DNA of 64,000 nucleotides, from assembly GCA_019192445.1 (NCBI GenBank), contig JAHCMK010000004.1:248001-312000 (forward strand), given 5' to 3'. A program made the position numbers and the translations under genes. Positions 1-64,000 of this stretch are shown piece by piece (position 1 is the first letter of the stretch; the number at the start of each line of letters is the position of its first letter). The notes under the pieces were generated by a model. The model did no database searches, was not told the DNA's origin, and saw only the letters and a list, made by a program, of their open reading frames with translations. Source of the stretch: Oceanococcus sp. HetDA_MAG_MS8 (lineage in GTDB: Bacteria > Pseudomonadota > Gammaproteobacteria > Nevskiales > Oceanococcaceae).

Positions 1-554
1 AAAAACACGGAGAAGCCCCGAGCCCAGGCCGGCTGGCTCATGCGCTGAGCCAACCTCGCCCCAAGCAGGGCAATCACGGAATACCAGGCCGCATCGATCG
101 CGGCCGCTAAAGCCGCAGCACAGATCACCTCCAGGGCTCCGGCTCCGGCCGGCACCATAGCGGCGAAGATGCCGGCGAAAAACAACACCACCTTAGGGTT
201 GAGTAAGGCCACCAACATGCCGCTCACAAAACCGCTACGCGCTGACCGCGGCGGCGCAGATGGAAGATAATCTGCGGAGTCTTTACGTGGCCAGAAGCCA
301 TAGGCCAGCCACAACAAATAAGCCGCCCCCAACAGGCTGAGGCCCAGTTCGAGCGCAGGGTAAGTCTGGATGACCAAGGCCAATCCTGTAGCCGCAGCGG
401 CGGCGTACAAGCCCACCCCCAGACCATGCCCCAAAGCCGCCGCCACAGCGGCCATTGAACCATCGCGCCCGCGTACCGCCAGAACAAAGAGCAAACTAGG
501 CCCAGGGCTCAGCGCACCTGCCAGACATGCTAAGGCCAGCCCCAGCCAAGACAT
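1..554 (-). CDS. LysE/RhtB family amino-acid exporter (3' end cut by window edge)
   Basis: An inner-membrane exporter of the LysE/RhtB family, which expels amino acids or their analogues. Reading leftwards from the ATG at 554, the protein begins MSWLGLALACLAGALSPGPS. The SPGPS motif in the first helix and a later NPKVVLFFAG motif are the two family signatures. About 184 residues are visible and the C-terminus lies beyond base 1. The start is 2 bases after the dctM stop, so it is probably the last visible gene of the trkH-thrB-dctQM operon. The substrate cannot be told from sequence. Family call is firm. Confidence 0.85.
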   Translation of the reverse strand, partial: MSWLGLALACLAGALSPGPSLLFVLAVRGRDGSMAAVAAALGHGLGVGLYAAAAATGLALVIQTYPALELGLSLLGAAYLLWLAYGFWPRKDSADYLPSAPPRSARSGFVSGMLVALLNPKVVLFFAGIFAAMVPAGAGALEVICAAALAAAIDAAWYSVIALLGARLAQRMSQPAWARGFSVF

Positions 555-556
555 AC

Positions 557-1909
557 TTATAGGCCGTAGATCAGTGTCGGCAACCAGGTTGCCAACGGCG
601 CCCAAAACGCCACCAATGTCAGAACCAATAGCTGGATGAGGACAAAGGGCCATGCGCCTGCCCATATGGCCTGGGTCGGCACTTCCGCGGGAGTGACGCC
701 GCGCAGGTAAAACAGTGCGAAGCCAAAGGGCGGCGTCAGAAACGAGGTTTGCAGATTCAGTGCGAGCAGAACTCCTAGCCACACCGGGTCAGCACCCAGC
801 ATAAGCAAGGCAGGCCCCACGATAGGAACCACGACAAAAGTGATCTCAATAAAGTCGAGCACAAAGCCCAGCAGGAAGACCAGCAGCATGACCGCGACCA
901 AAGCCGTGCTTAAACCACCGGGCAGGCTCCCCAGCAATTCCTGCACAAACACATCGCCCTCATAGGCATTAAAAACCAGCGAGAACAACGAGGCGCCAAT
1001 CAGGATCAAAAACACCATCGCCGTCATCTGCATCGTGGTCAGGGCCGTCTCAAACAACATCCGCACCGCTAAACGCCCACGCGCAGCAGCGAGCAGCAGC
1101 GCGCCTAGCGCCCCCAAAGAAGCGGCCTCGGTGGGAGTCGCCACCCCTCCTAGGATTGAGCCCAACACGGTCAGGATCAAGAGTAGAGGGGCCACCAACA
1201 CCTGGAGAAGTTGGCCCCAGTGCGCGGACTGCTCTGTGGTGGGCACCGCGGGAAGTGTGCGACTGCGCCAGGCAAAGTAGAGCAAATACACAGCCACCAA
1301 AAGCAAGCCTGGCAACAGTGCGCCGGCGAACAAGTCGCCCACCGACACAGTTTGGGTGCTGAACACGCCCAACCGCAGTTGCGCCTGCTGATAAGCCGAA
1401 GACAACACATCGCCGAGCAGCACCAGCACGATAGACGGGGGAATAATCTGCCCCAGCGTTCCGGCCGCTGCGATGGTTCCTGCAGCCAAGCTAGGCGGGC
1501 AGTTCTGGCGCAGCATTACCGGCATACACAGCAAGCCCAAGGTGACCACAGTGGCACCCACAATTCCGGTGGAGGCGGCCAACAAAGCGCCGACCAGAAT
1601 CACGGTATAACCAAGCCCGCCGCGGCTGCGGCCCCATAACTGCTGAAGTCCGTGGAGTAAGTCTTCGGCCAGACGCGCCCGCTCTAAGACCACCCCCATC
1701 AAAATGAACAGGGGCACCGCAATGAGCGTCTCATTGCTCAGGGTCCCGAAGAGCCTAGAGGAAAAATCCAGCAAATCCACCGGGCGGAGTGCGCCCTGCG
1801 CCACACCGCCCAACGCAAACCACAAAGCGACCCCGCCCAAAGTCAGCGCCACCGGGAAGCCGGCCAAAAGAATGGCGCACACCGCCACAAACATGATTAA
1901 GGCGATCAT
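557..1909 (-). CDS. TRAP transporter large permease subunit (DctM family)
   Basis: Large membrane subunit of a tripartite ATP-independent periplasmic (TRAP) transporter, which carries out Na+-driven uptake of an organic acid or similar solute. It has 450 residues and about 12 hydrophobic segments, with family motifs such as GIVGATVVTLGLLCMP, the IPPSI loop and FLTPPFGFALFY near the C-terminus. An open frame runs further upstream, but the ATG at 1909 overlaps the dctQ stop by four bases (ATGA) and gives the normal N-terminus MIALIMFVAVCAILLAGFPV. DctQ precedes it. No substrate-binding DctP gene is in the window, so the binding protein must be encoded elsewhere or beyond the left edge. Confidence 0.92.
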   Translation of the reverse strand: MIALIMFVAVCAILLAGFPVALTLGGVALWFALGGVAQGALRPVDLLDFSSRLFGTLSNETLIAVPLFILMGVVLERARLAEDLLHGLQQLWGRSRGGLGYTVILVGALLAASTGIVGATVVTLGLLCMPVMLRQNCPPSLAAGTIAAAGTLGQIIPPSIVLVLLGDVLSSAYQQAQLRLGVFSTQTVSVGDLFAGALLPGLLLVAVYLLYFAWRSRTLPAVPTTEQSAHWGQLLQVLVAPLLLILTVLGSILGGVATPTEAASLGALGALLLAAARGRLAVRMLFETALTTMQMTAMVFLILIGASLFSLVFNAYEGDVFVQELLGSLPGGLSTALVAVMLLVFLLGFVLDFIEITFVVVPIVGPALLMLGADPVWLGVLLALNLQTSFLTPPFGFALFYLRGVTPAEVPTQAIWAGAWPFVLIQLLVLTLVAFWAPLATWLPTLIYGL

Positions 1910-2421
1910 GCGCTGGGCTGTTCTTGCAGTGGCCGAAACCAAAGGACAACAGCCGCCAGAAGCAACTGCGCCGGCAGCACAAGCAGGCATGTTTTGAGCA
2001 ACCATAACCAGCGCAGCCCACCCGGCTCAGCCGAAGCTTCCGACCGCGCCCAGGCCACGGCTACGTAATCCCAGCAGGCCCATCCCATGAAGCCAAACAT
2101 CGGTATCGCTAGGAGAGCAATGCCTATGCGATTGACACGCTGCTGCAGGCGGGGTGACCACCGCCGATACCAAATATCAATGCGCACATGACCATCGCGC
2201 TGCCAGGTTGCCGGAATCGCCAGCACCACAGCGAGACAGTGCAAATAAATCAGCAGCTCTTGGACGGCGATGGCGCTCCACCCCAGAACATAGCGGGCAA
2301 GAACGGCGGCTGCGCACACGACTAGCAGAGCCAGTACGCAGTAGGCTGCAACGCTCAGCGCGCCTTCGTTCACTCGCGCCAGCTGGGCCGGCCACCGGAC
2401 TTCGGATGGTTCGGGGGTCAT
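1906..2421 (-). CDS. TRAP transporter small permease subunit (DctQ family)
   Basis: Small four-helix membrane subunit that pairs with DctM in a TRAP transporter. It has 171 residues with four hydrophobic stretches and the pattern RDGHVRIDIWYRRW after the second helix, typical of DctQ. The open frame extends about 90 codons upstream, but that part lies inside thrB and has no membrane character. The ATG at 2421 shares four bases with the thrB stop (ATGA) and is taken as the start. It is translationally coupled to thrB before and dctM after. Solute unknown. Confidence 0.88.
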   Translation of the reverse strand: MTPEPSEVRWPAQLARVNEGALSVAAYCVLALLVVCAAAVLARYVLGWSAIAVQELLIYLHCLAVVLAIPATWQRDGHVRIDIWYRRWSPRLQQRVNRIGIALLAIPMFGFMGWACWDYVAVAWARSEASAEPGGLRWLWLLKTCLLVLPAQLLLAAVVLWFRPLQEQPSA

Positions 2422-3368
2422 GACTCGCCCCCATGCAGCGGCACCGGGTGCTCCCGATGCCAGCGCAACAAGCGCTCGAAATCCATGGGGTCTTTGCGAT
2501 ATGTGAGCTCCCCATCGCGGGGGAAGTGCCAGTCCTGTAGGCGGCTCAGCCAGAAGCGTAAGGCCGCCCGGCGCAAGGCTAGAGGCCACAGTTCGCGTTC
2601 TTGCGCCGTGAGTGGCCGAGCGTGCTGATAGGCGCGCAGGAAGGCCGACCCCACAGGCCCTGTAGCCGGATGCCCGGCATTGAGCACCCAATCGTTAAAG
2701 CTGACGGCAAGGTCATACACCCAAGCGTCATTACAGGCGTAGTAAAAGTCGATCAGACCAGTCAGCCGGTCTTCATCGAATAGGGCATTGTCGCGAAAGA
2801 GGTCGGCATGAATCACTCCTTGCGGCAACTGCGACCAGGCTGCATGGCTTTGGGCGCGCATTTCGTCGGCCAACAGCTGGGATGCACTCGCGTCCAACAC
2901 CGGCGCAACTTGCTCCGCCGTAGCCTGCATCCAATCCAGTCCACGATCAGGCAATCGCGACTGCGGCAGATCATCTAAAGCAAGATGCATCTGCCCCATG
3001 ACCGAGCCTAGCTGAGTCACCTGCGCGACGGTGGGCACCACGACTCCGCTTCCGGGCAGACGGGCAACCAAAGCGGCAGGCCGCTGATTGAGCTGCCCCA
3101 AGAGTTGTCCATCGCGACGCCGCACCGGCGCGGCGCTGGGCAAACCCGCCGCGGCCAAATGCTCCATCACACTGAGAAAAAACGGCAAATCCTGCGCCGG
3201 AGTACGCTCAAACAGGGTCAGAACAAAACGATTGGTCGTGGTGCGCACGAAGAAATTGGTGTTTTCAATACCTTCAGCAATGCCCGAGTAGTCGAGTAAA
3301 TCGCCAACCCGGTACTGGCCTAAAAACTGCGCCAGCTCACTGGACTGCACGGGAGTAAACACGCTCAT
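2418..3368 (-). CDS. thrB: Homoserine kinase, aminoglycoside-phosphotransferase type
   Basis: Phosphorylates L-homoserine to O-phosphohomoserine in threonine synthesis, in the cytoplasm. This is the APH-fold ThrB found in Pseudomonas and Xanthomonas relatives, not the GHMP-fold enzyme of E. coli. Of 316 residues, the early segment YSGIAEGIENTNFFVRT forms the nucleotide-binding part. The catalytic loop is HADLFRDNALF (H-x-D with downstream N), followed by the metal-binding LIDFYYA motif. Length is normal for the family. The start overlaps the TPR gene stop and the stop overlaps dctQ, each by four bases. Its placement between a TPR protein and TRAP genes is unusual for a threonine gene. Confidence 0.93.
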   Translation of the reverse strand: MSVFTPVQSSELAQFLGQYRVGDLLDYSGIAEGIENTNFFVRTTTNRFVLTLFERTPAQDLPFFLSVMEHLAAAGLPSAAPVRRRDGQLLGQLNQRPAALVARLPGSGVVVPTVAQVTQLGSVMGQMHLALDDLPQSRLPDRGLDWMQATAEQVAPVLDASASQLLADEMRAQSHAAWSQLPQGVIHADLFRDNALFDEDRLTGLIDFYYACNDAWVYDLAVSFNDWVLNAGHPATGPVGSAFLRAYQHARPLTAQERELWPLALRRAALRFWLSRLQDWHFPRDGELTYRKDPMDFERLLRWHREHPVPLHGGES

Positions 3369-3685
3369 TCGCTGCGCTCCAATCGCTTAAGAAACACCTG
3401 AATCTGCCGTTCGATTTGTTTGTCGCCCTGGGCCTGTGCTTGAACGAAGCCCTCTTGGAAATATTGGTTGGCCTGTTCCAGGGCCTGAGCTTCAACCGCC
3501 GCGCGACCGGCCCAGAGGTAAGCCGCCGAATAATCGGGTTTGAGTTCCAAAGCAGCACGCGCGTGCTCGGCTACAGCCGGCCAGTCCTTCTCACGCGCGC
3601 AGGCTTGGGCCAATGCCAAACGCAAATCTGCACGCTGCGGAAAGCGCGCAAGCTGCGCCTCCAGCTTGGCCCGCATCGCGCTCAT
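3365..3685 (-). CDS. Small TPR-repeat protein
   Basis: A short helical protein of 106 residues with tetratricopeptide-like repeats. Segments such as ADLRLALAQACAREKDW and YSAAYLWAGRAAVEAQALEQANQYFQEG show the TPR spacing of small and large residues. No signal peptide or membrane segment is visible. The ATG at 3685 shares four bases with the trkH stop (ATGA) and the gene ends with an ATGA overlap with thrB, so it is coupled on both sides. TPR proteins mediate protein contacts and the partner is unknown. A longer upstream frame lies inside trkH and is not used. Confidence 0.75.
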   Translation of the reverse strand: MSAMRAKLEAQLARFPQRADLRLALAQACAREKDWPAVAEHARAALELKPDYSAAYLWAGRAAVEAQALEQANQYFQEGFVQAQAQGDKQIERQIQVFLKRLERSE

Positions 3686-5172
3686 CGCTGCCAAAAAGCC
3701 GGGGTAAACACCACCAGCAAGGTAAAGATCTCGAGGCGTCCCAGGAGCATGCCCAGGATACCCAGCCACTTGGCCGCTGTCGGCGCGGAGGCAAAGTTAG
3801 AGCTCAGCTCACCCAGACCTGGACCCAGGTTGTTTAAGGTAGCCGCCACCGCGGAGAAGGCCGTCACCTGATCCAAGCCGCTGAGCATAAAGAGCAGCGT
3901 CATCGCCACCATGATGGCGGCGTACACAGAAAAGAAACCCCATACCGCTTCAACCACCTGATTAGGCACCGCGCGACGTCCTAGTTTCACCGGCAATAAA
4001 GCCGCCGGATGAACCAGGCGATTGACCTCGCGTGCCCCCTGCTTGGTGAGCAAAAGCACGCGAATCACCTTCAGCCCCCCAGTGGTCGCACCAGCAGCCC
4101 CGCCCAAAAAGCTCACCAGAATGAGCCCAAACGGCAGTAAAGACGGCCAGCTGGCAAAGGGCGCAATGGCAAAGCCGGTCGTCGTGGCATGTGCAACAAC
4201 TTCAAAGGCGGCCACACGCAGGGCTTCAAGCGGATCCGTATACACCCGATGCCAGAGCAGCAATGCGACGGCAAACAAAATGATCCCAAAATAGATTTTG
4301 AGCAACGCGCGGCACTCTGGGTCACGCCAATAGCGCCAAATACCGCCATAGCGGCCGCGGATGCGCCACACGGCAAAGTGCAGACCAAAATTGATAGCAC
4401 CGGCCAACATGAAAACGATGGCGATCCAATGGATCCAGGGATTATCGAAATAGCCCAAACTTGCGTCGTGGGTGGAAAAGCCGGCCGTTGAGACTGTGCT
4501 GTAAGCATGCCCGATAGCATCAAGGGGGCTCATACCCGCCAGCCAATAAGCCAAGGCGCAGCACAGCGTGAGCGCCATGTAGATTTCCCAAAGCGCCTTG
4601 GCTGTCTCGGTGATGCGCGGCGTGAGTTTGGTGTCTTTCATTGGACCCGGCGTTTCCGCTCGGTAGAGCTGCATTCCACCGACGCCCAACATGGGCAACA
4701 CCGCAACGGCGAGCACGATAATGCCCATCCCGCCCAGCAGCTGGAGCTGTTGGCGGTAGTACTTCACCGCGATGGGTAGCTCATCAATTCCGACGATGAC
4801 CGTAGCCCCGGTGGTGGTCAGTCCAGACACCGATTCAAAGGCCGCATCCGAGAAGCTCAAGCCGCCGCCACTCTGCGTCATAAACGGGATGGAGCCATAC
4901 AGCCCCAGCACGCTCCAAAACGCGCAGACGATCAAGAACCCGTCGCGCACCCGTAGCTCTCGACGCAATCCCTTCACCGGCGCCCAGACTAAAAGCCCCG
5001 TCACCAGGGTCAGACCGAAGGCCATCGCGAATGCATGCACCGCGCGGCCCTCCGCCAAAGCCAGGAGCAAGGGCACGAGATGGGTGAGCGAGAACAGCAT
5101 CAAGAGCACACCCAACACACGTTGCACCGGAGCAAAGCGCTGCTCTCTCACGATGCGCAACAGCTCCTGCAT
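3682..5172 (-). CDS. trkH: Trk potassium uptake system, membrane subunit TrkH
   Basis: K+-translocating subunit of the Trk system in the inner membrane. It has 496 residues and about ten helices. The four pore-loop signatures are visible in order: TTTGAT, STAGFS, TTTGFA and LNNLGPG, each with the conserved Gly of the selectivity filter. N-terminal VLGVLLMLFSLTHLVPL is the first helix. Length fits TrkH/TrkG (about 483-500). Its cytoplasmic gating partner TrkA lies 133 bases upstream on the same strand. A second, KtrB-like transporter lies at 28143-29498. Confidence 0.96.
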   Translation of the reverse strand: MQELLRIVREQRFAPVQRVLGVLLMLFSLTHLVPLLLALAEGRAVHAFAMAFGLTLVTGLLVWAPVKGLRRELRVRDGFLIVCAFWSVLGLYGSIPFMTQSGGGLSFSDAAFESVSGLTTTGATVIVGIDELPIAVKYYRQQLQLLGGMGIIVLAVAVLPMLGVGGMQLYRAETPGPMKDTKLTPRITETAKALWEIYMALTLCCALAYWLAGMSPLDAIGHAYSTVSTAGFSTHDASLGYFDNPWIHWIAIVFMLAGAINFGLHFAVWRIRGRYGGIWRYWRDPECRALLKIYFGIILFAVALLLWHRVYTDPLEALRVAAFEVVAHATTTGFAIAPFASWPSLLPFGLILVSFLGGAAGATTGGLKVIRVLLLTKQGAREVNRLVHPAALLPVKLGRRAVPNQVVEAVWGFFSVYAAIMVAMTLLFMLSGLDQVTAFSAVAATLNNLGPGLGELSSNFASAPTAAKWLGILGMLLGRLEIFTLLVVFTPAFWQR

Positions 5173-5305
5173 AGGCTAGATCCCTACTTTCCAGGCGTCG
5201 CTGAGCCACACCTTGGGCCGCAGCCCTGGCATGGCTTGGCGGCGGGCGCGGGGCATGGCACCAAGCCACAGCGCGTTGTGCACACAAAACATGGTCAACA
5301 CCAGC

Positions 5306-6682
5306 CTATATAAAGGTGGGCTCGGCCTGGAACAGCTTTTCCAGCTCGGCCATGTGCTTGCGGTTCACGATGAACAAGATCACATGATCCTCGGCCTCGA
5401 TCACCGTGTCGTGGTGGGCCATCAGCACCTCATCTCCGCGCACAATCGCACCGATGGTTGCCCCCTTGGGTAAGGGGATTTCTTCTACGGCACGCCCGAC
5501 CACTTTAGAACTGCGGGAGTCGCCATGAGCCACCGCCTCGATGGCTTCCGCAGCGCCGCGACGGAGGCTATGCACGCGCACCACATCTGCGCGGCGCACA
5601 TGCGCCAGTAGGGCACTCACGGTGCTCTGCTGAGGCGACACCGCAATATCGATCACATGTCCCTCAACCAAGTCCAAATAAGCCGGGCGGTTGATGAGCG
5701 ATAGCACTTTCTTGGCGCCCATCCGCTTGGCCAGCATGGCTGAGAGGATGTTGGCCTCATCGTCGTTAGTGACGGCGCAGAACACATCGGTGTTCTCGAT
5801 GTTTTCATCGAGCAGCAGACCCTCATTGGCCGCGTCCCCCACCAAGACGATGGTGTTGGACAGCCGCTCAGACAAAATACGCGCTCGCGCACGGCTGCGC
5901 TCGACCAAACGCACGCGGCAGCGACCTTCCAAAGCTTGGGCTAAGCGCAGACCGATATTGCCGCCACCGGCAATCACCACCCGGCGCACCGGACCATCTT
6001 GCGCCCGCAACTCGCCTATCACCTTCCGGATATCTGGACTGGCGGCGACGAAGAACACCTCATCTTCGGCTTCGATGAGCGTATCGCCCTCGGGGATGAT
6101 GGGCTGCCCGCGGCGGTAAATCGCAGCAACACGGGTATCCACATTGGGGATGTGCTTCGCAATTTCGCGGAGCTCACGCCCCACCAAAGGACCACCGTAA
6201 TAGGCGCGCACGCCGACCAGCCGAACTCGGCCTTCGGCGAAATCCACGACCTGCAGTGCACCGGGGTACTCGACCAAGCGCACGATGTAGTCGGTGACCA
6301 ACTGCTCCGGGCTGATTTGCATATCAATGGGCAGAGCTTCATTGCAAAAGAGCATTTGGGCACTGCGCTGATATTCGCTGGCGCGGACTCGGGCGATCTT
6401 GGTGGGGGTTTGGAACAAGGTGTAAGCCACCTGACAGGCGACCATGTTGATTTCGTCGCTGTCGGTAACAGCAATCAGCATGTCGGCATCGCGCGCCCCG
6501 GCGCGGATCAACACATCAGGATGCGAGGCAAAGCCCTGCACGGTGCGGATATCCAGACGGTCCTGCAGCTCCGCTAGGAGCTGGGCATTGGTATCCACAA
6601 CGGTGACGTCGTTGTTCTCACGCGCCAGATTATCGGCCAGCGTGGAGCCGACCTGGCCTGCCCCTAAGATGATGATCTTCAA
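5306..6682 (-). CDS. trkA: Trk system NAD-binding regulatory subunit TrkA
   Basis: Peripheral cytoplasmic subunit that binds NAD(H)/ATP and gates TrkH. Its 458 residues show the duplicated RCK arrangement: a first Rossmann motif [13 protein letters not shown] at the N-terminus and a second [17 protein letters not shown] near residue 235, each followed by a TrkA_C-type domain. The start codon is TTG at 6682, sharing bases with the rsmB stop (TTGA). No nearer ATG fits the conserved [10 protein letters not shown] beginning. The def-fmt-rsmB-trkA order is common in gammaproteobacteria. TrkH follows downstream. Confidence 0.96.
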
Positions 6683-8001
6683 GCCGCTTCAACCTCCCCA
6701 TTGGTCGGCGGATTGGATGACTCTGCACATTGTCGCAGGCGTGCATAAAAAAAGCCGTCCCAATCACCACCGGGTCGAATACGCCAGCCCGGTGCGACCC
6801 ATTCCCCGGCCGGCAGCTGCAATGAGTCCGCCTGCACCTGGGGATGCGCGCGCAAGAATGCCTGCACCACATCGACCGTCTCGGCACGCAAAATCGAGCA
6901 GCTGGCATAGATGAGCACACCACCCGGTTTGAGCAGGCTCCAAGCATGCTCTAGCAAGGCAGATTGCTGCTTGACCAGCGCGGCAATGTCGGCGGAGCGG
7001 CGCAACCAGCGAATATCGGGATGCCGGCGCAGGATGCCCGTAGCACTGCAAGGCACATCCAACAAAATGGCATCCCAGCCACTTTCCTCGAACTGCAGTA
7101 AGTCACTGGCCACACAGCGAGCATTGAGCCCCAGGCGCTCCAGCCCTCTTCGCACATCGGCCAGGCGCTGGGCATCACGATCCAGCGCGGTGAGATTCAG
7201 CTGCGGCTCCAACTCCAAGAGGTGCGCCGTTTTCCCACCCGGGGCGGCGCAGGCATCCAGGACCTTCATTCCCGGTTGTAAGGGCAATAAGGTCGCGGCT
7301 TGTTGGGCGCTGGGGTTTTGTACCGAGACCCAGCCCTGCTCGAAGCCCGGCAGTTGCCGCAGCTCTCCGGGTCGCGGCAAGACCAAGCCAGCCGCGCCTA
7401 GCGGGCGCGGGGCTTGCAGGTCTTCAGGCCACTGCTGCAAGTAATCGGCCTGAGTCGTTTTTTGCAGGTTCAGGCGCAGGCCCCAGGGCGGCGTTTGGCG
7501 GGAACCTTCAATGACCGCAGGCAGTTGTTCGCCCCAGTCAGCGCTCAAGCGTTGATATAACCATATGGGCAGTCCGGCCTGACGCGCCTGCACGTCTACG
7601 GGCTTGCCGGAGTCTGGCGCAGGCAGTTGCCCGCGGCCGGCTTTGCGCAAAATGGCGTTAACCAGCCCACGCAACTTCGCCGGGGCAGCCCCCACGGTCG
7701 CGGCGACGGCGGCATGATCTGGGCAGTCGGGGTCCTCCAGCTGCACCAGTCCAACCAGCACCAACTCACGAACCCACGCGGGCTTAGGCGGGCGCTGGAG
7801 TGCGGGCTGCACCCGCGCATCGAGCAGGCTGCGCTGCTGCAAGACCTGCGCGGCCATGCGCCTGGCAAAAGCCACATCAGCATTGGAGATCGCCGGCGCC
7901 TTATCCCGTGCGTTTTTCAAAGCCTCCGGCAATGCCCGGCCCTGACGCACTTCGGCCAGGGCCAGCGCCGCCAACCGGCGTGCAGCACTCCCCTCAGCCA
8001 T
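6679..8001 (-). CDS. rsmB: 16S rRNA m5C967 methyltransferase RsmB
   Basis: Transfers a methyl group from SAM to C967 of 16S rRNA. It has 440 residues: an N-terminal NusB-like helical domain (about residues 1-130), then a Rossmann methyltransferase domain. Visible motifs are [15 protein letters not shown] (SAM binding), [15 protein letters not shown] (motif IV catalytic-type PC) and YASCSI (motif VI, nucleophilic Cys). The frame is open further upstream, but the ATG at 8001 starts [15 protein letters not shown] as in the family and overlaps the end of fmt by eight bases. It is coupled to fmt upstream and trkA downstream. Confidence 0.95.
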
Positions 8002-8929
8002 GCAGACGATCTCCAGCCACCAACTTGCGACTGCGTAGGGCCTCGGCCGCTGGTAGACGCTTACGCCCTGGCCATTGCATTTCAGGCACCCACAGCGCTC
8101 CTTCACCGCAGGCAATAAGCGCTCCAGAATCGCAGCAAGGCAGCAAAGTGCCGGCTTCTCCCGGCGCGGTCATCGCTAAGGCTTTAGCGGCGCCAAATAA
8201 GCGCAAGCGCTCGCTGCCTAGAGAGAGATAAGCCACCGGCCAGGGGTCGAAGGCACGCACCAAGCGAGCCAGCTCGGACGCGGGCCGCTGCAGGTCTAAG
8301 CGAGCCTCCTCTTTACTCAGCTTATGCGCGTAGGTCACACCCTGCTCGGGCTGAGGCCGCGCTTGCAAAGCGCCCCCTTCGAGTTGCGCTAACCACTGTG
8401 GCAATGCAGCGCAGGTGCGTTCTACCAACACATCATGCAGCTGGCCGCCGGTCATGTCTGCAGCGATGTCCAGCTCCAAGCGGGCCAGCTCAGGGCCGGT
8501 ATCCAACCCAGCTTCCATTTGCATTAAGCACACACCGCTGCTGGCATCGCCGGCAGCAATGGCACGCTGAATAGGCGCAGCGCCGCGCCAGCGCGGCAAC
8601 AAGGAGGCGTGGACATTGACGCAGCCTAGGCGCGGTATATCCAAAACGGCTTGCGGCAGAATCAACCCGTACGCAATCACGACCATCAGGTCGGGCTTCC
8701 AATCCGCCACAATGGCCCGGTTGTCCGCGCTTTTGAAGTTCACCGGCGTCGCCACAGGGAGCCCTGCATCGGTCGCGACCTGGCGAACAGGGCTGGGCAT
8801 GAGCTTGCGCCCCCGCCCCGCGGGCCGGTCAGGCTGGGTCAGAACACCGACGATGTTGACACCTGCGGCGATTAAGGCCCGCAAAGGCGCCGCGGCGAAC
8901 TCCGGCGTCCCCGCAAAAACCACACGCAT
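7994..8929 (-). CDS. fmt: Methionyl-tRNA formyltransferase
   Basis: Formylates Met-tRNAfMet using 10-formyltetrahydrofolate so that translation can start. It has 311 residues. The N-terminus MRVVFAGTPEFAAAPL, the central NVHASLLPRWRGAAPIQRAI (catalytic Asn/His) and the later GLDTGPEL are family hallmarks, followed by the C-terminal OB-like domain. The ATG at 8929 gives the standard N-terminus. An alternative TTG at 8959 overlapping the def stop would add ten residues, and neither has a strong ribosome-binding site. It follows def, the enzyme that removes the same formyl group. Confidence 0.95.
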   Translation of the reverse strand: MRVVFAGTPEFAAAPLRALIAAGVNIVGVLTQPDRPAGRGRKLMPSPVRQVATDAGLPVATPVNFKSADNRAIVADWKPDLMVVIAYGLILPQAVLDIPRLGCVNVHASLLPRWRGAAPIQRAIAAGDASSGVCLMQMEAGLDTGPELARLELDIAADMTGGQLHDVLVERTCAALPQWLAQLEGGALQARPQPEQGVTYAHKLSKEEARLDLQRPASELARLVRAFDPWPVAYLSLGSERLRLFGAAKALAMTAPGEAGTLLPCCDSGALIACGEGALWVPEMQWPGRKRLPAAEALRSRKLVAGDRLHG

Positions 8930-8955
8930 AGTGGCGGACTCAGATTGATGGATGC

Positions 8956-9453
8956 TCAACGGCGTTGTTCGCGTTCGATTTGCTTACGAATCCGATTGCG
9001 CTTGAGCTGACTGAGATAGTCGACAAAAAGCTTGCCATCGAGGTGGTCAATTTCATGTTGTATGCAATGCGCCAATAAGCCATCGGCCTCAAACTCAATA
9101 GGCTTGCCGTCACGGTCTAGCGCACGCACCCGCACTTCGGTGAAGCGCCGCACCTTCTCTTGGTGCCCAGGCACCGACAAGCATCCTTCTTCTAAGTCAC
9201 AGGCATTGGTGCCGGTGATGATTTCGGGGTTGATCAACACCAAAGGATCTTCTCGCCCATCACTGACGTCGATCACCGTGAATCGCTCATCAATACCCAC
9301 CTGCGTCGCAGCCAAGCCTACGCCGGGCGCGGCGTACATGGTGTCGAACATATCGTCGAAGGTTTTGAAATAGCTGCGATCAAAACGGCCCACCGGCTTG
9401 GCGACTTGCCGTAGACGGGGGTCGGGGAACTGCAGAATCTTGAGTTGAGCCAT
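8956..9453 (-). CDS. def: Peptide deformylase
   Basis: Metal enzyme that removes the N-formyl group from new proteins. Its 165 residues hold all three conserved boxes: [10 protein letters not shown] (residues about 44-53), EEGCLSVPG with metal ligand Cys91, and HEIDH with ligands His133 and His137 and catalytic Glu134. Length is normal. It is the first gene of the leftward def-fmt-rsmB-trkA operon and is divergent from the LysM gene, with about 77 bases between the starts for both promoters. Confidence 0.96.
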
Positions 9454-9530
9454 AGCGCGCGTTCATGTTTCCCTGACGGCAAAGCTGCTACATTCGCGTC
9501 TTGCGAGACAGACAGGTCAGTTAGGGAGTG

Positions 9531-10574
9531 ATGAAATTGAAGGTCCATTTTCGCATGTTGCTGGTCCTGCTGCTGGTTCTAGGCAGTGGCTGGGCGCGGG
9601 CCGAGGTCATCACCCTCAACCCCGACGTGCGTGCTGAGTATGTGGTGGAACGTGGCGATACACTTTGGGATATTGCCGATTACTACCTCGCGCACCCCTG
9701 GCAATGGCCGCAGCTGTGGCAGGTCAACCCCCAAATTGCTAACCCACACCTCATCTTCCCCGGGGATGTGCTGGTTTTAACCTGGGTAGACGGCCAACCT
9801 CGATTAGGTCTACGCCAAGACAGCATTGAACGCCGACTGTCACCGCAGGTGCGCCGCTCGGCGCTCGATACCGCGATTCCACCCATCCCCCTGGATGTCA
9901 TTGGCGCCTTCCTGCAGGGGCCACGGCTGATTGATCGCCGCTCCTGGGACCAGGCCCCCTACATCCTGGCCTTTGCCGACGAGCGCCTACTGGGGACCAT
10001 TGGTGTTCCTACCTATGCGCGCGCAGTCAACACCACCGAGGAACGCTATTGGCGCGTGCTGCATCGCGGGCAGACCGTCGTAGACCCCGAAGATGGAAAA
10101 ACCCTCGGATACGAAGGTATTCCCGTAGGAGAGTTGGAATTACAAGACTTTGAAGACCCTGCCCAGGCCAGACTGGTCAGTGCCGACCGCGAAGTCTTGC
10201 GGGGGGACCGGCTCTTCTTAGATGCCGCGCCGCCCTTGCCTGGAAGCTTTATGCCAGCCGCTCCTGACACCGATGTCGCTGGTCGAGTCGCGGCGATTTA
10301 CGATCAATACACCCAGGCGGGGCAGTTCCAAATCATTGCGATTAACCGCGGTGATGAGGCCGGATTAGAGCCTGGTCACGTGCTACGCCTGCAAATTGCT
10401 GGGGCCAAGGTTATTGACCCGACCCGCGCCTTCAAGCCGCGTGTACAACTCCCACCAGTAGACGCCGGCTACGTGATGCTCTTCGATGTGGGGGCCCAGC
10501 TCTCCTATGGCTTGATTCTGCAAAGTACGCGCGGGATCAAGCGAGGCGACCTGGTCCGCACCCCACAAATCTGA
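9531..10574 (+). CDS. Secreted LysM-domain peptidoglycan-binding protein
   Basis: Envelope protein predicted to bind peptidoglycan. It has 347 residues with an N-terminal signal peptide (basic MKLKVHFR, hydrophobic LLVLLLVLGSG, cleavage near ARA). A LysM domain follows: YVVERGDTLWDIADYYL, then WPQLWQVNPQIANPHLIFPGDVL. The rest is an uncharacterised region with no catalytic motif that I recognise. ATG at 9531 has AGGGAG just upstream; the GTG at 9528 is also possible. Genes of this kind commonly sit between def and dprA in gammaproteobacteria. The stop is next to the unusual dprA start. Confidence 0.88.
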   Translation: MKLKVHFRMLLVLLLVLGSGWARAEVITLNPDVRAEYVVERGDTLWDIADYYLAHPWQWPQLWQVNPQIANPHLIFPGDVLVLTWVDGQPRLGLRQDSIERRLSPQVRRSALDTAIPPIPLDVIGAFLQGPRLIDRRSWDQAPYILAFADERLLGTIGVPTYARAVNTTEERYWRVLHRGQTVVDPEDGKTLGYEGIPVGELELQDFEDPAQARLVSADREVLRGDRLFLDAAPPLPGSFMPAAPDTDVAGRVAAIYDQYTQAGQFQIIAINRGDEAGLEPGHVLRLQIAGAKVIDPTRAFKPRVQLPPVDAGYVMLFDVGAQLSYGLILQSTRGIKRGDLVRTPQI

Positions 10575-10576
10575 CT

Positions 10577-11689
10577 CTGGACGCAGACACCCTACAAGCG
10601 TGGCTGGGGCTGAATCACTGCCCCACCCCACTGCGCGATCAGGCACGCGAACAACTCAGCAGTGGCCACGCCGCCACCGCCGTGATTCAGGAGCTTCGCC
10701 GCCAAGGGCGCGCGCAAAATATTGGCAGCCGCCGTTTTCATGAAGACTGTGAGCACGCCGTCTTGCAGCGCTGCCTGGAGTGGTTAAGCAGTAGCGCCAG
10801 CGCTCAATTCATCACCTTCGCGCAAGCGCCGTGGCCCTCTGCGTGGAAGCAGCACACCGACGCGCCCTTTGCCCTCTTCGCCTGTGGTGATACCGACTTG
10901 CTACGCATGCCCATGATCGCGATTGTGGGCAGCCGAAACCCCACGCCGCAGGGAGCCAGGCATGCTCGCACCATTGCCAAAACGCTGGCGGGACGGGGCT
11001 TGGGCATATGCTCGGGCTTGGCTATGGGCGTCGATGCACAGGCCCATCTGGGGGCCCTCGACGCCAACGGCGCCACGGTGGCTGTATGCGGTCGCGGCCT
11101 GGATGACATTTACCCCGCCCGCAATCGCAATTTAGGCCAGCGCATCGCACGTGAGGGCTTACTGCTCAGCGAGTACCTGCCCGGCGAGCCTCCGGAGCGG
11201 CATCATTTCCCCGAGCGCAATCGCCTCATCGCCAGCCTAGCGCAGGCCACTGTCGTCGTTGAAGCCACCCCCAACAGCGGCAGCCTGATCACCGCACGTC
11301 AGGCCGGCCAGTACGGCAATGAAGTGCTCGCCATCCCAGGCTCGGTAGATAACCCCCTGGCCCGCGGCTGCCATCAACTGATTCGTGAAGGGGCTGTGCT
11401 GGTAGAAAATGCCACACACATTCTCGAGGCCGTGCTTCCGGGCCTGCTACAATCCCAAGATGCCGACTCATCCAACGCGCGGCCATTGGCTCACACCAGC
11501 GAGGCCGAAGCTCCCGCCGAGCACCGCTTGGTGCTGGATGCCTTGCGCGCCGGCCCCGCCACCATGGACACCTTGGTCGAGGCGACCGGCATGAGTGTTG
11601 CCGACCTTTCTTCCATCTTACTGATCCTGGAACTGCAGGGCACCGTGGCATTAGTACCCGGTGGCGGTTATCAGCGAATCAGCTCCTAA
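10577..11689 (+). CDS. dprA: DNA-processing protein DprA, with a non-standard start
   Basis: Binds incoming single-stranded DNA and loads RecA during natural transformation. The Rossmann-like core is clear: IAIVGSRNPTPQGARHA, SGLAMGVDAQAHLGAL, FPERNRLIASLA and SGSLITARQAGQYG. A C-terminal winged-helix segment (LVLDALRAGPATMDTLVEATG) follows. The first ATG/GTG/TTG is the GTG at 10682, yet the same frame is open back to 10418 and encodes LQAWLGLNHCPTPLRDQA, the usual start of the DprA N-terminal domain. I therefore place the start near the CTG at 10577, just after the LysM stop. A GTG start at 10682 would remove about 35 residues of that domain. Confidence 0.88.
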   Translation: MDADTLQAWLGLNHCPTPLRDQAREQLSSGHAATAVIQELRRQGRAQNIGSRRFHEDCEHAVLQRCLEWLSSSASAQFITFAQAPWPSAWKQHTDAPFALFACGDTDLLRMPMIAIVGSRNPTPQGARHARTIAKTLAGRGLGICSGLAMGVDAQAHLGALDANGATVAVCGRGLDDIYPARNRNLGQRIAREGLLLSEYLPGEPPERHHFPERNRLIASLAQATVVVEATPNSGSLITARQAGQYGNEVLAIPGSVDNPLARGCHQLIREGAVLVENATHILEAVLPGLLQSQDADSSNARPLAHTSEAEAPAEHRLVLDALRAGPATMDTLVEATGMSVADLSSILLILELQGTVALVPGGGYQRISS

Positions 11690-11696
11690 TCCCTTG

Positions 11697-12161
11697 ATGC
11701 AGCCAAATGTACTTGACGCCCTGCTCTACATTTTTGATGTGGTGCTGGACGAAACTCCCGGTGAAGATCTTGCCAGCGACCACATCGAGCAGGCACTGAC
11801 CGCAGCCGGTTTTCCGCGCAACCTCATCAATACCGCTATTGATTGGCTGATGGACTTGGCGGATTGCGAGGGTCTGCAAGCACCCAGCACAGCTTGGCGC
11901 CTGTTTTCTGACGAAGAAGTGCGCCGCTTAGACGCTCCCTGCCGGAACCGCATCCTCGAGCTAGAGCGCCAGGGGATTCTCTCGGCGCAGAATCGTGAGC
12001 GAGTAATAGCGCGACTTCTGGCCTTGGACACACCCGTTGTGGGAGCTGATGAAGCCGAATGGGTCAGTCTCATGGTCTTGCAAGCCGATCGCGCATCAGA
12101 GAACGAATTCAATGCGCTTGAAGGCTTAGTTTTTGACCCTACCGGGCACTGCTTGCATTAA
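11697..12161 (+). CDS. smg: Smg family protein (DUF494)
   Basis: Small cytoplasmic protein of the Smg/DUF494 family, of unknown molecular role, regularly found between dprA and topA. It has 154 residues. MQPNVLDALLYIFDVVLDE at the start and the ends ALDTPVVGADEAEWVSLMVLQ and ENEFNALEGLVFD align by eye with E. coli Smg. ATG at 11697 is chosen because it gives the family N-terminus and lies just after the dprA stop. A TTG directly before it, or a start inside dprA at 11661, is less likely. Confidence 0.9.
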   Translation: MQPNVLDALLYIFDVVLDETPGEDLASDHIEQALTAAGFPRNLINTAIDWLMDLADCEGLQAPSTAWRLFSDEEVRRLDAPCRNRILELERQGILSAQNRERVIARLLALDTPVVGADEAEWVSLMVLQADRASENEFNALEGLVFDPTGHCLH

Positions 12162-12492
12162 GCCGCGCGAGGCTAGGGCGCAGCCCATACAGGCCTGCCT
12201 GAGACTCGTTGCACCAGCTCCGCCCCGTGAAATTTATGCCTATGGGTCAAGGGCGTAACTTTTTGCGCACGCAGGAAAAATGAAGCAGGGCTGAGCGCGC
12301 CGGGCTCCACTGGGTAGGGCTGCTTGCAGGGAATCACCCATGTGGTCGTGGCGAGCACTCCCTTGGGTGGCGAATAGGGCTGGCACAAGTCCTGCAGAGC
12401 GACTTCGACGGGCAGTCGCTTTGCAAACGGAGTTGACTTCGCCCCCCAGGTTCAGAGCAAACTGCGCCCCCCACCCCTAGACTGCCGAGGGC
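12162..12492. other. Intergenic region before topA
   Basis: 331 bases without a convincing gene. It must hold the promoter of topA, but I see no strong -35/-10 pair. On the minus strand a 71-codon frame (12173-12388) is open. Its translation resembles no family I know and lacks a ribosome-binding site, so it is not called. Confidence 0.5.
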
Positions 12493-14892
12493 ATGTCCCA
12501 ACATCTCGTCATCGTCGAGTCGCCCGCCAAGGGCAAGACCATCAAAAAATATCTGGGCCCGGACTATGAAGTTCTGGCCTCCTACGGCCACGTTCGTGAT
12601 CTGGTACCCAAAGAGGGTGCTGTCGATCCTGACGCGGGCTTTGCCATGCGCTACGACATCATTGATCGCAACGAAAAGCATGTTGCGAAAATCGTCAGCG
12701 CTCTGAAGAAAGCCGACAGCTTGCTGCTGGCCACTGACCCCGATCGCGAAGGGGAAGCCATTGCTTGGCATCTTTTAGAGCTGCTGCGCGAGCGCGGTAT
12801 GCTGGATGGCCGCGATGTCAAACGCGTGGTCTTCCACGAAATCACCAAGTCTGCTGTGCGCTCGGCCGTGGCTAACCCACGCAGCGTGTCCGATGACTTG
12901 GTGAACGCGCAGCAAGCGCGGCGCGCACTGGACTACTTGGTGGGCTTCAACATCTCACCGCTGCTGTGGCGCAAAGTGGCGCCCGGCCTATCGGCGGGTC
13001 GCGTGCAAACACCGGCACTGCGTCTTATTGTGGAGCGCGAGGATGAAATCGAAGCCTTCGTTCCGCGCGAATACTGGACCATCGATAGTGCGCTGAGCAA
13101 AGACGACCAGCGCTTCATGGCCAAGCTCACCCAACTGCATGGCAACAAGGTGGAGCAATTCAGCATTACGGACGACGCCACAGCTACCCAGGCGCGCCAG
13201 GACTTGCTGAAGGCTGCCAATGGTTCGCTGGATGTGGTGGAGGTTAAGAAAAGCCAACGTCGGCGTTTTCCCGCCCCACCCTTCACCACCTCCACCTTGC
13301 AGCAGGAGGCCTCGCGCAAACTCGGCTTCGGCGCCAGCCGCACCATGCGTATTGCACAGCAGCTCTACGAAGGTATTGCGGTCAGCGGCGAGACAGTGGG
13401 CTTAATCACCTATATGCGGACCGACTCTGTCGCATTGGCTCAGGACGCCCTAGACGAGCTGCGCGGCGTGATCGAACAGCGCTACGGGGCCAAGGCCCTA
13501 CCGGCTGAGATTCGCCGATTTAAGTCCAAGTCCAAAAACGCGCAGGAAGCGCACGAAGCTATCCGTCCCACCAGCGCCCTGCGCCACCCGGATGAGCTTC
13601 GCAACGCCCTGAACCCCGAGCAGCACAAACTGTATTCGCTGATCTGGAAGCGCACGGTTGCCTGTCAAATGGAGGCCGCGGTCTTCGATACCGTCGGCGC
13701 AAACTTGGCCGCAGGCCAAGTGGGCGTATTCAGAGCCACGGGCTCGGTATTGGTGAGCCCAGGCTTTATGGCCGTGTATTTGGAAGGCCGTGATGATGAC
13801 AAAGGCGACGACGATGAGCGTCGACTGCCGCCTTTGGAAGAAGGCCAAAAAGTCTCCTTGGAAGACATACTGGCCGAGCAACACTTCACCGAGCCGCCGC
13901 CACGTTACAGCGAAGCCAGCCTAGTGAAGACCTTGGAGGAGTACGACATTGGCCGTCCCTCCACCTACGCCAGCATCATTAGCACGCTGCAAAACCGGGA
14001 ATATGTGGAAATGGACGGTAAGCGTTTCATTCCCACAGATCGTGGCCGTGTGGTGGCCCACTTCCTCAATGAGAACTTCCACGACTACGTCGCCTATGAC
14101 TACACCGCAGGCCTGGAAGATGAGCTGGATGCCGTTGCCCGCGGAGAGAAAGACTGGCAATCCCTGCTACAGGGCTTTTGGGATCAGTTCTATCCGCTAC
14201 CCGATCCTGAGCGTCCAGAGTGGCGCATCATTGGGCAAGACCCAGACAGTGGCAAGAATGTGCGAGCTGGCCTGGGCAAATACGGTCCCTTCGTAATGTT
14301 GGGTGACCTCGATGCCGAGGAAAAGCCTAAGTACGCCAGCCTGCGCCCCGGCCAGTCCATTTTCAACATCACTTTAGAGCAGGCCATGCCGCTGTTCTCC
14401 CTGCCCCGCGAATTGGGGACCAGCGAGCGCTTCGGTACTCTGAAAGCCAATATTGGCCGCTTTGGGCCCTATGTGCAGTTCAAGCACCCCAAAGAAAAGA
14501 AAACGGCATTTGCAAGCATCAAGGAGCCGGACGACCCCTACGAGGTGGACTTCGCGCGAGCCGAAGAAATTGTGGCGGAGAAGGTCGAAGCCGATGCCAA
14601 GAAGTTCATTAAAGACTTCGACGATGGCGCCATCCGCGTTTTACATGGTCGCTGGGGGCCATACATTACCGATGGCGATAAAAATGCCAGGGTGCCCAAA
14701 GATGTGGAAGCGGAAAGCCTGACCCGCGAGGCCGCCGTGGAGTTGTTGGAAAAAGCTCCAGCACGCAAAGGCCGCGGCCGCAAGACTGCGACGGCGAAAA
14801 AGACCACGAAAAAAGCGCCGGCCAAGTCCAAAGCAAAAACCACCACCAAAGCCAAGGCCAGCAGCAAGGCCAAGACCACTAGCAAAAGCTAA
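12493..14892 (+). CDS. topA: DNA topoisomerase I
   Basis: Type IA topoisomerase that relaxes negative supercoils. In its 799 residues the TOPRIM domain opens with HLVIVESPAKGKTIKKYLG, with the acidic DPDREGEA motif near residue 80. The core carries the active-site Tyr307 in GLITYMRTDS. After the core there are glycine-rich C-terminal repeats (GLGKYGPFV, NIGRFGPYVQF, LHGRWGPYI) instead of the C4 zinc ribbons of E. coli TopA. The protein ends in about 45 residues made almost wholly of Lys, Ala, Thr and Ser. That basic tail probably binds DNA. tsaC follows 23 bases later. Confidence 0.96.
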   Translation: MSQHLVIVESPAKGKTIKKYLGPDYEVLASYGHVRDLVPKEGAVDPDAGFAMRYDIIDRNEKHVAKIVSALKKADSLLLATDPDREGEAIAWHLLELLRERGMLDGRDVKRVVFHEITKSAVRSAVANPRSVSDDLVNAQQARRALDYLVGFNISPLLWRKVAPGLSAGRVQTPALRLIVEREDEIEAFVPREYWTIDSALSKDDQRFMAKLTQLHGNKVEQFSITDDATATQARQDLLKAANGSLDVVEVKKSQRRRFPAPPFTTSTLQQEASRKLGFGASRTMRIAQQLYEGIAVSGETVGLITYMRTDSVALAQDALDELRGVIEQRYGAKALPAEIRRFKSKSKNAQEAHEAIRPTSALRHPDELRNALNPEQHKLYSLIWKRTVACQMEAAVFDTVGANLAAGQVGVFRATGSVLVSPGFMAVYLEGRDDDKGDDDERRLPPLEEGQKVSLEDILAEQHFTEPPPRYSEASLVKTLEEYDIGRPSTYASIISTLQNREYVEMDGKRFIPTDRGRVVAHFLNENFHDYVAYDYTAGLEDELDAVARGEKDWQSLLQGFWDQFYPLPDPERPEWRIIGQDPDSGKNVRAGLGKYGPFVMLGDLDAEEKPKYASLRPGQSIFNITLEQAMPLFSLPRELGTSERFGTLKANIGRFGPYVQFKHPKEKKTAFASIKEPDDPYEVDFARAEEIVAEKVEADAKKFIKDFDDGAIRVLHGRWGPYITDGDKNARVPKDVEAESLTREAAVELLEKAPARKGRGRKTATAKKTTKKAPAKSKAKTTTKAKASSKAKTTSKS

Positions 14893-14915
14893 GACCGCAC
14901 TGACAGGACGACCCT

Positions 14916-15479
14916 ATGACCGCAGCTTCATCGCGCCCGTGGCGCTTTAGGGTGCTCAAGACCGCCACGGTTGTCCGCCGTGGCGGCGTGGTTTTGTATC
15001 CCACCGAAGGGGTTTGGGGCGTGGGCTGCGACCCCCGTAATACCAAGGCCATTGACCGGCTACTCAAGCTTAAGCGTCGGCCATGGACCAAGGGCATCAT
15101 CCTACTAGCCCATGATCGAAAGCCACTCAGCCCCTGGGTTGGGAAGCCCACACTGCCTACGCCTCCGCAGGATGGCCGCGCGACGACATGGGTGATACCT
15201 ACTCGTTTGGGCGTCAGCCCACTGCTGCGCGGCAAGCATCGCTCCTTGGCAGTGCGCATCACCGAGCATGCCCCGGCGCGTGAGTTAGCCGCAGCCTGTG
15301 GCGGAGTCATTACCTCGACCAGCGCCAACCTCAGCGGTTTCCCCACCCCACGCAGCCGCTGGGCTGTGCAGCGGCTCTGGCGCGGCCAGGTCGACGGTTT
15401 TCTAGCTGCCCCATTAGGCGGGCAAAATCGACCCAGCCGAATATTTGATACCGTCTCGCAGCGGTGGATTCGCGACTAA
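14916..15479 (+). CDS. tsaC: Threonylcarbamoyl-AMP synthase (Sua5/YrdC family)
   Basis: Makes threonylcarbamoyl-AMP from threonine, bicarbonate and ATP, the first step of the t6A37 tRNA modification. TsaD, which uses this product, is at 21403-22431. The 187 residues carry the family motifs GGVVLYPTEGVWGVGCDP, LKLKRRPWTKGIILL, TTWVIP and ITSTSANLSGFP. This is the short single-domain YrdC form. AGGACG lies ahead of the ATG at 14916. The order topA-tsaC-hemF is common in gammaproteobacteria. Confidence 0.94.
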   Translation: MTAASSRPWRFRVLKTATVVRRGGVVLYPTEGVWGVGCDPRNTKAIDRLLKLKRRPWTKGIILLAHDRKPLSPWVGKPTLPTPPQDGRATTWVIPTRLGVSPLLRGKHRSLAVRITEHAPARELAAACGGVITSTSANLSGFPTPRSRWAVQRLWRGQVDGFLAAPLGGQNRPSRIFDTVSQRWIRD

Positions 15480-15558
15480 GGCAGAGGTGACAACAAGGGT
15501 CTGAAACTGCAGACTGTTGTGAGCACTTTGGGTCACATTCAAGATGTAAGGGAGTTTC

Positions 15559-16458
15559 ATGCTGTCTGACCGCGCCAATCATGTGGCCCAGACCCTGCGC
15601 CAATTACAAGACCTCATTTGTACGCATTTCGAGGCGGTGGAAACCGGGCCTGAAGTGTTCGTAGCGGATGTATGGGAGCGCCCTCAAGGCGGCGGTGGTG
15701 AATCCCGCGTTTTGGCACAGGGCCAAAGTTTTGAACAAGGCGGCGTGAACTACTCTTTAGTCCACGGCGATGCCCTACCGCCCGCAGCAACCGTGCGCAA
15801 ACCGGAGCTTGCCGGGCAGAGTTTTGTGGCCATGGGCGTCTCCGTGGTCATGCACCCGCGCAATCCCTATGCGCCCACCTCACACTGCAACGTGCGCTAC
15901 TTTGAAGCTGGCGACACTTGGTGGTTTGGGGGCGGCTTCGATCTCACTCCCTACTACGGCTACGCCGAAGACTGCCGGGCATGGCATCAGGCTGCTCAGC
16001 GTGCGGCCGGCTCTTACTACCCCGAGTTCAAGCAGGCCTGCGACGAGTACTTTTACCTGCCCCACCGGCAGGAGGCGCGGGGTATAGGCGGCATTTTTTT
16101 TGATGATCACAATGCGGGGGGCTTTGAAGCCGGATTGGCGCTCATTCAGACCACCGCCCGCGAGTATGCGCAGGCCTACAGCGCCATTGTCGCCAAGCGC
16201 CGTGATACCCCCTACGGCGACGCTGAGCGCGCATTTCAAACCTACCGACGCGGGCGCTACGTGGAATTCAACCTTGTACACGATCGCGGCACCTTATTTG
16301 GCTTACAAAGCGGCGGGCGCACCGAGTCTATTCTGATGTCGCTGCCGCCCATGGTGCGCTGGGAATACAACTGGCAGCCGCAGCCTGGCAGTGCCGAAGA
16401 ACAGCTTTACACCGACTTTTTGCCGCCACGTGATTGGCTGAACGAGACCAACGCATGA
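15559..16458 (+). CDS. hemF: Oxygen-dependent coproporphyrinogen III oxidase
   Basis: Decarboxylates coproporphyrinogen III to protoporphyrinogen IX with O2, in heme synthesis. Its 299 residues match the E. coli length. The conserved stretches [44 protein letters not shown] and [19 protein letters not shown] are all present. AGGGAG stands five bases before the ATG. The stop overlaps the following regulator gene (ATGA). Co-expression of an oxygen-using enzyme with an oxidative-stress regulator is plausible. Confidence 0.96.
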
Positions 16459-17387
16459 CCCTGACCGAACTCCGCTACGCCGTCGCTTTGGACGAGACCC
16501 GCCACTTCGGTCAGGCAGCGAATCGGTGTTTTGTCAGCCAGCCCACCCTATCTATTGCGATTCGCAAGCTGGAAGACAGACTGGGGGTTACGTTGTTTGA
16601 GCGCCACCGAGGGCGCGCCGAAGTCACCCCCGTAGGCCGCCGCATTTTGGATCAAGCGCGCCGCGTCTTGGCCGAGGCCTCTTTGCTCGAGGAAATTGCC
16701 GCAGGCGCCGTTGATGAACTCAATGGCCCGCTACGCCTGGGCGCCATCTTCACCGTAGCGCCCTACCTACTCCCCAATCTGGTCCCAGGGCTATCCAAAA
16801 TTGCTCCGCAGATGCCGCTGGTTATTGAGGAGAACTTCACCGACACCCTCTCCGAGCGCCTGCGCCAGGGCGAGCTTGATGTGATCGTCGTGGCCGAACC
16901 ATTCTCACCCCCAGGGGTGCGAGTCTGGCCGCTGTATGAGGAGGAGTTTGTCGTGGCCATGTCACCGCGCCACACTCTGGCCGACGAAACCAGTATCGAC
17001 CCAGTGGAGCTGGCCGAAGAACGTCTGCTGATGCTGGGTCCGGGCCATTGCTTCCGCGACCAAGTCTTAGCCGCTATTCCGGCTGCCAAGTCGCATGCTG
17101 AGCTTGGCAACCCCCTCCAAGGCAGCAGCTTGGAGACCATCCGCCATATGGTGGCCAGCGGGCTAGGCGTAACAGTGCTGCCGGCCAGCAGCGTAGACCT
17201 GCAATCACAAACCAGCAGCGGGCTGCTGGTGCGCCCCTTCAAAGACCCCGTGCCCCGGCGCCGGATTGTCTTGGCCTGGCGGCGTAGCTACCCGCGCATG
17301 CGCGCCATCGAGGCCGTGCGCGAAGCCATTCTGGCCTGCCCGACTCCGGGCGTAGCCTTGCTGCCGGATAACGACCCCAGCGAATAA
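16455..17387 (+). CDS. oxyR: OxyR-type LysR regulator lacking the resolving cysteine
   Basis: LysR-family DNA-binding regulator most like the peroxide sensor OxyR. It has 310 residues: an N-terminal winged helix ([39 protein letters not shown]) and a C-terminal sensor domain. The peroxidatic cysteine is at residue 199 in GHCFRDQ, the E. coli number. Residue 208, the partner Cys in E. coli OxyR, is Ile here (LAAIPAAK), so the classical C199-C208 disulfide cannot form. ATG at 16455 overlaps the hemF stop and gives the usual N-terminus. Function as a peroxide sensor is inferred, by sulfenic acid or another thiol. Confidence 0.85.
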
Positions 17388-18643
17388 TGCCGCGTCCAGA
17401 CTCGCCTCAACCCCCTGGCCAGTGCTATCTGGTGGGTGGCGCGGTGCGCGACCGGCTGCTCGGAAGGAGCAGTGCTGACCGCGACTGGGTGGTGGTCGGC
17501 AGCACCCAGCCGGCCATGGAACAGGCGGGTTTCAAAGCTGTAGGCCGCGACTTTCCCGTGTTTTTGCAGCCCGGCAGCGGAGAAGAGTTTGCGTTGGCAC
17601 GAACCGAGCGCCGCCAAGGCCTTGGCCACCGGGGGTTTGTGGTCGACGCCGCGCCTGATGTGAGCCTAGAGGAAGACTTACTCCGCCGCGACCTCACCAT
17701 CAACGCCTTGGCGGAGGATGCCCAGGGTCAGGTCATCGACCCCTATGGCGGCCTCAAGGACCTTGAGCAACGCGTGTTGCGGCATGTGTCGCCGGCCTTT
17801 GCCGAAGACCCTTTACGCATTCTTCGCGTGGCCCGCTTCGCCGCAAAGCTTGGGGAGTTTGGTTTTGTAGTGCACCCGAGCACCCGCATCTTGCTGCGCG
17901 AAATGGTGGTGGCCGGACAATTAGAGCAACTCAGCCCGGAAAGAGTCTGGAAAGAACTCTCCGGAGCTTTACTCAGCAATCACCCCCAGCGCTTTTTTGA
18001 AGTGTTGCGAGAGGTGGGTGCATTGCGCGTGGTGTTACCCGAGCTAGACGCCCAATTTGGGGTGCCCCAAACCGCCCGCTACCATCCGGAAATTGATGCG
18101 GGCATCCACACTCTGATGTGCTTGCAAGCCAGCGCTGCCGCCCAAGACAGCCTGGCAGTACGCTTTGCCGTGTTGTGCCACGACTTTGGCAAAGGCATTA
18201 CTCCGCGCCCGGTTTGGCCCAGCCATAAAGGCCATGAGTCACGGGGCATTCCCTTAGTCGAGGCTGTCTGCCAGCGACTACGCGTGCCCAAGACCTGCAA
18301 AGAGCTCGCCGTGAAGGTCTGCGAATGGCATCTGCATGGCCACCGCGCCGCAGAGCTACGTCCGGCCACCTTGCTCAAGGTTCTGGACGCCCTCGATGTG
18401 TGGCGTCGGCCCCAACGGCTGGACGACTTTTTGGCGGCCTGCACAGCTGATGCGCGGGGCCGCACTGGCTATGAGCAGACCGCATACCCGCAAAGCGAGA
18501 TTTACCGCCAGGCCATGCAGGCTGCCCTGCGCGTCAACACGGGCAGCATCGCCCAAGCCTGCCCGCGCCCTGATCTTATTCCCAAGCATATTCGCGCGGC
18601 CCGCACCCAGGCTATTGCCGCCGCGCTACCCGCCCAGAGCTAA
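17387..18643 (+). CDS. cca: Multifunctional CCA-adding tRNA nucleotidyltransferase with HD domain
   Basis: Adds or repairs the CCA end of tRNAs. Its 418 residues show the class II nucleotidyltransferase motif YLVGGAVRDRLLGR, DRDWVVVG with the metal-binding acids, RRDLTINALA and the RRxD-type DPLRILRVARFAAK. A C-terminal HD phosphohydrolase domain follows with CHDFGKG, as in E. coli Cca. The start overlaps the oxyR-like stop (TAATG). Its stop faces the uppP stop 20 bases away. Confidence 0.95.
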   Translation: MPRPDSPQPPGQCYLVGGAVRDRLLGRSSADRDWVVVGSTQPAMEQAGFKAVGRDFPVFLQPGSGEEFALARTERRQGLGHRGFVVDAAPDVSLEEDLLRRDLTINALAEDAQGQVIDPYGGLKDLEQRVLRHVSPAFAEDPLRILRVARFAAKLGEFGFVVHPSTRILLREMVVAGQLEQLSPERVWKELSGALLSNHPQRFFEVLREVGALRVVLPELDAQFGVPQTARYHPEIDAGIHTLMCLQASAAAQDSLAVRFAVLCHDFGKGITPRPVWPSHKGHESRGIPLVEAVCQRLRVPKTCKELAVKVCEWHLHGHRAAELRPATLLKVLDALDVWRRPQRLDDFLAACTADARGRTGYEQTAYPQSEIYRQAMQAALRVNTGSIAQACPRPDLIPKHIRAARTQAIAAALPAQS

Positions 18644-18662
18644 GGGCGCACTGGCAGCAGCT

Positions 18663-19472
18663 TTAGCTAAGGGCACCCTGCGCGAGTAAACCAAAGATCA
18701 CGCTACCCAGCACCAACCGGTAGGCCACGAAGGGCCAAAAGCCCACGCGGGCAACGAACTTGAGCAGCCCCGCAATACAGATCCAGCCCGATACGAAAGC
18801 AACACTCACGCCTACACCCATGGCTGTCCACTCCACGGAAGCGGGGTCTTTAGCCAGCTTCAGGCCTTCATAAGCGCCAGCAATGGCAATAATGGGCACG
18901 GCCATCAGGAAAGAAACACGCGCGCTGGCGACCCGATCCAAACCCAACGCCAAACCCGCTGTCATGGTGGCGCCAGAGCGGGAGGTCCCCGGAATGAGTG
19001 CCATGGCCTGCGCCAGCCCCAGTAGCGCATAGCCCCACCAGCGCGTATCACCAAGCTGACGATTCCGACGCCCATAGCGATCAGCCAGCCCCAGTAACAC
19101 GCCAAACAACATCAGATTCGTGGCCACCAAAGCCGGAGAGTCAAACTCCACATCGAGGAGTACCCGCAGCAATGCGCCGAGAATACAGGCCGGCAAGGTG
19201 GCGATAATGAGCCCGCGCGCCAGGCCCACCACAGGATCATGATCTGTGGATAGGATGCGCGGAGTGACCTGCAGCAACTGCCACAAGTCGCGCCAGAAAT
19301 ACACCACCACGGCCAGCAAGGTGCCCAAATGAACAGCGACATCGAACGCCAGGGATTGATCAGTCCAGCCCATCAGCCAAGGGGTCAACACCAAGTGCCC
19401 GGAGCTGGATACAGGCAAAAACTCGGTTAAGCCCTGAATCAGACCAAGAACGGCCGCCTGCAATGCATCCAT
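18663..19472 (-). CDS. uppP: Undecaprenyl-diphosphate phosphatase (BacA/UppP)
   Basis: Inner-membrane enzyme that turns undecaprenyl diphosphate into the lipid carrier phosphate for cell-wall synthesis. It has 269 residues and about eight helices. The two conserved motifs are GLTEFLPVSSSGHL near the N-terminus and LIPGTSRSGATMTAGL. ATG at 19472 gives the family start MDALQAAVLGLIQG. A TTG eight codons upstream is less likely. Its ATG lies back to back with the folM region, so the two genes share a very short divergent promoter. Confidence 0.94.
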   Translation of the reverse strand: MDALQAAVLGLIQGLTEFLPVSSSGHLVLTPWLMGWTDQSLAFDVAVHLGTLLAVVVYFWRDLWQLLQVTPRILSTDHDPVVGLARGLIIATLPACILGALLRVLLDVEFDSPALVATNLMLFGVLLGLADRYGRRNRQLGDTRWWGYALLGLAQAMALIPGTSRSGATMTAGLALGLDRVASARVSFLMAVPIIAIAGAYEGLKLAKDPASVEWTAMGVGVSVAFVSGWICIAGLLKFVARVGFWPFVAYRLVLGSVIFGLLAQGALS

Positions 19473-19488
19473 GAATACTGAGGACCTT

Positions 19489-20241
19489 ATGGCCAAGCAA
19501 AACGCGCATTCTACCCAGGCTCAGGGCTTAGCCATTGTCACCGGTGGCAGCAAACGTCTCGGCGCTGCGATCGTGCGTGAACTTCACGCCGCCGGCTGGG
19601 ATGTGCTGATCCACGCGCACCGCTCCATTGCTGAGGCGCGCAGCTTGGCCGCGCAGCTCCTCGACCAGCGCCCCAACTCGGCCCGCGTTGTGCAAGCTGA
19701 CCTTTGTACCGATGGGGTCGCCGGCCCCATCTTCGATGCCGCCTTGGACTGGCATGCGCAGGGCGCTAATGTGCTGGTGAACAATGCCTCCAGCTATTAC
19801 CCCACCCCTCTGGCAACGATCAGTGCCGCGCAATGGGAGGACTTAAGACGCAGCAACCTGGACGCCCCTCTGTGGCTGAGCCAGGCTTTTGCCGTGCAAG
19901 CCCCCAAGCACAGCAACATCATCAACTTGGTGGATGCCATGCTCCCGCATGGGGTGCCTGGATATGCCGCCTATGCAGCTGCCAAAGCCGGATTGGAGAA
20001 TCTCACCCGCAGCCTGGCCAAAGAACTCGCCCCGCATATACGCGTGAATGGCGTTGCCCCGGGAGCCATCCTTTGGCCCCAGCCGGAGCCACCGCAGGCG
20101 GAGCAACAGGCCATCTTGAAGGGCATTCCTTTAGGCCGTGTGGGGCTGCCTGAGGACATTGCTCAAGCCGTCCATTTTCTCGCCAAAGCCCCGTATATCA
20201 CTGGACATATCCTGGCGGTTGATGGGGGGCGCAGCCTGTAG
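19489..20241 (+). CDS. folM: Pteridine reductase-type short-chain dehydrogenase
   Basis: NADPH-dependent short-chain dehydrogenase of the pteridine/dihydromonapterin reductase group, making tetrahydropterin cofactors. It has 250 residues with the nucleotide motif VTGGSKRLGAAIV; the Arg in KRLG is typical of pteridine reductases. NNASSYYPTPL and the catalytic Tyr/Lys pair in YAAYAAAKAGLE follow. GAGGA lies before the ATG at 19489, which decides against the ATG at 19471. The folate genes folK and folB nearby support the role. The exact pterin substrate is not shown. Confidence 0.82.
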   Translation: MAKQNAHSTQAQGLAIVTGGSKRLGAAIVRELHAAGWDVLIHAHRSIAEARSLAAQLLDQRPNSARVVQADLCTDGVAGPIFDAALDWHAQGANVLVNNASSYYPTPLATISAAQWEDLRRSNLDAPLWLSQAFAVQAPKHSNIINLVDAMLPHGVPGYAAYAAAKAGLENLTRSLAKELAPHIRVNGVAPGAILWPQPEPPQAEQQAILKGIPLGRVGLPEDIAQAVHFLAKAPYITGHILAVDGGRSL

Positions 20242-20280
20242 GCGACCATGGGCGAACAGGCTTGAGAATTGAAGCTGTGG

Positions 20281-20445
20281 CGGGGGCCGTGTCGCGCGGT
20301 AGCTGAGCGCCGGTCTGCTGTCGGACCAGGCCGCGTAGCGGTGACGGACAGGACGTCCGGCACTTGCGAACCCCACGTGATGTGGGGTTTTCGCAAGCCC
20401 CGCCAGCTGACCGATTAGCGCGATGCGTGCGCGACACGGTCCCCG
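20281..20445. repeat. Structured palindromic element with 17-bp inverted ends
   Basis: Bases 20281-20297 pair with 20429-20445 over 17 positions, 16 Watson-Crick and one G-T. Inside are smaller hairpins: GGTCT with GGACC (20312-20327), a nine-base stem with one mismatch and loop AGGAC (20341-20363), and CTTGCGAA-CCCCAC pairing with GTGGGG-TT-TTCGCAAG (20363-20397). The last has TTTT after the inner stem and could end transcription of folM. The element lies between the convergent folM and folK genes. It shares the AGGAC-loop hairpin with the element at 55663-55886, suggesting a dispersed REP-like family. Confidence 0.7.
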
Positions 20446-20544
20446 TCGCAGCCTCGACCGTAGCTAAGCGGCCGTAGACTCATCCCTCAGAACCCGCTAG
20501 TCGGATTCGCTCGAGTTCGGAGAAGCTAGCTGTACGAACTGCTA

Positions 20545-21039
20545 CTAACTCTTGGCAACCAGAGGCGTTAGCGGATCTTCGCGTAACACCCGCCACTCTA
20601 GCCAATGCGCCCCTAAACGACGGCCGGTTTGGGGATGCACCCAGTCAGGCTCTAGCTCCGCGCAAGGCCGCAGTACAAAAGCATGTTCCAGCAATTCATC
20701 GCGGGGAATGCCAGAACCCTCCTCGATAATGGCGTCGCCGTAGAGCACCACGTCGATATCGAGAGTGCGGCTGGAGAACTTGGGTGCATTGCGGTCCCGT
20801 GCGGCCCGGTCTTCAAGCTCTCGGATCACCAACTGCAGCTCGGAGAGTTCCCCTAACCACTCCCCCACGCTGGCGCAGTTCACAAAATCGGGGCCATCGA
20901 AGCCCACAGCTGGAGCCTGATACCAGCGCGACGTCCGTAAGCCGCGTAGGCCAGGCAGCTGCTTCAAGGCATCTAAAGCCGCGCGTAAGTTGGTTTGCGG
21001 CGCAATATTGGACCCCAAACTCAGCAACACCTTAGGCAT
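20545..21039 (-). CDS. folK: 2-amino-4-hydroxy-6-hydroxymethyldihydropteridine pyrophosphokinase
   Basis: Transfers pyrophosphate from ATP to 6-hydroxymethyl-dihydropterin in folate synthesis. It has 164 residues. Visible family motifs are LLSLGSNIAP at the start, RTSRWYQAPAVGFDGPDFVNCA, and KFSSRTLDIDVVLYGDAIIEE with the metal-binding D-x-D. ATG at 21039 gives MPKVLLSLGSN and overlaps the folB end by eight bases. A start seven codons earlier is possible. It is the last gene of the leftward tsaD-folB-folK run. Confidence 0.94.
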   Translation of the reverse strand: MPKVLLSLGSNIAPQTNLRAALDALKQLPGLRGLRTSRWYQAPAVGFDGPDFVNCASVGEWLGELSELQLVIRELEDRAARDRNAPKFSSRTLDIDVVLYGDAIIEEGSGIPRDELLEHAFVLRPCAELEPDWVHPQTGRRLGAHWLEWRVLREDPLTPLVAKS

Positions 21040-21400
21040 AGTCGGCTGCCACCCGCTCAATCATAAGCCCCACACCATTGGCCCCGCGCAAGGCCCCGCT
21101 TTTGTCCACGCGCAGCTTCAACCTCGGCAGGTTGAACTCGATGATGAGGGTGCGCGCCACCAACTCCATAATCGACTCCACCAGCTCGTACTCACAGCTG
21201 CCCACCAAACTGATGATGCGCTTGGAAACTTGCTTGTAATCCAAAGCGTCCGCCAAATCGTCGCTGGCAGCCGCCGGCCGAATATCGGTTTGCATATCTA
21301 CGTCGAAGCGCAGTTTTTGCAGTATTTCGCGCTCCCAGGCAAAGGCTCCGATGCGCGTTTGCACTTCTAAACCGCGGATATAAACCCAATCTTGCGCCAT
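21032..21400 (-). CDS. folB: Dihydroneopterin aldolase
   Basis: Cleaves 7,8-dihydroneopterin to 6-hydroxymethyl-dihydropterin, directly upstream of the FolK step. Its 122 residues match the family length. IRGLEVQTRIGAFAWEREI at the N-terminus, the DALDYKQVSKRI segment and the late LPRLKLRVDKSGALRGANGVG fit FolB/FolX. It starts two bases after the tsaD stop and overlaps folK. FolX-like epimerase activity cannot be excluded from sequence, but the folK link favours FolB. Confidence 0.92.
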   Translation of the reverse strand: MAQDWVYIRGLEVQTRIGAFAWEREILQKLRFDVDMQTDIRPAAASDDLADALDYKQVSKRIISLVGSCEYELVESIMELVARTLIIEFNLPRLKLRVDKSGALRGANGVGLMIERVAADYA

Positions 21401-21402
21401 GC

Positions 21403-22431
21403 TTATCCTTTCAAGCTGTCTAGTGGCCAGCGCGCGTGCACGGGAACCGTGTCTGGCGCAACTTGCAGCATCCAGCCACGGCGAGAGGCTAGGTGCGCGA
21501 TCATGGCGCCATTATCGGTGCATAGCCTCAGTGGCGGGCAGTCCAGGATGGCTCCCATCGGCTGCAACGCCGTCTGCAAGGCCGCGCGCAGGCGTTGGTT
21601 AGCTGCCACACCGCCCCCAATGATGAGCCGCTGACAATCGACGGCCTGCAAAGCCCACACGCATTTGCGCACCATGGTGTCGACCACCGCTTCCTCAAAA
21701 CTCCGCGCCAGTGCAGCGCGGGTGGCCGGCGTGCCATCGTCATGCTTCTCAAAAGCAAGCGCAAAGGCCGTTTTCAGCCCACTGAAGCTAAAGTCCAAAC
21801 TGCGCGATTTGGTCATGGGCCGTGGCAGCACCACACCATCCAGCCCCTGCTCCGCTTGCGCCGCCAACTTCGCCAAAGCGGCGCCACCCGGATAAGGCAA
21901 ACCCAACAAGCTGGCGCATTTATCGAAAGCCTCGCCCACCGCATCGTCCAAGGTTTGGCCGAGCAAGGTGTAATGGCCCTCGGCCTGACAATGCACCAAC
22001 AGGGTATGCCCCCCCGACACCAGCAAGGCGACAAAAGGAAACGGTGGCGGCTCTGCGCTACCCATGTACGGCGCGAGCAAGTGCGCTTCCATGTGGTGCA
22101 CCGCTAACAGCGGTTTATCCCAGGCCTGGGATAAACCGGCGGCCGCCGAAGCTCCGGCTAATAAAGCACCGACCAAACCAGGGCCAGCGGTGTACGCCAC
22201 GGCATCGAGTGCATCAGGGCTGAGCTGAGCCTCGTCCAAGGCCTCGGTAATGAGCTGGGGCAGTCGGCGCTGGTGGTCCCGCGCAGCAAGCTCAGGCACA
22301 ACCCCGCCGTAGGTGGCATGTAAATCCACCTGGGAATACAGCCGCTCAGCAATTAACCCGCGTTCGCGGTGATAGATGGCCACTCCGGTTTCATCACAGG
22401 AGGACTCAATTCCCAGCACAGTCAGACTCAT
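21403..22431 (-). CDS. tsaD: tRNA t6A37 threonylcarbamoyltransferase TsaD
   Basis: Transfers the threonylcarbamoyl group to A37 of ANN-decoding tRNAs, using the product of TsaC (14916-15479). It has 342 residues in an ASKHA fold. Motifs are MSLTVLGIESSCDETGVAIY, VHHMEAHLLAPYM with the metal-binding His pair, LLVSGGHTLLV and LIIGGGVAANQRLR. ATG at 22431 gives the conserved start; the longer frame upstream lies in the rpsU promoter region. As in many gammaproteobacteria it is divergent from rpsU. Confidence 0.95.
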   Translation of the reverse strand: MSLTVLGIESSCDETGVAIYHRERGLIAERLYSQVDLHATYGGVVPELAARDHQRRLPQLITEALDEAQLSPDALDAVAYTAGPGLVGALLAGASAAAGLSQAWDKPLLAVHHMEAHLLAPYMGSAEPPPFPFVALLVSGGHTLLVHCQAEGHYTLLGQTLDDAVGEAFDKCASLLGLPYPGGAALAKLAAQAEQGLDGVVLPRPMTKSRSLDFSFSGLKTAFALAFEKHDDGTPATRAALARSFEEAVVDTMVRKCVWALQAVDCQRLIIGGGVAANQRLRAALQTALQPMGAILDCPPLRLCTDNGAMIAHLASRRGWMLQVAPDTVPVHARWPLDSLKG

Positions 22432-22460
22432 AGCAACAGCATGTGTTAAAAGGCGATGTT

Positions 22461-22489
22461 TTGCATTCGCGGGCTGGCAGTCGTACAAT
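22461..22489 (+). promoter_or_regulatory. Sigma-70 promoter of the rpsU-dnaG-rpoD operon
   Basis: TTGCAT at 22461-22466 and TACAAT at 22484-22489 are separated by 17 bases, close to the sigma-70 consensus. It lies 54 bases upstream of the rpsU ATG, in the 111-base gap between the divergent tsaD and rpsU starts. Confidence 0.7.
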
Positions 22490-22542
22490 CCGCGCCCCGA
22501 CCTTCGTCTGGGCCAATTTGGCCCCCAACCCACAAAGATTAC

Positions 22543-22758
22543 ATGCCTTCAGTACGCGTTAAAGAAAACGAGCCTTTCGAGGTTGCGCTGCGCCGCTTCA
22601 AGCGGTCCTGTGAAAAAGCCGGTGTTGTCACCGATGCCCGTAAGCGGGAATTTTTCGAAAAGCCCAGCCAAGAGCGCAAGCGGAAAAAGGTTGCTGCCGT
22701 GAAACGCGCTGCCAAGCGCCTGTCACGGGATGTGACACGCCGCCGGCGGATGTACTAA
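22543..22758 (+). CDS. rpsU: 30S ribosomal protein S21
   Basis: Small ribosomal protein needed for initiation on mRNA. It has 71 residues, the exact family length, beginning [20 protein letters not shown] and ending in a strongly basic tail with RRRRMY. It is the first gene of the macromolecular synthesis operon, followed by yqeY, dnaG and rpoD. ATG at 22543 is chosen by the family start; earlier in-frame starts would lie in the promoter. Confidence 0.97.
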
Positions 22759-22762
22759 GGCC

Positions 22763-23215
22763 ATGAGCCTCGGCGTCCGCGGTCAACTCAACGCGGACAT
22801 CAAGTCCGCCATGAAGGCCCGCGATAGCGAGCGTCTTACGCTGCTACGCACCGTGAGCGCAGCTATTAAGCAGCGGGAAGTGGACGAGCGCATCACGTTG
22901 ACCGATGCCGATGTTATTGCGCTGATCGATAAGCAGATCAAACAGCGCAAAGACGCCGCCACACAGTACCGGCAAGGCCAAAGAGAAGACTTGGCGGCCG
23001 CAGAGGAGCGCGAAATTGACTTGCTCAGCGGTTATCTGCCCCAGCCCCTCAGTGATGCTGAAATCCAGGCGCTCATCGATGCGGCCATGGAACAAACCGG
23101 CGCACAAGGGATGCCGGATATGGGCAAGGTGATGGGAGTACTCAAGCCGCAGCTCACTGGGCGCGCGGATTTGGGGCAAGTCTCATCTAAGGTGCGCGCC
23201 CACCTCCAGGGCTAG
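22763..23215 (+). CDS. yqeY: GatB/YqeY domain protein
   Basis: Cytoplasmic protein of 150 residues made of the single helical YqeY domain, related to the tail of the GatB amidotransferase subunit and thought to bind tRNA. LNADIKSAMKARDSERLTLLRTV and the C-terminal MGKVMGVLKPQLTGRADLGQVS are typical. It starts four bases after rpsU and is followed by dnaG after 15 bases. Insertion of yqeY between rpsU and dnaG is frequent outside the enterics. The exact role is unknown. Confidence 0.93.
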   Translation: MSLGVRGQLNADIKSAMKARDSERLTLLRTVSAAIKQREVDERITLTDADVIALIDKQIKQRKDAATQYRQGQREDLAAAEEREIDLLSGYLPQPLSDAEIQALIDAAMEQTGAQGMPDMGKVMGVLKPQLTGRADLGQVSSKVRAHLQG

Positions 23216-23230
23216 GTCGAGTATCGGCCC

Positions 23231-24985
23231 GTGAGTATTCCGCAGGCCGTTATCGACGAAATCCTCGCGCGCGTGGATATCGTCGATGTGATTCGCCAGC
23301 GCGTACCACTGAAAAAAGCCGGGCGGGAATGGCAGGCCTGTTGCCCTTTTCATAACGAAAAAACCCCCTCCTTCACGGTATCGCCGAAAAAGCAGTTCTA
23401 CTACTGCTTCGGCTGTCATGCCAGTGGTAACGCGCTGAAGTTCTTGATGGAATTCGAGCGTTTGGAGTTCCGCCCTGCGCTGGAAACGCTGGCCAACATT
23501 GCTGGCGTTGACATCCCCGATGATCGCCCGGCCGACAACAAAGCCTTATTGCTACGGCGTGAAGAACGCGACGCCCTAGAGCAGGCTCAGGTGTGGTTTC
23601 GGGAGCAGTTTCCGCTTAGCCCTGCTGCGACTTACATGGAGCATCGCGGGGTGAATGCGGCCATGCTGGAACGGTATGGTTTGGGCTACGCGCCAGAGCG
23701 ACCCAACCTGCACCAGAAGCTTTCTGCCGCTGCTGCCGAACGTGCTGGCCTGTTGCTTAGCCGTGACGATGGCAGCCACTTCGACCGCTTTCGCAATCGG
23801 GTCATGTTTCCCATTCGTGACGGTCGCGGGCGCATCGTGGGTTTTGGCGGCCGCACTCTGGGCGATGACAAAGCCAAATACCTCAACTCACCAGAAACCC
23901 CACTCTTTCATAAAGGCCGCTTGTTGTACGGCCTGTACGAAGTACGACAGCACTGCCGCGACTTACCTGGTTTTGTGGTGGTGGAGGGGTACATGGATGT
24001 CATCAGCCTGGCCCAACACGGCATCGACTATGCCGTAGCCACGCTGGGCACAGCCGCGACAGCCGAGCATATTGAGCAGTTGCTACGCATTCACCCCCGG
24101 CTCAACTTCTGCTTTGATGGCGACAAAGCCGGACGCCGCGCCGCGGCCCATGCGCTTGAAGTCGCACTACCATTGGTCCGCGACGGCCACGACATTCGCT
24201 TTTTATTTTTGCCCGACGGGCATGATCCAGACACCCTGGTTCGCGAACATGGCCAAACCGGTTTTGAAGCCTTGCTCGAAGGCGCCGAGCCCCTGTCCAA
24301 GTATTTCCTGCGCACGCTAGAAACCGGCCTCAACATTGCCACGGTTGAAGGTCGCGCGGCCCTGTCCCAACGTGCCGCCGAAAAGCTCAAGGCCGTGCGC
24401 GCCCCGGCCTATAAGGCCGCTCTGGAACAGTTGGTACGGAGTCGCACGCGCATCGACCTTCCCACCCCCGCATCAGCACCCAGTCCCTATCCCGACGACT
24501 ATGGCCGCTTTGAGCAGCAGGCCCCGCGCAGCCGCCCTCAGCGCCGCTATGAAGACCTCAGCCCACGCAATGATGTGGAGCATGCCTTTGTGCTGTTACT
24601 GAACTGGCCAGAAATGGCTCAGCAAATTACCGACATTGAAGCCCTTGCAGAACTCAATGCCCCTGGCGCAGAACTGCTCTCGCGCGTGCTCGACACGCTG
24701 CATGAAGAGCCTGACTTGAATTGCGGCGCCCTACTTCAGCGGTTTGCGCATGAGCCTGAGGCGCCACGCTTACATCAGTTGGCGCAGTGGGACCGAGAGA
24801 TTGGAGCCGAGCCAGCACGCAATGAGCTGCAGGCCATTGTGGGCCGACTACTGGAGCAAGAACGGGATGGTGCGGCCAGAGTTGCGCGAATGACCGAGCT
24901 AGCGGCCAAACCGTTTTCCGAGCTCAGCGCAGAAGAACGCCGTGAACTCAAGGAACTTACGCTGGCCAAAGCGAATCTGAACTAG
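23231..24985 (+). CDS. dnaG: DNA primase
   Basis: Makes RNA primers for DNA replication. Its 584 residues show the N-terminal CHC2 zinc finger (CCPFHNEKTPSF with CFGCHASG), then the TOPRIM core with EGYMDVISLAQHG and FDGDKAGRRAA. A C-terminal helicase-interaction region rich in acidic and Leu residues completes it. The start is GTG at 23231 in MSIPQAVIDEILARVDIVDVI. It is the third gene of the rpsU operon, between yqeY and rpoD. Confidence 0.97.
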   Translation: MSIPQAVIDEILARVDIVDVIRQRVPLKKAGREWQACCPFHNEKTPSFTVSPKKQFYYCFGCHASGNALKFLMEFERLEFRPALETLANIAGVDIPDDRPADNKALLLRREERDALEQAQVWFREQFPLSPAATYMEHRGVNAAMLERYGLGYAPERPNLHQKLSAAAAERAGLLLSRDDGSHFDRFRNRVMFPIRDGRGRIVGFGGRTLGDDKAKYLNSPETPLFHKGRLLYGLYEVRQHCRDLPGFVVVEGYMDVISLAQHGIDYAVATLGTAATAEHIEQLLRIHPRLNFCFDGDKAGRRAAAHALEVALPLVRDGHDIRFLFLPDGHDPDTLVREHGQTGFEALLEGAEPLSKYFLRTLETGLNIATVEGRAALSQRAAEKLKAVRAPAYKAALEQLVRSRTRIDLPTPASAPSPYPDDYGRFEQQAPRSRPQRRYEDLSPRNDVEHAFVLLLNWPEMAQQITDIEALAELNAPGAELLSRVLDTLHEEPDLNCGALLQRFAHEPEAPRLHQLAQWDREIGAEPARNELQAIVGRLLEQERDGAARVARMTELAAKPFSELSAEERRELKELTLAKANLN

Positions 24986-24999
24986 CCCTAGCCGCTGCT

Positions 25000-25011
25000 G
25001 CCCCGTATACT
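25000..25011 (+). promoter_or_regulatory. Possible internal promoter of rpoD (-10 element only)
   Basis: TATACT at 25006-25011 lies in the 93-base gap between dnaG and rpoD, 68 bases before the rpoD ATG. No good -35 hexamer is seen at the right distance, so this is weak. Internal rpoD promoters are known in other gammaproteobacteria. Confidence 0.25.
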
Positions 25012-25078
25012 ACCGGGTTTACTCAGACTGCGGTTTCTGCACGCCGGACTCGGCGGGCACACCATTTGCGCGGAGCGT

Positions 25079-26971
25079 ATGAGCCAGGAAAAGCAATCTA
25101 AACTGAAGTTGTTAATCGCAGAAGGCAAAGAGCGGGGTTACCTGACCTATGCCCAGATTAACGACAATCTTCCCGACGATGTGGTCGACCCTGATCAGAT
25201 CGAGGAAATCATTGCGCATCTGAATAATCTGGGCATCGCTGTCCATGAGGAAGCTCCAGATGATGAAGCACTGCTGCTGTCGGACTCGGTGGCCGTTGAA
25301 GTTGATGACGACGACGAAGACACCGAAGAAACCGTAGCAACACTGGCCGCATTAGACGATCAGTTCGGCCGTACCACCGACCCCGTTCGCATGTACATGC
25401 GCGAGATGGGCAGCGTGGAACTGTTGGACCGGCATGGTGAGGTTCGCATCGCCAAGCGCATTGAAGAAGGCTTGGCTGAAGCCATGACCGCACTCTGCGC
25501 ACACCCTGAAACCGTCGCCATCGTGCTGGAGCAATGGGGTGAGGTTCAAGCTGGCAACCGCCGTTTAGCCGATTTCGTCGTAGGCTTTTTAGACCCGAAT
25601 TCTGGCGACCCGCTTACGGCTCCAGGCGCCAGCTTGGACGCCGACGCCGAGCCTACAGACACCGCCGCGCAAGCCGACGACACCGCCGACGATGATGACG
25701 ATGCCGACGGCGATGATGACGCCGACGACAGCGTGGAAGAAGAAACACCGGATTACTCGGTGGACATGGACGATGTCAAAACCGCCATGGAAAGTCTGCA
25801 GGTGGGCTTTGATGCCTATATTGCAGCCCTAGAGAAAAACGGCGTTGGTCACAAAAGCACCGTTGCTGCGCTAGAGACGCTGGTATCGCAGTTCATGGGA
25901 CTGAAGTTCCATGCCAAGCTCATCGACGAAATGATGAGCAACCTGCGCCTGCACATCGAAGGCATTCGCAGCACCGAACGCAACATGATGCGCCGCATCG
26001 TTCAAGAATCGGGCATGCCGCGCAAGGACTTCATCAAGCAGTTCCCTGGCAACGCCACCAATGAAGAGTGGCTGGACAAGCTCATCCGCGCCAAGCGCAA
26101 ATACTCCTCTTCCATCGCCGGCCAGCGCGACGAGATCGTCGAACTCATGGCCAAGCTGCGGCAGATGGAAGCGGACACCTTCATGTCCATTGCCGAAATC
26201 AAGGAAGTGAACCGCCGGGTGTCCATTGGTGAGGCCAAAGCCCGCCGCGCCAAGAAGGAAATGGTGGAGGCCAACCTGCGCTTGGTGATCTCCATTGCCA
26301 AGAAATACACCAACCGTGGTTTGCAGTTCCTGGATTTGATTCAGGAAGGCAACATCGGCTTGATGAAAGCGGTGGACAAGTTCGAATACCGCCGTGGCTA
26401 CAAGTTCTCGACCTACGCCACCTGGTGGATTCGCCAGGCCATCACCCGCTCTATTGCCGACCAGGCCCGCACCATCCGGATTCCGGTGCACATGATTGAG
26501 ACCATCAACAAGCTCAATCGCATCAGCCGCCAAATGCTGCAGGAAATGGGTCGCGAAGCCACACCCGAAGAGCTGGCCAAGCGCATGGAAATGCCCGAGG
26601 ACAAAGTCCGCAAGGTATTGAAGATCGCCAAAGAGCCGATCTCCATGGAAACCCCCATTGGCGACGACGAAGATTCGCACTTGGGCGACTTCATTGAAGA
26701 CGCCAACGCCATCGCCCCCGGCGAGGACGCCACCAGCGAATCCCTGCGTGAAACCACGCACGAGATTCTGGCCACCCTCACCCCCCGCGAGGCCAAAGTG
26801 CTGCGCATGCGTTTCGGCATCGACCTGAACTCCGACCACACCCTTGAGGAAGTGGGCAAACAGTTCGACGTCACCCGCGAACGCATTCGCCAAATTGAAG
26901 CCAAAGCCTTACGCAAGCTGCGTCATCCCTCCCGGGCGACGCACCTCAAGAGCTTCCTCGACGAACTCTAA
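25079..26971 (+). CDS. rpoD: RNA polymerase primary sigma factor RpoD (sigma-70)
   Basis: Directs RNA polymerase to housekeeping promoters. It has 630 residues. Region 1.1 is at the N-terminus ([21 protein letters not shown]). A very acidic non-conserved stretch lies around residues 190-225, where Asp runs dominate. Region 2 has [27 protein letters not shown] and [17 protein letters not shown]. Region 3 follows, and region 4 ends with the helix-turn-helix [20 protein letters not shown] hairpin terminator and tRNA-Ile2 follow. Confidence 0.98.
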
Positions 26972-26984
26972 GGCGACAAAACAC

Positions 26985-27009
26985 AAACCCCGGCTCCATG
27001 CCGGGGTTT
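26985..27009 (+). terminator. Probable terminator after rpoD
   Basis: A perfect nine-base stem, AAACCCCGG (26985-26993) with CCGGGGTTT (27001-27009), and a seven-base loop, 14 bases after the rpoD stop. Only three T residues follow, so termination may be partial. Confidence 0.7.
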
Positions 27010-27086
27010 GCACGACTGCCCTTCCCCGCCGCTAGTGCGCGCGCCGCTCATCGGCCACCTGGGGCAGAATACAGAAGGTTTAGTGC

Positions 27087-27142
<56 letters not shown>

Positions 27143-27163
<21 letters not shown>

Positions 27164-27530
27164 TTTCTCCTCAAACAGCTGCTGCCGCCTGACACCCATG
27201 GCGGTTCCAGGTTACTCAGGCCTTCCTGGCCCTCGCCCTTCGGGCTCCCTCCGGTCGTGTGAATCGGCCGTCCTGGCCGATTCATCAAGTCCTGGTGGGC
27301 CCACCATTTCTCCTCAAACACCTGCTGCCCACTGGCATCGATGGCGGTTCCAGGTTACTCGGGCCTTCCTGGCCCTCGCCCTTCGGGCTCCCTACGGTCG
27401 TGTGAATCGGCCGTCCAGGCCGATTCATCAACTCCTGGTGGGCCCACCACTTCTCCTCAAACACCTGCTGCCCACTGGCATCGATGGCGGTTCCAGGTGA
27501 CTCGGGCCTTCCCGGCCCTCGCCCTTCGGG
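27143..27530 (+). repeat. 143-bp tandem repeat beginning with the tRNA-Ile2 3' end (2.7 copies)
   Basis: Units start at 27143, 27286 and 27429, exactly 143 bases apart, the third being cut off near 27530. Each unit begins with about 20 bases of the tRNA 3' end (CAAGTCCTGGTGGGCCCACC plus A), followed by TTTCTCCTCAAACA. GGTTCCAGGTT, also copied from the tRNA T arm, recurs at 27203, 27346 and 27489. The first two units carry a nine-base hairpin GAATCGGCC/GGCCGATTC at 27261-27283 and 27404-27426. Copies 2 and 3 are more alike than copy 1. The design resembles the rtT repeats behind the E. coli tyrT genes. Confidence 0.92.
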
Positions 27531-27556
27531 GCTAATTGGATCTTCGCGCGAACGCC

Positions 27557-27907
27557 TTAGAGCAGCTCCAACACATTCTCCGGCGGGCGGCCCATCGCGT
27601 AGCGGCCCTTGATACACACCACCGGACGCTCAATCAGTTTGGGGTGTTGATGCAGTAGCTCGGCCCACTCCATCTCACTACGCTCGTCTGCCAATGACAG
27701 CCCCAGCTCCTTGAACAAGGCTTCTTTGCTGCGAATCAGATCGGTCACGGGGCAACCCAGCCCTTCGGCGGCAGCCATGATGGCGGTGGCGCTGGGCGGC
27801 ACTTTCAGGTATTCCACCACCTCAACATCCATTCCGCTCTCACGCAACAACTCCAAGGTTTGGCGGCTCTTGCTGCAGCGAGGGTTGTGCCAGATGAAAT
27901 CCGTCAT
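27557..27907 (-). CDS. ArsC/YffB-like thioredoxin-fold reductase
   Basis: Protein of the glutaredoxin-linked arsenate reductase family, 116 residues. The catalytic Cys11 lies in HNPRCSKSRQTLELL. The Arg residues of the anion site are in LIRSKEALFKELG and LIERPVVCIKGRYAMGRPP, so the full ArsC set is present and arsenate reduction is plausible. No arsenic transporter or ArsR regulator is nearby, and many such stand-alone proteins have no proven role. It reads towards the tRNA repeats. Confidence 0.85.
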   Translation of the reverse strand: MTDFIWHNPRCSKSRQTLELLRESGMDVEVVEYLKVPPSATAIMAAAEGLGCPVTDLIRSKEALFKELGLSLADERSEMEWAELLHQHPKLIERPVVCIKGRYAMGRPPENVLELL

Positions 27908-28142
27908 TTCTATGATTCGCAGTCGAAGTGGCCGTGGAGCCTAATGACATTCGCTCGGGGACTCAAGCAGCGCATCCCCTGGGGTTTTTCTGGCTGAGCG
28001 CTACCAATGCTCCCTACAACGGTTCCCCGGCTTAGCGGGATGATCCCGCCTATGTCCCATGCACCGCGTTCGGATTGCCGAAGTCTTGCACCCACAGAAG
28101 AACTGCTAGAGCATGCGCACACCTTCAACGGGATGTTCGTAG

Positions 28143-29498
28143 ATGCAACGGCACGGCTTTTGGCTACAGCTTCGACTGTTTTTGCGGCACCGAAGTGCGC
28201 GCACTCATGTGGTCCTGGGCTACTCCATGTATATGCTCTTGGGCTGGGCCTTGCTCGCGACACCATGGGCCCGGGAGGACGGCCAGACCGTCGCTGCCAT
28301 CGATCACCTGTTCATCGCTGCATCAGCCGTATCCACCACAGGCCTGGTATCAATCAGCCCGGCAGATAGCTACAGCTTTTTTGGCGAAATTGTCATTTTG
28401 CTTCTGATCCAGGCCGGAGGCATTGGCTACATGACCTTAGGTTCGGTGTTCGTCCTGTCCATCTCCCACCACTGGCACCGCCGCCAAGACAATCTGGTAC
28501 GCACCACATTCACATTGCCCAAAGAGTTCGACACCCGGCGGTTTGTACTGAACGTCGTCGTGTTTACGCTGGTCATTGAAGGGCTTGGTGCCGTCGCGCT
28601 CTGGGCAATGTTTCGACATCTCGAGGTACCGAACGCGCTTTGGCAAGCCCTTTTTCATGCAGTCTCTGCTTTTTGTACGGCGGGGTTTTCGCTATTCAAC
28701 ACCAGCCTTGAAGCCTTTTCTGATCATATTGGTGTGAATATCGCCATTATGAGTCTCAGTCTTCTCGGCGCAGTAGGCTTCATTGTGATGAGCGACTGGT
28801 GGCTTGCGCTCACCCGCCGGGGTGGGCAGGTGGGCATTACAAGCCGAATCATTTTGCGAGCCACCTTTTGGGGCATTGCAATTGGCAGTGTGGTTCTGCT
28901 TGCTACTGACTCGGCACTCGCCCAACTTCCACCAACTGAGCGACTGCTGGCGGCAGTTTTTCAAACGGTTACCGCGTTGACCACGGTGGGGTTCAACACC
29001 TACCCCATCTCAGGCCTCACCGCCAGCTCCTTGCTGATTCTGATCATCGCGATGGTGATGGGTGCCTCGCCCAGTGGCACGGGTGGAGGACTGAAGTCCA
29101 CCACAGTCGCGAGTATCTTCTTCACAACCCGCGCACAGCTACGTGGCGAAGATGAGGTTCGGGTTTTTGGGCGCACACTGACCACGCCTCAACTGCGCCT
29201 GGCCTATGCGGGCCTCGGCTTTTACTTGGGCTTACTGCTGCTTGGAAGTTTTCTGCTGCTTCTGGTGGATTCGCAGGATTTTCTGAGCTTGGTTTTTGAG
29301 GCCGCCTCCGCCTTGGGCACCGTGGGATTGAGCTTAGGTGCAACCAGCGACCTCTCGACGCTGAGTAAATCCGTACTCGTCTTCTTGATGTGGGCGGGGC
29401 GCATCGGGCCAATCACCCTCGGGATGGCTCTGTTTGCCATGCGCAACTCATCCGACCCTCGGGAGAGTGATGGAGGTCCAGCTGATATCGCTCTGTGA
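28143..29498 (+). CDS. KtrB/TrkH-type potassium transporter
   Basis: Membrane K+ (or Na+/K+) transporter of the KtrB branch, 451 residues with about ten helices. The four pore-loop motifs are STTGLV, FCTAGFS, LTTVGFN and LGTVGLS, each with the filter Gly. GASPSGTGGGLKSTTVA is the cytoplasmic loop characteristic of KtrB. No KtrA (RCK) gene is adjacent, so it may use the distant TrkA (5306-6682) or a subunit outside the window. It is separate from the true TrkH at 3682-5172. It lies upstream of an MscS channel, a plausible osmotic pairing. Confidence 0.88.
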   Translation: MQRHGFWLQLRLFLRHRSARTHVVLGYSMYMLLGWALLATPWAREDGQTVAAIDHLFIAASAVSTTGLVSISPADSYSFFGEIVILLLIQAGGIGYMTLGSVFVLSISHHWHRRQDNLVRTTFTLPKEFDTRRFVLNVVVFTLVIEGLGAVALWAMFRHLEVPNALWQALFHAVSAFCTAGFSLFNTSLEAFSDHIGVNIAIMSLSLLGAVGFIVMSDWWLALTRRGGQVGITSRIILRATFWGIAIGSVVLLATDSALAQLPPTERLLAAVFQTVTALTTVGFNTYPISGLTASSLLILIIAMVMGASPSGTGGGLKSTTVASIFFTTRAQLRGEDEVRVFGRTLTTPQLRLAYAGLGFYLGLLLLGSFLLLLVDSQDFLSLVFEAASALGTVGLSLGATSDLSTLSKSVLVFLMWAGRIGPITLGMALFAMRNSSDPRESDGGPADIAL

Positions 29499-29612
29499 AT
29501 CTTGGACATGCTGAAATCCACGCCGGAGTGGCAATGGCATAGCGCACCATCCTGCAAAACACAGATCCGTTTGTATGGCTAGACTCAATGCCCGCCTGCA
29601 CATTTAGCCCTC

Positions 29613-30653
29613 ATGCTGTCGCTGCCTGATCTGTCGAGTTTCACACCGCTGATTGTTGCGGCCTGCATTGCCGCGCTACTGCTCATTGGCTTGCACCTGT
29701 GGCTGCGGCGGCATGCGCCCGCCAACCCTGAAGCTCACCTGCCCCGGCAAATCACGGTGATTGTGGCTTGGAGTGCGGCGGTCATTCTGCTGGTGCTCAC
29801 GCTGCCTATTTCGGAGTCGACGCGCGGGCAGTTATTGAGCCTGTTGGGCTTGATGTTAACGGCGCTGATTGCGTTGTCGTCCACCACCTTGGTGGCCAAT
29901 GCTATGGCGGGTTTACTGCTGCGCATCATCAACAGCTTCGGACCGGGGGACTTCATTCGCGTGGGCGAGCATTTTGGGCGGGTTTCCGAGCGGGGCTTGT
30001 TCCATACCGAAATACAAACCGAAGACCGCGACCTGATGACTCTGCCCAACATGCACTTGATCACAACGCCCGTGACGGTGGTGCATGAGGAGGGCACGAT
30101 TATTTCCAGCACGCTCTCGCTGGGCTATGACCTGCACCACCAACAAGTAGAAGATTGGCTGTGTGAAGCGGGTGCGCAGGCCGGGCTACTCGACCCCTTC
30201 GTGCAAATTCTGGAGTTGGGCGACTACTCTATTGTGTATCGCGTGGGTGGGCGCTTGGATGATGTCGGAAGCCTAATTACGGCGCGCTCGCAACTACGGG
30301 CAAGTATTCTCGACACCTTGCATGGAGCGGGAGTCGAGATTGTGTCCCCTGCATTCATGAACCAACGCCCGCAGCCTCCGGAACAGCGCGCCATTCCGCA
30401 GCAACCTGCGGCGAGGCAGGTCAAAACCTCAAAGGCAGAGTCGGCCGCAAAAGTCGAAGATATGGTCTTTGACAAGGCGGAGCAGGCTAGCCAAAAGCAA
30501 CAACAGCAGCTGCGGATCGATGCAATCCGTACTGAGCTAGAGGCCCTTCAAGGCGATGACCCTCGCAAACCGGCTCTTGAGGCGGAGCAACGCAGTCTGG
30601 AATTGTTGGTGGCCTCTGCCTCACCCTCTGAACAGCCCTCGCCCAAAAGCTAA
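29613..30653 (+). CDS. MscS-family mechanosensitive channel with a long C-terminal tail
   Basis: Small-conductance mechanosensitive channel family, 346 residues. Three N-terminal helices are seen, the third being the pore helix ALSSTTLVANAMAGLLLRI, followed by the MscS beta domain FGPGDFIRVGEHFGRVSERGLFHTE and TLPNMHLITTPVTVV. The last ~100 residues are an unusual Gln/Lys/Ala-rich segment, likely coiled coil (EQASQKQQQQLRIDAIRTEL). Its stop overlaps that of the convergent Lrp-type gene by three bases. A role in hypo-osmotic relief is inferred. Confidence 0.85.
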   Translation: MLSLPDLSSFTPLIVAACIAALLLIGLHLWLRRHAPANPEAHLPRQITVIVAWSAAVILLVLTLPISESTRGQLLSLLGLMLTALIALSSTTLVANAMAGLLLRIINSFGPGDFIRVGEHFGRVSERGLFHTEIQTEDRDLMTLPNMHLITTPVTVVHEEGTIISSTLSLGYDLHHQQVEDWLCEAGAQAGLLDPFVQILELGDYSIVYRVGGRLDDVGSLITARSQLRASILDTLHGAGVEIVSPAFMNQRPQPPEQRAIPQQPAARQVKTSKAESAAKVEDMVFDKAEQASQKQQQQLRIDAIRTELEALQGDDPRKPALEAEQRSLELLVASASPSEQPSPKS

Positions 30654-31111
30654 GCTCGCTCGTCCTTGGCAGACTCCATGACCACGAAAGTGCTGATGGA
30701 GCTCACCTGCGGCAGGGTGCCGAGCAGGTCGGTATGGAAGGTTTTGTAGGCGGCGAGATCGGCAGTTTCCACGCGAAGCAAATATTCAAAGGCGCCAGTG
30801 ACGTTGTGACATTCCAGCACTTCGGGGGCCTGTACGATGGAGCGTTCAAAGCCAAGCTGGGACTCTTTGGTGTGATTGGATAACCCAACAGCGATGTAGG
30901 CGGTAAAACCCACCCCCAGTGCAGCACGGTTAACCACGGCGCGATAGCCCTGAATCACCCCCAGGCGCTCTAGCTCTTGAACCCTGCGCAAACACGCCGA
31001 CGGCGAGAGGTTCACGCGCTGCGCCAGCTCGGCATTGGTCACTCGGCCATCAGCAAGCAGCTCATGCAATATTTGGTTGCTTTTTCTATCCAAATTAGCT
31101 GTTTGTTGCAT
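30650..31111 (-). CDS. Lrp/AsnC family transcriptional regulator
   Basis: Leucine-responsive-type regulator, 153 residues. The N-terminal helix-turn-helix is VTNAELAQRVNLSPSACLRRVQELE, and a C-terminal RAM ligand-binding domain contains YIAVGLSNH and HNVTGAFEYLLRV. ATG at 31111 gives the family start MQQTANLDRKSNQIL; a longer frame reads into the neighbour. It is divergent from a LysE-type exporter 63 bases away, the classic layout of an amino-acid-sensing regulator controlling its exporter. Confidence 0.93.
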   Translation of the reverse strand: MQQTANLDRKSNQILHELLADGRVTNAELAQRVNLSPSACLRRVQELERLGVIQGYRAVVNRAALGVGFTAYIAVGLSNHTKESQLGFERSIVQAPEVLECHNVTGAFEYLLRVETADLAAYKTFHTDLLGTLPQVSSISTFVVMESAKDERA

Positions 31112-31174
31112 TTTACTCCCGTATTTGCACAACTTTGCAAGCACATTCTGCCGTTTATTGCAGACAATATGTGC
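31112..31174. promoter_or_regulatory. Divergent lrp-like / lysE promoter region
   Basis: 63 bases between two divergent starts. It holds TTTGCACAACTTTGCAA, two TTGCA-type half sites ten bases apart, and further TTGCA words on either side, a pattern that could be the binding site of the adjacent Lrp-type protein. Assignment is inference. Confidence 0.45.
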
Positions 31175-31771
31175 ATGGACATGCACATTCTCTGGGGCCT
31201 CGTCGCCTTTTCCTTGGTCTCCTCCATCACGCCAGGCCCGAATAACCTCATGCTGATGGCCAGCGGAGCGAACTATGGTTTTCAACGATCCATTCCGCAC
31301 ATGCTGGGCGTCGCCATAGGCTTTGTGTTTATGGTGATGATGGTGGGGATGGGCTTAATGCAGCTCTTTGATGCCCTGCCCGCCAGCTATAGCGTACTGA
31401 AGGTTTTGAGCGTGACGTACTTGATCTACCTCGCCGTACGCATAGCAACGGCAAGCCCCAGCAGCTCAGCAGAACCCGCACAGGGGCGTCCTTTGAATTT
31501 TGGCCAGGCCGCGGCTTTTCAATGGGTCAACCCCAAAGCCTGGACCATGGCCCTGACCGCCATTTCCGTGTATGCACCCACGCGTGACCTGGGGGCTGTA
31601 TTGCTTGTCGCCGCCGTTTTCGGCCTCGTCAACCTACCTTCGGTCAGCTTATGGACGGTACTGGGTTACCAGCTCCAGCGCGTACTGGCCCAGCCCCGAC
31701 GCTTGCGGGCGTTTAACGTGGTGATGGCCATTTTGCTGGTGGGGTCACTTTACCCTGTACTCGAGCTGTAA
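31175..31771 (+). CDS. LysE family amino-acid exporter
   Basis: Inner-membrane exporter of the LysE/RhtB family, 198 residues and about six helices. SSITPGPNNLMLMASGANYG in the first part is the family motif, and FQWVNPKAWTMALTAI the second. Starts at ATG 31175 or 31181 both fit; the much longer frame upstream would run through the promoter and the neighbour. Divergent from the Lrp-type gene, which probably controls it. Substrate unknown, likely an amino acid. Confidence 0.92.
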   Translation: MDMHILWGLVAFSLVSSITPGPNNLMLMASGANYGFQRSIPHMLGVAIGFVFMVMMVGMGLMQLFDALPASYSVLKVLSVTYLIYLAVRIATASPSSSAEPAQGRPLNFGQAAAFQWVNPKAWTMALTAISVYAPTRDLGAVLLVAAVFGLVNLPSVSLWTVLGYQLQRVLAQPRRLRAFNVVMAILLVGSLYPVLEL

Positions 31772-31858
31772 TTGCTGTGCAGAACTTTAAAGCGGGGGCT
31801 GGCAGTCCATTGGCAGCGTGCATAGCCAGAGACCGCCACACCGCTGCGACGCCAACCC

Positions 31859-32329
31859 TCATGATTGCTGTGGGCGGGCAGGCTCCACTACCAAGGTGCC
31901 ACCCTCCACAGCGACTACAGTCACGGTCGCGCCCGCGGGCATGTCCGGCCCTTTGCAACGCCAACTGGTATCGCCGGCTTTAACCCGCCCCTGTCCGGCG
32001 ACAATGGCTGTCTGTACCACTAGCGTGCTGCCAACAAAGCGATCCTGGAGAGAGTTCACGGCTTTGCCGCTGGTATCCAGGCCACCTTCTGGAGGATGCT
32101 TACGCTCCCATAAACGGTAGCCGACCACAAAGCCCACGCTGATCACAGCAAACAAGAAGACCTCAGCCATCAGGCTTAAACCCAAGGCTGCGGTGATCAC
32201 TCCTACCAGGGCCGCCGCGAGGCCAAACCACATTAAGTACACGCCGGGAATCAAAGCCTCGGCAGCCATGAGCAACACGCCTAAACTGAGCCAGGTCCAG
32301 TGCGGGTGGCTACTCAACAACTCGATCAT
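31859..32329 (-). CDS. NfeD-like membrane protein
   Basis: Inner-membrane protein of the NfeD family, 156 residues: three hydrophobic segments (WLSLGVLLMAAEALIPGVYL, FGLAAALVGVITAALGLSL, VFLFAVISVGFVVGY), then a cytoplasmic or periplasmic OB-fold domain with LVGSTL-like FVGSTLVV and GDTSWRCKG. Such proteins pair with stomatin-type SPFH proteins in membrane microdomains, and here the SPFH gene is 48 bases upstream on the same strand. ATG at 32329 gives the normal start. Confidence 0.92.
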   Translation of the reverse strand: MIELLSSHPHWTWLSLGVLLMAAEALIPGVYLMWFGLAAALVGVITAALGLSLMAEVFLFAVISVGFVVGYRLWERKHPPEGGLDTSGKAVNSLQDRFVGSTLVVQTAIVAGQGRVKAGDTSWRCKGPDMPAGATVTVVAVEGGTLVVEPARPQQS

Positions 32330-32377
32330 GCTGCCTCCGGGGCGACATTGAAGGGGACCACATGCCCCAGCGTGCAA

Positions 32378-33277
32378 CTACTGCTTGGCATCCAGCAACT
32401 CTTTGATGCCATTGACGGAGCCAATAAGGTTACTGGCCTCCAGCGGCAGCATGATCACCTTTTGATTCTCGGCTGCGCCGATGGTTTCCAAGGCCTTGGT
32501 ATAGCCCTGCGCAATGAAGTATTGGATGGCGGTCTTGTCGCCATTCTTCACGGCCTCGCTCACCACTTCGGCGGCCTTGGCCTCGGCGGCAGCCAAGCGT
32601 TCGCGTGCCTCGGCATCTCGCCTCGCGGCTTCCAATCGGCCATCGGCCTCCAGAATTTGAGCTTGCTTCTCACCCTCAGCCCGCTTGATTTCAGCCTCCC
32701 GTAAACCTTCAGCCTCTAAAATTTGAGCCCGCTTCTTCCGCTCCGCCTGCATCTGCATGCTCATCGCCTGCACCAGCTGAGGATCGGGCTCCAGATCAGA
32801 GATTTCGACGCGGCGCACGCTGGTGCCCCAGGGGTCGGAGGCTTCATCCAGAATTGCCAGCAAGCGGGCATTCATGGTGTCGCGCGAGCTCAAGGCCTGG
32901 TCCAGATCCATCTCGCCAATCACTGAGCGAATGGAGGTAATGGCCAAATTGCTCAAGGCCCGATCCAGATCATTCACCTCATACGCGGCGCGGCTGGCAT
33001 CGTTAATCATGTAATACACCACGCCATTCACCGACACTGTGGCGTTGTCTTTAGTAATGACGGATTGAGCCGGAATATCGAGCACCTGTTCCATGATGTT
33101 GATCTTGCGACCTACGCGGTCCACAAAAGGAACAATCAAAGCTAGGCCCGGCTGCAAGGTGCGGGTATAGCGACCAAAGCGCTCTACGGTATAGCGATTA
33201 CCCTGCGGGACAATTTTGACCCCTGAGGCGATAATGACGACGGCCAGAACCATAACGGCCAGTACAAAAACTTCCAC
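32378..33277 (-). CDS. Stomatin-like SPFH-domain membrane protein
   Basis: Membrane-anchored SPFH/band 7 protein, 299 residues: one N-terminal helix (VFVLAVMVLAVVIIASG), then the SPFH domain starting KIVPQGNRYTVERFGRYTRTL. A long Ala/Glu coiled coil (EAEIKRAEGEKQAQILEADG) follows, and then a short C-terminal segment. It probably forms a ring with NfeD and scaffolds membrane proteins. I choose GTG 33277 because GAGGAG stands six bases before it, inside the extended frame from ATG 33295; the longer start would destroy that site. QmcA-like by similarity. Confidence 0.9.
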   Translation of the reverse strand: MEVFVLAVMVLAVVIIASGVKIVPQGNRYTVERFGRYTRTLQPGLALIVPFVDRVGRKINIMEQVLDIPAQSVITKDNATVSVNGVVYYMINDASRAAYEVNDLDRALSNLAITSIRSVIGEMDLDQALSSRDTMNARLLAILDEASDPWGTSVRRVEISDLEPDPQLVQAMSMQMQAERKKRAQILEAEGLREAEIKRAEGEKQAQILEADGRLEAARRDAEARERLAAAEAKAAEVVSEAVKNGDKTAIQYFIAQGYTKALETIGAAENQKVIMLPLEASNLIGSVNGIKELLDAKQ

Positions 33278-33406
33278 GGATAACTCCTCAGTCATGAGCC
33301 AGGGCAAAGCGCTCCCTTGCGCCATAGATTACTTGCTGAGCCATTTGCGCATCCAGCGACAGCTCCACTGGCCCGCTCGAGTTGTTATGTGGCTCTGCCC
33401 GCCGGA

Positions 33407-34609
33407 ATGACATCAAGCAGCGACAACTGGTCCCACGCGCTAAAGGAGCTAGGCCAGTGGTTAGACGCTCACGGCGAGCTCTGGCGGCCATCGCCCTTTG
33501 TGCACCCCAATCCAGCGTGGTTGCGGACACATCCGGAGCTGGGGCAGCAATGCATGGAGTACTCGGCGGAGCAGCTGGAGTCGCTGGCGAAGCGGCCCTA
33601 CAGCGAGCTGGATTGGCTGCAAGACCAGCTGCCACAGCTGGGCCCCCTACCCGCAGCATTGTCATTGGGGCTCAGAGAGCCTGCCCACCATCAGCCGCCA
33701 CAAACCCGAGCCGCGTCCGGCATTCCGGGGCGCAAGTGGGCACAAATTTGCGCCTTCGCCGAGCAGGTCCCGGCCGATGATCAGCCATTGCTGGACTGGT
33801 GCAGTGGCAAAGCCCACTTGGGCCGCCACCTCGCAGCAAGGGATGGCAGCGCACTCCATGCGGTGGAGCGCAACCCGGCGCTCTGCGAGCAGGGTCAAGA
33901 TTTGGCGCAGCGTCAGGGCCTGGAGTGTTCCTACCAAGTCGCCGATGTGCTGAATCAGCCCACAATCATTCCCGCTGGGGCCCATGTTGTGGCTTTGCAC
34001 GCCTGTGGCGACTTGCATCGCAGCCTGGCCAATCACCCACAACTGGATCAGGCCCAACACATCACGCTTGCTCCTTGCTGCTACCAACTTTGGCTACAGC
34101 AGCAATACCAACCTCTGTCAGCGGCTGCCCAAGGTCATGACCTACGTCTTAGCCGGAATCAAGTGCAATTGGCCGTACAGGATTTAGTCCATGCTCCTGC
34201 CAGGGAGCGCCGTGCTCACCAGACCATGGCCGCTTGGCGGCTAGCCTTTGACAGCCTGCAACGCGAACTTCGCGGGGTTGATGCTTACTGGCCGACACCT
34301 TCGCTTCCCCACCGGCAACTCAAGGATGGCTTCGCCGCCTTCATCCGCCGCTTAGCTAAGCTCAAAGACCTGAGTCTGCCAGCCTCACTGGACTGGGCGG
34401 CCTGGGAGACGCAGGGTTGGACGCGCTTAGAGCGTGCCCGCCGCCTACAAGTGGTCCGCCATGCGTTTCGCCGCCCCCTGGAAATATGGCTGGTCTTGGA
34501 TATTGCTCTGCGCTTGCAAGAGCGCGGCTTTAGCATGGAAATAACCACCTTTTGCCCGCGCCAGACCACACCAAGAAATTTACTTCTGCGTGGATATAGG
34601 CCGGACTAA
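33407..34609 (+). CDS. SAM-dependent methyltransferase (Methyltransf_32-like)
   Basis: Predicted methyltransferase of about 400 residues. The central domain has LLDWCSGKAHLGRHLAAR (SAM-binding loop), then VVALHACGDLHRSL and LAPCCYQL, the HACG and PCC signatures of the Methyltransf_32/METTL25-like family. The C-terminal 200 residues are helical with many Arg residues. The substrate is unknown; nucleic acid or protein are both possible. ATG at 33407 gives MTSSSDNWSHALKELG; a frame 30 codons longer overlaps the promoter of the divergent SPFH gene. A seven-base hairpin at 34622-34643 follows. Confidence 0.78.
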   Translation: MTSSSDNWSHALKELGQWLDAHGELWRPSPFVHPNPAWLRTHPELGQQCMEYSAEQLESLAKRPYSELDWLQDQLPQLGPLPAALSLGLREPAHHQPPQTRAASGIPGRKWAQICAFAEQVPADDQPLLDWCSGKAHLGRHLAARDGSALHAVERNPALCEQGQDLAQRQGLECSYQVADVLNQPTIIPAGAHVVALHACGDLHRSLANHPQLDQAQHITLAPCCYQLWLQQQYQPLSAAAQGHDLRLSRNQVQLAVQDLVHAPARERRAHQTMAAWRLAFDSLQRELRGVDAYWPTPSLPHRQLKDGFAAFIRRLAKLKDLSLPASLDWAAWETQGWTRLERARRLQVVRHAFRRPLEIWLVLDIALRLQERGFSMEITTFCPRQTTPRNLLLRGYRPD

Positions 34610-34814
34610 GACACACCATCCTGCGCCAATCGGGAGTGGCGCACGGGCTTAACCTGGCTTAACCCGGCCCAGCTCATCCCGGCAATCAACCGCTCAATCA
34701 ATACTGGCCTTCGCTTGCATCAGCATTTTGTAGATAGACGACTCATTGGCCATCCGCTATTTTTGTGATTGGAGAACAACTGCAGGCCTTAGGCATTGCA
34801 AAGCGGAGGGAACC

Positions 34815-36263
34815 TTGACTCGTTACCGCCCCAACTATTGGCTGGCTCTCGTCTGCATCACGCTGCTGAGCGGCTGTGACAACAATGAAACCGCGTCCAT
34901 CGTGAATAGCGGTTGGCGTAGCGCCAGCAGCGGCGAGATCCGGGTGGAGTTTGAAGGCTTCTCGCAATACTCCCAAAGCTTTGAACACTTTCGTGCGCTG
35001 TTACACGCCGAGGATGCCAATACAATTCTGGCCGACATCGACCTACTGCAAACGGGGGGCATCGCCGATTTTGGCAGCCCGCCTGAAGGTCCTGTTCATC
35101 TGAGTATTGCCGTGCAGTGGCGTGATGCCGACGCTTGGCTTTTGCAAAGTTTGCTGGAGTTTCCGCGCGGCCGCTATCGGGTGCCAGCCCCCGCTATTTC
35201 TCAGCTGCAAAACAGCGTGTTGATTGACGTAGACGTCGATGCTCAGGCCATCAATGGCGGTGCTACATCGGCTGGCGTGAGTGCTTCCGATTGGCTAGCC
35301 TCTCGCTCCTGGGCCATTCCCAGCAGCACCTCATTTACTTTTGAGGATTTCCCGGCGCGCCAAAGCCCGGGTGTGATCCTGGCCTGGGCTGCGGATGCCC
35401 AAGCGGATGAGGTGCTATTCAGCTTGCGGCGGGAAGATCAGCTGATTGCGAACAACCGCTATGTGATGGTTGTCGACCAAGCGGCCCAAGGCATTGATGT
35501 GAGCGAACGCGGGCCGAATACCGACGTTTACGGGTTTAGCTTCCTGCCCGACCTGGTCTACGGCCCCTTTGTATTTTTGGACAGCGGCTCGTCCACTGCC
35601 AGCCTGAACATTTTGACCGCTGAAGCCGGCGAACAAGTGGTCTTGTCTGCATCCCGACCAGCCGCCGAATCCGAGTTCAACTGGCTGCGCTTAGAGGGGG
35701 CACAAACACCCCCGCCCGTCTACACGCCATCCTTCTGGGAGGCGGCTGTGGACCTCGGCGACTACGATTCCAGCACCTACACCTTAGCCTTCAATCAAAC
35801 TGCGGCTGAGCCCGCGCTGTCTGCGTCTAGCTGCGGCGTGAGCATTCGCAACGACGTTGCCACGTGGTGCCTCTATGCCCCAGCCACACGGCAAGAGATC
35901 ACTGTCCCCCGTCTGCCAGCGGATTTAGCCGCCCAAGTCGACCGAGACCAATTACAGGGCATGCGTGAAAGCTTTCAGCTGGCGAGGGAGGATAACTATT
36001 CGAACTACTCGGCCTGGGTCCGCGACGCTGTGCAGCGCCGTGACAACATGGGCGGCGCCTCCTTACTCAGCGTCGCAGCGCAAATGTCCGCCGACATTCA
36101 GGAACCGAGCTGCCTAGTTGAGCTTCCGGCGCTTGGGCTTTGCCTCAACCTGCCCAGCACCATCGAGGCCCCTACGGCGCAGCGCAGACAAATTCCCCCG
36201 CACATTCACCGTCCCACGCTATTCCCCAGTGATGGCTATGCAGACGGCAGATCAGGACGGTAG
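34815..36263 (+). CDS. Lipoprotein of unknown function
   Basis: About 482 residues beginning MTRYRPNYWLALVCITLLSGC, a lipoprotein signal with lipobox LLSGC (Cys21). Residue +2 is Asp, which in enteric bacteria keeps lipoproteins in the inner membrane. The start is TTG 34815 with GGAGGG upstream; the ATG at 34746 would put a non-signal segment in front. The mature part is acidic, with several WxxA and DSS segments and three Cys near the middle and end (SSCGVS, ATWCLY, LGLCLN). I recognise no domain. Its neighbours are a methyltransferase and a degenerate receiver gene. Confidence 0.7.
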   Translation: MTRYRPNYWLALVCITLLSGCDNNETASIVNSGWRSASSGEIRVEFEGFSQYSQSFEHFRALLHAEDANTILADIDLLQTGGIADFGSPPEGPVHLSIAVQWRDADAWLLQSLLEFPRGRYRVPAPAISQLQNSVLIDVDVDAQAINGGATSAGVSASDWLASRSWAIPSSTSFTFEDFPARQSPGVILAWAADAQADEVLFSLRREDQLIANNRYVMVVDQAAQGIDVSERGPNTDVYGFSFLPDLVYGPFVFLDSGSSTASLNILTAEAGEQVVLSASRPAAESEFNWLRLEGAQTPPPVYTPSFWEAAVDLGDYDSSTYTLAFNQTAAEPALSASSCGVSIRNDVATWCLYAPATRQEITVPRLPADLAAQVDRDQLQGMRESFQLAREDNYSNYSAWVRDAVQRRDNMGGASLLSVAAQMSADIQEPSCLVELPALGLCLNLPSTIEAPTAQRRQIPPHIHRPTLFPSDGYADGRSGR

Positions 36264-36311
36264 CCACTCAAGAATTGGGCAGCACTCCAAGCTGCACAGG
36301 ACATTGCCCGG

Positions 36312-36698
36312 CTAGGCGGTAGCAGCATTCGTATGCGGCGCCACACCGACCAATAAGTGGCGCTGCAATTGCGGCATGCGGACGGGCTCCACCAGAGCCT
36401 CGTGGGCACCAATGGCGCGCGCCATTTCTGCATAGGCGGCGGCGGGTATATCGCCGTGGCGCGCCAAGGCCACCACCCGAGCTCCGGGATTGTGATGACG
36501 GGAAGCCTTGATGACCTCCACACCGCAAACGTCATCTAGGATGATCGATACCAAGACCAAATCCGGCTGGGTGGTTGCTGCCAAGTACACCGCCTCAGCG
36601 CCGCTATTGGCTTCGACTAGCTCACAATGATTCGCCCATTCCTGTCGCAGGTGGGCGCGCAGCTCTTGGTCGGTGACTGCGATAAGAATGCGCTTCAT
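36312..36698 (-). CDS. Degenerate receiver-domain protein (pseudo-receiver)
   Basis: Single-domain protein of 128 residues with the CheY-like fold order: MKRILIAVTDQELRAHL, then PDLVLVSIILDDVCGVEVI, then ARVVALARHG and HEALVEPVRMPQL. The phospho-accepting Asp is replaced by Ser51 (LVSIIL), the conserved Lys by Glu104 (VEPV) and the switch Thr/Ser by Ala. Only Asp10 of the acidic pair remains. It can hardly be phosphorylated in the normal way and probably works as a binding domain. No kinase is adjacent. Convergent with the lipoprotein gene. Confidence 0.8.
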   Translation of the reverse strand: MKRILIAVTDQELRAHLRQEWANHCELVEANSGAEAVYLAATTQPDLVLVSIILDDVCGVEVIKASRHHNPGARVVALARHGDIPAAAYAEMARAIGAHEALVEPVRMPQLQRHLLVGVAPHTNAATA

Positions 36699-37108
36699 GA
36701 CCGATCCTGCACAGCCCAGAGACGATGGGCAGTGACTCTGCAGACGGCGAAATCATTCTGTGTCATGCCAGCCCTCCATGGCCGGTAGTGAAATGTCGCT
36801 CATGCCCAGGCAAGGCCCAGGCTTTGAGTATCCTGGCGACTATATTGCGCCCTGCCACCTACCGTTTTCGCGAGCCCCTGTACGGAGGCCTTGCCCGCCG
36901 AAAGCGCCGATTCAGGTACGCCTGTTCCTACATTGTCGACTGAGGTTGTGGTCCTTGGCCCAGGGCTGGACATCCGCACACCAGTCACGTCATCCTCTAA
37001 CGAAATTTAGTCTAACGCTTTGCTAGCAGTGGTGCTTGTCGTAAATACATAGGGCCCGTTTACGACTACCATGGGCTCGTCTTCACGTATCGGCAGTCCG
37101 AATTCGCT
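36699..37108. promoter_or_regulatory. Intergenic region with an inverted repeat before araC-type gene
   Basis: 410 bases between divergent genes. The only clear structure is GTCGTAAA (37038-37045) and its exact complement TTTACGAC (37059-37066), 13 bases apart and about 43 bases before the regulator start. This is a good size for an operator of the adjacent AraC-type protein or another regulator. No gene is seen here. Confidence 0.5.
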
Positions 37109-38011
37109 ATGGATGCCCTGAGTCAGTTATTCACCAGCCTGAACATCCGTACCAAGGTGTTCCACAACGCCGTGCAATGCGGTCGCTGGAGGGTGAGCGA
37201 GCCCGCTTTTGAGCAAGTGCTCTTCCACTGCATTAGCCATGGGCAGGCGCGCATTGAGGCTGCTGAGCATGGTCTGCGCTACCGGCTCCATGCGGGCGAC
37301 TGCGTTTTTGTTCGCCCCGGCGTGCGGCATGCCTTGCAGGCCGATGTGGACGACGCAGACGACTTCGACCCCACCCAGCATCTACGCAGCGATGGATGCA
37401 TTAATGCGGCTGATGATGTGGGCATGATGTGCGGGCAGCTGGCCTACGATGGGGCTCTGGCTGCACCATTCCTAGCCGGCTGGACTCCATTACTGGTTCT
37501 CCGCGGTAGTGAAGCGCCACTCGCAGCACGCCTACAGCCTTTGATGCAGCTATTACTGGCCGAAAGCGGCGAAGCCGAACGTGGCAGCGAGCTGGTTCTC
37601 AATCGTCTGGGTGATGTGTTGATGATGCATGTGTTTCGGCATCTGCAACAGGCCACCCAAACCGACGACAACACCCTGCAGGCCTTTGTCGACAAGCGCC
37701 TGCGCGGTGCGCTCACGGCGCTTTATCTGGAGCCAGAACGTGAATGGCAACTCGACGACCTGGCCCAATGTGCGCATATGTCGCGCTCGGCCTTTGCAGA
37801 GCAGTTTCGTGCGCAAATCGGTCAGTCGCCTCTGGAATATCTACGGACGGTGCGGATGCAGCGCGCCTGGCGCTACTTACGTGAATCGCAAGAAACCATT
37901 CAGCAAATCGCCTTACAGTGCGGCTATCAAAGCGAATCGTCCTTCTCTAAGGCCTTTCAGAAAATCTTTGGCTGCCGGCCTGGACAGTTGCGCACACAGT
38001 CCGGTCGCTAG
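37109..38011 (+). CDS. AraC-family transcriptional regulator with cupin-type sensor domain
   Basis: 300 residues: an N-terminal AraC-binding-like (cupin_6) domain (ARIEAAEHGLRYRLHAGDCVFVRPGVRHAL), then the C-terminal double helix-turn-helix (WQLDDLAQCAHMSRSAFAEQFRAQIGQSPLEYLRTVRMQ and QQIALQCGYQSESSFSKAFQKIFG). Such proteins often control neighbouring detoxification or redox genes. The next genes are YHS-DoxX-like, on the same strand after 83 bases, so those or its own promoter are likely targets. Inducer unknown. Confidence 0.9.
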   Translation: MDALSQLFTSLNIRTKVFHNAVQCGRWRVSEPAFEQVLFHCISHGQARIEAAEHGLRYRLHAGDCVFVRPGVRHALQADVDDADDFDPTQHLRSDGCINAADDVGMMCGQLAYDGALAAPFLAGWTPLLVLRGSEAPLAARLQPLMQLLLAESGEAERGSELVLNRLGDVLMMHVFRHLQQATQTDDNTLQAFVDKRLRGALTALYLEPEREWQLDDLAQCAHMSRSAFAEQFRAQIGQSPLEYLRTVRMQRAWRYLRESQETIQQIALQCGYQSESSFSKAFQKIFGCRPGQLRTQSGR

Positions 38012-38094
38012 GACAGCAGCACCGGCACCATGAACATGCCGGCCAGCCTCAGCGCCAACTAAGCTGAACTTCGGTTTTGCTGGAGCTCCATCCC

Positions 38095-38577
38095 ATGGTC
38101 GCCAAACTCTCTCAATCACTGCTTTTTTTCATTCTGGCCAGTCTTAGTGGCCTGAGCTTGGCCCAAGCCCCGATCAACACCTTGGGCGAAGACCCCGGCT
38201 TTTTCCGTGACCCAGAACCGACCGGAATTGCCATTCGTGGTTACGACGCCGTGGCCTACCACCTGCTTGGTAAGCCCACACCCGGTTTGGCCGAACACAG
38301 CCTGGACTATCAAGGGGCCACTTGGCACTTTGCCAACGCCAAGCATAAGGAGTTGTTTGCCAATGACCCCAGTGCCTACGCGCCGGCATATGGTGGCTAC
38401 TGCGCCTATGGTGTATCCAAGGGCTACCTGGTCAAAATTGAGCCGGACCAATGGCAAATTGTTGATGGCCAGCTATATCTGAACTACGACGCCAGCGTCT
38501 CCAAAAAATGGCGCCGCGATATCCCCGGCTATATTGCCGAGGCCAATAAGAAATTCCCCACCTTGTTTGAACAATAA
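38095..38577 (+). CDS. Exported YHS-domain protein
   Basis: Periplasmic protein of 160 residues with a signal peptide (MVAKLSQSLLFFILASLSGLSLAQA). The YHS-like domain has GIAIRGYDAVAYHLLGKPTPG, WHFANAKHKELFANDPSAYAPAYGGYCAYGVSKG, a fold related to metal-binding YHS motifs. Proteins of this type are usually encoded with DoxX-like membrane proteins, as here (15 bases to the next start). ATG at 38095 has TGGAG upstream; the TTG at 38077 is not needed. Function unknown; metal or redox binding is suggested. Confidence 0.85.
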   Translation: MVAKLSQSLLFFILASLSGLSLAQAPINTLGEDPGFFRDPEPTGIAIRGYDAVAYHLLGKPTPGLAEHSLDYQGATWHFANAKHKELFANDPSAYAPAYGGYCAYGVSKGYLVKIEPDQWQIVDGQLYLNYDASVSKKWRRDIPGYIAEANKKFPTLFEQ

Positions 38578-38592
38578 GTCGAGGTCCCGGTC

Positions 38593-39096
38593 ATGTCCGA
38601 CACCAAACTTCTGCACCGTGCACTGCCCTGGGCCTTGAGCCTATTTGTGAGCTTTGTTTTCATCCAAAGCCTGTTCTTCAAGTTCACTGGCTCCCCAGAG
38701 ACCGTTTACATCTTCGAAACCAAGCTGGACCCCTGGGCGGCAAGCCTAGGGTTTGCGGGGGTGTTTGCACCCGGCGGCATCTTCTCCGCCAAAGTCATTG
38801 GTAGTTTTGAGCTCATCGCCTCGGTGCTGTTGCTGCTGGGCATGCTGATTCCCCGCCTTGCCATCCTCAACGCAGCAGGTGCCTTGCTTGGCTTGGGCGT
38901 GATCTCCGGGGCCATCGGCTTTCACCTATTCACTCCCTTGGGTGTGGCGGTGCAAAATGCCGACGGCAGTAGCGATGGCGGCGCGTTGTTTGCGATGGCC
39001 TGCGGGGTGTGGCTGAGCTGCGCCGGACTGCTTTACCTCCGCCGAAAAGCTTTGCTGGGCCTGGTAACAGGGCGAAGTCGTTTAGCAGCCGCTTAG
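38593..39096 (+). CDS. DoxX-like four-helix membrane protein
   Basis: Inner-membrane protein of 167 residues with four hydrophobic segments: SLFVSFVFIQSLFFKF, IGSFELIASVLLLLGMLIP, LNAAGALLGLGVISGAIG, and MACGVWLSCAGLLYLRR. The overall pattern and the GSFELIASVLLLLGM segment resemble DoxX/DoxD relatives. GAGG eight bases before the ATG. It is coupled to the YHS gene, and the pair recurs in other proteobacteria. Redox-related function is only a guess. Confidence 0.75.
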   Translation: MSDTKLLHRALPWALSLFVSFVFIQSLFFKFTGSPETVYIFETKLDPWAASLGFAGVFAPGGIFSAKVIGSFELIASVLLLLGMLIPRLAILNAAGALLGLGVISGAIGFHLFTPLGVAVQNADGSSDGGALFAMACGVWLSCAGLLYLRRKALLGLVTGRSRLAAA

Positions 39097-39137
39097 CTGC
39101 TCTGTGGTGGCAAACAATCACTTTTTGAGGCTAGCCC

Positions 39138-39446
39138 ATGCTTGAACTCAGACAGTGCTGCGAGCACTGCGGAGTAGACCTACCTCCACACAGTACGAAT
39201 GCGCGCATCTGCTCTTTCGAGTGCACATTCTGCGCGGCATGTGCGGAAGGCTTGCTCGACAATATTTGCCCCAACTGTGGCGGAAACTTCTGTCCCCGCC
39301 CCATACGACCCGCCAATGCGTGGCTTGGTGATAACAGTCTGCAAAAGCACCCCCCGGTAGAGACCAAGCTCCACCGGCCAGTGGACCTGCGCCGCCATGC
39401 TGCGCTCGTGGAGCGCTTAGGCCAGTTACCGCCCCACAAACGCTAA
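39138..39446 (+). CDS. DUF1272 cysteine-rich zinc-ribbon protein
   Basis: Small protein of 102 residues, with the N-terminal half rich in paired Cys: CCEHCGVDLPP, ICSFECTFCAACAEG and ICPNCGGNFCPRP. This is the DUF1272 pattern and probably binds two zinc ions. The tail is not conserved. TGAGG lies seven bases before the ATG. It follows the DoxX-like gene on the same strand and precedes phoD. Molecular role unknown. Confidence 0.85.
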   Translation: MLELRQCCEHCGVDLPPHSTNARICSFECTFCAACAEGLLDNICPNCGGNFCPRPIRPANAWLGDNSLQKHPPVETKLHRPVDLRRHAALVERLGQLPPHKR

Positions 39447-39460
39447 GGGCTTTTTGCCGA

Positions 39461-39489
39461 TGGTCATCCAGTCGTCATAGGACTGTCTT
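39461..39489 (+). promoter_or_regulatory. Pho-box-like direct repeats before phoD
   Basis: Three seven-base words 11 bases apart: TGGTCAT (39461-39467), TCGTCAT (39472-39478) and CTGTCTT (39483-39489), each separated by four bases. The PhoB consensus is CTGTCAT repeated with the same spacing. Matches are 5, 5 and 6 of 7. The block ends 36 bases before the phoD ATG. Confidence 0.5.
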
Positions 39490-39525
39490 AATCTTTGGTG
39501 CTTGAGAACCTGACCAGAATCCGCC

Positions 39526-41670
39526 ATGGCCCCTCCACTAAACCGACGCGAATTTCTCTCCACAGTCACTTTGGGAGCAGCCGGCGCCAGCTTTGCAGCC
39601 TTGATGCCCGCCCGGGCCCAGGCACAAGCCCAAGCCTTTTGCCGGGAACTGCCTGGGGGCGAATGGCACTTCCCCGCCCGCGAGGAACTCTTGCCCTTTG
39701 GCCATGCGGTGGCTTCCGGTGACCCGCTGCAGGACCGAGTCATCCTCTGGACCCGCATCACGATTCCTGATGCGCGCGGCTGGGACGTGACCCAAGTGCC
39801 GGACCCACAGGGCTTTCAAAGCGTGGATGTGGGCTGGGTGATTGCCAGCGACCCAGAGCTGCAAACCATTGTTAACAGCGGTGTGGTTAGCACCGACGCC
39901 AGCCGCGATTTCACGGTGAAGGTGGACGCCGACGGCCTGCAACCCGGCACCACTTACTGGTACGCCTTTACCGCCCTGGGCTTTCGCTCTCCCATTGGCC
40001 GTACCCGCACCGCACCCGCCACCGGCCAGGGCATTACTGAGCTCACCATTGGTCATGTGTCCTGCACCTCCTGGTGGCAAGACTTCTTCAACGGCTATGG
40101 CCGCATGGGTGCGCGCAACGATATCGACCTGATCACCAATGCCGGCGACCATGTTTACGAAGTGTCCGGCAACCATATGTCTAGCCGGCAATATCCGGAC
40201 AAGGACGGCAACCCCCAAATTCGTGGTTACGAGGACATCGACAACCGCGACTGGCGAACCATTGGCGAAAACCGCCGGCGCTACGCCCTGTATTACCAAT
40301 GTCCGAACATGCTGGCCGCCCACCTGGCCGCCCCCTTCGTGGTGTTGGGCGACAACCATGACTACGACGCCACCCAGTTCAGCGAGGATGCCTTCATCAC
40401 CCTAGAGCAGTCCGGCGAAGTCTTCCACGAGTGGACGCCGCAACGGCCTACCTTGGCCGATGGCTCAGGGCGCTGGCGCCCCTTCACTGGCCCTAACGAA
40501 CAGGTGGACATCCCCCGCGGTCTGGAGACCTTCAACCAGTATCGGGTGCTGGATTTTGGCGATGTAGCCCAAATCATCGTCATGGATGTGCGCTACCAAC
40601 GCGATGAGAATGCGGTGGAGAGCAAACTGCTGGGCGACAAGCAATGGAACTTCCTCACCCAGACCCTGCTCGATGGCAAGGCCCGCGGCGTTCGTCACAA
40701 CGTTCTGATTAACCAGCACAACATGTCGCAGCTGGGCACGCTGAACACCCCCTTCTATACCCAATATCAAGAGCAGTTCCAGGAGATGTTTGGCATCGAC
40801 CCGCGCGGGCCCGAGCTCTACACCACCTCCTGGGGCGGCTTCCCCGAAGAGCGGCGCAAGTTCTACCAATGGCTACGCGATAACGAGATTCGCGACAACA
40901 TCGTGCTCAGCGGAGATTCGCATGGGTGGTTTGCCTCCGACCTCACCGAAGACCCGCAGCTGCCCAACTACCTGCCCCGCACCGGGCTCTCCCCGCTGCC
41001 CGTGGTCGGTGTAGAAATGGTGGGTACCGCCATGGGTCGCCCCGGCGCCCAGGATGTGGTGGCCGACACCCTGTACTGGCAGGCCAATGGCGGCCGCCAG
41101 AATGCCCCCTTTGACGATGCCGAAACCTATGACGCGGTGTATAGACCCGCCGCCCTGCCCGCCGCCATCGCCATTGAGGCAGCCGCCCAAGTGGCCAACC
41201 CCAATCTGATTTACTTCAACTGGAAAGCCCAATACGGCTACACCATGGTGCACCTGCGTGAGTCTGAGGCCTTCCTAGAGGCCTGGACCACGCCGCAGCG
41301 CGAGATGAGCGAGGAACAAACCCTACTGATCAAACTGCGTACCCCGCGTGGCAATCCGCACCTCACCCCCGTGGAAGCCGCACCGCTGGCCACCGGGGAG
41401 CAAGGCTCGCGTCAGGATCCGCCCATCATCGCACCGCAGACAGTGCTTGCCGAAGAAAGCCTGAATCCGCCCGTCGAGGACAACAACACAAGTGGTGCTG
41501 ATTCGGGGAACGGGTCCGGCAGCGGTTCGCTGGGTGTGGGTCTCGGCGCGATTGCCGCCGCCGCAGCCTTGGCACAAGGCCTGAGCCGTCGCCGGGCAGC
41601 AATCTCCGTAGATGCTAAGGCCTCCAACTCTTCTGCCCCGACCTCCAAGCCCGATATCGCCGAGGATTAA
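39526..41670 (+). CDS. phoD: Tat-exported PhoD-like alkaline phosphatase/phosphodiesterase
   Basis: Exported phosphoesterase of the PhoD family, 714 residues, probably releasing phosphate from phosphodiesters in the periplasm or at the surface. A twin-arginine signal is at the start (NRREFLSTVTLGAAGASFAAL). An Ig-like N-domain follows (AVASGDPLQDRVILWTRI), then the metal-binding core with NAGDHVYEVSGNH, VLGDNHDYDATQF and VLSGDSHGW. After about residue 640 there is a Gly/Ser-rich stretch, a hydrophobic segment GLGAIAAAAALAQG, then SRRRA and a 24-residue polar tail, similar to GlyGly-CTERM sorting signals. Pho-box-like words precede the gene. Confidence 0.9.
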   Translation: MAPPLNRREFLSTVTLGAAGASFAALMPARAQAQAQAFCRELPGGEWHFPAREELLPFGHAVASGDPLQDRVILWTRITIPDARGWDVTQVPDPQGFQSVDVGWVIASDPELQTIVNSGVVSTDASRDFTVKVDADGLQPGTTYWYAFTALGFRSPIGRTRTAPATGQGITELTIGHVSCTSWWQDFFNGYGRMGARNDIDLITNAGDHVYEVSGNHMSSRQYPDKDGNPQIRGYEDIDNRDWRTIGENRRRYALYYQCPNMLAAHLAAPFVVLGDNHDYDATQFSEDAFITLEQSGEVFHEWTPQRPTLADGSGRWRPFTGPNEQVDIPRGLETFNQYRVLDFGDVAQIIVMDVRYQRDENAVESKLLGDKQWNFLTQTLLDGKARGVRHNVLINQHNMSQLGTLNTPFYTQYQEQFQEMFGIDPRGPELYTTSWGGFPEERRKFYQWLRDNEIRDNIVLSGDSHGWFASDLTEDPQLPNYLPRTGLSPLPVVGVEMVGTAMGRPGAQDVVADTLYWQANGGRQNAPFDDAETYDAVYRPAALPAAIAIEAAAQVANPNLIYFNWKAQYGYTMVHLRESEAFLEAWTTPQREMSEEQTLLIKLRTPRGNPHLTPVEAAPLATGEQGSRQDPPIIAPQTVLAEESLNPPVEDNNTSGADSGNGSGSGSLGVGLGAIAAAAALAQGLSRRRAAISVDAKASNSSAPTSKPDIAED

Positions 41671-41689
41671 GACCCGCAATCGAGGGCAT

Positions 41690-44209
41690 TTATGGCCTAG
41701 GCTCGGCAGGATTTGGCCATGCTGGGCAGTCTGCACCGAGAGCCACGGCGCGCACGTCGATCACCCGTCCCTGCGGATGCAGGAAATGCGACTGCTGGCA
41801 GAAGCTGCCCGGCGCATCACGTGGGTAAGAGTGCGGGTCGCGATCATCCTTCCAGTTGGGGGGAATGTTGGCCAAGGGTGGGGCGGCGGTTTCGCCTTCG
41901 TCCCAGACCATGAGTGCGGACTGTTGCTGCGCGGCCAATGACGCCGACCCACCCGGCTGGGCGTAGCTGACCTCGCGCCCCTCTAAGGGCAAACCCCAGA
42001 GCAGGTCCACGTCGACCTCGCGTTCGCGGGCCCATTGCGCGCGCGAGCTGTAGCAAAAGCGAACGGCCTCGCCACATTGCTCCGGGCTGCGAAACATCAC
42101 ATCCGCTAGGTCCACGCCAATGGTGCGCGCCAGGGCATAGGCCGACCAATGGGTCACCTGATGGTCGGCCCAGGCGGGACGCAGCAAGACCTGATTGTCG
42201 GGCCCCGCCAAGACCTGGTTGTTCGCGATGTGATGGGCGTAGCCGTTGTTTTCGGCGCGGTCCCAGAGCATCTGAATGAGACCAAAGGCCAGGGCCCGAT
42301 CCAGATCGCCGGTGTAGGCCGTATACAGTGGGGTTGCAAAACTCAGCGGGATGGGGTCCACGATAGAGCCCGTGAAGCCGGTACTGCGTTGCAGCAAGAT
42401 GCTGTAGGCCATACCCGGAACGCCCAGAACGCCGCGGGTGATGTCCTTGCTCATGGCCACCACCACACCACCCAGAATGCCGCCCTGGCTGATACCGTGG
42501 TAGTACACCGGCTCGGCCAGAAAGCGCGGCCCATCCGCATCACGGAAGGCGGGGTGCGCAGACAGCCCTTCGGGGTGGCGCAACAACCGGGCCAGAAACA
42601 GCATGTTCAACATGCCCTGTTGGGAGCCATCCGGAACGGCCGGGAACAGCGACAGATCCAGTAGCATGGCCGCCACGTTGGGGATATCTCCCTGGGCGAA
42701 GCCAAACCAGTCCACCGCGCAGAACAGGAAGTTGCTGGCCCGACTGAACTGGGGCACGCGGTCGTAAGAGACGGCCTGGCGTGAGTCCAACAAACCATGA
42801 CCATAAATCCCGGCCCGCGCCGGGTTGGCGCTGGTGGATTGCTCGTGCAGTCGGCAGAAGAAGGGCACATCGATGGTGCCGCTTTGATCAGGCAAGCCGT
42901 CGCCCCACAGCGACAACGCTAGGTCATCTGGGTAAGTGGCGTCCGGCAGGTAATTCAGCCGGTTAGGCGGAATCGAAGCGCTGCTGCCGATGCGCAACAC
43001 CTCACGCAGCGGACCCGCCACCTCGTTCAAGGGTTCCTGTTCTTCCAGAGCCGTCAGTACCGCGTCCACGGCATTGGCCGGGGCAGACTCTTCCAGCGGC
43101 GAGGGGTCGGCCGGCAGCACATAGCTGGGCACTTGCAGCGTGCCGCGAATCTCCAGGAAGTCATCATCGACAACTTGGGAGTCCACAGTGAAGGTCGGCG
43201 CCGCTCCTAGTTCCAGGACGCGGCCTTGGTCATCTTCCACCTGGCCGAGTACACGCCCAAAGGCATCATCGCGCATATGTTTAAGCCGACCACTGGTACT
43301 GGCTGCACTGGCCACGGTGAAGTCCCAGGCCAGGTAGAGGCCGGCATTGGCCTCGACTGCGATGCCCACGTCCTGCAGGATCGGGAAGACCCGTTGCTCC
43401 AGGTTGGCGCAGCGCGCAGCCAGTCCTGGCCAGTTAGCTGCCAGAGCGGCACTGCCATGGTCACGACAAGCGGCAAAGACGGCTTGCGCGGCAATGGGCT
43501 GCCCGTCCTGCGTGCGGAGGTCACGCAACACCACGATGTAGCGCCGCCCCTCCCTGAAGTTCTTCGCCGGCCGAATAATCACCGCCGGTTCAGCCGCCTG
43601 ATTACTGGGTTCTCCGCCGGGTGGCGAGCGGAATCCGGCATTGGCATCAATTTCCGCCCACACCGGGTGCCGCGCTCCGGTTTCGGCATCGATGACCAGG
43701 ATGCTCGCCGCAGGCTGCAGATACGCTCCGGGATCGTTCACGGAGGGCGCATTGGGCAGCGGCCCCAGCGCGTTCCCGTCGACATCACGCAGGATGGCCA
43801 CATTGGGCACACGAGCTAGCAGCAGCTGGCCTGGCGAATAGCCATCACTGCGGTTCCATTCCCAAGGCTGGATCGGCGCGCCGGCGATGTTCCTGGGCAT
43901 GGCCGCCAAGGGGAAGTTGATCAGCTGCCCTGTTCCTGCCCGTTCCATACTGCCCGGTGCACCGGCAGGCGCTGGCCGGGTGAAATGGTCACTGGGAAAG
44001 GGAAACAAGCAATGGGCAGGGTCTAAGGGGTCACAACCGCGCTGCTGCAACTCCGCCTCCTGGGCATCTAATGCAGCGGTATCCATGGGTTCCATGCTGC
44101 GAGAGCCCGCTGCCGAAGACAGCTCGCCTCGACCGCCTTCACAGGCGTACAGACCAAACGCCAGAAAAAGCATGATTAGCCGGTGGCCCGGCAGCCGTTG
44201 TAAATGCAT
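41690..44209 (-). CDS. Large lipoprotein with alpha/beta-hydrolase nucleophile motif
   Basis: 839 residues. The N-terminus carries a lipoprotein signal, MLFLAFGLYAC with Cys23 followed by EGGRGE. The C-terminal half holds YYHGISQGGILGG, a G-x-S-x-G nucleophile elbow, and GIYGHGLLDSR upstream could be the oxyanion part. This suggests an esterase or lipase-like enzyme at the membrane surface. The N-terminal half (FPFPSDHFTRP, ILVIDAETGARHPVWAEID) looks like beta-rich domains. GAGGAG lies before the ATG. The stop is 20 bases from that of phoD, with which it converges. Substrate unknown. Confidence 0.72.
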   Translation of the reverse strand: MHLQRLPGHRLIMLFLAFGLYACEGGRGELSSAAGSRSMEPMDTAALDAQEAELQQRGCDPLDPAHCLFPFPSDHFTRPAPAGAPGSMERAGTGQLINFPLAAMPRNIAGAPIQPWEWNRSDGYSPGQLLLARVPNVAILRDVDGNALGPLPNAPSVNDPGAYLQPAASILVIDAETGARHPVWAEIDANAGFRSPPGGEPSNQAAEPAVIIRPAKNFREGRRYIVVLRDLRTQDGQPIAAQAVFAACRDHGSAALAANWPGLAARCANLEQRVFPILQDVGIAVEANAGLYLAWDFTVASAASTSGRLKHMRDDAFGRVLGQVEDDQGRVLELGAAPTFTVDSQVVDDDFLEIRGTLQVPSYVLPADPSPLEESAPANAVDAVLTALEEQEPLNEVAGPLREVLRIGSSASIPPNRLNYLPDATYPDDLALSLWGDGLPDQSGTIDVPFFCRLHEQSTSANPARAGIYGHGLLDSRQAVSYDRVPQFSRASNFLFCAVDWFGFAQGDIPNVAAMLLDLSLFPAVPDGSQQGMLNMLFLARLLRHPEGLSAHPAFRDADGPRFLAEPVYYHGISQGGILGGVVVAMSKDITRGVLGVPGMAYSILLQRSTGFTGSIVDPIPLSFATPLYTAYTGDLDRALAFGLIQMLWDRAENNGYAHHIANNQVLAGPDNQVLLRPAWADHQVTHWSAYALARTIGVDLADVMFRSPEQCGEAVRFCYSSRAQWAREREVDVDLLWGLPLEGREVSYAQPGGSASLAAQQQSALMVWDEGETAAPPLANIPPNWKDDRDPHSYPRDAPGSFCQQSHFLHPQGRVIDVRAVALGADCPAWPNPAEPRP

Positions 44210-44261
44210 GTTGTCTCCTCGCAGCCCCTCGGTCGGACAAATCTCTCCGACATGGGCAGGT

Positions 44262-44537
44262 TCAATGGCGAGTGTAACGACTCAGGAAACTAAGGTCTGT
44301 CGCAATTTTCTGCGCACCTTCGCATTCAGGGTAGATATCACTCACATCTCCGGGCCAATGCCACTCATCGTCGTGACGTTTGGCCATGGTCTGGACCCTG
44401 GGCCGGAGTGCTTGGAAAGATTGGAGCAGCATTTCGTTTGGGGGATTACCAGATAGAAGGAGTGCAGACTTGGCTCTTTCTATTGCCTCATCGAGGCTCT
44501 GGCTGATTCCCGAAGTACGGCCTGGCAAACGGAGCAA
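44262..44537 (-). CDS. Possible small hypothetical protein
   Basis: A 91-codon frame beginning at TTG 44537 with GAGGA six bases upstream. The translation (for example SLDEAIERAKSALLLSG, HDDEWHWPGDVSDIYPECEG) has protein-like composition and a helical first part, but no recognised family. Codon use is less GC-rich at third positions than the neighbours, which argues either against a gene or for recent transfer. It lies between two divergent genes. Low confidence. Confidence 0.35.
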   Translation of the reverse strand: MLRLPGRTSGISQSLDEAIERAKSALLLSGNPPNEMLLQSFQALRPRVQTMAKRHDDEWHWPGDVSDIYPECEGAQKIATDLSFLSRYTRH

Positions 44538-44585
44538 GCAGATCCTCAGGCACAATGAGCAAGGAACACATCGGGGAATGGACGC

Positions 44586-45428
44586 GTGCAACACCTCAAG
44601 TCACTGTTTGTTTCTGCATTTTCCAGCGGTGCAGTTGTGCTGAGCCTTGTCTCAGCGTGGATCATCATACAAAACGGTTTTGGGCCGACACCGTGGTGGG
44701 GCACCTTGATTGCGGCTGGAGGTGTGGCGGTGTTTTTCGGCTGGGTCTTCACCGGACGACACGCCCGCACTCCGAAGCGCCTTTGGCATGTACTCCTAGC
44801 GGGCGTGCTCGGCAGTCTGATTGCCGGCATGCTCGGCGGGGGCTGGGCCTTCGTACTAGCGGTACTCGTCGGCGTCGTAGGCACCCTACTCTACGACCTA
44901 TGGTATTCGCGCTTTAACCAACGTGATGACTCGGTGCTGCGCTCCGGTCAGGCCTTGCCAGAGGCCGAGTTGTTCGACGTCGACGGCCACGCCCATTCTT
45001 TGCACAGCCTGAGTCACCAACCCACCGTGTGGATGTTCTACCGTGGCAACTGGTGCCCTTTTTGTATGGCTCAGATCAAAGAGGTGGTTGCGCAGTACCA
45101 AGAGCTGGCACGCCGTGGGGCGCAGGTGGTGCTGGTGAGCCCGCAATCCGACGCGCAGACGCGCAGTTTGGCGCAGAAGTTCTCCGTTCCCTTACGATTC
45201 ATGCGCGACCGCGACAATGCCGTGGCTAAACGCCTGCGAATTTTCGCTGCAAACGGTCTGCCGACCGGCTTACAGGCGCTGGGCTACGACAGCGACGTCC
45301 CCCTTCCTACGGTCTTCATTACCAATGCCTCGGGCGTTGTCCTGTACGCCGACCTCAGCTCCAACTACCGTATTCGTCCAGAGCCCGCAGATTTCCTCAG
45401 GGTGTTGGATGACCATCTCACCGCATAA
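44586..45428 (+). CDS. Membrane-anchored thioredoxin-fold (AhpC/TSA) protein
   Basis: 280 residues: three N-terminal hydrophobic segments (about residues 1-100), then an AhpC/TSA-type domain with VWMFYRGNWCPFCMAQIKEV (CxxC) and LVSPQSDAQTRSLAQKF. It resembles the peroxiredoxin-like redoxin group, with the redox domain after the last helix, facing cytoplasm or periplasm. It may act as a membrane-bound reductase or peroxidase. The start is GTG 44586. A dehydrogenase gene follows at once on the same strand. Confidence 0.8.
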   Translation: MQHLKSLFVSAFSSGAVVLSLVSAWIIIQNGFGPTPWWGTLIAAGGVAVFFGWVFTGRHARTPKRLWHVLLAGVLGSLIAGMLGGGWAFVLAVLVGVVGTLLYDLWYSRFNQRDDSVLRSGQALPEAELFDVDGHAHSLHSLSHQPTVWMFYRGNWCPFCMAQIKEVVAQYQELARRGAQVVLVSPQSDAQTRSLAQKFSVPLRFMRDRDNAVAKRLRIFAANGLPTGLQALGYDSDVPLPTVFITNASGVVLYADLSSNYRIRPEPADFLRVLDDHLTA

Positions 45429-45443
45429 GCTCAGCCATTGAAC

Positions 45444-46385
45444 ATGCATGCCATAGCACTCAAGCATTGGCGCCAGCCAACTCGCTTACATTCAACCGTC
45501 AAAGCTCCACCACAACCGCGTGGCCTTGAGGTTCAGGTGCGGGTTCATGCCACTTCGGTGAATCCCAAAGACTGGAAACTCAACTGGAATGCGGCACGAG
45601 CTTTGGCGCCTGTGCCGGAGCGGTGGCTGCCACCGCTATTCGGCGACGACCTCGCGGCAGAAGTGATTGGCGTTGGCGATAAGGTCAGCCAGTTTGAAAT
45701 TGGCGACGCTGTATATGGCATGGATATGCGCCCACGGACGGCCGCCCTCGCAGAAGTAGCCGTCATCAACGAGGCCCGCATCGCGCACAAACCACCTAGC
45801 CTCAGCTGGGTAGAGGCTGCGAGCATGCCACTGGCTGCGCAAACAGCCCTGCAGGGCCTGAACAAGGGCCAGGCCAAGTCGGGTTCGCGGGTACTCATCA
45901 TCGGTGCCTCGGGCGGAGTTGGCACTTTTGCGGTGCAAATTGCAGCGGCCTGGCGTTGTGAGGTCACCGCCGTATGTAGCGGTCGAAACCGTGAGTTAGT
46001 ACAAAGCCTTGGCGCCCAGCATGTCATCGATTACACCGTGGGTGACGAGTGGCGAAGTCAGGGCCAATATGACCTGATCTTCGACGTCACCAGCTTTGAG
46101 ACTCCGCAGAGCTGTCATGCTCTGCGCGCACCGGGGTCCTGGTTCGTTTCCACAGGGGGTAATGCCCGTGCTTACTGGGGAGTGATTCGCGCGCGTGACC
46201 CGCGGAGTCAAATTGTGATCGTGGAATCTCATACCCAAGATTTGCAGACTCTGAATTCCTTAATCGCCGCTGGCAGCCTCGCGCCAGTGATTGATAGCGT
46301 GTACCCGCTGAGCAATGCTCAGCAAGCCTATGAGCGTAGCCGCTCCGGACGAAGCCGAGGCAAGGTTGTGATCGACCTGGACTAA
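45444..46385 (+). CDS. Zinc-independent quinone-oxidoreductase-like MDR dehydrogenase
   Basis: 313 residues of the medium-chain dehydrogenase family, quinone reductase branch. The N-terminal GroES-like fold has VHATSVNPKDWKLNW and LFGDDLAAEVIGVGDKV. The Rossmann part has LIIGASGGVGTFAVQIAAAW for NADPH binding and SLGAQHVIDY. The structural and catalytic Cys/His zinc sites of alcohol dehydrogenases are missing. It probably reduces quinones or enones with NADPH. It follows the redoxin gene by 15 bases. Confidence 0.85.
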   Translation: MHAIALKHWRQPTRLHSTVKAPPQPRGLEVQVRVHATSVNPKDWKLNWNAARALAPVPERWLPPLFGDDLAAEVIGVGDKVSQFEIGDAVYGMDMRPRTAALAEVAVINEARIAHKPPSLSWVEAASMPLAAQTALQGLNKGQAKSGSRVLIIGASGGVGTFAVQIAAAWRCEVTAVCSGRNRELVQSLGAQHVIDYTVGDEWRSQGQYDLIFDVTSFETPQSCHALRAPGSWFVSTGGNARAYWGVIRARDPRSQIVIVESHTQDLQTLNSLIAAGSLAPVIDSVYPLSNAQQAYERSRSGRSRGKVVIDLD

Positions 46386-46567
46386 GTCAACGGTCTTTAC
46401 TCTTCTTTCACGGCCTGACATGGAAGCTGTTATTCGAAATCCATCAAGCGTGTGAAGGAGAAAGCGCGTGTGGCGGCGCTGGCAACCATGACCAACCACC
46501 ATGGCAACGTGATGCTACGCCCCGTATGCGACCAAAACGCCTGGGTTAAAAATACCAGCTGCTGGTC

Positions 46568-48475
46568 GTGGTACTGAGCAAACTACCCCTGCATTGGCGC
46601 CTGGGCCTTCTTATGGGAGGCGTGGTCGTGATTGTGGCGGCGCTCACCACGGCCATACTCAGCAAAGAAATTGCGCATCAATCACAGCGCATGCTGGAAG
46701 GCGGGGTGCAGTCCCAGCTAAGCGCGCACGCCGAACGCGTCCGCGGCATCTTGAACGAGATTGAACGCGACCTGCAATTGCTGCATAGCCTGCCAGCGAT
46801 GCAAGAGCTGGTTCACACTCAGCCCCTACCAAGTGGGGGAATCAATGCCCAAGGGCTTCCTCAAACCACGATGGATAGCATCGCCGAGGTTTTTCGCGGG
46901 CTACTACTGAGCCGCCCGCATTATCTGCAGCTGCGTCTGCTCAATGCCAACTCTAGCGGTGCAGAGCTCATTCGTCTGGAGCGCCCGCATTTCGATTGGC
47001 CCATTCGCAAGCCTGCAGCGCTGCAACATAAGGCGCACCGTCCTTATTTCCAGGCGGCAGTGGAGCATCCGCCTGGAGAAGTGTGGATGGGCAGCCCCTC
47101 GCTCAACCGAGAGTTTGCGCAGTTACAGCAGCCTGAGCAGCCGGTGCTGCGGGCAGGTATTGCCCTAGGCCCTAGTGACTCTCAGAAGGCCGTGGCTGTG
47201 TTGCTCATTAACGTGGATGCCGACTACATCCTGCACGGAGGCGAACATGCTCCTCCTCCTGGCTACTTGCTGAGCGTGGTTAATCAGCGTGGCGAGTATT
47301 TACTGCGTGCCGATGATGGACCACGGTACGCCTTCGACCATGGCCGTACAGCGACGGCAACAAATCTCGTACCTGAGCTGCAGTCTAAACTGACGCCCTC
47401 GGCGCATTCCGACGGGCCTAGCTTATATCAGCAGGGTGGCTTCTTAACCGGTGTGCAAACCTTGTTGTACGGCACTCCGGAACAGCGCCAGCTGTTGGGA
47501 CTAATTATCCAATCTCCCATCCAAGCATCGAACCTGGTGTTGCAGAGCATCCTGCAAAAAAGCACCGGAAGCTTATTGCTGATGCTTGCGCTCACCAGCC
47601 TAGTCACATGGTTATTCGCCCGCAGCATCACCCGCCCTATCGGGACCCTGGCGTCAGCACTACAAGACCTCGAACTCGAACAGCCCTCTCTTCCCCCACT
47701 GCATGGCTCAGCTCCTGAAGTGCGTCAGCTTTATCAAAGCTTGGAGCGCCTACTGCGGCGACTACAAGAAAAACAAAACCAGTTGCTGCTTAGCCATGAT
47801 GAGCTGGAGCAATTTGCGGTCTTCGCCGGAGAGGAGATCAAACGCCCTACCAGGGCTATTCATCGGCAGCTCGCGACTATCACCAATAACGTCCAGAACC
47901 GCCTTACTCCAGATAGCCGTGAAGCCTTAGGCAAGATCGAGAGCATGATCCAGCGACAGGTCCGCCTGCTCAGCGCCATGCTCAAACACATGCGCCTGGG
48001 TGCAGACAGCGTCATTGAGCCCATTGATCTCCACTTAGTGTTTCAAGGTGCCCAACAAGACCTCGCAGACGACTTAGAGCAAGCCGGTGCCAGTATTCAT
48101 ATCCTGCACACGCTGCCGACAATTCACGGCTACCGTGATCAGCTAGAGCTGCTCTTCTTCAACCTGCTGAAGAACGCTCTGCAGTTTCATGTTCCCCCCA
48201 GCAAACCCATCATCGAGATCGGGTGTCGCTCCATAGAGCCAGGTGAGTGGCAATTGAGCTTTTGCGATAACGGCCCCGGAATTGCGCCCCAGGATGTGGA
48301 CAAAGTATTCACCGTATTTCACCGCGGGAGAAATACCGCATCCACACCAGGTGCTGGAATCGGCCTAGCCAGTTGCCGTAAGGTGGTCGCGATGCACCAT
48401 GGTGAAATTTGGCTTGATAAAAACGACCAGACTGGAGCCTGCTTTCATATGACCTTGAAGGATCTAAAGCATTGA
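46568..48475 (+). CDS. Membrane sensor kinase lacking the canonical phospho-accepting His
   Basis: 635 residues: one helix at about 13-31, a periplasmic sensor of about 300 residues (Cache-like, inferred), a second helix near 340-352 (LLLMLALTSLVTWLFARS), a HAMP linker, a dimerisation helix, and a HATPase domain with intact NLLKNALQF, DNGPGIAPQD and GAGIGLAS. In relatives the helix reads ELEQFAYVASHDLQEPLR; here it reads ELEQFAVFAGEEIKRPTR, so the His is Glu422. Nearby His409 or His431 are possible substitutes, unproven. The start is GTG 46568. A response regulator overlaps the stop. Confidence 0.82.
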   Translation: MVLSKLPLHWRLGLLMGGVVVIVAALTTAILSKEIAHQSQRMLEGGVQSQLSAHAERVRGILNEIERDLQLLHSLPAMQELVHTQPLPSGGINAQGLPQTTMDSIAEVFRGLLLSRPHYLQLRLLNANSSGAELIRLERPHFDWPIRKPAALQHKAHRPYFQAAVEHPPGEVWMGSPSLNREFAQLQQPEQPVLRAGIALGPSDSQKAVAVLLINVDADYILHGGEHAPPPGYLLSVVNQRGEYLLRADDGPRYAFDHGRTATATNLVPELQSKLTPSAHSDGPSLYQQGGFLTGVQTLLYGTPEQRQLLGLIIQSPIQASNLVLQSILQKSTGSLLLMLALTSLVTWLFARSITRPIGTLASALQDLELEQPSLPPLHGSAPEVRQLYQSLERLLRRLQEKQNQLLLSHDELEQFAVFAGEEIKRPTRAIHRQLATITNNVQNRLTPDSREALGKIESMIQRQVRLLSAMLKHMRLGADSVIEPIDLHLVFQGAQQDLADDLEQAGASIHILHTLPTIHGYRDQLELLFFNLLKNALQFHVPPSKPIIEIGCRSIEPGEWQLSFCDNGPGIAPQDVDKVFTVFHRGRNTASTPGAGIGLASCRKVVAMHHGEIWLDKNDQTGACFHMTLKDLKH

Positions 48476-48900
48476 GCGCATTGCATGAAATTCTGCTGGT
48501 GGATGACAACCCGGCAGATAACTTTATTCACAAGTCGGTCATAGAACGTCTACACGCCGCGGGCAAGATTACCGTGGCCGAAGATGGCGCCCAGGCGTTG
48601 GAATACCTTCAAGACATTGCGGCCTCGCCAGAGCGGCGCATGCCCGAGCTTATCTTCCTCGACATCAACATGCCCCGCATGAATGGCTGGGAGTTCTTAG
48701 ACCAGTTGGAAGCCATGGAAGACGCCATGCAAGGCACCATCGTGGTAATGATGCTGACCACTTCTCTGCATCCAGACGATCAAGCTGCCGCCGACCAACG
48801 CAAGGAACTGGCTGGTTTTTTGAACAAGCCTCTCACCAAAGCTGCACTGGGAGAACTGCTTGAAGAGAAGTTTCCTGGCCGGTTTTCGCGGGCAGACTAA
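48472..48900 (+). CDS. Single-domain response regulator (Rcp1-like)
   Basis: 142-residue CheY-like receiver without an output domain. All key residues are present: Asp11-Asp12, acceptor Asp64 (IFLDINMPRMNGWEF), Thr96/Thr97 and Lys119 (FLNKPL). This is the form usually partnered with phytochrome-like or cytoplasmic histidine kinases. The start is TTG 48472 overlapping the kinase stop (TTGA); a second TTG at 48481 is possible. An ATG in this stretch is out of frame. It pairs with a kinase whose acceptor His is missing, so phosphate may come from elsewhere or flow back. Confidence 0.9.
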   Translation: MSALHEILLVDDNPADNFIHKSVIERLHAAGKITVAEDGAQALEYLQDIAASPERRMPELIFLDINMPRMNGWEFLDQLEAMEDAMQGTIVVMMLTTSLHPDDQAAADQRKELAGFLNKPLTKAALGELLEEKFPGRFSRAD

Positions 48901-48917
48901 AAAAGCCGACGTCGGCT
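48898..48917 (-). terminator. Probable terminator of the PHP lipoprotein gene
   Basis: On the minus strand a five-base stem AGCCG/CGGCT with loop ACGT is followed by six T. It lies 28 bases past the stop at 48945. It could also act on the plus strand, although without a T run. Confidence 0.55.
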
Positions 48918-48944
48918 GATGTGATTCAGGGCTCGGGTTTGCGG

Positions 48945-51785
48945 CTACTGAAAATTCCCAAAGGACATAACCGCCTCGTTGTAGGGGTGCTCATCGAAGC
49001 AGTCATGCTGCTCCTCACACTCGGGACACACCGCCAACCTCAAAGCCGACTTCACCAAAGCAGACGCGCTTACTGGTTTATCCGCTGCCTCATTGAGAGC
49101 CACGGCATAGATCTGCTGGGTGCGGTCACGCTGCAGCCGCTGCGCATTGCGGGTGGAGGCCAAGAGCAGGTACTCACCGGCCAGGACTGGCCAGGTATTC
49201 ACACCGGGGCTGGGGATCAAACGCCCCTCGGACCAGCCATGCTGAAAATCCGCCACCATCGCGCGCCAGCGCCAATCTGCACTGCGGCTATCAAACCAGG
49301 TCATGCGCATACCGAAGGACGCTTGAGCCGCTAAACGAGGCCGGGTCGCAGAGCTGGCCGGCTGCCGCGACACCGACACGGGTGCCGAGAACTGCTCGTC
49401 TTGCGGTTTGCGATGACTGGCCACAACTTCCAAATTCGCCCCCGCAGCCTGTAGCGGCTTGCTATCCCAGGCTAGGTGCACGGTGCCCAGCGTATCCACG
49501 GCGATATCTACGTGACGGTCGGCGCGATCGGCCGCTCCCAGGTAGCGAATGGGGCTGCCTTCGGCCAAGCTGCGTACAGCGATTTGCCAGTCGTCGGGGT
49601 TGGTTCCTTCGCCGTAGCTAGCCTGCCCGGTCCACAGGGGATCCAGATCAAAACGGTTGTCTTGCCAGGCCACCCACACGCTGCCATCCAGCGCTGCGGC
49701 TACAGCGGGCTTCACCGATGCCGGGAAGCGGGCGCTGCGCGCATCCAGCGGGTTGGCTTCATTAAATGCTTTATCGCTGCGACTGAGGTTACGCGGCGCG
49801 GACACCGCCCCCGACGGGTTCAGGCTAGCGGCAAAGATGTCGTAGGGCTGCTCCGGCACGATTTGCTGCCAGACCACATGCACCACTCCAGCGGTGTCGA
49901 TGGCCACATCCGGATGCATGGCCTGCCCATCGGGAGTGGCTACCGCAATCTCCGGCCCGAAGCTATGTCCGGCATCCTGACTGAGGCGGGCATAGACCGC
50001 CGGCTGGCGTGGAATCTGTCCCGCACGCTCGTCTTGCCAGACCACCGCCACCAGATCCCCGCGGGCGGCAATGGCAGGAAATCGTCCGCTGCTGAACTGA
50101 TTCAATGTCAGGCTGGACTGCCAGCGACCATCTCCATCGCGGCGGCGGTAGTGCACTGTTGTTGCACGGTCACTATGTCGCTCGGCGACCACATGTAAAG
50201 TGGCATCCACAGCGACCGCATCAGGAAAGCCTGCAAATTCGCCCGGAGCGCCCAACACATATTCCGCCGCATCGGGCTGCCCCCCATCGGGTGGGGGTGT
50301 GGCTGGCCCGACCGGTGTGACGGGGGCTTCCGAGACAAAGATGGGCGATGTGATAGCACGCAGTTGATCAAACAGCTCTTGCGAGAGATTCTCGAAATCG
50401 TAGGGTCCCAAGGCCACACCAAAGAGGATGCTCGCCGGCTCCGTCAAACCGATGCTGCGCGCTTCAGCCCGATACCAGGTCGGCGTATCCGGCGTGGTCA
50501 GCTCCAGAGTGAAGACTTCGCTGCCCACAGACGTCGGGAAGAACTCGGCAATAGGGCCGGCTGACCGCCCAGGCGCGGCGTACACCAGAATGCGTGTGCC
50601 GATGCCGTTAACGGCTTCAATTTGCAGGCGCCCACTGCTGCCAGTCGGAACAAAGACCTCATCACCGGCTTGAAATTCGAAGTCAGCCTCATCATCGAAG
50701 TCGGCCCGCATCCGCAGCCGTACCGAGGCCTGCTCGCGCGAGAATATGGAGGTGCGCGCGCCACGCATGGCGTCCAGCAAGGCCCGCTCACTGAACGCTG
50801 GCGCCAGCACTTCGGTGGCCGGGCGCCCCGGAGTCCCACCCAGCGCCCACAGCTCTTTGAAGTGATTGTCACTGGCACCCGCCACACCAAAACGCCAGCC
50901 GGCATTCCAGCGATTTTCGGCGTAATCGATTTCCAGCTCGGCGTTTTCGGCCCGATTCCAGACCTCGACCAGATCCACACCAATGGCGTCGGCACGGTCC
51001 GTGGGGTTGTTGTCATCGTCGGTGGAGTCACGATCCGGATGCGCTGTCACCCAGGCCGCTCCCTGACTATGAGCCATCCAGATCGACTCCTGAACCACGC
51101 GGCTTTCGAGGGCCTCGGCCAGGCTGGCGTTTTGATCGATCATGTCGACCGCGCCGTGTACGGTGGCATGCGGCCGCCCGTTGGCCTCTTCGCCGGGGAT
51201 GAGCAACAGGCGCTCGGAGCGCCAGTTGGGGTCATAGTGGTGGTCGTAAGTCCGGTGGTCGGTAAACGGCAGGAAGTCCAGAGAGCCCAGAGCTTCCACC
51301 AGGGTAATGATGTCCTTGAGCGGCATATTGCCGGGGGCTGCGTCATCAAAACCTTGGCGAATCAAACTGCCGTCGCTGGAATGATCGGAATGTGTATGCA
51401 TATCCCCAGAGTAGCGTTGCCCGGGGGCCGCTTTGGGCGCGGGAACAAAGCGCGCGGTGACCCGCGCCTGCGGACCGGCCAACTGGCACTGCTGCGCTTC
51501 CGTGCTCTGGCAGTCGCCCTCCCAGCCCGCAAACTGCCAACCGCGCGCAGGCACCGCTTCCAGAGTGGCGGGCTCGGCAAGCGGCTGCGTACAACTGTTC
51601 AAGCAGTCCAAGCCGCGTGGCGATGAGACCACCTGCCCCTGACCCTGAATGGTCAGAGCCAGACTCTGGTCAGGAGTAGTCTCGCGGCCTGGGGCGTTCA
51701 AGTCGACCGCATTGCGACCGCCCTCGCAGGACACCAGTGCGGCCAGGACAAACAACCCCGCCCCGTATCGAACAGTACTAGTCAT
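48945..51785 (-). CDS. Large lipoprotein with InlB-like repeat, PHP/CehA metallohydrolase and propeller-like domain
   Basis: 946 residues. Lipoprotein signal LAALVSC with Cys20 followed by EGGRN. Next is a divergent InlB B-repeat (LTIQGQGQVVSSPRGLDC, then GWQFAGWEGDC with paired Cys). Then a PHP-type domain with metal-binding GDMHTHSDHSSDG, FLPFTDHRTYD, AHSQGAAWVTAHPD and GASDNHF, similar to CehA/McbA. The last 400 residues show repeats of the sort VVWQDERAG, VVWQQIVP and VWVAWQDNRF, like sialidase BNR/Asp-box beta-propellers. Probably a surface phosphoesterase or related hydrolase. It is 17 bases after the phosphodiesterase gene. Confidence 0.82.
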   Translation of the reverse strand: MTSTVRYGAGLFVLAALVSCEGGRNAVDLNAPGRETTPDQSLALTIQGQGQVVSSPRGLDCLNSCTQPLAEPATLEAVPARGWQFAGWEGDCQSTEAQQCQLAGPQARVTARFVPAPKAAPGQRYSGDMHTHSDHSSDGSLIRQGFDDAAPGNMPLKDIITLVEALGSLDFLPFTDHRTYDHHYDPNWRSERLLLIPGEEANGRPHATVHGAVDMIDQNASLAEALESRVVQESIWMAHSQGAAWVTAHPDRDSTDDDNNPTDRADAIGVDLVEVWNRAENAELEIDYAENRWNAGWRFGVAGASDNHFKELWALGGTPGRPATEVLAPAFSERALLDAMRGARTSIFSREQASVRLRMRADFDDEADFEFQAGDEVFVPTGSSGRLQIEAVNGIGTRILVYAAPGRSAGPIAEFFPTSVGSEVFTLELTTPDTPTWYRAEARSIGLTEPASILFGVALGPYDFENLSQELFDQLRAITSPIFVSEAPVTPVGPATPPPDGGQPDAAEYVLGAPGEFAGFPDAVAVDATLHVVAERHSDRATTVHYRRRDGDGRWQSSLTLNQFSSGRFPAIAARGDLVAVVWQDERAGQIPRQPAVYARLSQDAGHSFGPEIAVATPDGQAMHPDVAIDTAGVVHVVWQQIVPEQPYDIFAASLNPSGAVSAPRNLSRSDKAFNEANPLDARSARFPASVKPAVAAALDGSVWVAWQDNRFDLDPLWTGQASYGEGTNPDDWQIAVRSLAEGSPIRYLGAADRADRHVDIAVDTLGTVHLAWDSKPLQAAGANLEVVASHRKPQDEQFSAPVSVSRQPASSATRPRLAAQASFGMRMTWFDSRSADWRWRAMVADFQHGWSEGRLIPSPGVNTWPVLAGEYLLLASTRNAQRLQRDRTQQIYAVALNEAADKPVSASALVKSALRLAVCPECEEQHDCFDEHPYNEAVMSFGNFQ

Positions 51786-51802
51786 GCCCTGCTCCAGCTC
51801 AA

Positions 51803-52774
51803 CTAACGAATGGGCGCCGGGCAGCCGAAATCCGTCTCGCTAAGTACAGCCCTATAGCGGTCCGGATAATCGGTAAACAGGCCGTCCACGCACAGGCTGG
51901 CGGCACTGCGCAGATCCTCTTCAGCATTGATGGTGTAGGGGTGAATAGCCATGCCGAGCTGGTGCGCCTGATCGACCGTGAAGGCATTCAGCTCGGCCCG
52001 GTTGGGGCCAATTCCAAAACTGTAAGCCGAAGCCAGGGGCGCGGCGATATTGGTGCCTGCTGCAAACAGCTGGATCAGTGGAACCTGAGGATCCAGCGCA
52101 AACATGTTCAGCAAAGAGGTGGGGATAAAAGACTGCACCAGTACCTGCCGCTGTTCCACCATGCCCTCATAGAGGTCGTAGGCCTTAATCAAATCTAACA
52201 GGGTTTGCTCTACAGCCCCACCCGTGGTGATGTTGGGCTTGATCTCGATGTAGTACTTGGCCGCCTGGCCATAACGCTGAAACACTTCTTCCAGCGTGGG
52301 GATGGGCAACCCCACATATTCCGGCTTGGCCTTGTCTGGATAGCGCTCGTTAAACCATGAGCCCATGTCACAGGTCTTGAGCTGCTCCAGGGTTTTGTCG
52401 GAGACATTGCCGCTGCAGTTTTCGGCCGGGCCGCGGGCTGTGCGATCCAAAGTGTCATCATGGATGCAGACCAGAACTCCGTCCGCCGTGGGCAGCACAT
52501 CCTGCTCGATGTACTCCGCACCCATCTGGATGGCCAGGTCATAGGCCGCCAAGGTGTGTTCCGGCGCATGGCCCGATGCACCCCGGTGCGCCACGATGAC
52601 TTGGTCGGTCTTGAGCGGAGCTAAGCTCGGGTTCGGTGTGGGCATGACCGCCACCGGGCTCGGCGATGGCGTGGGTGCCGTATCTGTTGCCGGGTCGTCA
52701 TCACGACCGCCGGTAGTACTAGAGCCACAAGCTGTCAGCAGTGCGGCCACTGCCACCGAATAAAGAGCGCGCAT
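51803..52774 (-). CDS. glpQ: Glycerophosphodiester phosphodiesterase lipoprotein
   Basis: Hydrolyses glycerophosphodiesters to sn-glycerol-3-phosphate and an alcohol. It has 323 residues with a lipoprotein signal (VAALLTAC, Cys16), a Pro/Ser/Thr-rich linker, then the GDPD barrel: VIVAHRGASGHAPEHTLAAY with catalytic HR, and YIEQDVLPTADGVLVCIHDDTLDRT with the E-x-D and H-D ligands. It is upstream of the PHP lipoprotein gene and probably in one transcript with it. No adjacent GlpT-type transporter is seen. A Pho-box-like repeat stands 46 bases before its ATG. Confidence 0.92.
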   Translation of the reverse strand: MRALYSVAVAALLTACGSSTTGGRDDDPATDTAPTPSPSPVAVMPTPNPSLAPLKTDQVIVAHRGASGHAPEHTLAAYDLAIQMGAEYIEQDVLPTADGVLVCIHDDTLDRTARGPAENCSGNVSDKTLEQLKTCDMGSWFNERYPDKAKPEYVGLPIPTLEEVFQRYGQAAKYYIEIKPNITTGGAVEQTLLDLIKAYDLYEGMVEQRQVLVQSFIPTSLLNMFALDPQVPLIQLFAAGTNIAAPLASAYSFGIGPNRAELNAFTVDQAHQLGMAIHPYTINAEEDLRSAASLCVDGLFTDYPDRYRAVLSETDFGCPAPIR

Positions 52775-52819
52775 TGGGAGGTTCTCGGAGCACGGGACTC
52801 ACAAGCTTAGGCTGCAAAG

Positions 52820-52837
52820 ATGACAAGCTGATGAGCG
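52820..52837 (-). promoter_or_regulatory. Pho-box-like direct repeat before the phosphodiesterase gene
   Basis: Reading on the minus strand, CGCTCAT and TTGTCAT are separated by four bases (5 and 6 of 7 matches to CTGTCAT). Ten bases further is TAAGCT, a fair -10 element at the spacing expected for PhoB-activated promoters. Confidence 0.45.
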
Positions 52838-53014
52838 CAGCTCAAGCACCCACAGCACCTCAGGGCGAAGCCCATGCGCCAAGCCCAACGCCTGCCTGAC
52901 TCCCCGACTGCATTCGACTCTGAAGCAGCGCCGGCCTCGCTATAGTCGAACACCCAGGCAGTATCAAAGCTCTCCTTCCAAACCCCAACGGGCTCCTGCA
53001 CCTCAGCCCATGCC

Positions 53015-55534
53015 CTAAAACCAGGCCGGATAGCCCGGACACTCGGATTGTGGCCCGTCCACGGTAAACACCCGACTCACCCCGCTGAAGCTCTGACGCT
53101 GCCCCGCATCGGCTTCGATAAGGGCCGGCACAGCCGTGCCGGCATAGCGGATGCGGTACTGGCCTGCAGGCAGGTTGGCCGGCAGATGCCAGATCACCTC
53201 AATCTCGGACTGACGTCCAGGCAGGGTTTGACCGGCCACCGGGCTTTCTGGTGTGGGCCGCCAGTAGAAGATCAGGCCGGGGTCCCAGTCTTGGGCGACC
53301 ACCTCCCATTGCTCTGGCCCCACCTGACGCTCGGCGAAGACATAACCACGATTCAAGACCTCGGCGGTGTCATTGCGCGGATGCGCGCCGGCAAAGCGAA
53401 CCTCCACAGTCTCTCCTGGCGCGTAGGCCTCCGCTGCATCCTCGAGCACGGCGCCAAACTCGGCGCCGCCGGGCCGGGCATCGGCCGCGATATACGGCAA
53501 ACGAGCAGGAGGCGGCGGCGTGGTGCGTGGCGCGGGCACGCCGGCGGGTGCGGGCTGACCGTCGCGCAGGCTGATGGCCAACTGGCGCAGCTCCTGGCGC
53601 ACGGCCGCCAGGGTCCAGGGGCCAAAATGGGTGGACGCTGCTTCGTATTGCTGAGTGGCGTATTCCTCACGCGTGGTGAGGTACTGCACGAAATCATTAC
53701 TCAAGGCCGCGACCACCACATAGTCGATGCCCGCTCCGCGCAGCTCAGCCATCACGGTCTCGCGAATTCGCCGAGCGGCCATGGTGGTGACCTCCCAGGG
53801 CAATGCCACGATAGCCAGTTGGCCCAGACTCAGGATCTGCAGGGGCAAATCGCTATTGGAAATGAAGTCGGTGCTGCCAATGGGGAACAGGATGGGTTTT
53901 TCGGCATGGCAGCTGTAATCGGCATCGGGCAAGCCCGGCAAGGCACCCAATCCCCCCGTCAGCGCACAGCCCAGACTGCTGCCCACGGTTGAGGCCGGAA
54001 TGACCGGGTAACCACTACCGCTGGCATTGGCGGCTGCGGTTTCCAAAGCCAGTGCGATATCGGTGGCCAGGGCATCCAGTAGATTGACGTCGGCGCAGGT
54101 CACCCCCTCTTGGGAGGGGCCACGCTGGTCTTCCGCGCCGGCGGCCATGGAATATCCCAATGCTGCGCTGCAGGTGCGCTTGTCGGCGTCGTCCAGCGCG
54201 GCGGGATGCTGCAGGCTGTCCAGAATCACCGGGTCGCTCACCTCGATGCTGTCCATGGGGGCGTGCATCAGACGGCTGTCGAGCTCGCCGCGAATGCGTA
54301 CACCGCCGCCGTCGTAGAGCTCAATCGCCCGCGCCAACTGTTTCACCCCATGGGCGGCATTGGACTGCAAAGTATTCTCACCGCAGCCAATACGAGGATC
54401 GGGAAAAGGATGCTCCCGAAAACACAGATTGGGGCTGGCATCGCCTTCATCCGACTGGGCGAAGGCCGCAACGAAGCGATCCTGGCCATCCGGCGCCGTA
54501 TAGTCGGTTTGCATCATGGCCTCGAAGGCCCGCGCCGCTAGGCCTTTGTTATCCGAACTGATCAAAGGCTCTGCCGTACCTACGGACACGGTGTGCACGC
54601 CGAAGAAGTTGAGCAAGCCGATGGAACGGCCGTTGGCCCGGTCGAAGCGCAGTTGGAGCATGCGCTTGTTCACCCGCACCTCGTCACCACTCTGGTTCAA
54701 CCATTCCTGGCGCTCACTCTCGGGGTTATTGGCATAGGCCGGCTCGGAGCGGTTGTCATTGGCGTTGAGCAGCTCGCCCAGCGCCAGGCGAATGGTGCCC
54801 GGCTCGGGGTGGGCTTCGAGATTCACATGCGCCTGCCGGATGGCCTTGTAGATCGCCTGCGTATACACCTCGTGAACCAGGGCGTCGTACCCCAAACGGA
54901 AAAGATTGAAGGCGGTGTGGTGCGCCTCCCCACCCGGTCCGGAATGGGTATGGGTGGCGCTGAGCATGATGTTATCGGGGCCGTAATGCGGAGCCAGCTC
55001 CGGGTCTGCGGCCACCAGGTCCAGCACAGTCTGGCGCGTACCCTGAGTCATGAAGCCCGTTTCGGTCACGGCGATCACCTGGCTGCGGCCGCTGCAGGGG
55101 TCGCGCAGGGCGAAGGCCCGGGCAAATTGACGCAAGTGAATACCGCGCAACACATGATCCGGCGCTTCATAGCCCGCCGAGATGCTGTCACCGGCGGGAC
55201 CGGTCATGTCCTGCACGCCGCTGCCCATCAGGTACTGCTCGTTCTGTGCGCAGGCCCCCGAGTTAAGGCTGGCCGATGCCGGGCGTTCAACCAGCGCAGC
55301 CGGCTCTAAATCGACCCGCCCTGGCAAGTCGCGCCCCGGCCCCAGCTCGCGCAGCGGGCTTTGCAGGGCGCAGGCACCCAAGGTGGTTTTGCTCGCTAAC
55401 TGCGCCTGCAGCGGAGCTTGGCCTCCGGACGGCTCCTGGGCTGAACCAGGCCGGCCACCGCCGCAACCCGCGGCCAATAGCAAACTTGCAATCGTGATGA
55501 GTAGCGCCCGCACCGGGCCGCTTCGCTTCGTCAT
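53015..55534 (-). CDS. Neutral/alkaline ceramidase lipoprotein
   Basis: Hydrolyses the amide bond of ceramide to sphingosine and fatty acid, with zinc. It has 839 residues with a lipoprotein signal (ASLLLAAGC, Cys24, then GGGRPG). The catalytic part has the family motifs SATHTHSGPGGEAHHTA, LLNFFGVHTVSVGT, DNKGLAARAFE, AQSDEGDASPNLCF and YEAASTHFGPWT. A C-terminal beta domain follows from about residue 650, after a Pro-rich linker. AAGGAG stands five bases before ATG 55534; the frame is open earlier. Bacteria with this enzyme usually act on host or algal sphingolipids. Confidence 0.92.
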   Translation of the reverse strand: MTKRSGPVRALLITIASLLLAAGCGGGRPGSAQEPSGGQAPLQAQLASKTTLGACALQSPLRELGPGRDLPGRVDLEPAALVERPASASLNSGACAQNEQYLMGSGVQDMTGPAGDSISAGYEAPDHVLRGIHLRQFARAFALRDPCSGRSQVIAVTETGFMTQGTRQTVLDLVAADPELAPHYGPDNIMLSATHTHSGPGGEAHHTAFNLFRLGYDALVHEVYTQAIYKAIRQAHVNLEAHPEPGTIRLALGELLNANDNRSEPAYANNPESERQEWLNQSGDEVRVNKRMLQLRFDRANGRSIGLLNFFGVHTVSVGTAEPLISSDNKGLAARAFEAMMQTDYTAPDGQDRFVAAFAQSDEGDASPNLCFREHPFPDPRIGCGENTLQSNAAHGVKQLARAIELYDGGGVRIRGELDSRLMHAPMDSIEVSDPVILDSLQHPAALDDADKRTCSAALGYSMAAGAEDQRGPSQEGVTCADVNLLDALATDIALALETAAANASGSGYPVIPASTVGSSLGCALTGGLGALPGLPDADYSCHAEKPILFPIGSTDFISNSDLPLQILSLGQLAIVALPWEVTTMAARRIRETVMAELRGAGIDYVVVAALSNDFVQYLTTREEYATQQYEAASTHFGPWTLAAVRQELRQLAISLRDGQPAPAGVPAPRTTPPPPARLPYIAADARPGGAEFGAVLEDAAEAYAPGETVEVRFAGAHPRNDTAEVLNRGYVFAERQVGPEQWEVVAQDWDPGLIFYWRPTPESPVAGQTLPGRQSEIEVIWHLPANLPAGQYRIRYAGTAVPALIEADAGQRQSFSGVSRVFTVDGPQSECPGYPAWF

Positions 55535-55662
55535 GGGGACTCCTTTCGCACCATGCGCCCACTCCCGGCAGGCGCTCCCCATTATCGCAGCTTGGGACTA
55601 CGCCCTCCCGTCGTAATTTTTGCTTCGACGGTGTGGTTTGGAGTGGTCTTCGTTTGGCAACG

Positions 55663-55886
55663 GTTCAGAGAGGCGTGTTGGTCTGTTGGGGCCGCATTCC
55701 GCAGCGCCGTAGGCGCCTTGTAGCGACTGTGGTCAATCGGCCATGGACGGCCGATTGAGGCTAGCCGCGACAGGACGTCGCGGCAAGCCGGCCACTACCT
55801 GAGCGCAAGGCGACGGAGGACACCGCGCAGCGGCGCGAAGGACAGCGGACCCAACAGACCAACATGCCTCTGGCTTGGCTCTGAAC
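55663..55886. repeat. Long inverted-repeat element with internal hairpins
   Basis: Bases 55669-55690 pair with 55850-55871 over 22 positions with one G-T pair, and GTTCAGAG (55663-55670) pairs with CTCTGAAC (55879-55886). Inside are CAATCGGCC/GGCCGATTG (55734-55757, loop ATGGAC) and GCCGCGAC/GTCGCGGC (55764-55784, loop AGGAC). Both hairpins have counterparts in the element at 20281-20445 or in the tRNA repeats. It lies in the intergenic region between the ceramidase and katG genes. The remainder of this 523-base gap shows no gene. Confidence 0.75.
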
Positions 55887-55996
55887 ACTAAATCTGCAGC
55901 CAATGTCCCTCGTACAGTACCTGGTACCACACCCTAGCGAGGGCGCGTGTGGTTATGAGCCGAGGTAATCCAATGTCCTAGAAAAGACGGCAATTA

Positions 55997-56036
55997 CAAA
56001 AAAAGGGCGTAGCAGCTCACGCTGCTACGCCCTTTT
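55997..56036 (-). terminator. Rho-independent terminator of katG
   Basis: On the minus strand a perfect 12-base stem, GGGCGTAGCAGC with GCTGCTACGCCC (56032-56005), and loop GTGA is followed by seven T. It starts 26 bases after the katG stop. Confidence 0.9.
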
Positions 56037-56057
56037 CTTAGGAGCTGAGGCTCCGGC

Positions 56058-58280
56058 TTAAACGCGGTCGAAACGACCCTGGTTCATGACCTTGACCCAG
56101 GCTTCTACGAAGTCCTGCATGAAACGTTGTTGGCCATCGTTCGCGCCATAGACTTCGGCAATGGCCCGTAGCTCGGAATGGGAGCCCACCAACAGGTCCA
56201 CCGGCGTGGCCGTCCAGCGCAGCTCGCCGCTGGCGCGGTCGCGCCCTTCGTAGAGATAAGGAGCTTCGGCCGAAGGCGTCCAGACCACACTCATATCCAA
56301 CAGGTTGACGAAGAAGTCAGTGCTCAGCGTGCCCACGCGGTCGGTGAACACGCCATGCTCCGCTCCGCCCGTGTTGGCGCCCAGCACCCGCATGCCGCCC
56401 AGGAGTACGGTGGTTTCGGGCACGTTCAGACCCAGCAAGTTGGCCCGATCCACCAGGGCATGCACCGGCGACAGACGCGCTTCGTTGCTGTAGTAGTTAC
56501 GGAAGGCATCAGCCTTGGGCTCCAGCTCGGCAAAGGAGGCCACATCGGTTTGCTCGGCCGTGGCATCGCCCCGGCCCGGCGTGAAGGGCACTTCGATATC
56601 CAGCCCAGCCCGGCGTGCGGCTTCTTCAATCGCTGCCCCACCGCCCAGCACGATCATATCGGCCAGCGACACGCGCTTGTTGAACAGGCGGGAGTCATTG
56701 AACTCGGTCTGAATGCCTTCCAGAACTTCCAACACCTTGGCCAATTCCTGAGGGTTGTTGGCCGGCCAATTGTTCTGCGGGGCCAAAGCCACACGCGCGC
56801 CGTTGGTTCCGCCCCGCATATCGGTATCCCGATAGCTGGCGGCGGAGGCCCACGCCGCACGCACCAGTTCCGGCACGGTCAGCTCCGATTCCAGAATCTG
56901 CCGCTTGAGCTTGCGTGCATCGCGTTGGCTGATCAGGCGATAGTCCACAGCCGGGATGGGGTCCTGCCAGCTCAGCACTTCGCTGGGCACATCACTACCC
57001 ACATAGCGCGCCCGCGGGCCCATATCCCGGTGGGTAAGCTTGAACCAGGCCTTAGCGAAGGCCTCTTCAAACTGCTCCGGGTTGTCCTTGAAGCGCATGG
57101 AGATTTCGCGGTACGCCGGATCGAACTTCAGTGAGAGATCGGTGGTAAACATGATCGGCGCATGCCGCTTGCCTTCGACATGGGCATCCGGCACGAACTT
57201 CACCTGATCGGCATTTTTGGGCACCCACTGCACGCCGCCGCCCGGGCTGCGCGTTTGCACCCATTCAAAATTGAAGAGGTTTTGCAGGTACTGCATGCTC
57301 CACTGTGTGGGGGTGGCCGTCCAGGCGCCTTCCAGGCCGCTGGTCACGGTGTCTTCGGAGTGGCCTTTGCCGCACTTGTTGGTCCAGCCAAAGCCCTGTT
57401 CCTCCAGCTCGGCCGCCGCTGGCTCCACACCCGTGCATTCGTCGGGCTTGTGCGCGCCGTGGGCTTTGCCGAAGGTATGACCGCCGGCGATCAGCGCCAC
57501 GGTCTCTTCGTCGTTCATGGCCATGCGACCGAAGGTTTCGCGAATATCCTGAGCTGCGGCCAGCGGATCAGGCTTACCGTTGGGGCCTTCGGGGTTCACG
57601 TAGATAAGCCCCATCTGTACGGCCGCCAAGGGCTGCTCCAGCTTGCGGCCTTTTTTGTAGCGCTTATCGGCCAAGAAGACCTTTTCTGGCCCCCAATAGA
57701 CCAAATCGGGTTCCCAGTCGTCGGTACGACCACCTGCGAAGCCAAAGGTCTTGAAGCCCATGGATTCCAGCGAGACATTCCCGGCCAGCACCATCAGATC
57801 TGCCCAGGACAAGCTAGCGCCATACTTTTGCTTGACGGGCCAGAGCAGACGGCGGGCCTTGTCCAGATTGGCGTTGTCCGGCCAGCTATTCAGCGGCTCA
57901 AAACGCTGTTGGCCACCACCGGCGCCACCACGACCATCGGCTACCCGGTAGGTCCCTGCGCTGTGCCAGGCCATACGGATGAAGAAGGGGCCGTAATTGC
58001 CGTAATCGGCTGGCCACCAGGGCTGGGACTCGGTCAGTACCGCTTCAATGTCGGCTTTGACCTGATCCAGATCCAGGCTGGCGAAGGCAGCGGCGTAGTC
58101 AAAGTCGGCGCCCAGCGGGTTGGATTCCGCAGCGTGTTGACGCAACGGCTGCAGGTCAACTTTCTCTGGCCACCAAAATTGGTCGGATTTGGCCATGCCT
58201 TCGCCATGCGCTGCATGGACACTGAAGACTGGTAAGGTGGTAGCGGCCAATGCCACTACCAACGAATTCGAAACTTTCAC
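56058..58280 (-). CDS. katG: Exported catalase-peroxidase KatG
   Basis: Heme enzyme that destroys H2O2, 740 residues. Distal residues are Arg102, Trp105 and His106 in [14 protein letters not shown], and the proximal His268 is in [10 protein letters not shown]. The Met-Tyr-Trp adduct of KatG is complete (Trp105, Tyr227 in LIYVNPEG, Met253 in RMAMND). The N-terminus [23 protein letters not shown] is a signal peptide, so the enzyme is probably periplasmic, like KatP and the exported Legionella form. The start is GTG 58280 with GGAG six bases before. The nearby OxyR-like protein may regulate it; a binding site was not found. Confidence 0.96.
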
Positions 58281-58387
58281 TGCAATCTCCTCAACTCAGA
58301 AAACAGGGATCTGTAGTGTAGCTATAGTGGAATAGCATTTAGACAGCCGCTTTCATTGTCAGTCGCTATAGCTGCCAACAGCGGCAC

Positions 58388-58828
58388 TCAAGCCACTTCT
58401 GGCCACCTTGGCGACGGCCCCAGGGGCTCTGGCTCATCTGGGTCTTTGCCCTGCCAGTCAGCACGGGTCAGGGGCGGCAGTTGGTAACGCGCCCGGGCCT
58501 CATCGCAACGTGGGTTGTGCTGCCCGTCTTCGAAGCTGGGAACAAACTCTCGGCAGACGGAGGCCCGCTGTGGATGAATGGTGCAGCGGACGGCTTCTCC
58601 AATGTGCCCATCAAGAGCGATGCAGCGTGGCTGAGGCTGATTGGTGCCGCGCATCACACGCAGATGAGGGGTCAATACTTCCGTAAGCTCCACGGGCACC
58701 CCTCCACGCGTTGCGTCATTGGCCTCTGCCCAATAAAAAGACGCCCTAAAGCTTGCGCAACATGCGCCGCAGCGCAAACAAGGGTGCACCCAAGAGCGAC
58801 TCTCCCCAGTGGGAAACGGTATCAACAT
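58388..58828 (-). CDS. YkgJ-type cysteine-cluster protein
   Basis: 146 residues with the Cys-rich pattern HPCLRCGACCASFRASFYW, then PRCIALDG, RCTIHPQRASVCREFVPS and NPRCDEARARY. This CxxCGxCC motif and the later single Cys fit the YkgJ family, thought to bind zinc or an Fe-S centre. The ATG at 58828 gives a natural start; the open frame reaches 58888. Function unknown. It stands between katG and an AraC-type gene, all on the same strand. Confidence 0.82.
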   Translation of the reverse strand: MLIPFPTGESRSWVHPCLRCGACCASFRASFYWAEANDATRGGVPVELTEVLTPHLRVMRGTNQPQPRCIALDGHIGEAVRCTIHPQRASVCREFVPSFEDGQHNPRCDEARARYQLPPLTRADWQGKDPDEPEPLGPSPRWPEVA

Positions 58829-58891
58829 GAAGGCTGTTCCTATACACGCCGGCAGGTCTGCGGCGGACATATAGGCCCAAGCCATCAACTT

Positions 58892-59956
58892 TCAAGTGAT
58901 GCCAGTAGGAGATTGCCCTGCTGTTTTTTGCCAAGCCCGTGGGGATGTACCGGTCCAGCTTTGGAAGGCATGACTAAACGCAACCTCATCACTAAAACCC
59001 AGCTCTGCAGCCAAGCCCGCCAAGCTGGTCTGGGGCTCTTGAAGACGTGCAAAAGCACGCTCTAGGCGGGCACGCTGCAAGAGCTGACTGAAACTTGTGT
59101 GCTCTGCCTTGAGCCGCCTCTGCAGGGTCCGCGGGCTGAGCCACATGTGTTGCGCAAGCGTGGACAAATCAGGAATGGGACTCGCCTGGTGCAAGCGCTG
59201 CAATATATTCTGAGCAAAGCTGAAAGGCTGATGAATCACCTCAACCATATGCTGACACTGGGCCCGATAAAAGCGTTGAATGCGCTGGTCAGCCTGCGGC
59301 AAGGGTTGATTGAACTCCCAAAGCTTGAAGTGCAACTGATGACTGTGATGGCCCCACTGGGGTGTTCGCCCAAAGCAGCGTTGATACCGAGCCTGCGTCG
59401 CCAGTAACGGCTGCGGGCGCATGAGTTGCACTGCGATTGGCTGAATACGCTGGCCCAAACATTCACAGAGGATATTGAGGGCACACAGCATGTCTCTTTC
59501 CACCAAGTCCATGCCCAAAGAGCCAAGCAAGGGGTGCGGTTCAAACTGAAGTGCTACTTCGGCATCCGAAAACTCGACTTTCACATCGCTGACGCCCCAT
59601 GCAAGTTGAGGAAATTGCGTCACCAGTTGCAGTACTTCCGCTAAGTTCTGGCTGGCCTGTATGGCCAGCCCCAGCGCGGAAAAACTTCGCAAGCTGTAGT
59701 AACTCGCCAACTCCAGACCGAATACCGGATCACCGACCGCCGCAAAGCCCTCTTTGAGCAGACGCAGTTCTTGGTCAATGTCGATGGTGTAAGTGGGGTC
59801 GTAAAGGCCGAATTCATCAATATCGGCCCGGCGCAAAATGGGAGCCAAGTGCACATCATGTTTCTCAAGGGCGCTGAGAAGCGGTAAAACGCCGTAAGCC
59901 AACCGTCTAGCCGACCAAAGACCCACGCGTATTGTTGGCCGCAACTCAGCACTCAT
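58892..59956 (-). CDS. AraC-family regulator with arabinose-binding-like domain
   Basis: 354 residues: a large N-terminal Arabinose_bd domain (GLASYYS-type LELASYYSLRSFSALGLA, and VERDMLCALNILCECLGQ), and a C-terminal AraC HTH pair (LSTLAQHMWLSPRTLQRRLKAEHTSF, and LAAELGFSDEVAFSHAFQSWTGTSPRAW). It is divergent from the monooxygenase gene, with 110 bases between the starts. Regulators of this class often control alkane or ketone oxidation genes beside them. Target inferred from position. Confidence 0.88.
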   Translation of the reverse strand: MSAELRPTIRVGLWSARRLAYGVLPLLSALEKHDVHLAPILRRADIDEFGLYDPTYTIDIDQELRLLKEGFAAVGDPVFGLELASYYSLRSFSALGLAIQASQNLAEVLQLVTQFPQLAWGVSDVKVEFSDAEVALQFEPHPLLGSLGMDLVERDMLCALNILCECLGQRIQPIAVQLMRPQPLLATQARYQRCFGRTPQWGHHSHQLHFKLWEFNQPLPQADQRIQRFYRAQCQHMVEVIHQPFSFAQNILQRLHQASPIPDLSTLAQHMWLSPRTLQRRLKAEHTSFSQLLQRARLERAFARLQEPQTSLAGLAAELGFSDEVAFSHAFQSWTGTSPRAWQKTAGQSPTGIT

Positions 59957-60066
59957 TCACCGCTCCTAGTTGTCGCGTTTTATCAATAGTTTGACCCTCT
60001 CCATCATAGGTGAGGCAAGGTCACTGGCGTAAGCTGTCGTCAGACATCACTTCCGGAGACAGACCA

Positions 60067-61614
60067 ATGACCCAGGCACCACATCCTCTACCGCCGTGGT
60101 CAGGTAGCGGGCGCCAGCCCCGCATTGCCATCATAGGCGCCGGCATGAGTGGTATTGCCGCGGTGGTGAAACTGCGCAAAGCAGGCTACACCGACCTGAC
60201 GGTGTTCGAAAAAGCCAACAAGGTGGGAGGCACATGGCGGGAGAACCGATACCCCGGGCTGTCTTGCGACATCCCTGCGGCCTGGTACTCGTTTAGCTTT
60301 GCGAAAAACCCTAACTGGAAGCACCGCTTTGCCTACGGCCCTGAAATTCAAGCCTACATGGAACAAACGGCGCGTGATTTCGACGTGCTCTCGGTGGTGC
60401 GGTTTAATTGCGTAGTCGACAAGCTGCAATATCAAGCGCCCATTTGGCAGCTGCATACAGCCCAAGGCGATGTTGAAACCTTCGACGTAGTCGTCGCTGC
60501 TACGGGTGTGCTTCACCACCCAGCGGTGCCAGACTTCAAGGGCTTGGACCAGTTCCAAGGGCAGGCTTTCCATACAGCACGCTGGCCCGAAAACTTAGAC
60601 CTGCGCGGAAAACGCGTTGGCATTATTGGCACGGGGTCGACCTCGGCGCAGATTGTTGGTGCCATAACCGATCAGGTTGCTCAGCTCACCCTCTTCCAAC
60701 GCACACCGCAGTGGATGCATCCGCTGCCGCAGGTGGCCTACAGCCGTGTATGGCGCTGGCTACTGCGAAAAGTTCCAGCATTGAATACGGCGCGCTATTG
60801 GTTTTGGTTGCTGGCCATTGAAAACCTGTTTGCTGAAGCCACCCTGGGAAACAAGGTGTTCTTGCGCTACATCCAGTGGGCTTGCGAGCGCCACCTACGC
60901 AAACAAGTGACAGATACCAAGCTGCGTGAGCAGCTCCGCCCGCAATACCAAGCCGCCTGCAAAAGGCTCATTTTTTGTTCGAACTTTTATCCGGCGATCA
61001 GTCGCGACAACGCAAATTTGTGCACGGCTGGCATTGAGCGCATCGAGACCAAAGGCGTGCGCAGTGCGGCTGGGCAGCTGCATGAGCTGGACGTACTGAT
61101 ACTCGCGACCGGCTTCGACGTGGCCAAATTTGTTTTGCCCACTCAGGTCATCGGCGAAGATGGACGCGACTTGGAGACATTTTGGAACGGCACCCCACGT
61201 GCTCATCGCTCGGTAGGAGTGCCCGGATTCCCCAACTTTTGGATGGTTGAAGGACCTACAGGTCCGGTGGGGAATATCTCTTTGATCCTGGTTAGTGAGT
61301 ATCAAATCGACCATCTCATCAGCGTACTCAATAAGATGCGGGATGAAGGCTTGACGGAGGTTGTGCCGAAGGAAACGGCCTTCGCGCAATACAACGCCAC
61401 TATGGCCGAAGCCGCACAGCGAACCGTGTGGTTCACCGGAGGCTGCGACAGTTGGTACTTAGACCGTGATGGCATCCCCAACATCTACCCTTGGCGACCG
61501 CGCCAGTTCCGTGCAGAGATGCATCGCCCGCGCTGGGAAGAATATGAATTGCGCGCCCAACCGCAGCCATCCCATCCAGCGCAGCGCACCAAACAGGCCC
61601 CTGCTTCGGGTTAA
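60067..61614 (+). CDS. Flavin monooxygenase, Baeyer-Villiger type
   Basis: FAD/NADPH-dependent monooxygenase, 515 residues. FAD motif IAIIGAGMSGIAAVVKLRKAG at the start, then TWRENRYPGLSCDIPA. The Baeyer-Villiger fingerprint F-x-G-x-x-x-H-x-x-x-W-P is exact: F163, G165, H169, W173 in FQGQAFHTARWPE. NADPH motif VGIIGTGSTSAQIV follows. It probably turns a ketone (cyclic, alkyl or steroid-like) into an ester; N- or S-oxidation is also possible. GGAGA lies seven bases before ATG 60067; the start 19 codons earlier is not used. Divergent AraC-type gene. Confidence 0.9.
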   Translation: MTQAPHPLPPWSGSGRQPRIAIIGAGMSGIAAVVKLRKAGYTDLTVFEKANKVGGTWRENRYPGLSCDIPAAWYSFSFAKNPNWKHRFAYGPEIQAYMEQTARDFDVLSVVRFNCVVDKLQYQAPIWQLHTAQGDVETFDVVVAATGVLHHPAVPDFKGLDQFQGQAFHTARWPENLDLRGKRVGIIGTGSTSAQIVGAITDQVAQLTLFQRTPQWMHPLPQVAYSRVWRWLLRKVPALNTARYWFWLLAIENLFAEATLGNKVFLRYIQWACERHLRKQVTDTKLREQLRPQYQAACKRLIFCSNFYPAISRDNANLCTAGIERIETKGVRSAAGQLHELDVLILATGFDVAKFVLPTQVIGEDGRDLETFWNGTPRAHRSVGVPGFPNFWMVEGPTGPVGNISLILVSEYQIDHLISVLNKMRDEGLTEVVPKETAFAQYNATMAEAAQRTVWFTGGCDSWYLDRDGIPNIYPWRPRQFRAEMHRPRWEEYELRAQPQPSHPAQRTKQAPASG

Positions 61615-61643
61615 TACCTAGGCGCCAGCGTGCGCAGGGTTAA

Positions 61644-62957
61644 CTAGTCATCACTTAGAGCGCGATAGGCCTGGGTTGGCAGGGGCTGCGACGGTGCTGC
61701 GATGGTTTGATCGCGTCCCGCTGCCTTCGCTTGGTACATCGCCTCATCGGCCTCGGCCACGAGCTGCTCCAAGGTCTGTCCATGAAAGGGAGCCACACCC
61801 ACGCTCATGGTAAGCGGCTGCTTAAGTCCTAGGTCGGCGACGAGGGTATTCCGCAGCGAATCACGTAACTCATTACAGCGCTGAGCCGCCTGCTCCAAGG
61901 AGGTGTGCGGGAAACAGAAGATGAACTCATCACCGCCTCGTCTCGCGGCAAGCATGTGCTTGTGGTTTGCTGGAGCCAGAAGCTCGCCCACTCGCTCCAG
62001 CACCCGATCTCCCACTAAATGTGAATGCTCGTCATTAATGGGCTTAAAGCGATCCAGATCAGCCACTGCAACGCTCAGCGGGGTGCGCAGCCGCAGTGCA
62101 TCTGCCATAGCCTGCTGCAGTACCTGATCCGCACCGCGCCGATTGGGTAAGCCTGTGAGTGAGTCTGTTCGACTCATGTAATCCAAAGCTTGCGCCTTTT
62201 CTTCCAGACCTCGGGTGCGGTTGGCCACCAAATCTTCGAGGTGCAGTCGCATGATGCCGAGTTGGCGTATCAAGAGCATGGCAATGCTAAGTACGGCCAA
62301 CCCCAACAGCAACAGTAGCGGCGAGGAGCTACTCCATAACCACGCGACCAGCACCCCACTGAGATAAGCAAACACCTGGACTGAGGTGGCGAAGGGGTCG
62401 AACAACCGCAGTACTTTGCGTTGCCCGGGCTCGTGATGCCACCCCAGCAACAAAATGGCATTGAGGACATAAACCACCGCGCCGGTGGCTAGCAAAGCTA
62501 AGGTTTGCCGAGAATCCAGAGAATGCAGTGGGACGTTTCCGCCAAGCGCCTCGAAGACTGCGCCCCCAACAAACACCACCCCCACGGAAATCCCGACGTT
62601 ACTCCAGCCCAGAACCAAAGTTTCCCCCCAGCTCTGGCCAGAGCGCCGACGCTGCCAGGGGTCTACGATGGCCACAATCCCCGCAATAACCGCCGCATAC
62701 TCAGGCCCCACCACAAACACGGCGGCAAACTGGGCAGCACGATCAAAGGAAACGTAGGCGAGCCCTGGTGGCCCAAAACCACAACTGGACGCCAACAGAG
62801 CCAGTGCTGAAAACCCCAGCAGCGTCGGGGCCGACACCATCCGCGCTTCCTGCACCGCCAAGCCAACGGCTGTCAGCAACATGACAACGCCGAATACAAC
62901 CAAGCCTCGCGCCCGTCCGGGCGGCGGCTGAATCGAGGGTGACATCCCCGCACTCAT
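61644..62957 (-). CDS. Membrane diguanylate cyclase (GGDEF)
   Basis: 437 residues: an N-terminal half with about seven membrane helices (LVVFGVVMLLTAVGLAV through LLLGLAVLSIAMLLI), a short coiled coil (VANRTRGLEEKAQALDYM), and a GGDEF domain. TGLPNRRGADQVL, VADLDRFKPINDEHSHLVGD and the active-site ARRGGDEF are intact, so it probably makes cyclic di-GMP. No RxxD inhibitory site precedes GGDEF. The start ATG 62957 overlaps the EAL gene stop (ATGA). The signal sensed by the membrane part is unknown. Confidence 0.92.
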   Translation of the reverse strand: MSAGMSPSIQPPPGRARGLVVFGVVMLLTAVGLAVQEARMVSAPTLLGFSALALLASSCGFGPPGLAYVSFDRAAQFAAVFVVGPEYAAVIAGIVAIVDPWQRRRSGQSWGETLVLGWSNVGISVGVVFVGGAVFEALGGNVPLHSLDSRQTLALLATGAVVYVLNAILLLGWHHEPGQRKVLRLFDPFATSVQVFAYLSGVLVAWLWSSSSPLLLLLGLAVLSIAMLLIRQLGIMRLHLEDLVANRTRGLEEKAQALDYMSRTDSLTGLPNRRGADQVLQQAMADALRLRTPLSVAVADLDRFKPINDEHSHLVGDRVLERVGELLAPANHKHMLAARRGGDEFIFCFPHTSLEQAAQRCNELRDSLRNTLVADLGLKQPLTMSVGVAPFHGQTLEQLVAEADEAMYQAKAAGRDQTIAAPSQPLPTQAYRALSDD

Positions 62958-64000
62958 TGCTGGCTCACCGGCTGGGCCACAGGCTCGACCAACAAAGCGG
63001 CTAGCTCGCTTGCCGGAACAGCCGGAGAAAATAAGAACCCCTGCATCTCAGGGCAGCCCATTCTCTTCAGTGTGTCCCATTGAGCTTGGGTCTCAACCCC
63101 CTCGGCCACGACACGCATACCCAAACCCTGGGCTAAGGAGATGATGCCCTGACAGATCGACGCCGGCTGACCACCAGCATCCACCTCCGCGACAAAGCTA
63201 CGATCGATTTTTAAGCAGTCGATAGCGAATGCCTGTAGGTGGCTCAGGGAAGAATACCCAGTCCCAAAGTCATCCAAAGAAATCTTGCAGCCTGCTCGCT
63301 GCAGGGCCTCCAGGCTACGCCGCACACGCTCCATGTCGGCCACAACCGCAGACTCCGTCAGCTCGATTTCCAAGCTATCGGCAGAGATTCCATGATCTAC
63401 GCACAGAGCTTGAAGATCTTCTACGAGATCATCCGGCCCCAGACTGCGCGCGGACATATTGATGGCTATGGGAATAGCCGGAATACCCTGCTTGGCCCAG
63501 CGCTGCATGGCGATGCACACCCTACGTAGAACATACCGATCCAAGACTCCGATCAACTCGGATTGCTCTGCCAGCGGCACGAACTCTGCCGGACTGGGCC
63601 ATGGACCATCCGCCACAGGCCAACGCAACAAGGCCTCGGCACCTGTGATGCGCCCATCCTGATTGAGTCTGGGCTGAAAATAGACCTGCAGGATGCTCTG
63701 CGCTAAAGCCTCACGTAAGCGACTTTCTAAAGACACCCTTGCTGCCGCAGTTTGAGTCATGCTGGCTTGGTAGCGAACAATTCGACTCTGTTGGCGTGGT
63801 CCGGGGTCGAATGTTGCCGCCTGAGCATAGGTCATGAGGTCAGATAATTTGTCGCCGTCATCTGGCGCTGCTGCAAGACCAATATGCGCAGCAATGGGCA
63901 CGAGTTGCTCGGCCACTGTCAGCGGCTGCCCCAACACATTGACTAAACGCTCGGCCAAAGCCTGCGCTTGCTCGCCCCGAGCTTGATCGCGCACAAATAC
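62954..64000 (-). CDS. GGDEF-EAL protein (5' end beyond the window)
   Basis: At least 348 residues, open to the right edge. The first ~85 look like the C-terminal half of a GGDEF-like domain (LVPIAAHIGLAAAPDDGDKLSDLMTYA). The rest is an EAL phosphodiesterase domain: FQPRLNQDGRITGAEALLRW, ISLDDFGTGYSSLSHLQ, CLKIDRSFV and VAEGVETQAQWD, with the metal and catalytic acids in place. It probably degrades cyclic di-GMP. It is translationally coupled to the cyclase downstream, so synthesis and breakdown are made together. Other domains may lie outside the window. Confidence 0.9.
   Translation of the reverse strand, partial: VFVRDQARGEQAQALAERLVNVLGQPLTVAEQLVPIAAHIGLAAAPDDGDKLSDLMTYAQAATFDPGPRQQSRIVRYQASMTQTAAARVSLESRLREALAQSILQVYFQPRLNQDGRITGAEALLRWPVADGPWPSPAEFVPLAEQSELIGVLDRYVLRRVCIAMQRWAKQGIPAIPIAINMSARSLGPDDLVEDLQALCVDHGISADSLEIELTESAVVADMERVRRSLEALQRAGCKISLDDFGTGYSSLSHLQAFAIDCLKIDRSFVAEVDAGGQPASICQGIISLAQGLGMRVVAEGVETQAQWDTLKRMGCPEMQGFLFSPAVPASELAALLVEPVAQPVSQQ

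Follow-up and report, generated by a model that had tools for sequence, protein, structure and literature searches.

The locus considered here raises the question of why the 3' end of a tRNA should be repeated behind its own gene. Within the window, a stretch of 64,000 nucleotides from Oceanococcus sp. HetDA_MAG_MS8, such repeats follow tRNA-Ile2. They resemble the rtT repeats found behind the tyrosine tRNA of E. coli, for which, to our knowledge, there is no agreed origin.

A tRNA array in which every unit is split by the same insert

The tRNA is flanked by rpoD upstream and by a convergent ArsC-family gene downstream (Table 1). ARAGORN labels it Met(CAT). Because the two other CAT tRNAs of the genome resemble elongator and initiator Met, we take it, by elimination and given what is known of Ile2 sequences, to be Ile2(CAT). 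The initial annotation had described tandem 143-bp units carrying the 3' end of this tRNA, and these were recovered by Tandem Repeats Finder (TRF), by a repeat search and by script matching of the 21-nt 3' segment CAAGTCCTGGTGGGCCCACCA. The array comprises two full 143-base units and one partial unit. In the repeat search the units started at 27142, 27285 and 27428 and scored 100%, 94% and 73%, the third being truncated.

Two features were overlooked in that annotation, namely that the units also contain copies of the T-stem 5' strand together with a three-hairpin insert, and that related units lie behind many other tRNAs of this genome. Each unit runs in the same order: the tRNA 3' segment (T-loop to CCA), a spacer, a copy of the T-stem 5' strand (original in the tRNA at 27132-27142), an insert of about 72 bp, here called E, and the next 3' segment. 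E sits exactly at the T-loop position in each unit (GGTT-E-CAAG), so that it interrupts the T-arm at its loop in every extra copy (GGTT-E-CAAGTCC). E itself consists of three hairpins (H1 to H3), of which the outer two have loops of the NTCCT type and stems that vary between loci.

Table 1. Features of the tRNA-Ile2 locus, in window coordinates
Feature	Position	Strand	Evidence
rpoD (sigma-70), upstream neighbour	25079-26971	+	Pfam Sigma70 domains
tRNA-Ile2, anticodon CAT, CCA encoded	27087-27163	+	ARAGORN; Rfam tRNA, 74.6 bits
T-loop of tRNA-Ile2, TTCAAGT	27141-27147		
Tandem array, 143-bp units, 2.7 copies	27142-27530	+	TRF, period 143, score 687, 94% matches; repeat search
Native copy of the repeated tRNA 3' segment (T-loop to CCA)	27143-27163	+	Exact script match
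T-stem 5' strand copy 1, GGTTCCAGGTT	27203-27213	+	Script match
Insert E1: H1 loop TTCCT, H2 CCCTTCGGG, H3 loop GTCCT	27214-27286	+	R1, 80.5 bits; covariation
tRNA 3'-end copy 1, exact	27286-27306	+	Script match
T-stem 5' strand copy 2, GGTTCCAGGTT	27346-27356	+	Script match
Insert E2	27357-27429	+	R1, 83.8 bits
tRNA 3'-end copy 2, one change (CAACTCC)	27429-27449	+	Script match
T-stem 5' strand copy 3, GGTTCCAGGTG	27489-27499	+	Script match
Insert E3, partial, truncated after H2; array end	27500-27542	+	R1, 34.2 bits; TRF end 27530
ArsC-family gene, downstream neighbour, convergent	27557-27907	-	Pfam ArsC, E 4e-16

Related units behind other tRNAs of the genus

We surveyed 41 tRNAs each in the same genome and in that of one sister species (G001). 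Arrays or single units followed Ile2, Leu-TAA, Arg-TCT, Ser-CGA, Ser-GGA, Asn and Val in the former. In the sister species they were found behind Ile2, Leu-TAA, Leu-CAA, Val, Arg-ACG, Ala-CGC, Glu, Ser-GGA, Ser-CGA, Ser-GCT and Gly-CCC. The anatomy of the Ile2 units was repeated at about 10 further tRNAs across the two species, and the 3' end in every unit was that of its own tRNA. Units were 93.7% and 100% identical inside the two species versus 81-83% between them, which would fit a continuing homogenisation of the units. In many spacers the tRNA 3' end and T-arm recur in inverted form around the terminator, for example behind Ser-GGA in the sister species and behind Arg-CCG in G093.

The genomes compared are MAG and draft assemblies, and in both of these two the breaks between contigs fall inside arrays (C12:69215 and C14:1 in the genome of the window; the end of C36 and the start of C37 in the sister). 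Since arrays end at contig ends in several cases, their true copy number may exceed that assembled.

Two loci of the genus also point to insertions at tRNAs. A filamentous-phage-like element of about 8.6 kb lies at tRNA-Val(GAC) of the genome of the window (L016, C12:60000-69215); by eye, its translations include a tyrosine recombinase, Zot-like and attachment-like proteins and a replication initiator. At its far end stands a tRNA-Val fragment starting from the anticodon loop, followed by a displaced RtT-like array. In the sister species, several E units stand behind a piece of tRNA-Asn that breaks off at the anticodon (L110/L014, C24, about 42757-43286); they are apparently the Asn array, moved away by an insertion.

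E is a structured element enriched behind tRNAs

When 16 copies of E were aligned, both partners had changed in 16 of the 21 base pairs. The score for covariation was 0.45, compared with 0.13 in shuffled alignments and no more than 0.07 in slid controls. This argues strongly that the hairpins are important, be it as RNA or as single-stranded DNA.

We searched for further copies with R1, a covariance model of E alone that contains no tRNA sequence and was built without rtT. R1 had 23 matches in the genome of the window and 30 in the sister. At stricter cut-offs, the sampled genomes with a match numbered at least 31 of 85 in the order and at least 100 of 369 in the class Gammaproteobacteria, these counts being lower bounds with few candidates scored per genome. 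The initial annotation called the layout rare, a view that does not hold for a class spread this widely across Gammaproteobacteria. In 25 of 57 sampled loci, E followed a tRNA 3' end at a distance of at most 300 nt, where simple arithmetic (about 45 tRNAs per 3 Mb) predicts roughly 0.3, although the copies on which R1 was trained were tRNA-linked and such loci may be over-sampled.

Tandem units were also found in other families, with three copies each behind Lys-CTT (157 bp), Arg-CCG (about 170 bp) and Ser-GGA (174 bp). Overall, units range from 126 to 250 bp and contain no genes. Behind one Lys array, copies of E directly follow each other head to tail with no tRNA ends between them (L288, G006 C1, about 1947-2160).

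Filled and empty sites outside tRNAs

Comparison of flanking sequences revealed about six sites outside tRNAs that exist in a filled and an empty version, with E present in the filled one. At one of these, a serine recombinase gene (Pfam Resolvase), the empty sequence is CAGTTCAACACC; the filled version carries 73 inserted nucleotides that shift the reading frame, and its flanks are 95% identical to those of the empty one. The cleanest site is L240/L245, where the empty version reads GGGCGTTCGCC. A target duplication of more than one base was absent from all of these roughly six sites. Most carry GTTC or a close motif, which is clear at only two empty sites; two more are one base off (GACTCC and GGTCCC) and a further two are less clean. 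GTTC is also a fixed sequence of the tRNA T-loop, and in the tRNA arrays the ends of E coincide with that loop.

E thus inserts into non-tRNA genes, and its mobility is well supported. Among the loci examined, no insertion of E into an intact, functional tRNA was seen, and we found no transposase linked to E.

E also occurs inside a dispersed MITE-like repeat in the genome of the window, which has terminal inverted repeats. Its copies (L145-L149, at C8:7055-7343, C2:128742, C1:593956, C2:496538-496830 and C6:27588) begin with GGGAAGCnCTGAATAA and end with TTCAGCGCTTCCC, and have one or two E inserts apiece. A serine recombinase gene (Resolvase/Recombinase domains) contains, in two families, an in-frame E near its 3' end (L262 and L271), and in L271 a second E disrupts the gene.

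Orientation of E is associated with the palindromy of the T-loop

E was found 28 times in plus and 28 times in minus orientation. At tRNAs with a non-palindromic T-loop it was plus in 17 of 18 cases, and the lone minus case (L263) probably belongs to another tRNA. At tRNAs with the palindromic T-loop TTCGAA, 11 copies were plus and 27 minus. The association is significant (Fisher p = 6e-6), with the reservation that the loci are not phylogenetically independent, tRNA-Ser being dominant among them. Such a bias would be expected if E needed TT on one particular side.

The sequence preceding E aligned to the 5' side of its own tRNA with a score of 8.4, only mildly above the 6.1 obtained for other tRNAs, because minus arrays keep only GGTTCGA. 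The case for a T-stem copy rests on the longer, plus-orientation arrays. On inspection of 45 arrays, a terminator-like hairpin usually preceded those in minus orientation and was usually absent ahead of those in plus orientation, a link that falls outside what target palindromy explains.

Origin of the arrays

We consider it rather probable that the locus is an RtT-type array built around E, and that E is a non-autonomous mobile palindromic element of about 70-75 bp which enters mostly GTTC-like targets without duplicating them. First, the tRNA 3' region would have been duplicated or folded back, yielding a copy with a dispensable T-loop. E would then have entered the T-loop of this copy, leaving the functional tRNA intact, after which the unit of tRNA 3' end, spacer, T-stem and E would have multiplied. 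Homologous recombination or slippage may have kept the units uniform. The steps preceding the entry of E, which would have given both inverted and direct copies of the T-arm, are inferred. On this account the arrays would be mainly parasitic or mutational by-products that settle behind tRNA genes, and any RNA product would be secondary.

A different explanation, which we regard as unlikely, is that the units are functional: the tRNA transcript would read through them and be processed into rtT-like small RNAs. RttR of E. coli is annotated at tyrV, and the reported expression of rtT-family RNAs counts for such a function. RtT RNA is reported to be induced in the cold in Thioalkalivibrio (PMC8092127), and RtT-family RNAs to occur in Actinobacillus, where most candidates gave Northern signals (PMC4986893). 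In the window, the units are preceded only by a weak terminator-like site that the tRNA end itself forms, and the stems of E covary. However, conserved hairpins also fit a mobile DNA element. A T-tailed hairpin resembling an intrinsic terminator stands between the tRNA and the first E in 24 of 45 arrays elsewhere, E occurs equally often in both orientations, so that transcripts would be complementary between arrays, and E is inserted in protein genes. These three observations make a single RNA function common to the arrays unlikely and speak against it as the cause of the spread of E. Read-through small RNAs are possible at the array of the window, judging from its sequence, and some arrays may have acquired a function, given the rtT RNA expression reported in E. 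coli and its relatives.

It is improbable that the entire unit, with E as its diverged middle, arose at a hairpin-rich tRNA terminator through ordinary slippage during replication or through foldback copying. The inverted tRNA 3'-end copies in the spacers described above are typical of foldback copying, and units are nearly identical inside one species. Yet the architecture of E recurs behind different tRNAs, in many families, in the MITE-like element and within genes, which slippage cannot give. The filled and empty sites also weaken this reading. Slippage or foldback probably explains the growth in copy number but not E.

Marginally less probable again is a unit that is itself a minimal site-specific integrative element, in which a circle carrying the tRNA 3' end is directed into the T-loop by an integrase and integrates in tandem. 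Every unit does restore the tRNA 3' end from the T-loop onwards, as islands that use tRNAs do, and the units all run in one direction. Against this, E alone enters non-tRNA sites without any tRNA 3' end, there is no integrase at the window array, and the element at tRNA-Val entered the real tRNA, at its anticodon region, and not the repeats.

That the tRNA-end copies are decoy attachment sites that shield the tRNA gene from integrases is very improbable, and a role as integrase targets, which the initial annotation proposed, found no support: the copies hold the T-arm 3' strand and CCA end that many integrases use, but no integration was seen in any copy, and two arrays of the genus were displaced by insertions using the real tRNA (probably Asn in G001, and Val in G000, the genome of the window, where the filamentous-phage-like element entered tRNA-Val itself and only displaced the array).

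Returning to a mobile E, the locus, its relatives and the filled and empty sites suggest that rtT is the remains of a palindromic element that targets the T-loop. We tentatively go further, with somewhat less than even confidence, and propose that Gammaproteobacteria harbour in E a new kind of non-autonomous mobile element, one that naturally targets the T-loop GTTC, and that the rtT repeats and the many RtT annotations are its traces and not primarily a small-RNA family. Why tRNA ends repeat is now a testable proposal. Annotations of an "RtT sRNA" may mark mobile DNA, and the GTTC target together with the structure of E provides a handle for finding the mobilising enzyme.

Comparison with known systems

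E is comparable to REP elements (GTAG- or CGTC-tagged), which are small, dispersed palindromes, often paired, that lie between and inside genes. CGTC REPs also occur without a known transposase (PMC3733652). E differs in having three hairpins over about 72 bp in a fixed order, the outer two pointing the same way, and in its enrichment in tRNA T-loops, which is unmentioned for REPs in PMC3733652. GTAG REPs have an unpaired GTAG at the hairpin foot, and no conserved GTAG tag was found in the E alignment (A1). CGTC REPs are defined by an unpaired CGTC (or TGTC/CCTC) at one foot of an 8-9 bp stem with a loop of 4-5. In many E copies, CGTCC precedes H3 and TGTC or CGTC follows it, while the window copies read CGTG. 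The arrangement together with H1 and H2 is a different one.

Elements of the IS200/IS605 type insert beside a short target without duplicating it and have hairpins near both ends. E resembles such elements and their non-autonomous derivatives in its short target, its lack of target duplication and its hairpins near both ends, but no transposase lies inside or beside it. A Y1/RAYT transposase was considered as the mover and rejected: it was present in 19 of 30 genomes and absent from the E-rich G001, G006, G067 and G381. The single Y1 transposase gene in the genome of the window is set apart and not flanked by E. Integron attC-like insertion at G^TT was likewise discarded, the L240/L245 junction being one T short.

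Genomic islands at tRNA genes repeat the tRNA 3' end at the far side of the insert, as the units do. Unlike such islands, the units are gene-free and only 126-250 bp long, and E also enters non-tRNA sites. With these insertions outside tRNAs and no integrase at the window array, the units do not qualify as a tRNA-targeted integrative element. A BLAST search for the array in phages and plasmids gave no match.

The closest relative is the RtT RNA (RF00391) of tyrT and tyrV, in which tandem units behind a tRNA each open with the tRNA 3' end. The window array is built likewise, with a common insert at the equivalent T-loop position. The likeness to the E. coli tyrT repeats noted initially is borne out and can be extended, as rtT has the same T-loop breakpoint and a T-stem copy (AAGGTTCGA) ahead of a homologous insert placed as in the window units. 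This insert is in minus orientation and shares ACTC...TCGCCCTTCGGG with E. When R1 was run on the E. coli locus, the rtT units were the three best matches, on the expected strand, albeit weak ones (17 bits, E = 0.008). The window array differs from E. coli rtT in the opposite orientation of its insert, in its place behind tRNA-Ile2 and in its TCCT-type outer loops, which E. coli rtT has lost. A CsrA/RsmA sponge acting through GGA loops on the RtT strand was rejected, since the tRNA-sense strand of plus-orientation arrays, the window included, has TCC and E. coli rtT lacks these loops.

An Rfam scan around the window array returned only the tRNA, with no RtT match at E <= 1 (the RF00391 threshold is 45 bits). 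In the same genome, the inverted unit behind Ser-CGA reached 31.8 bits, below that threshold. The window array has the orientation opposite to E. coli rtT, which the Rfam RtT model does not see. In the order to which the window belongs, Rfam RtT matched 20 of 61 genomes, 11 of them above threshold, and in E. coli rtT matches occurred in 4680 of 5426 genomes at 1 to 9 places per genome, so its copy number varies. We found no description of the class beyond RtT in the open-access literature. We fetched 10 RtT loci, which lie behind tRNA-Tyr and in one case behind tRNA-Gln. R1 matched at the insert of all 10 on the opposite strand, 7 of them with E no higher than about 0.01 and 3 with 0.01-0.05. 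Rfam RtT and R1 thus find identical loci on opposite strands, and RtT and the window-type arrays are one class.
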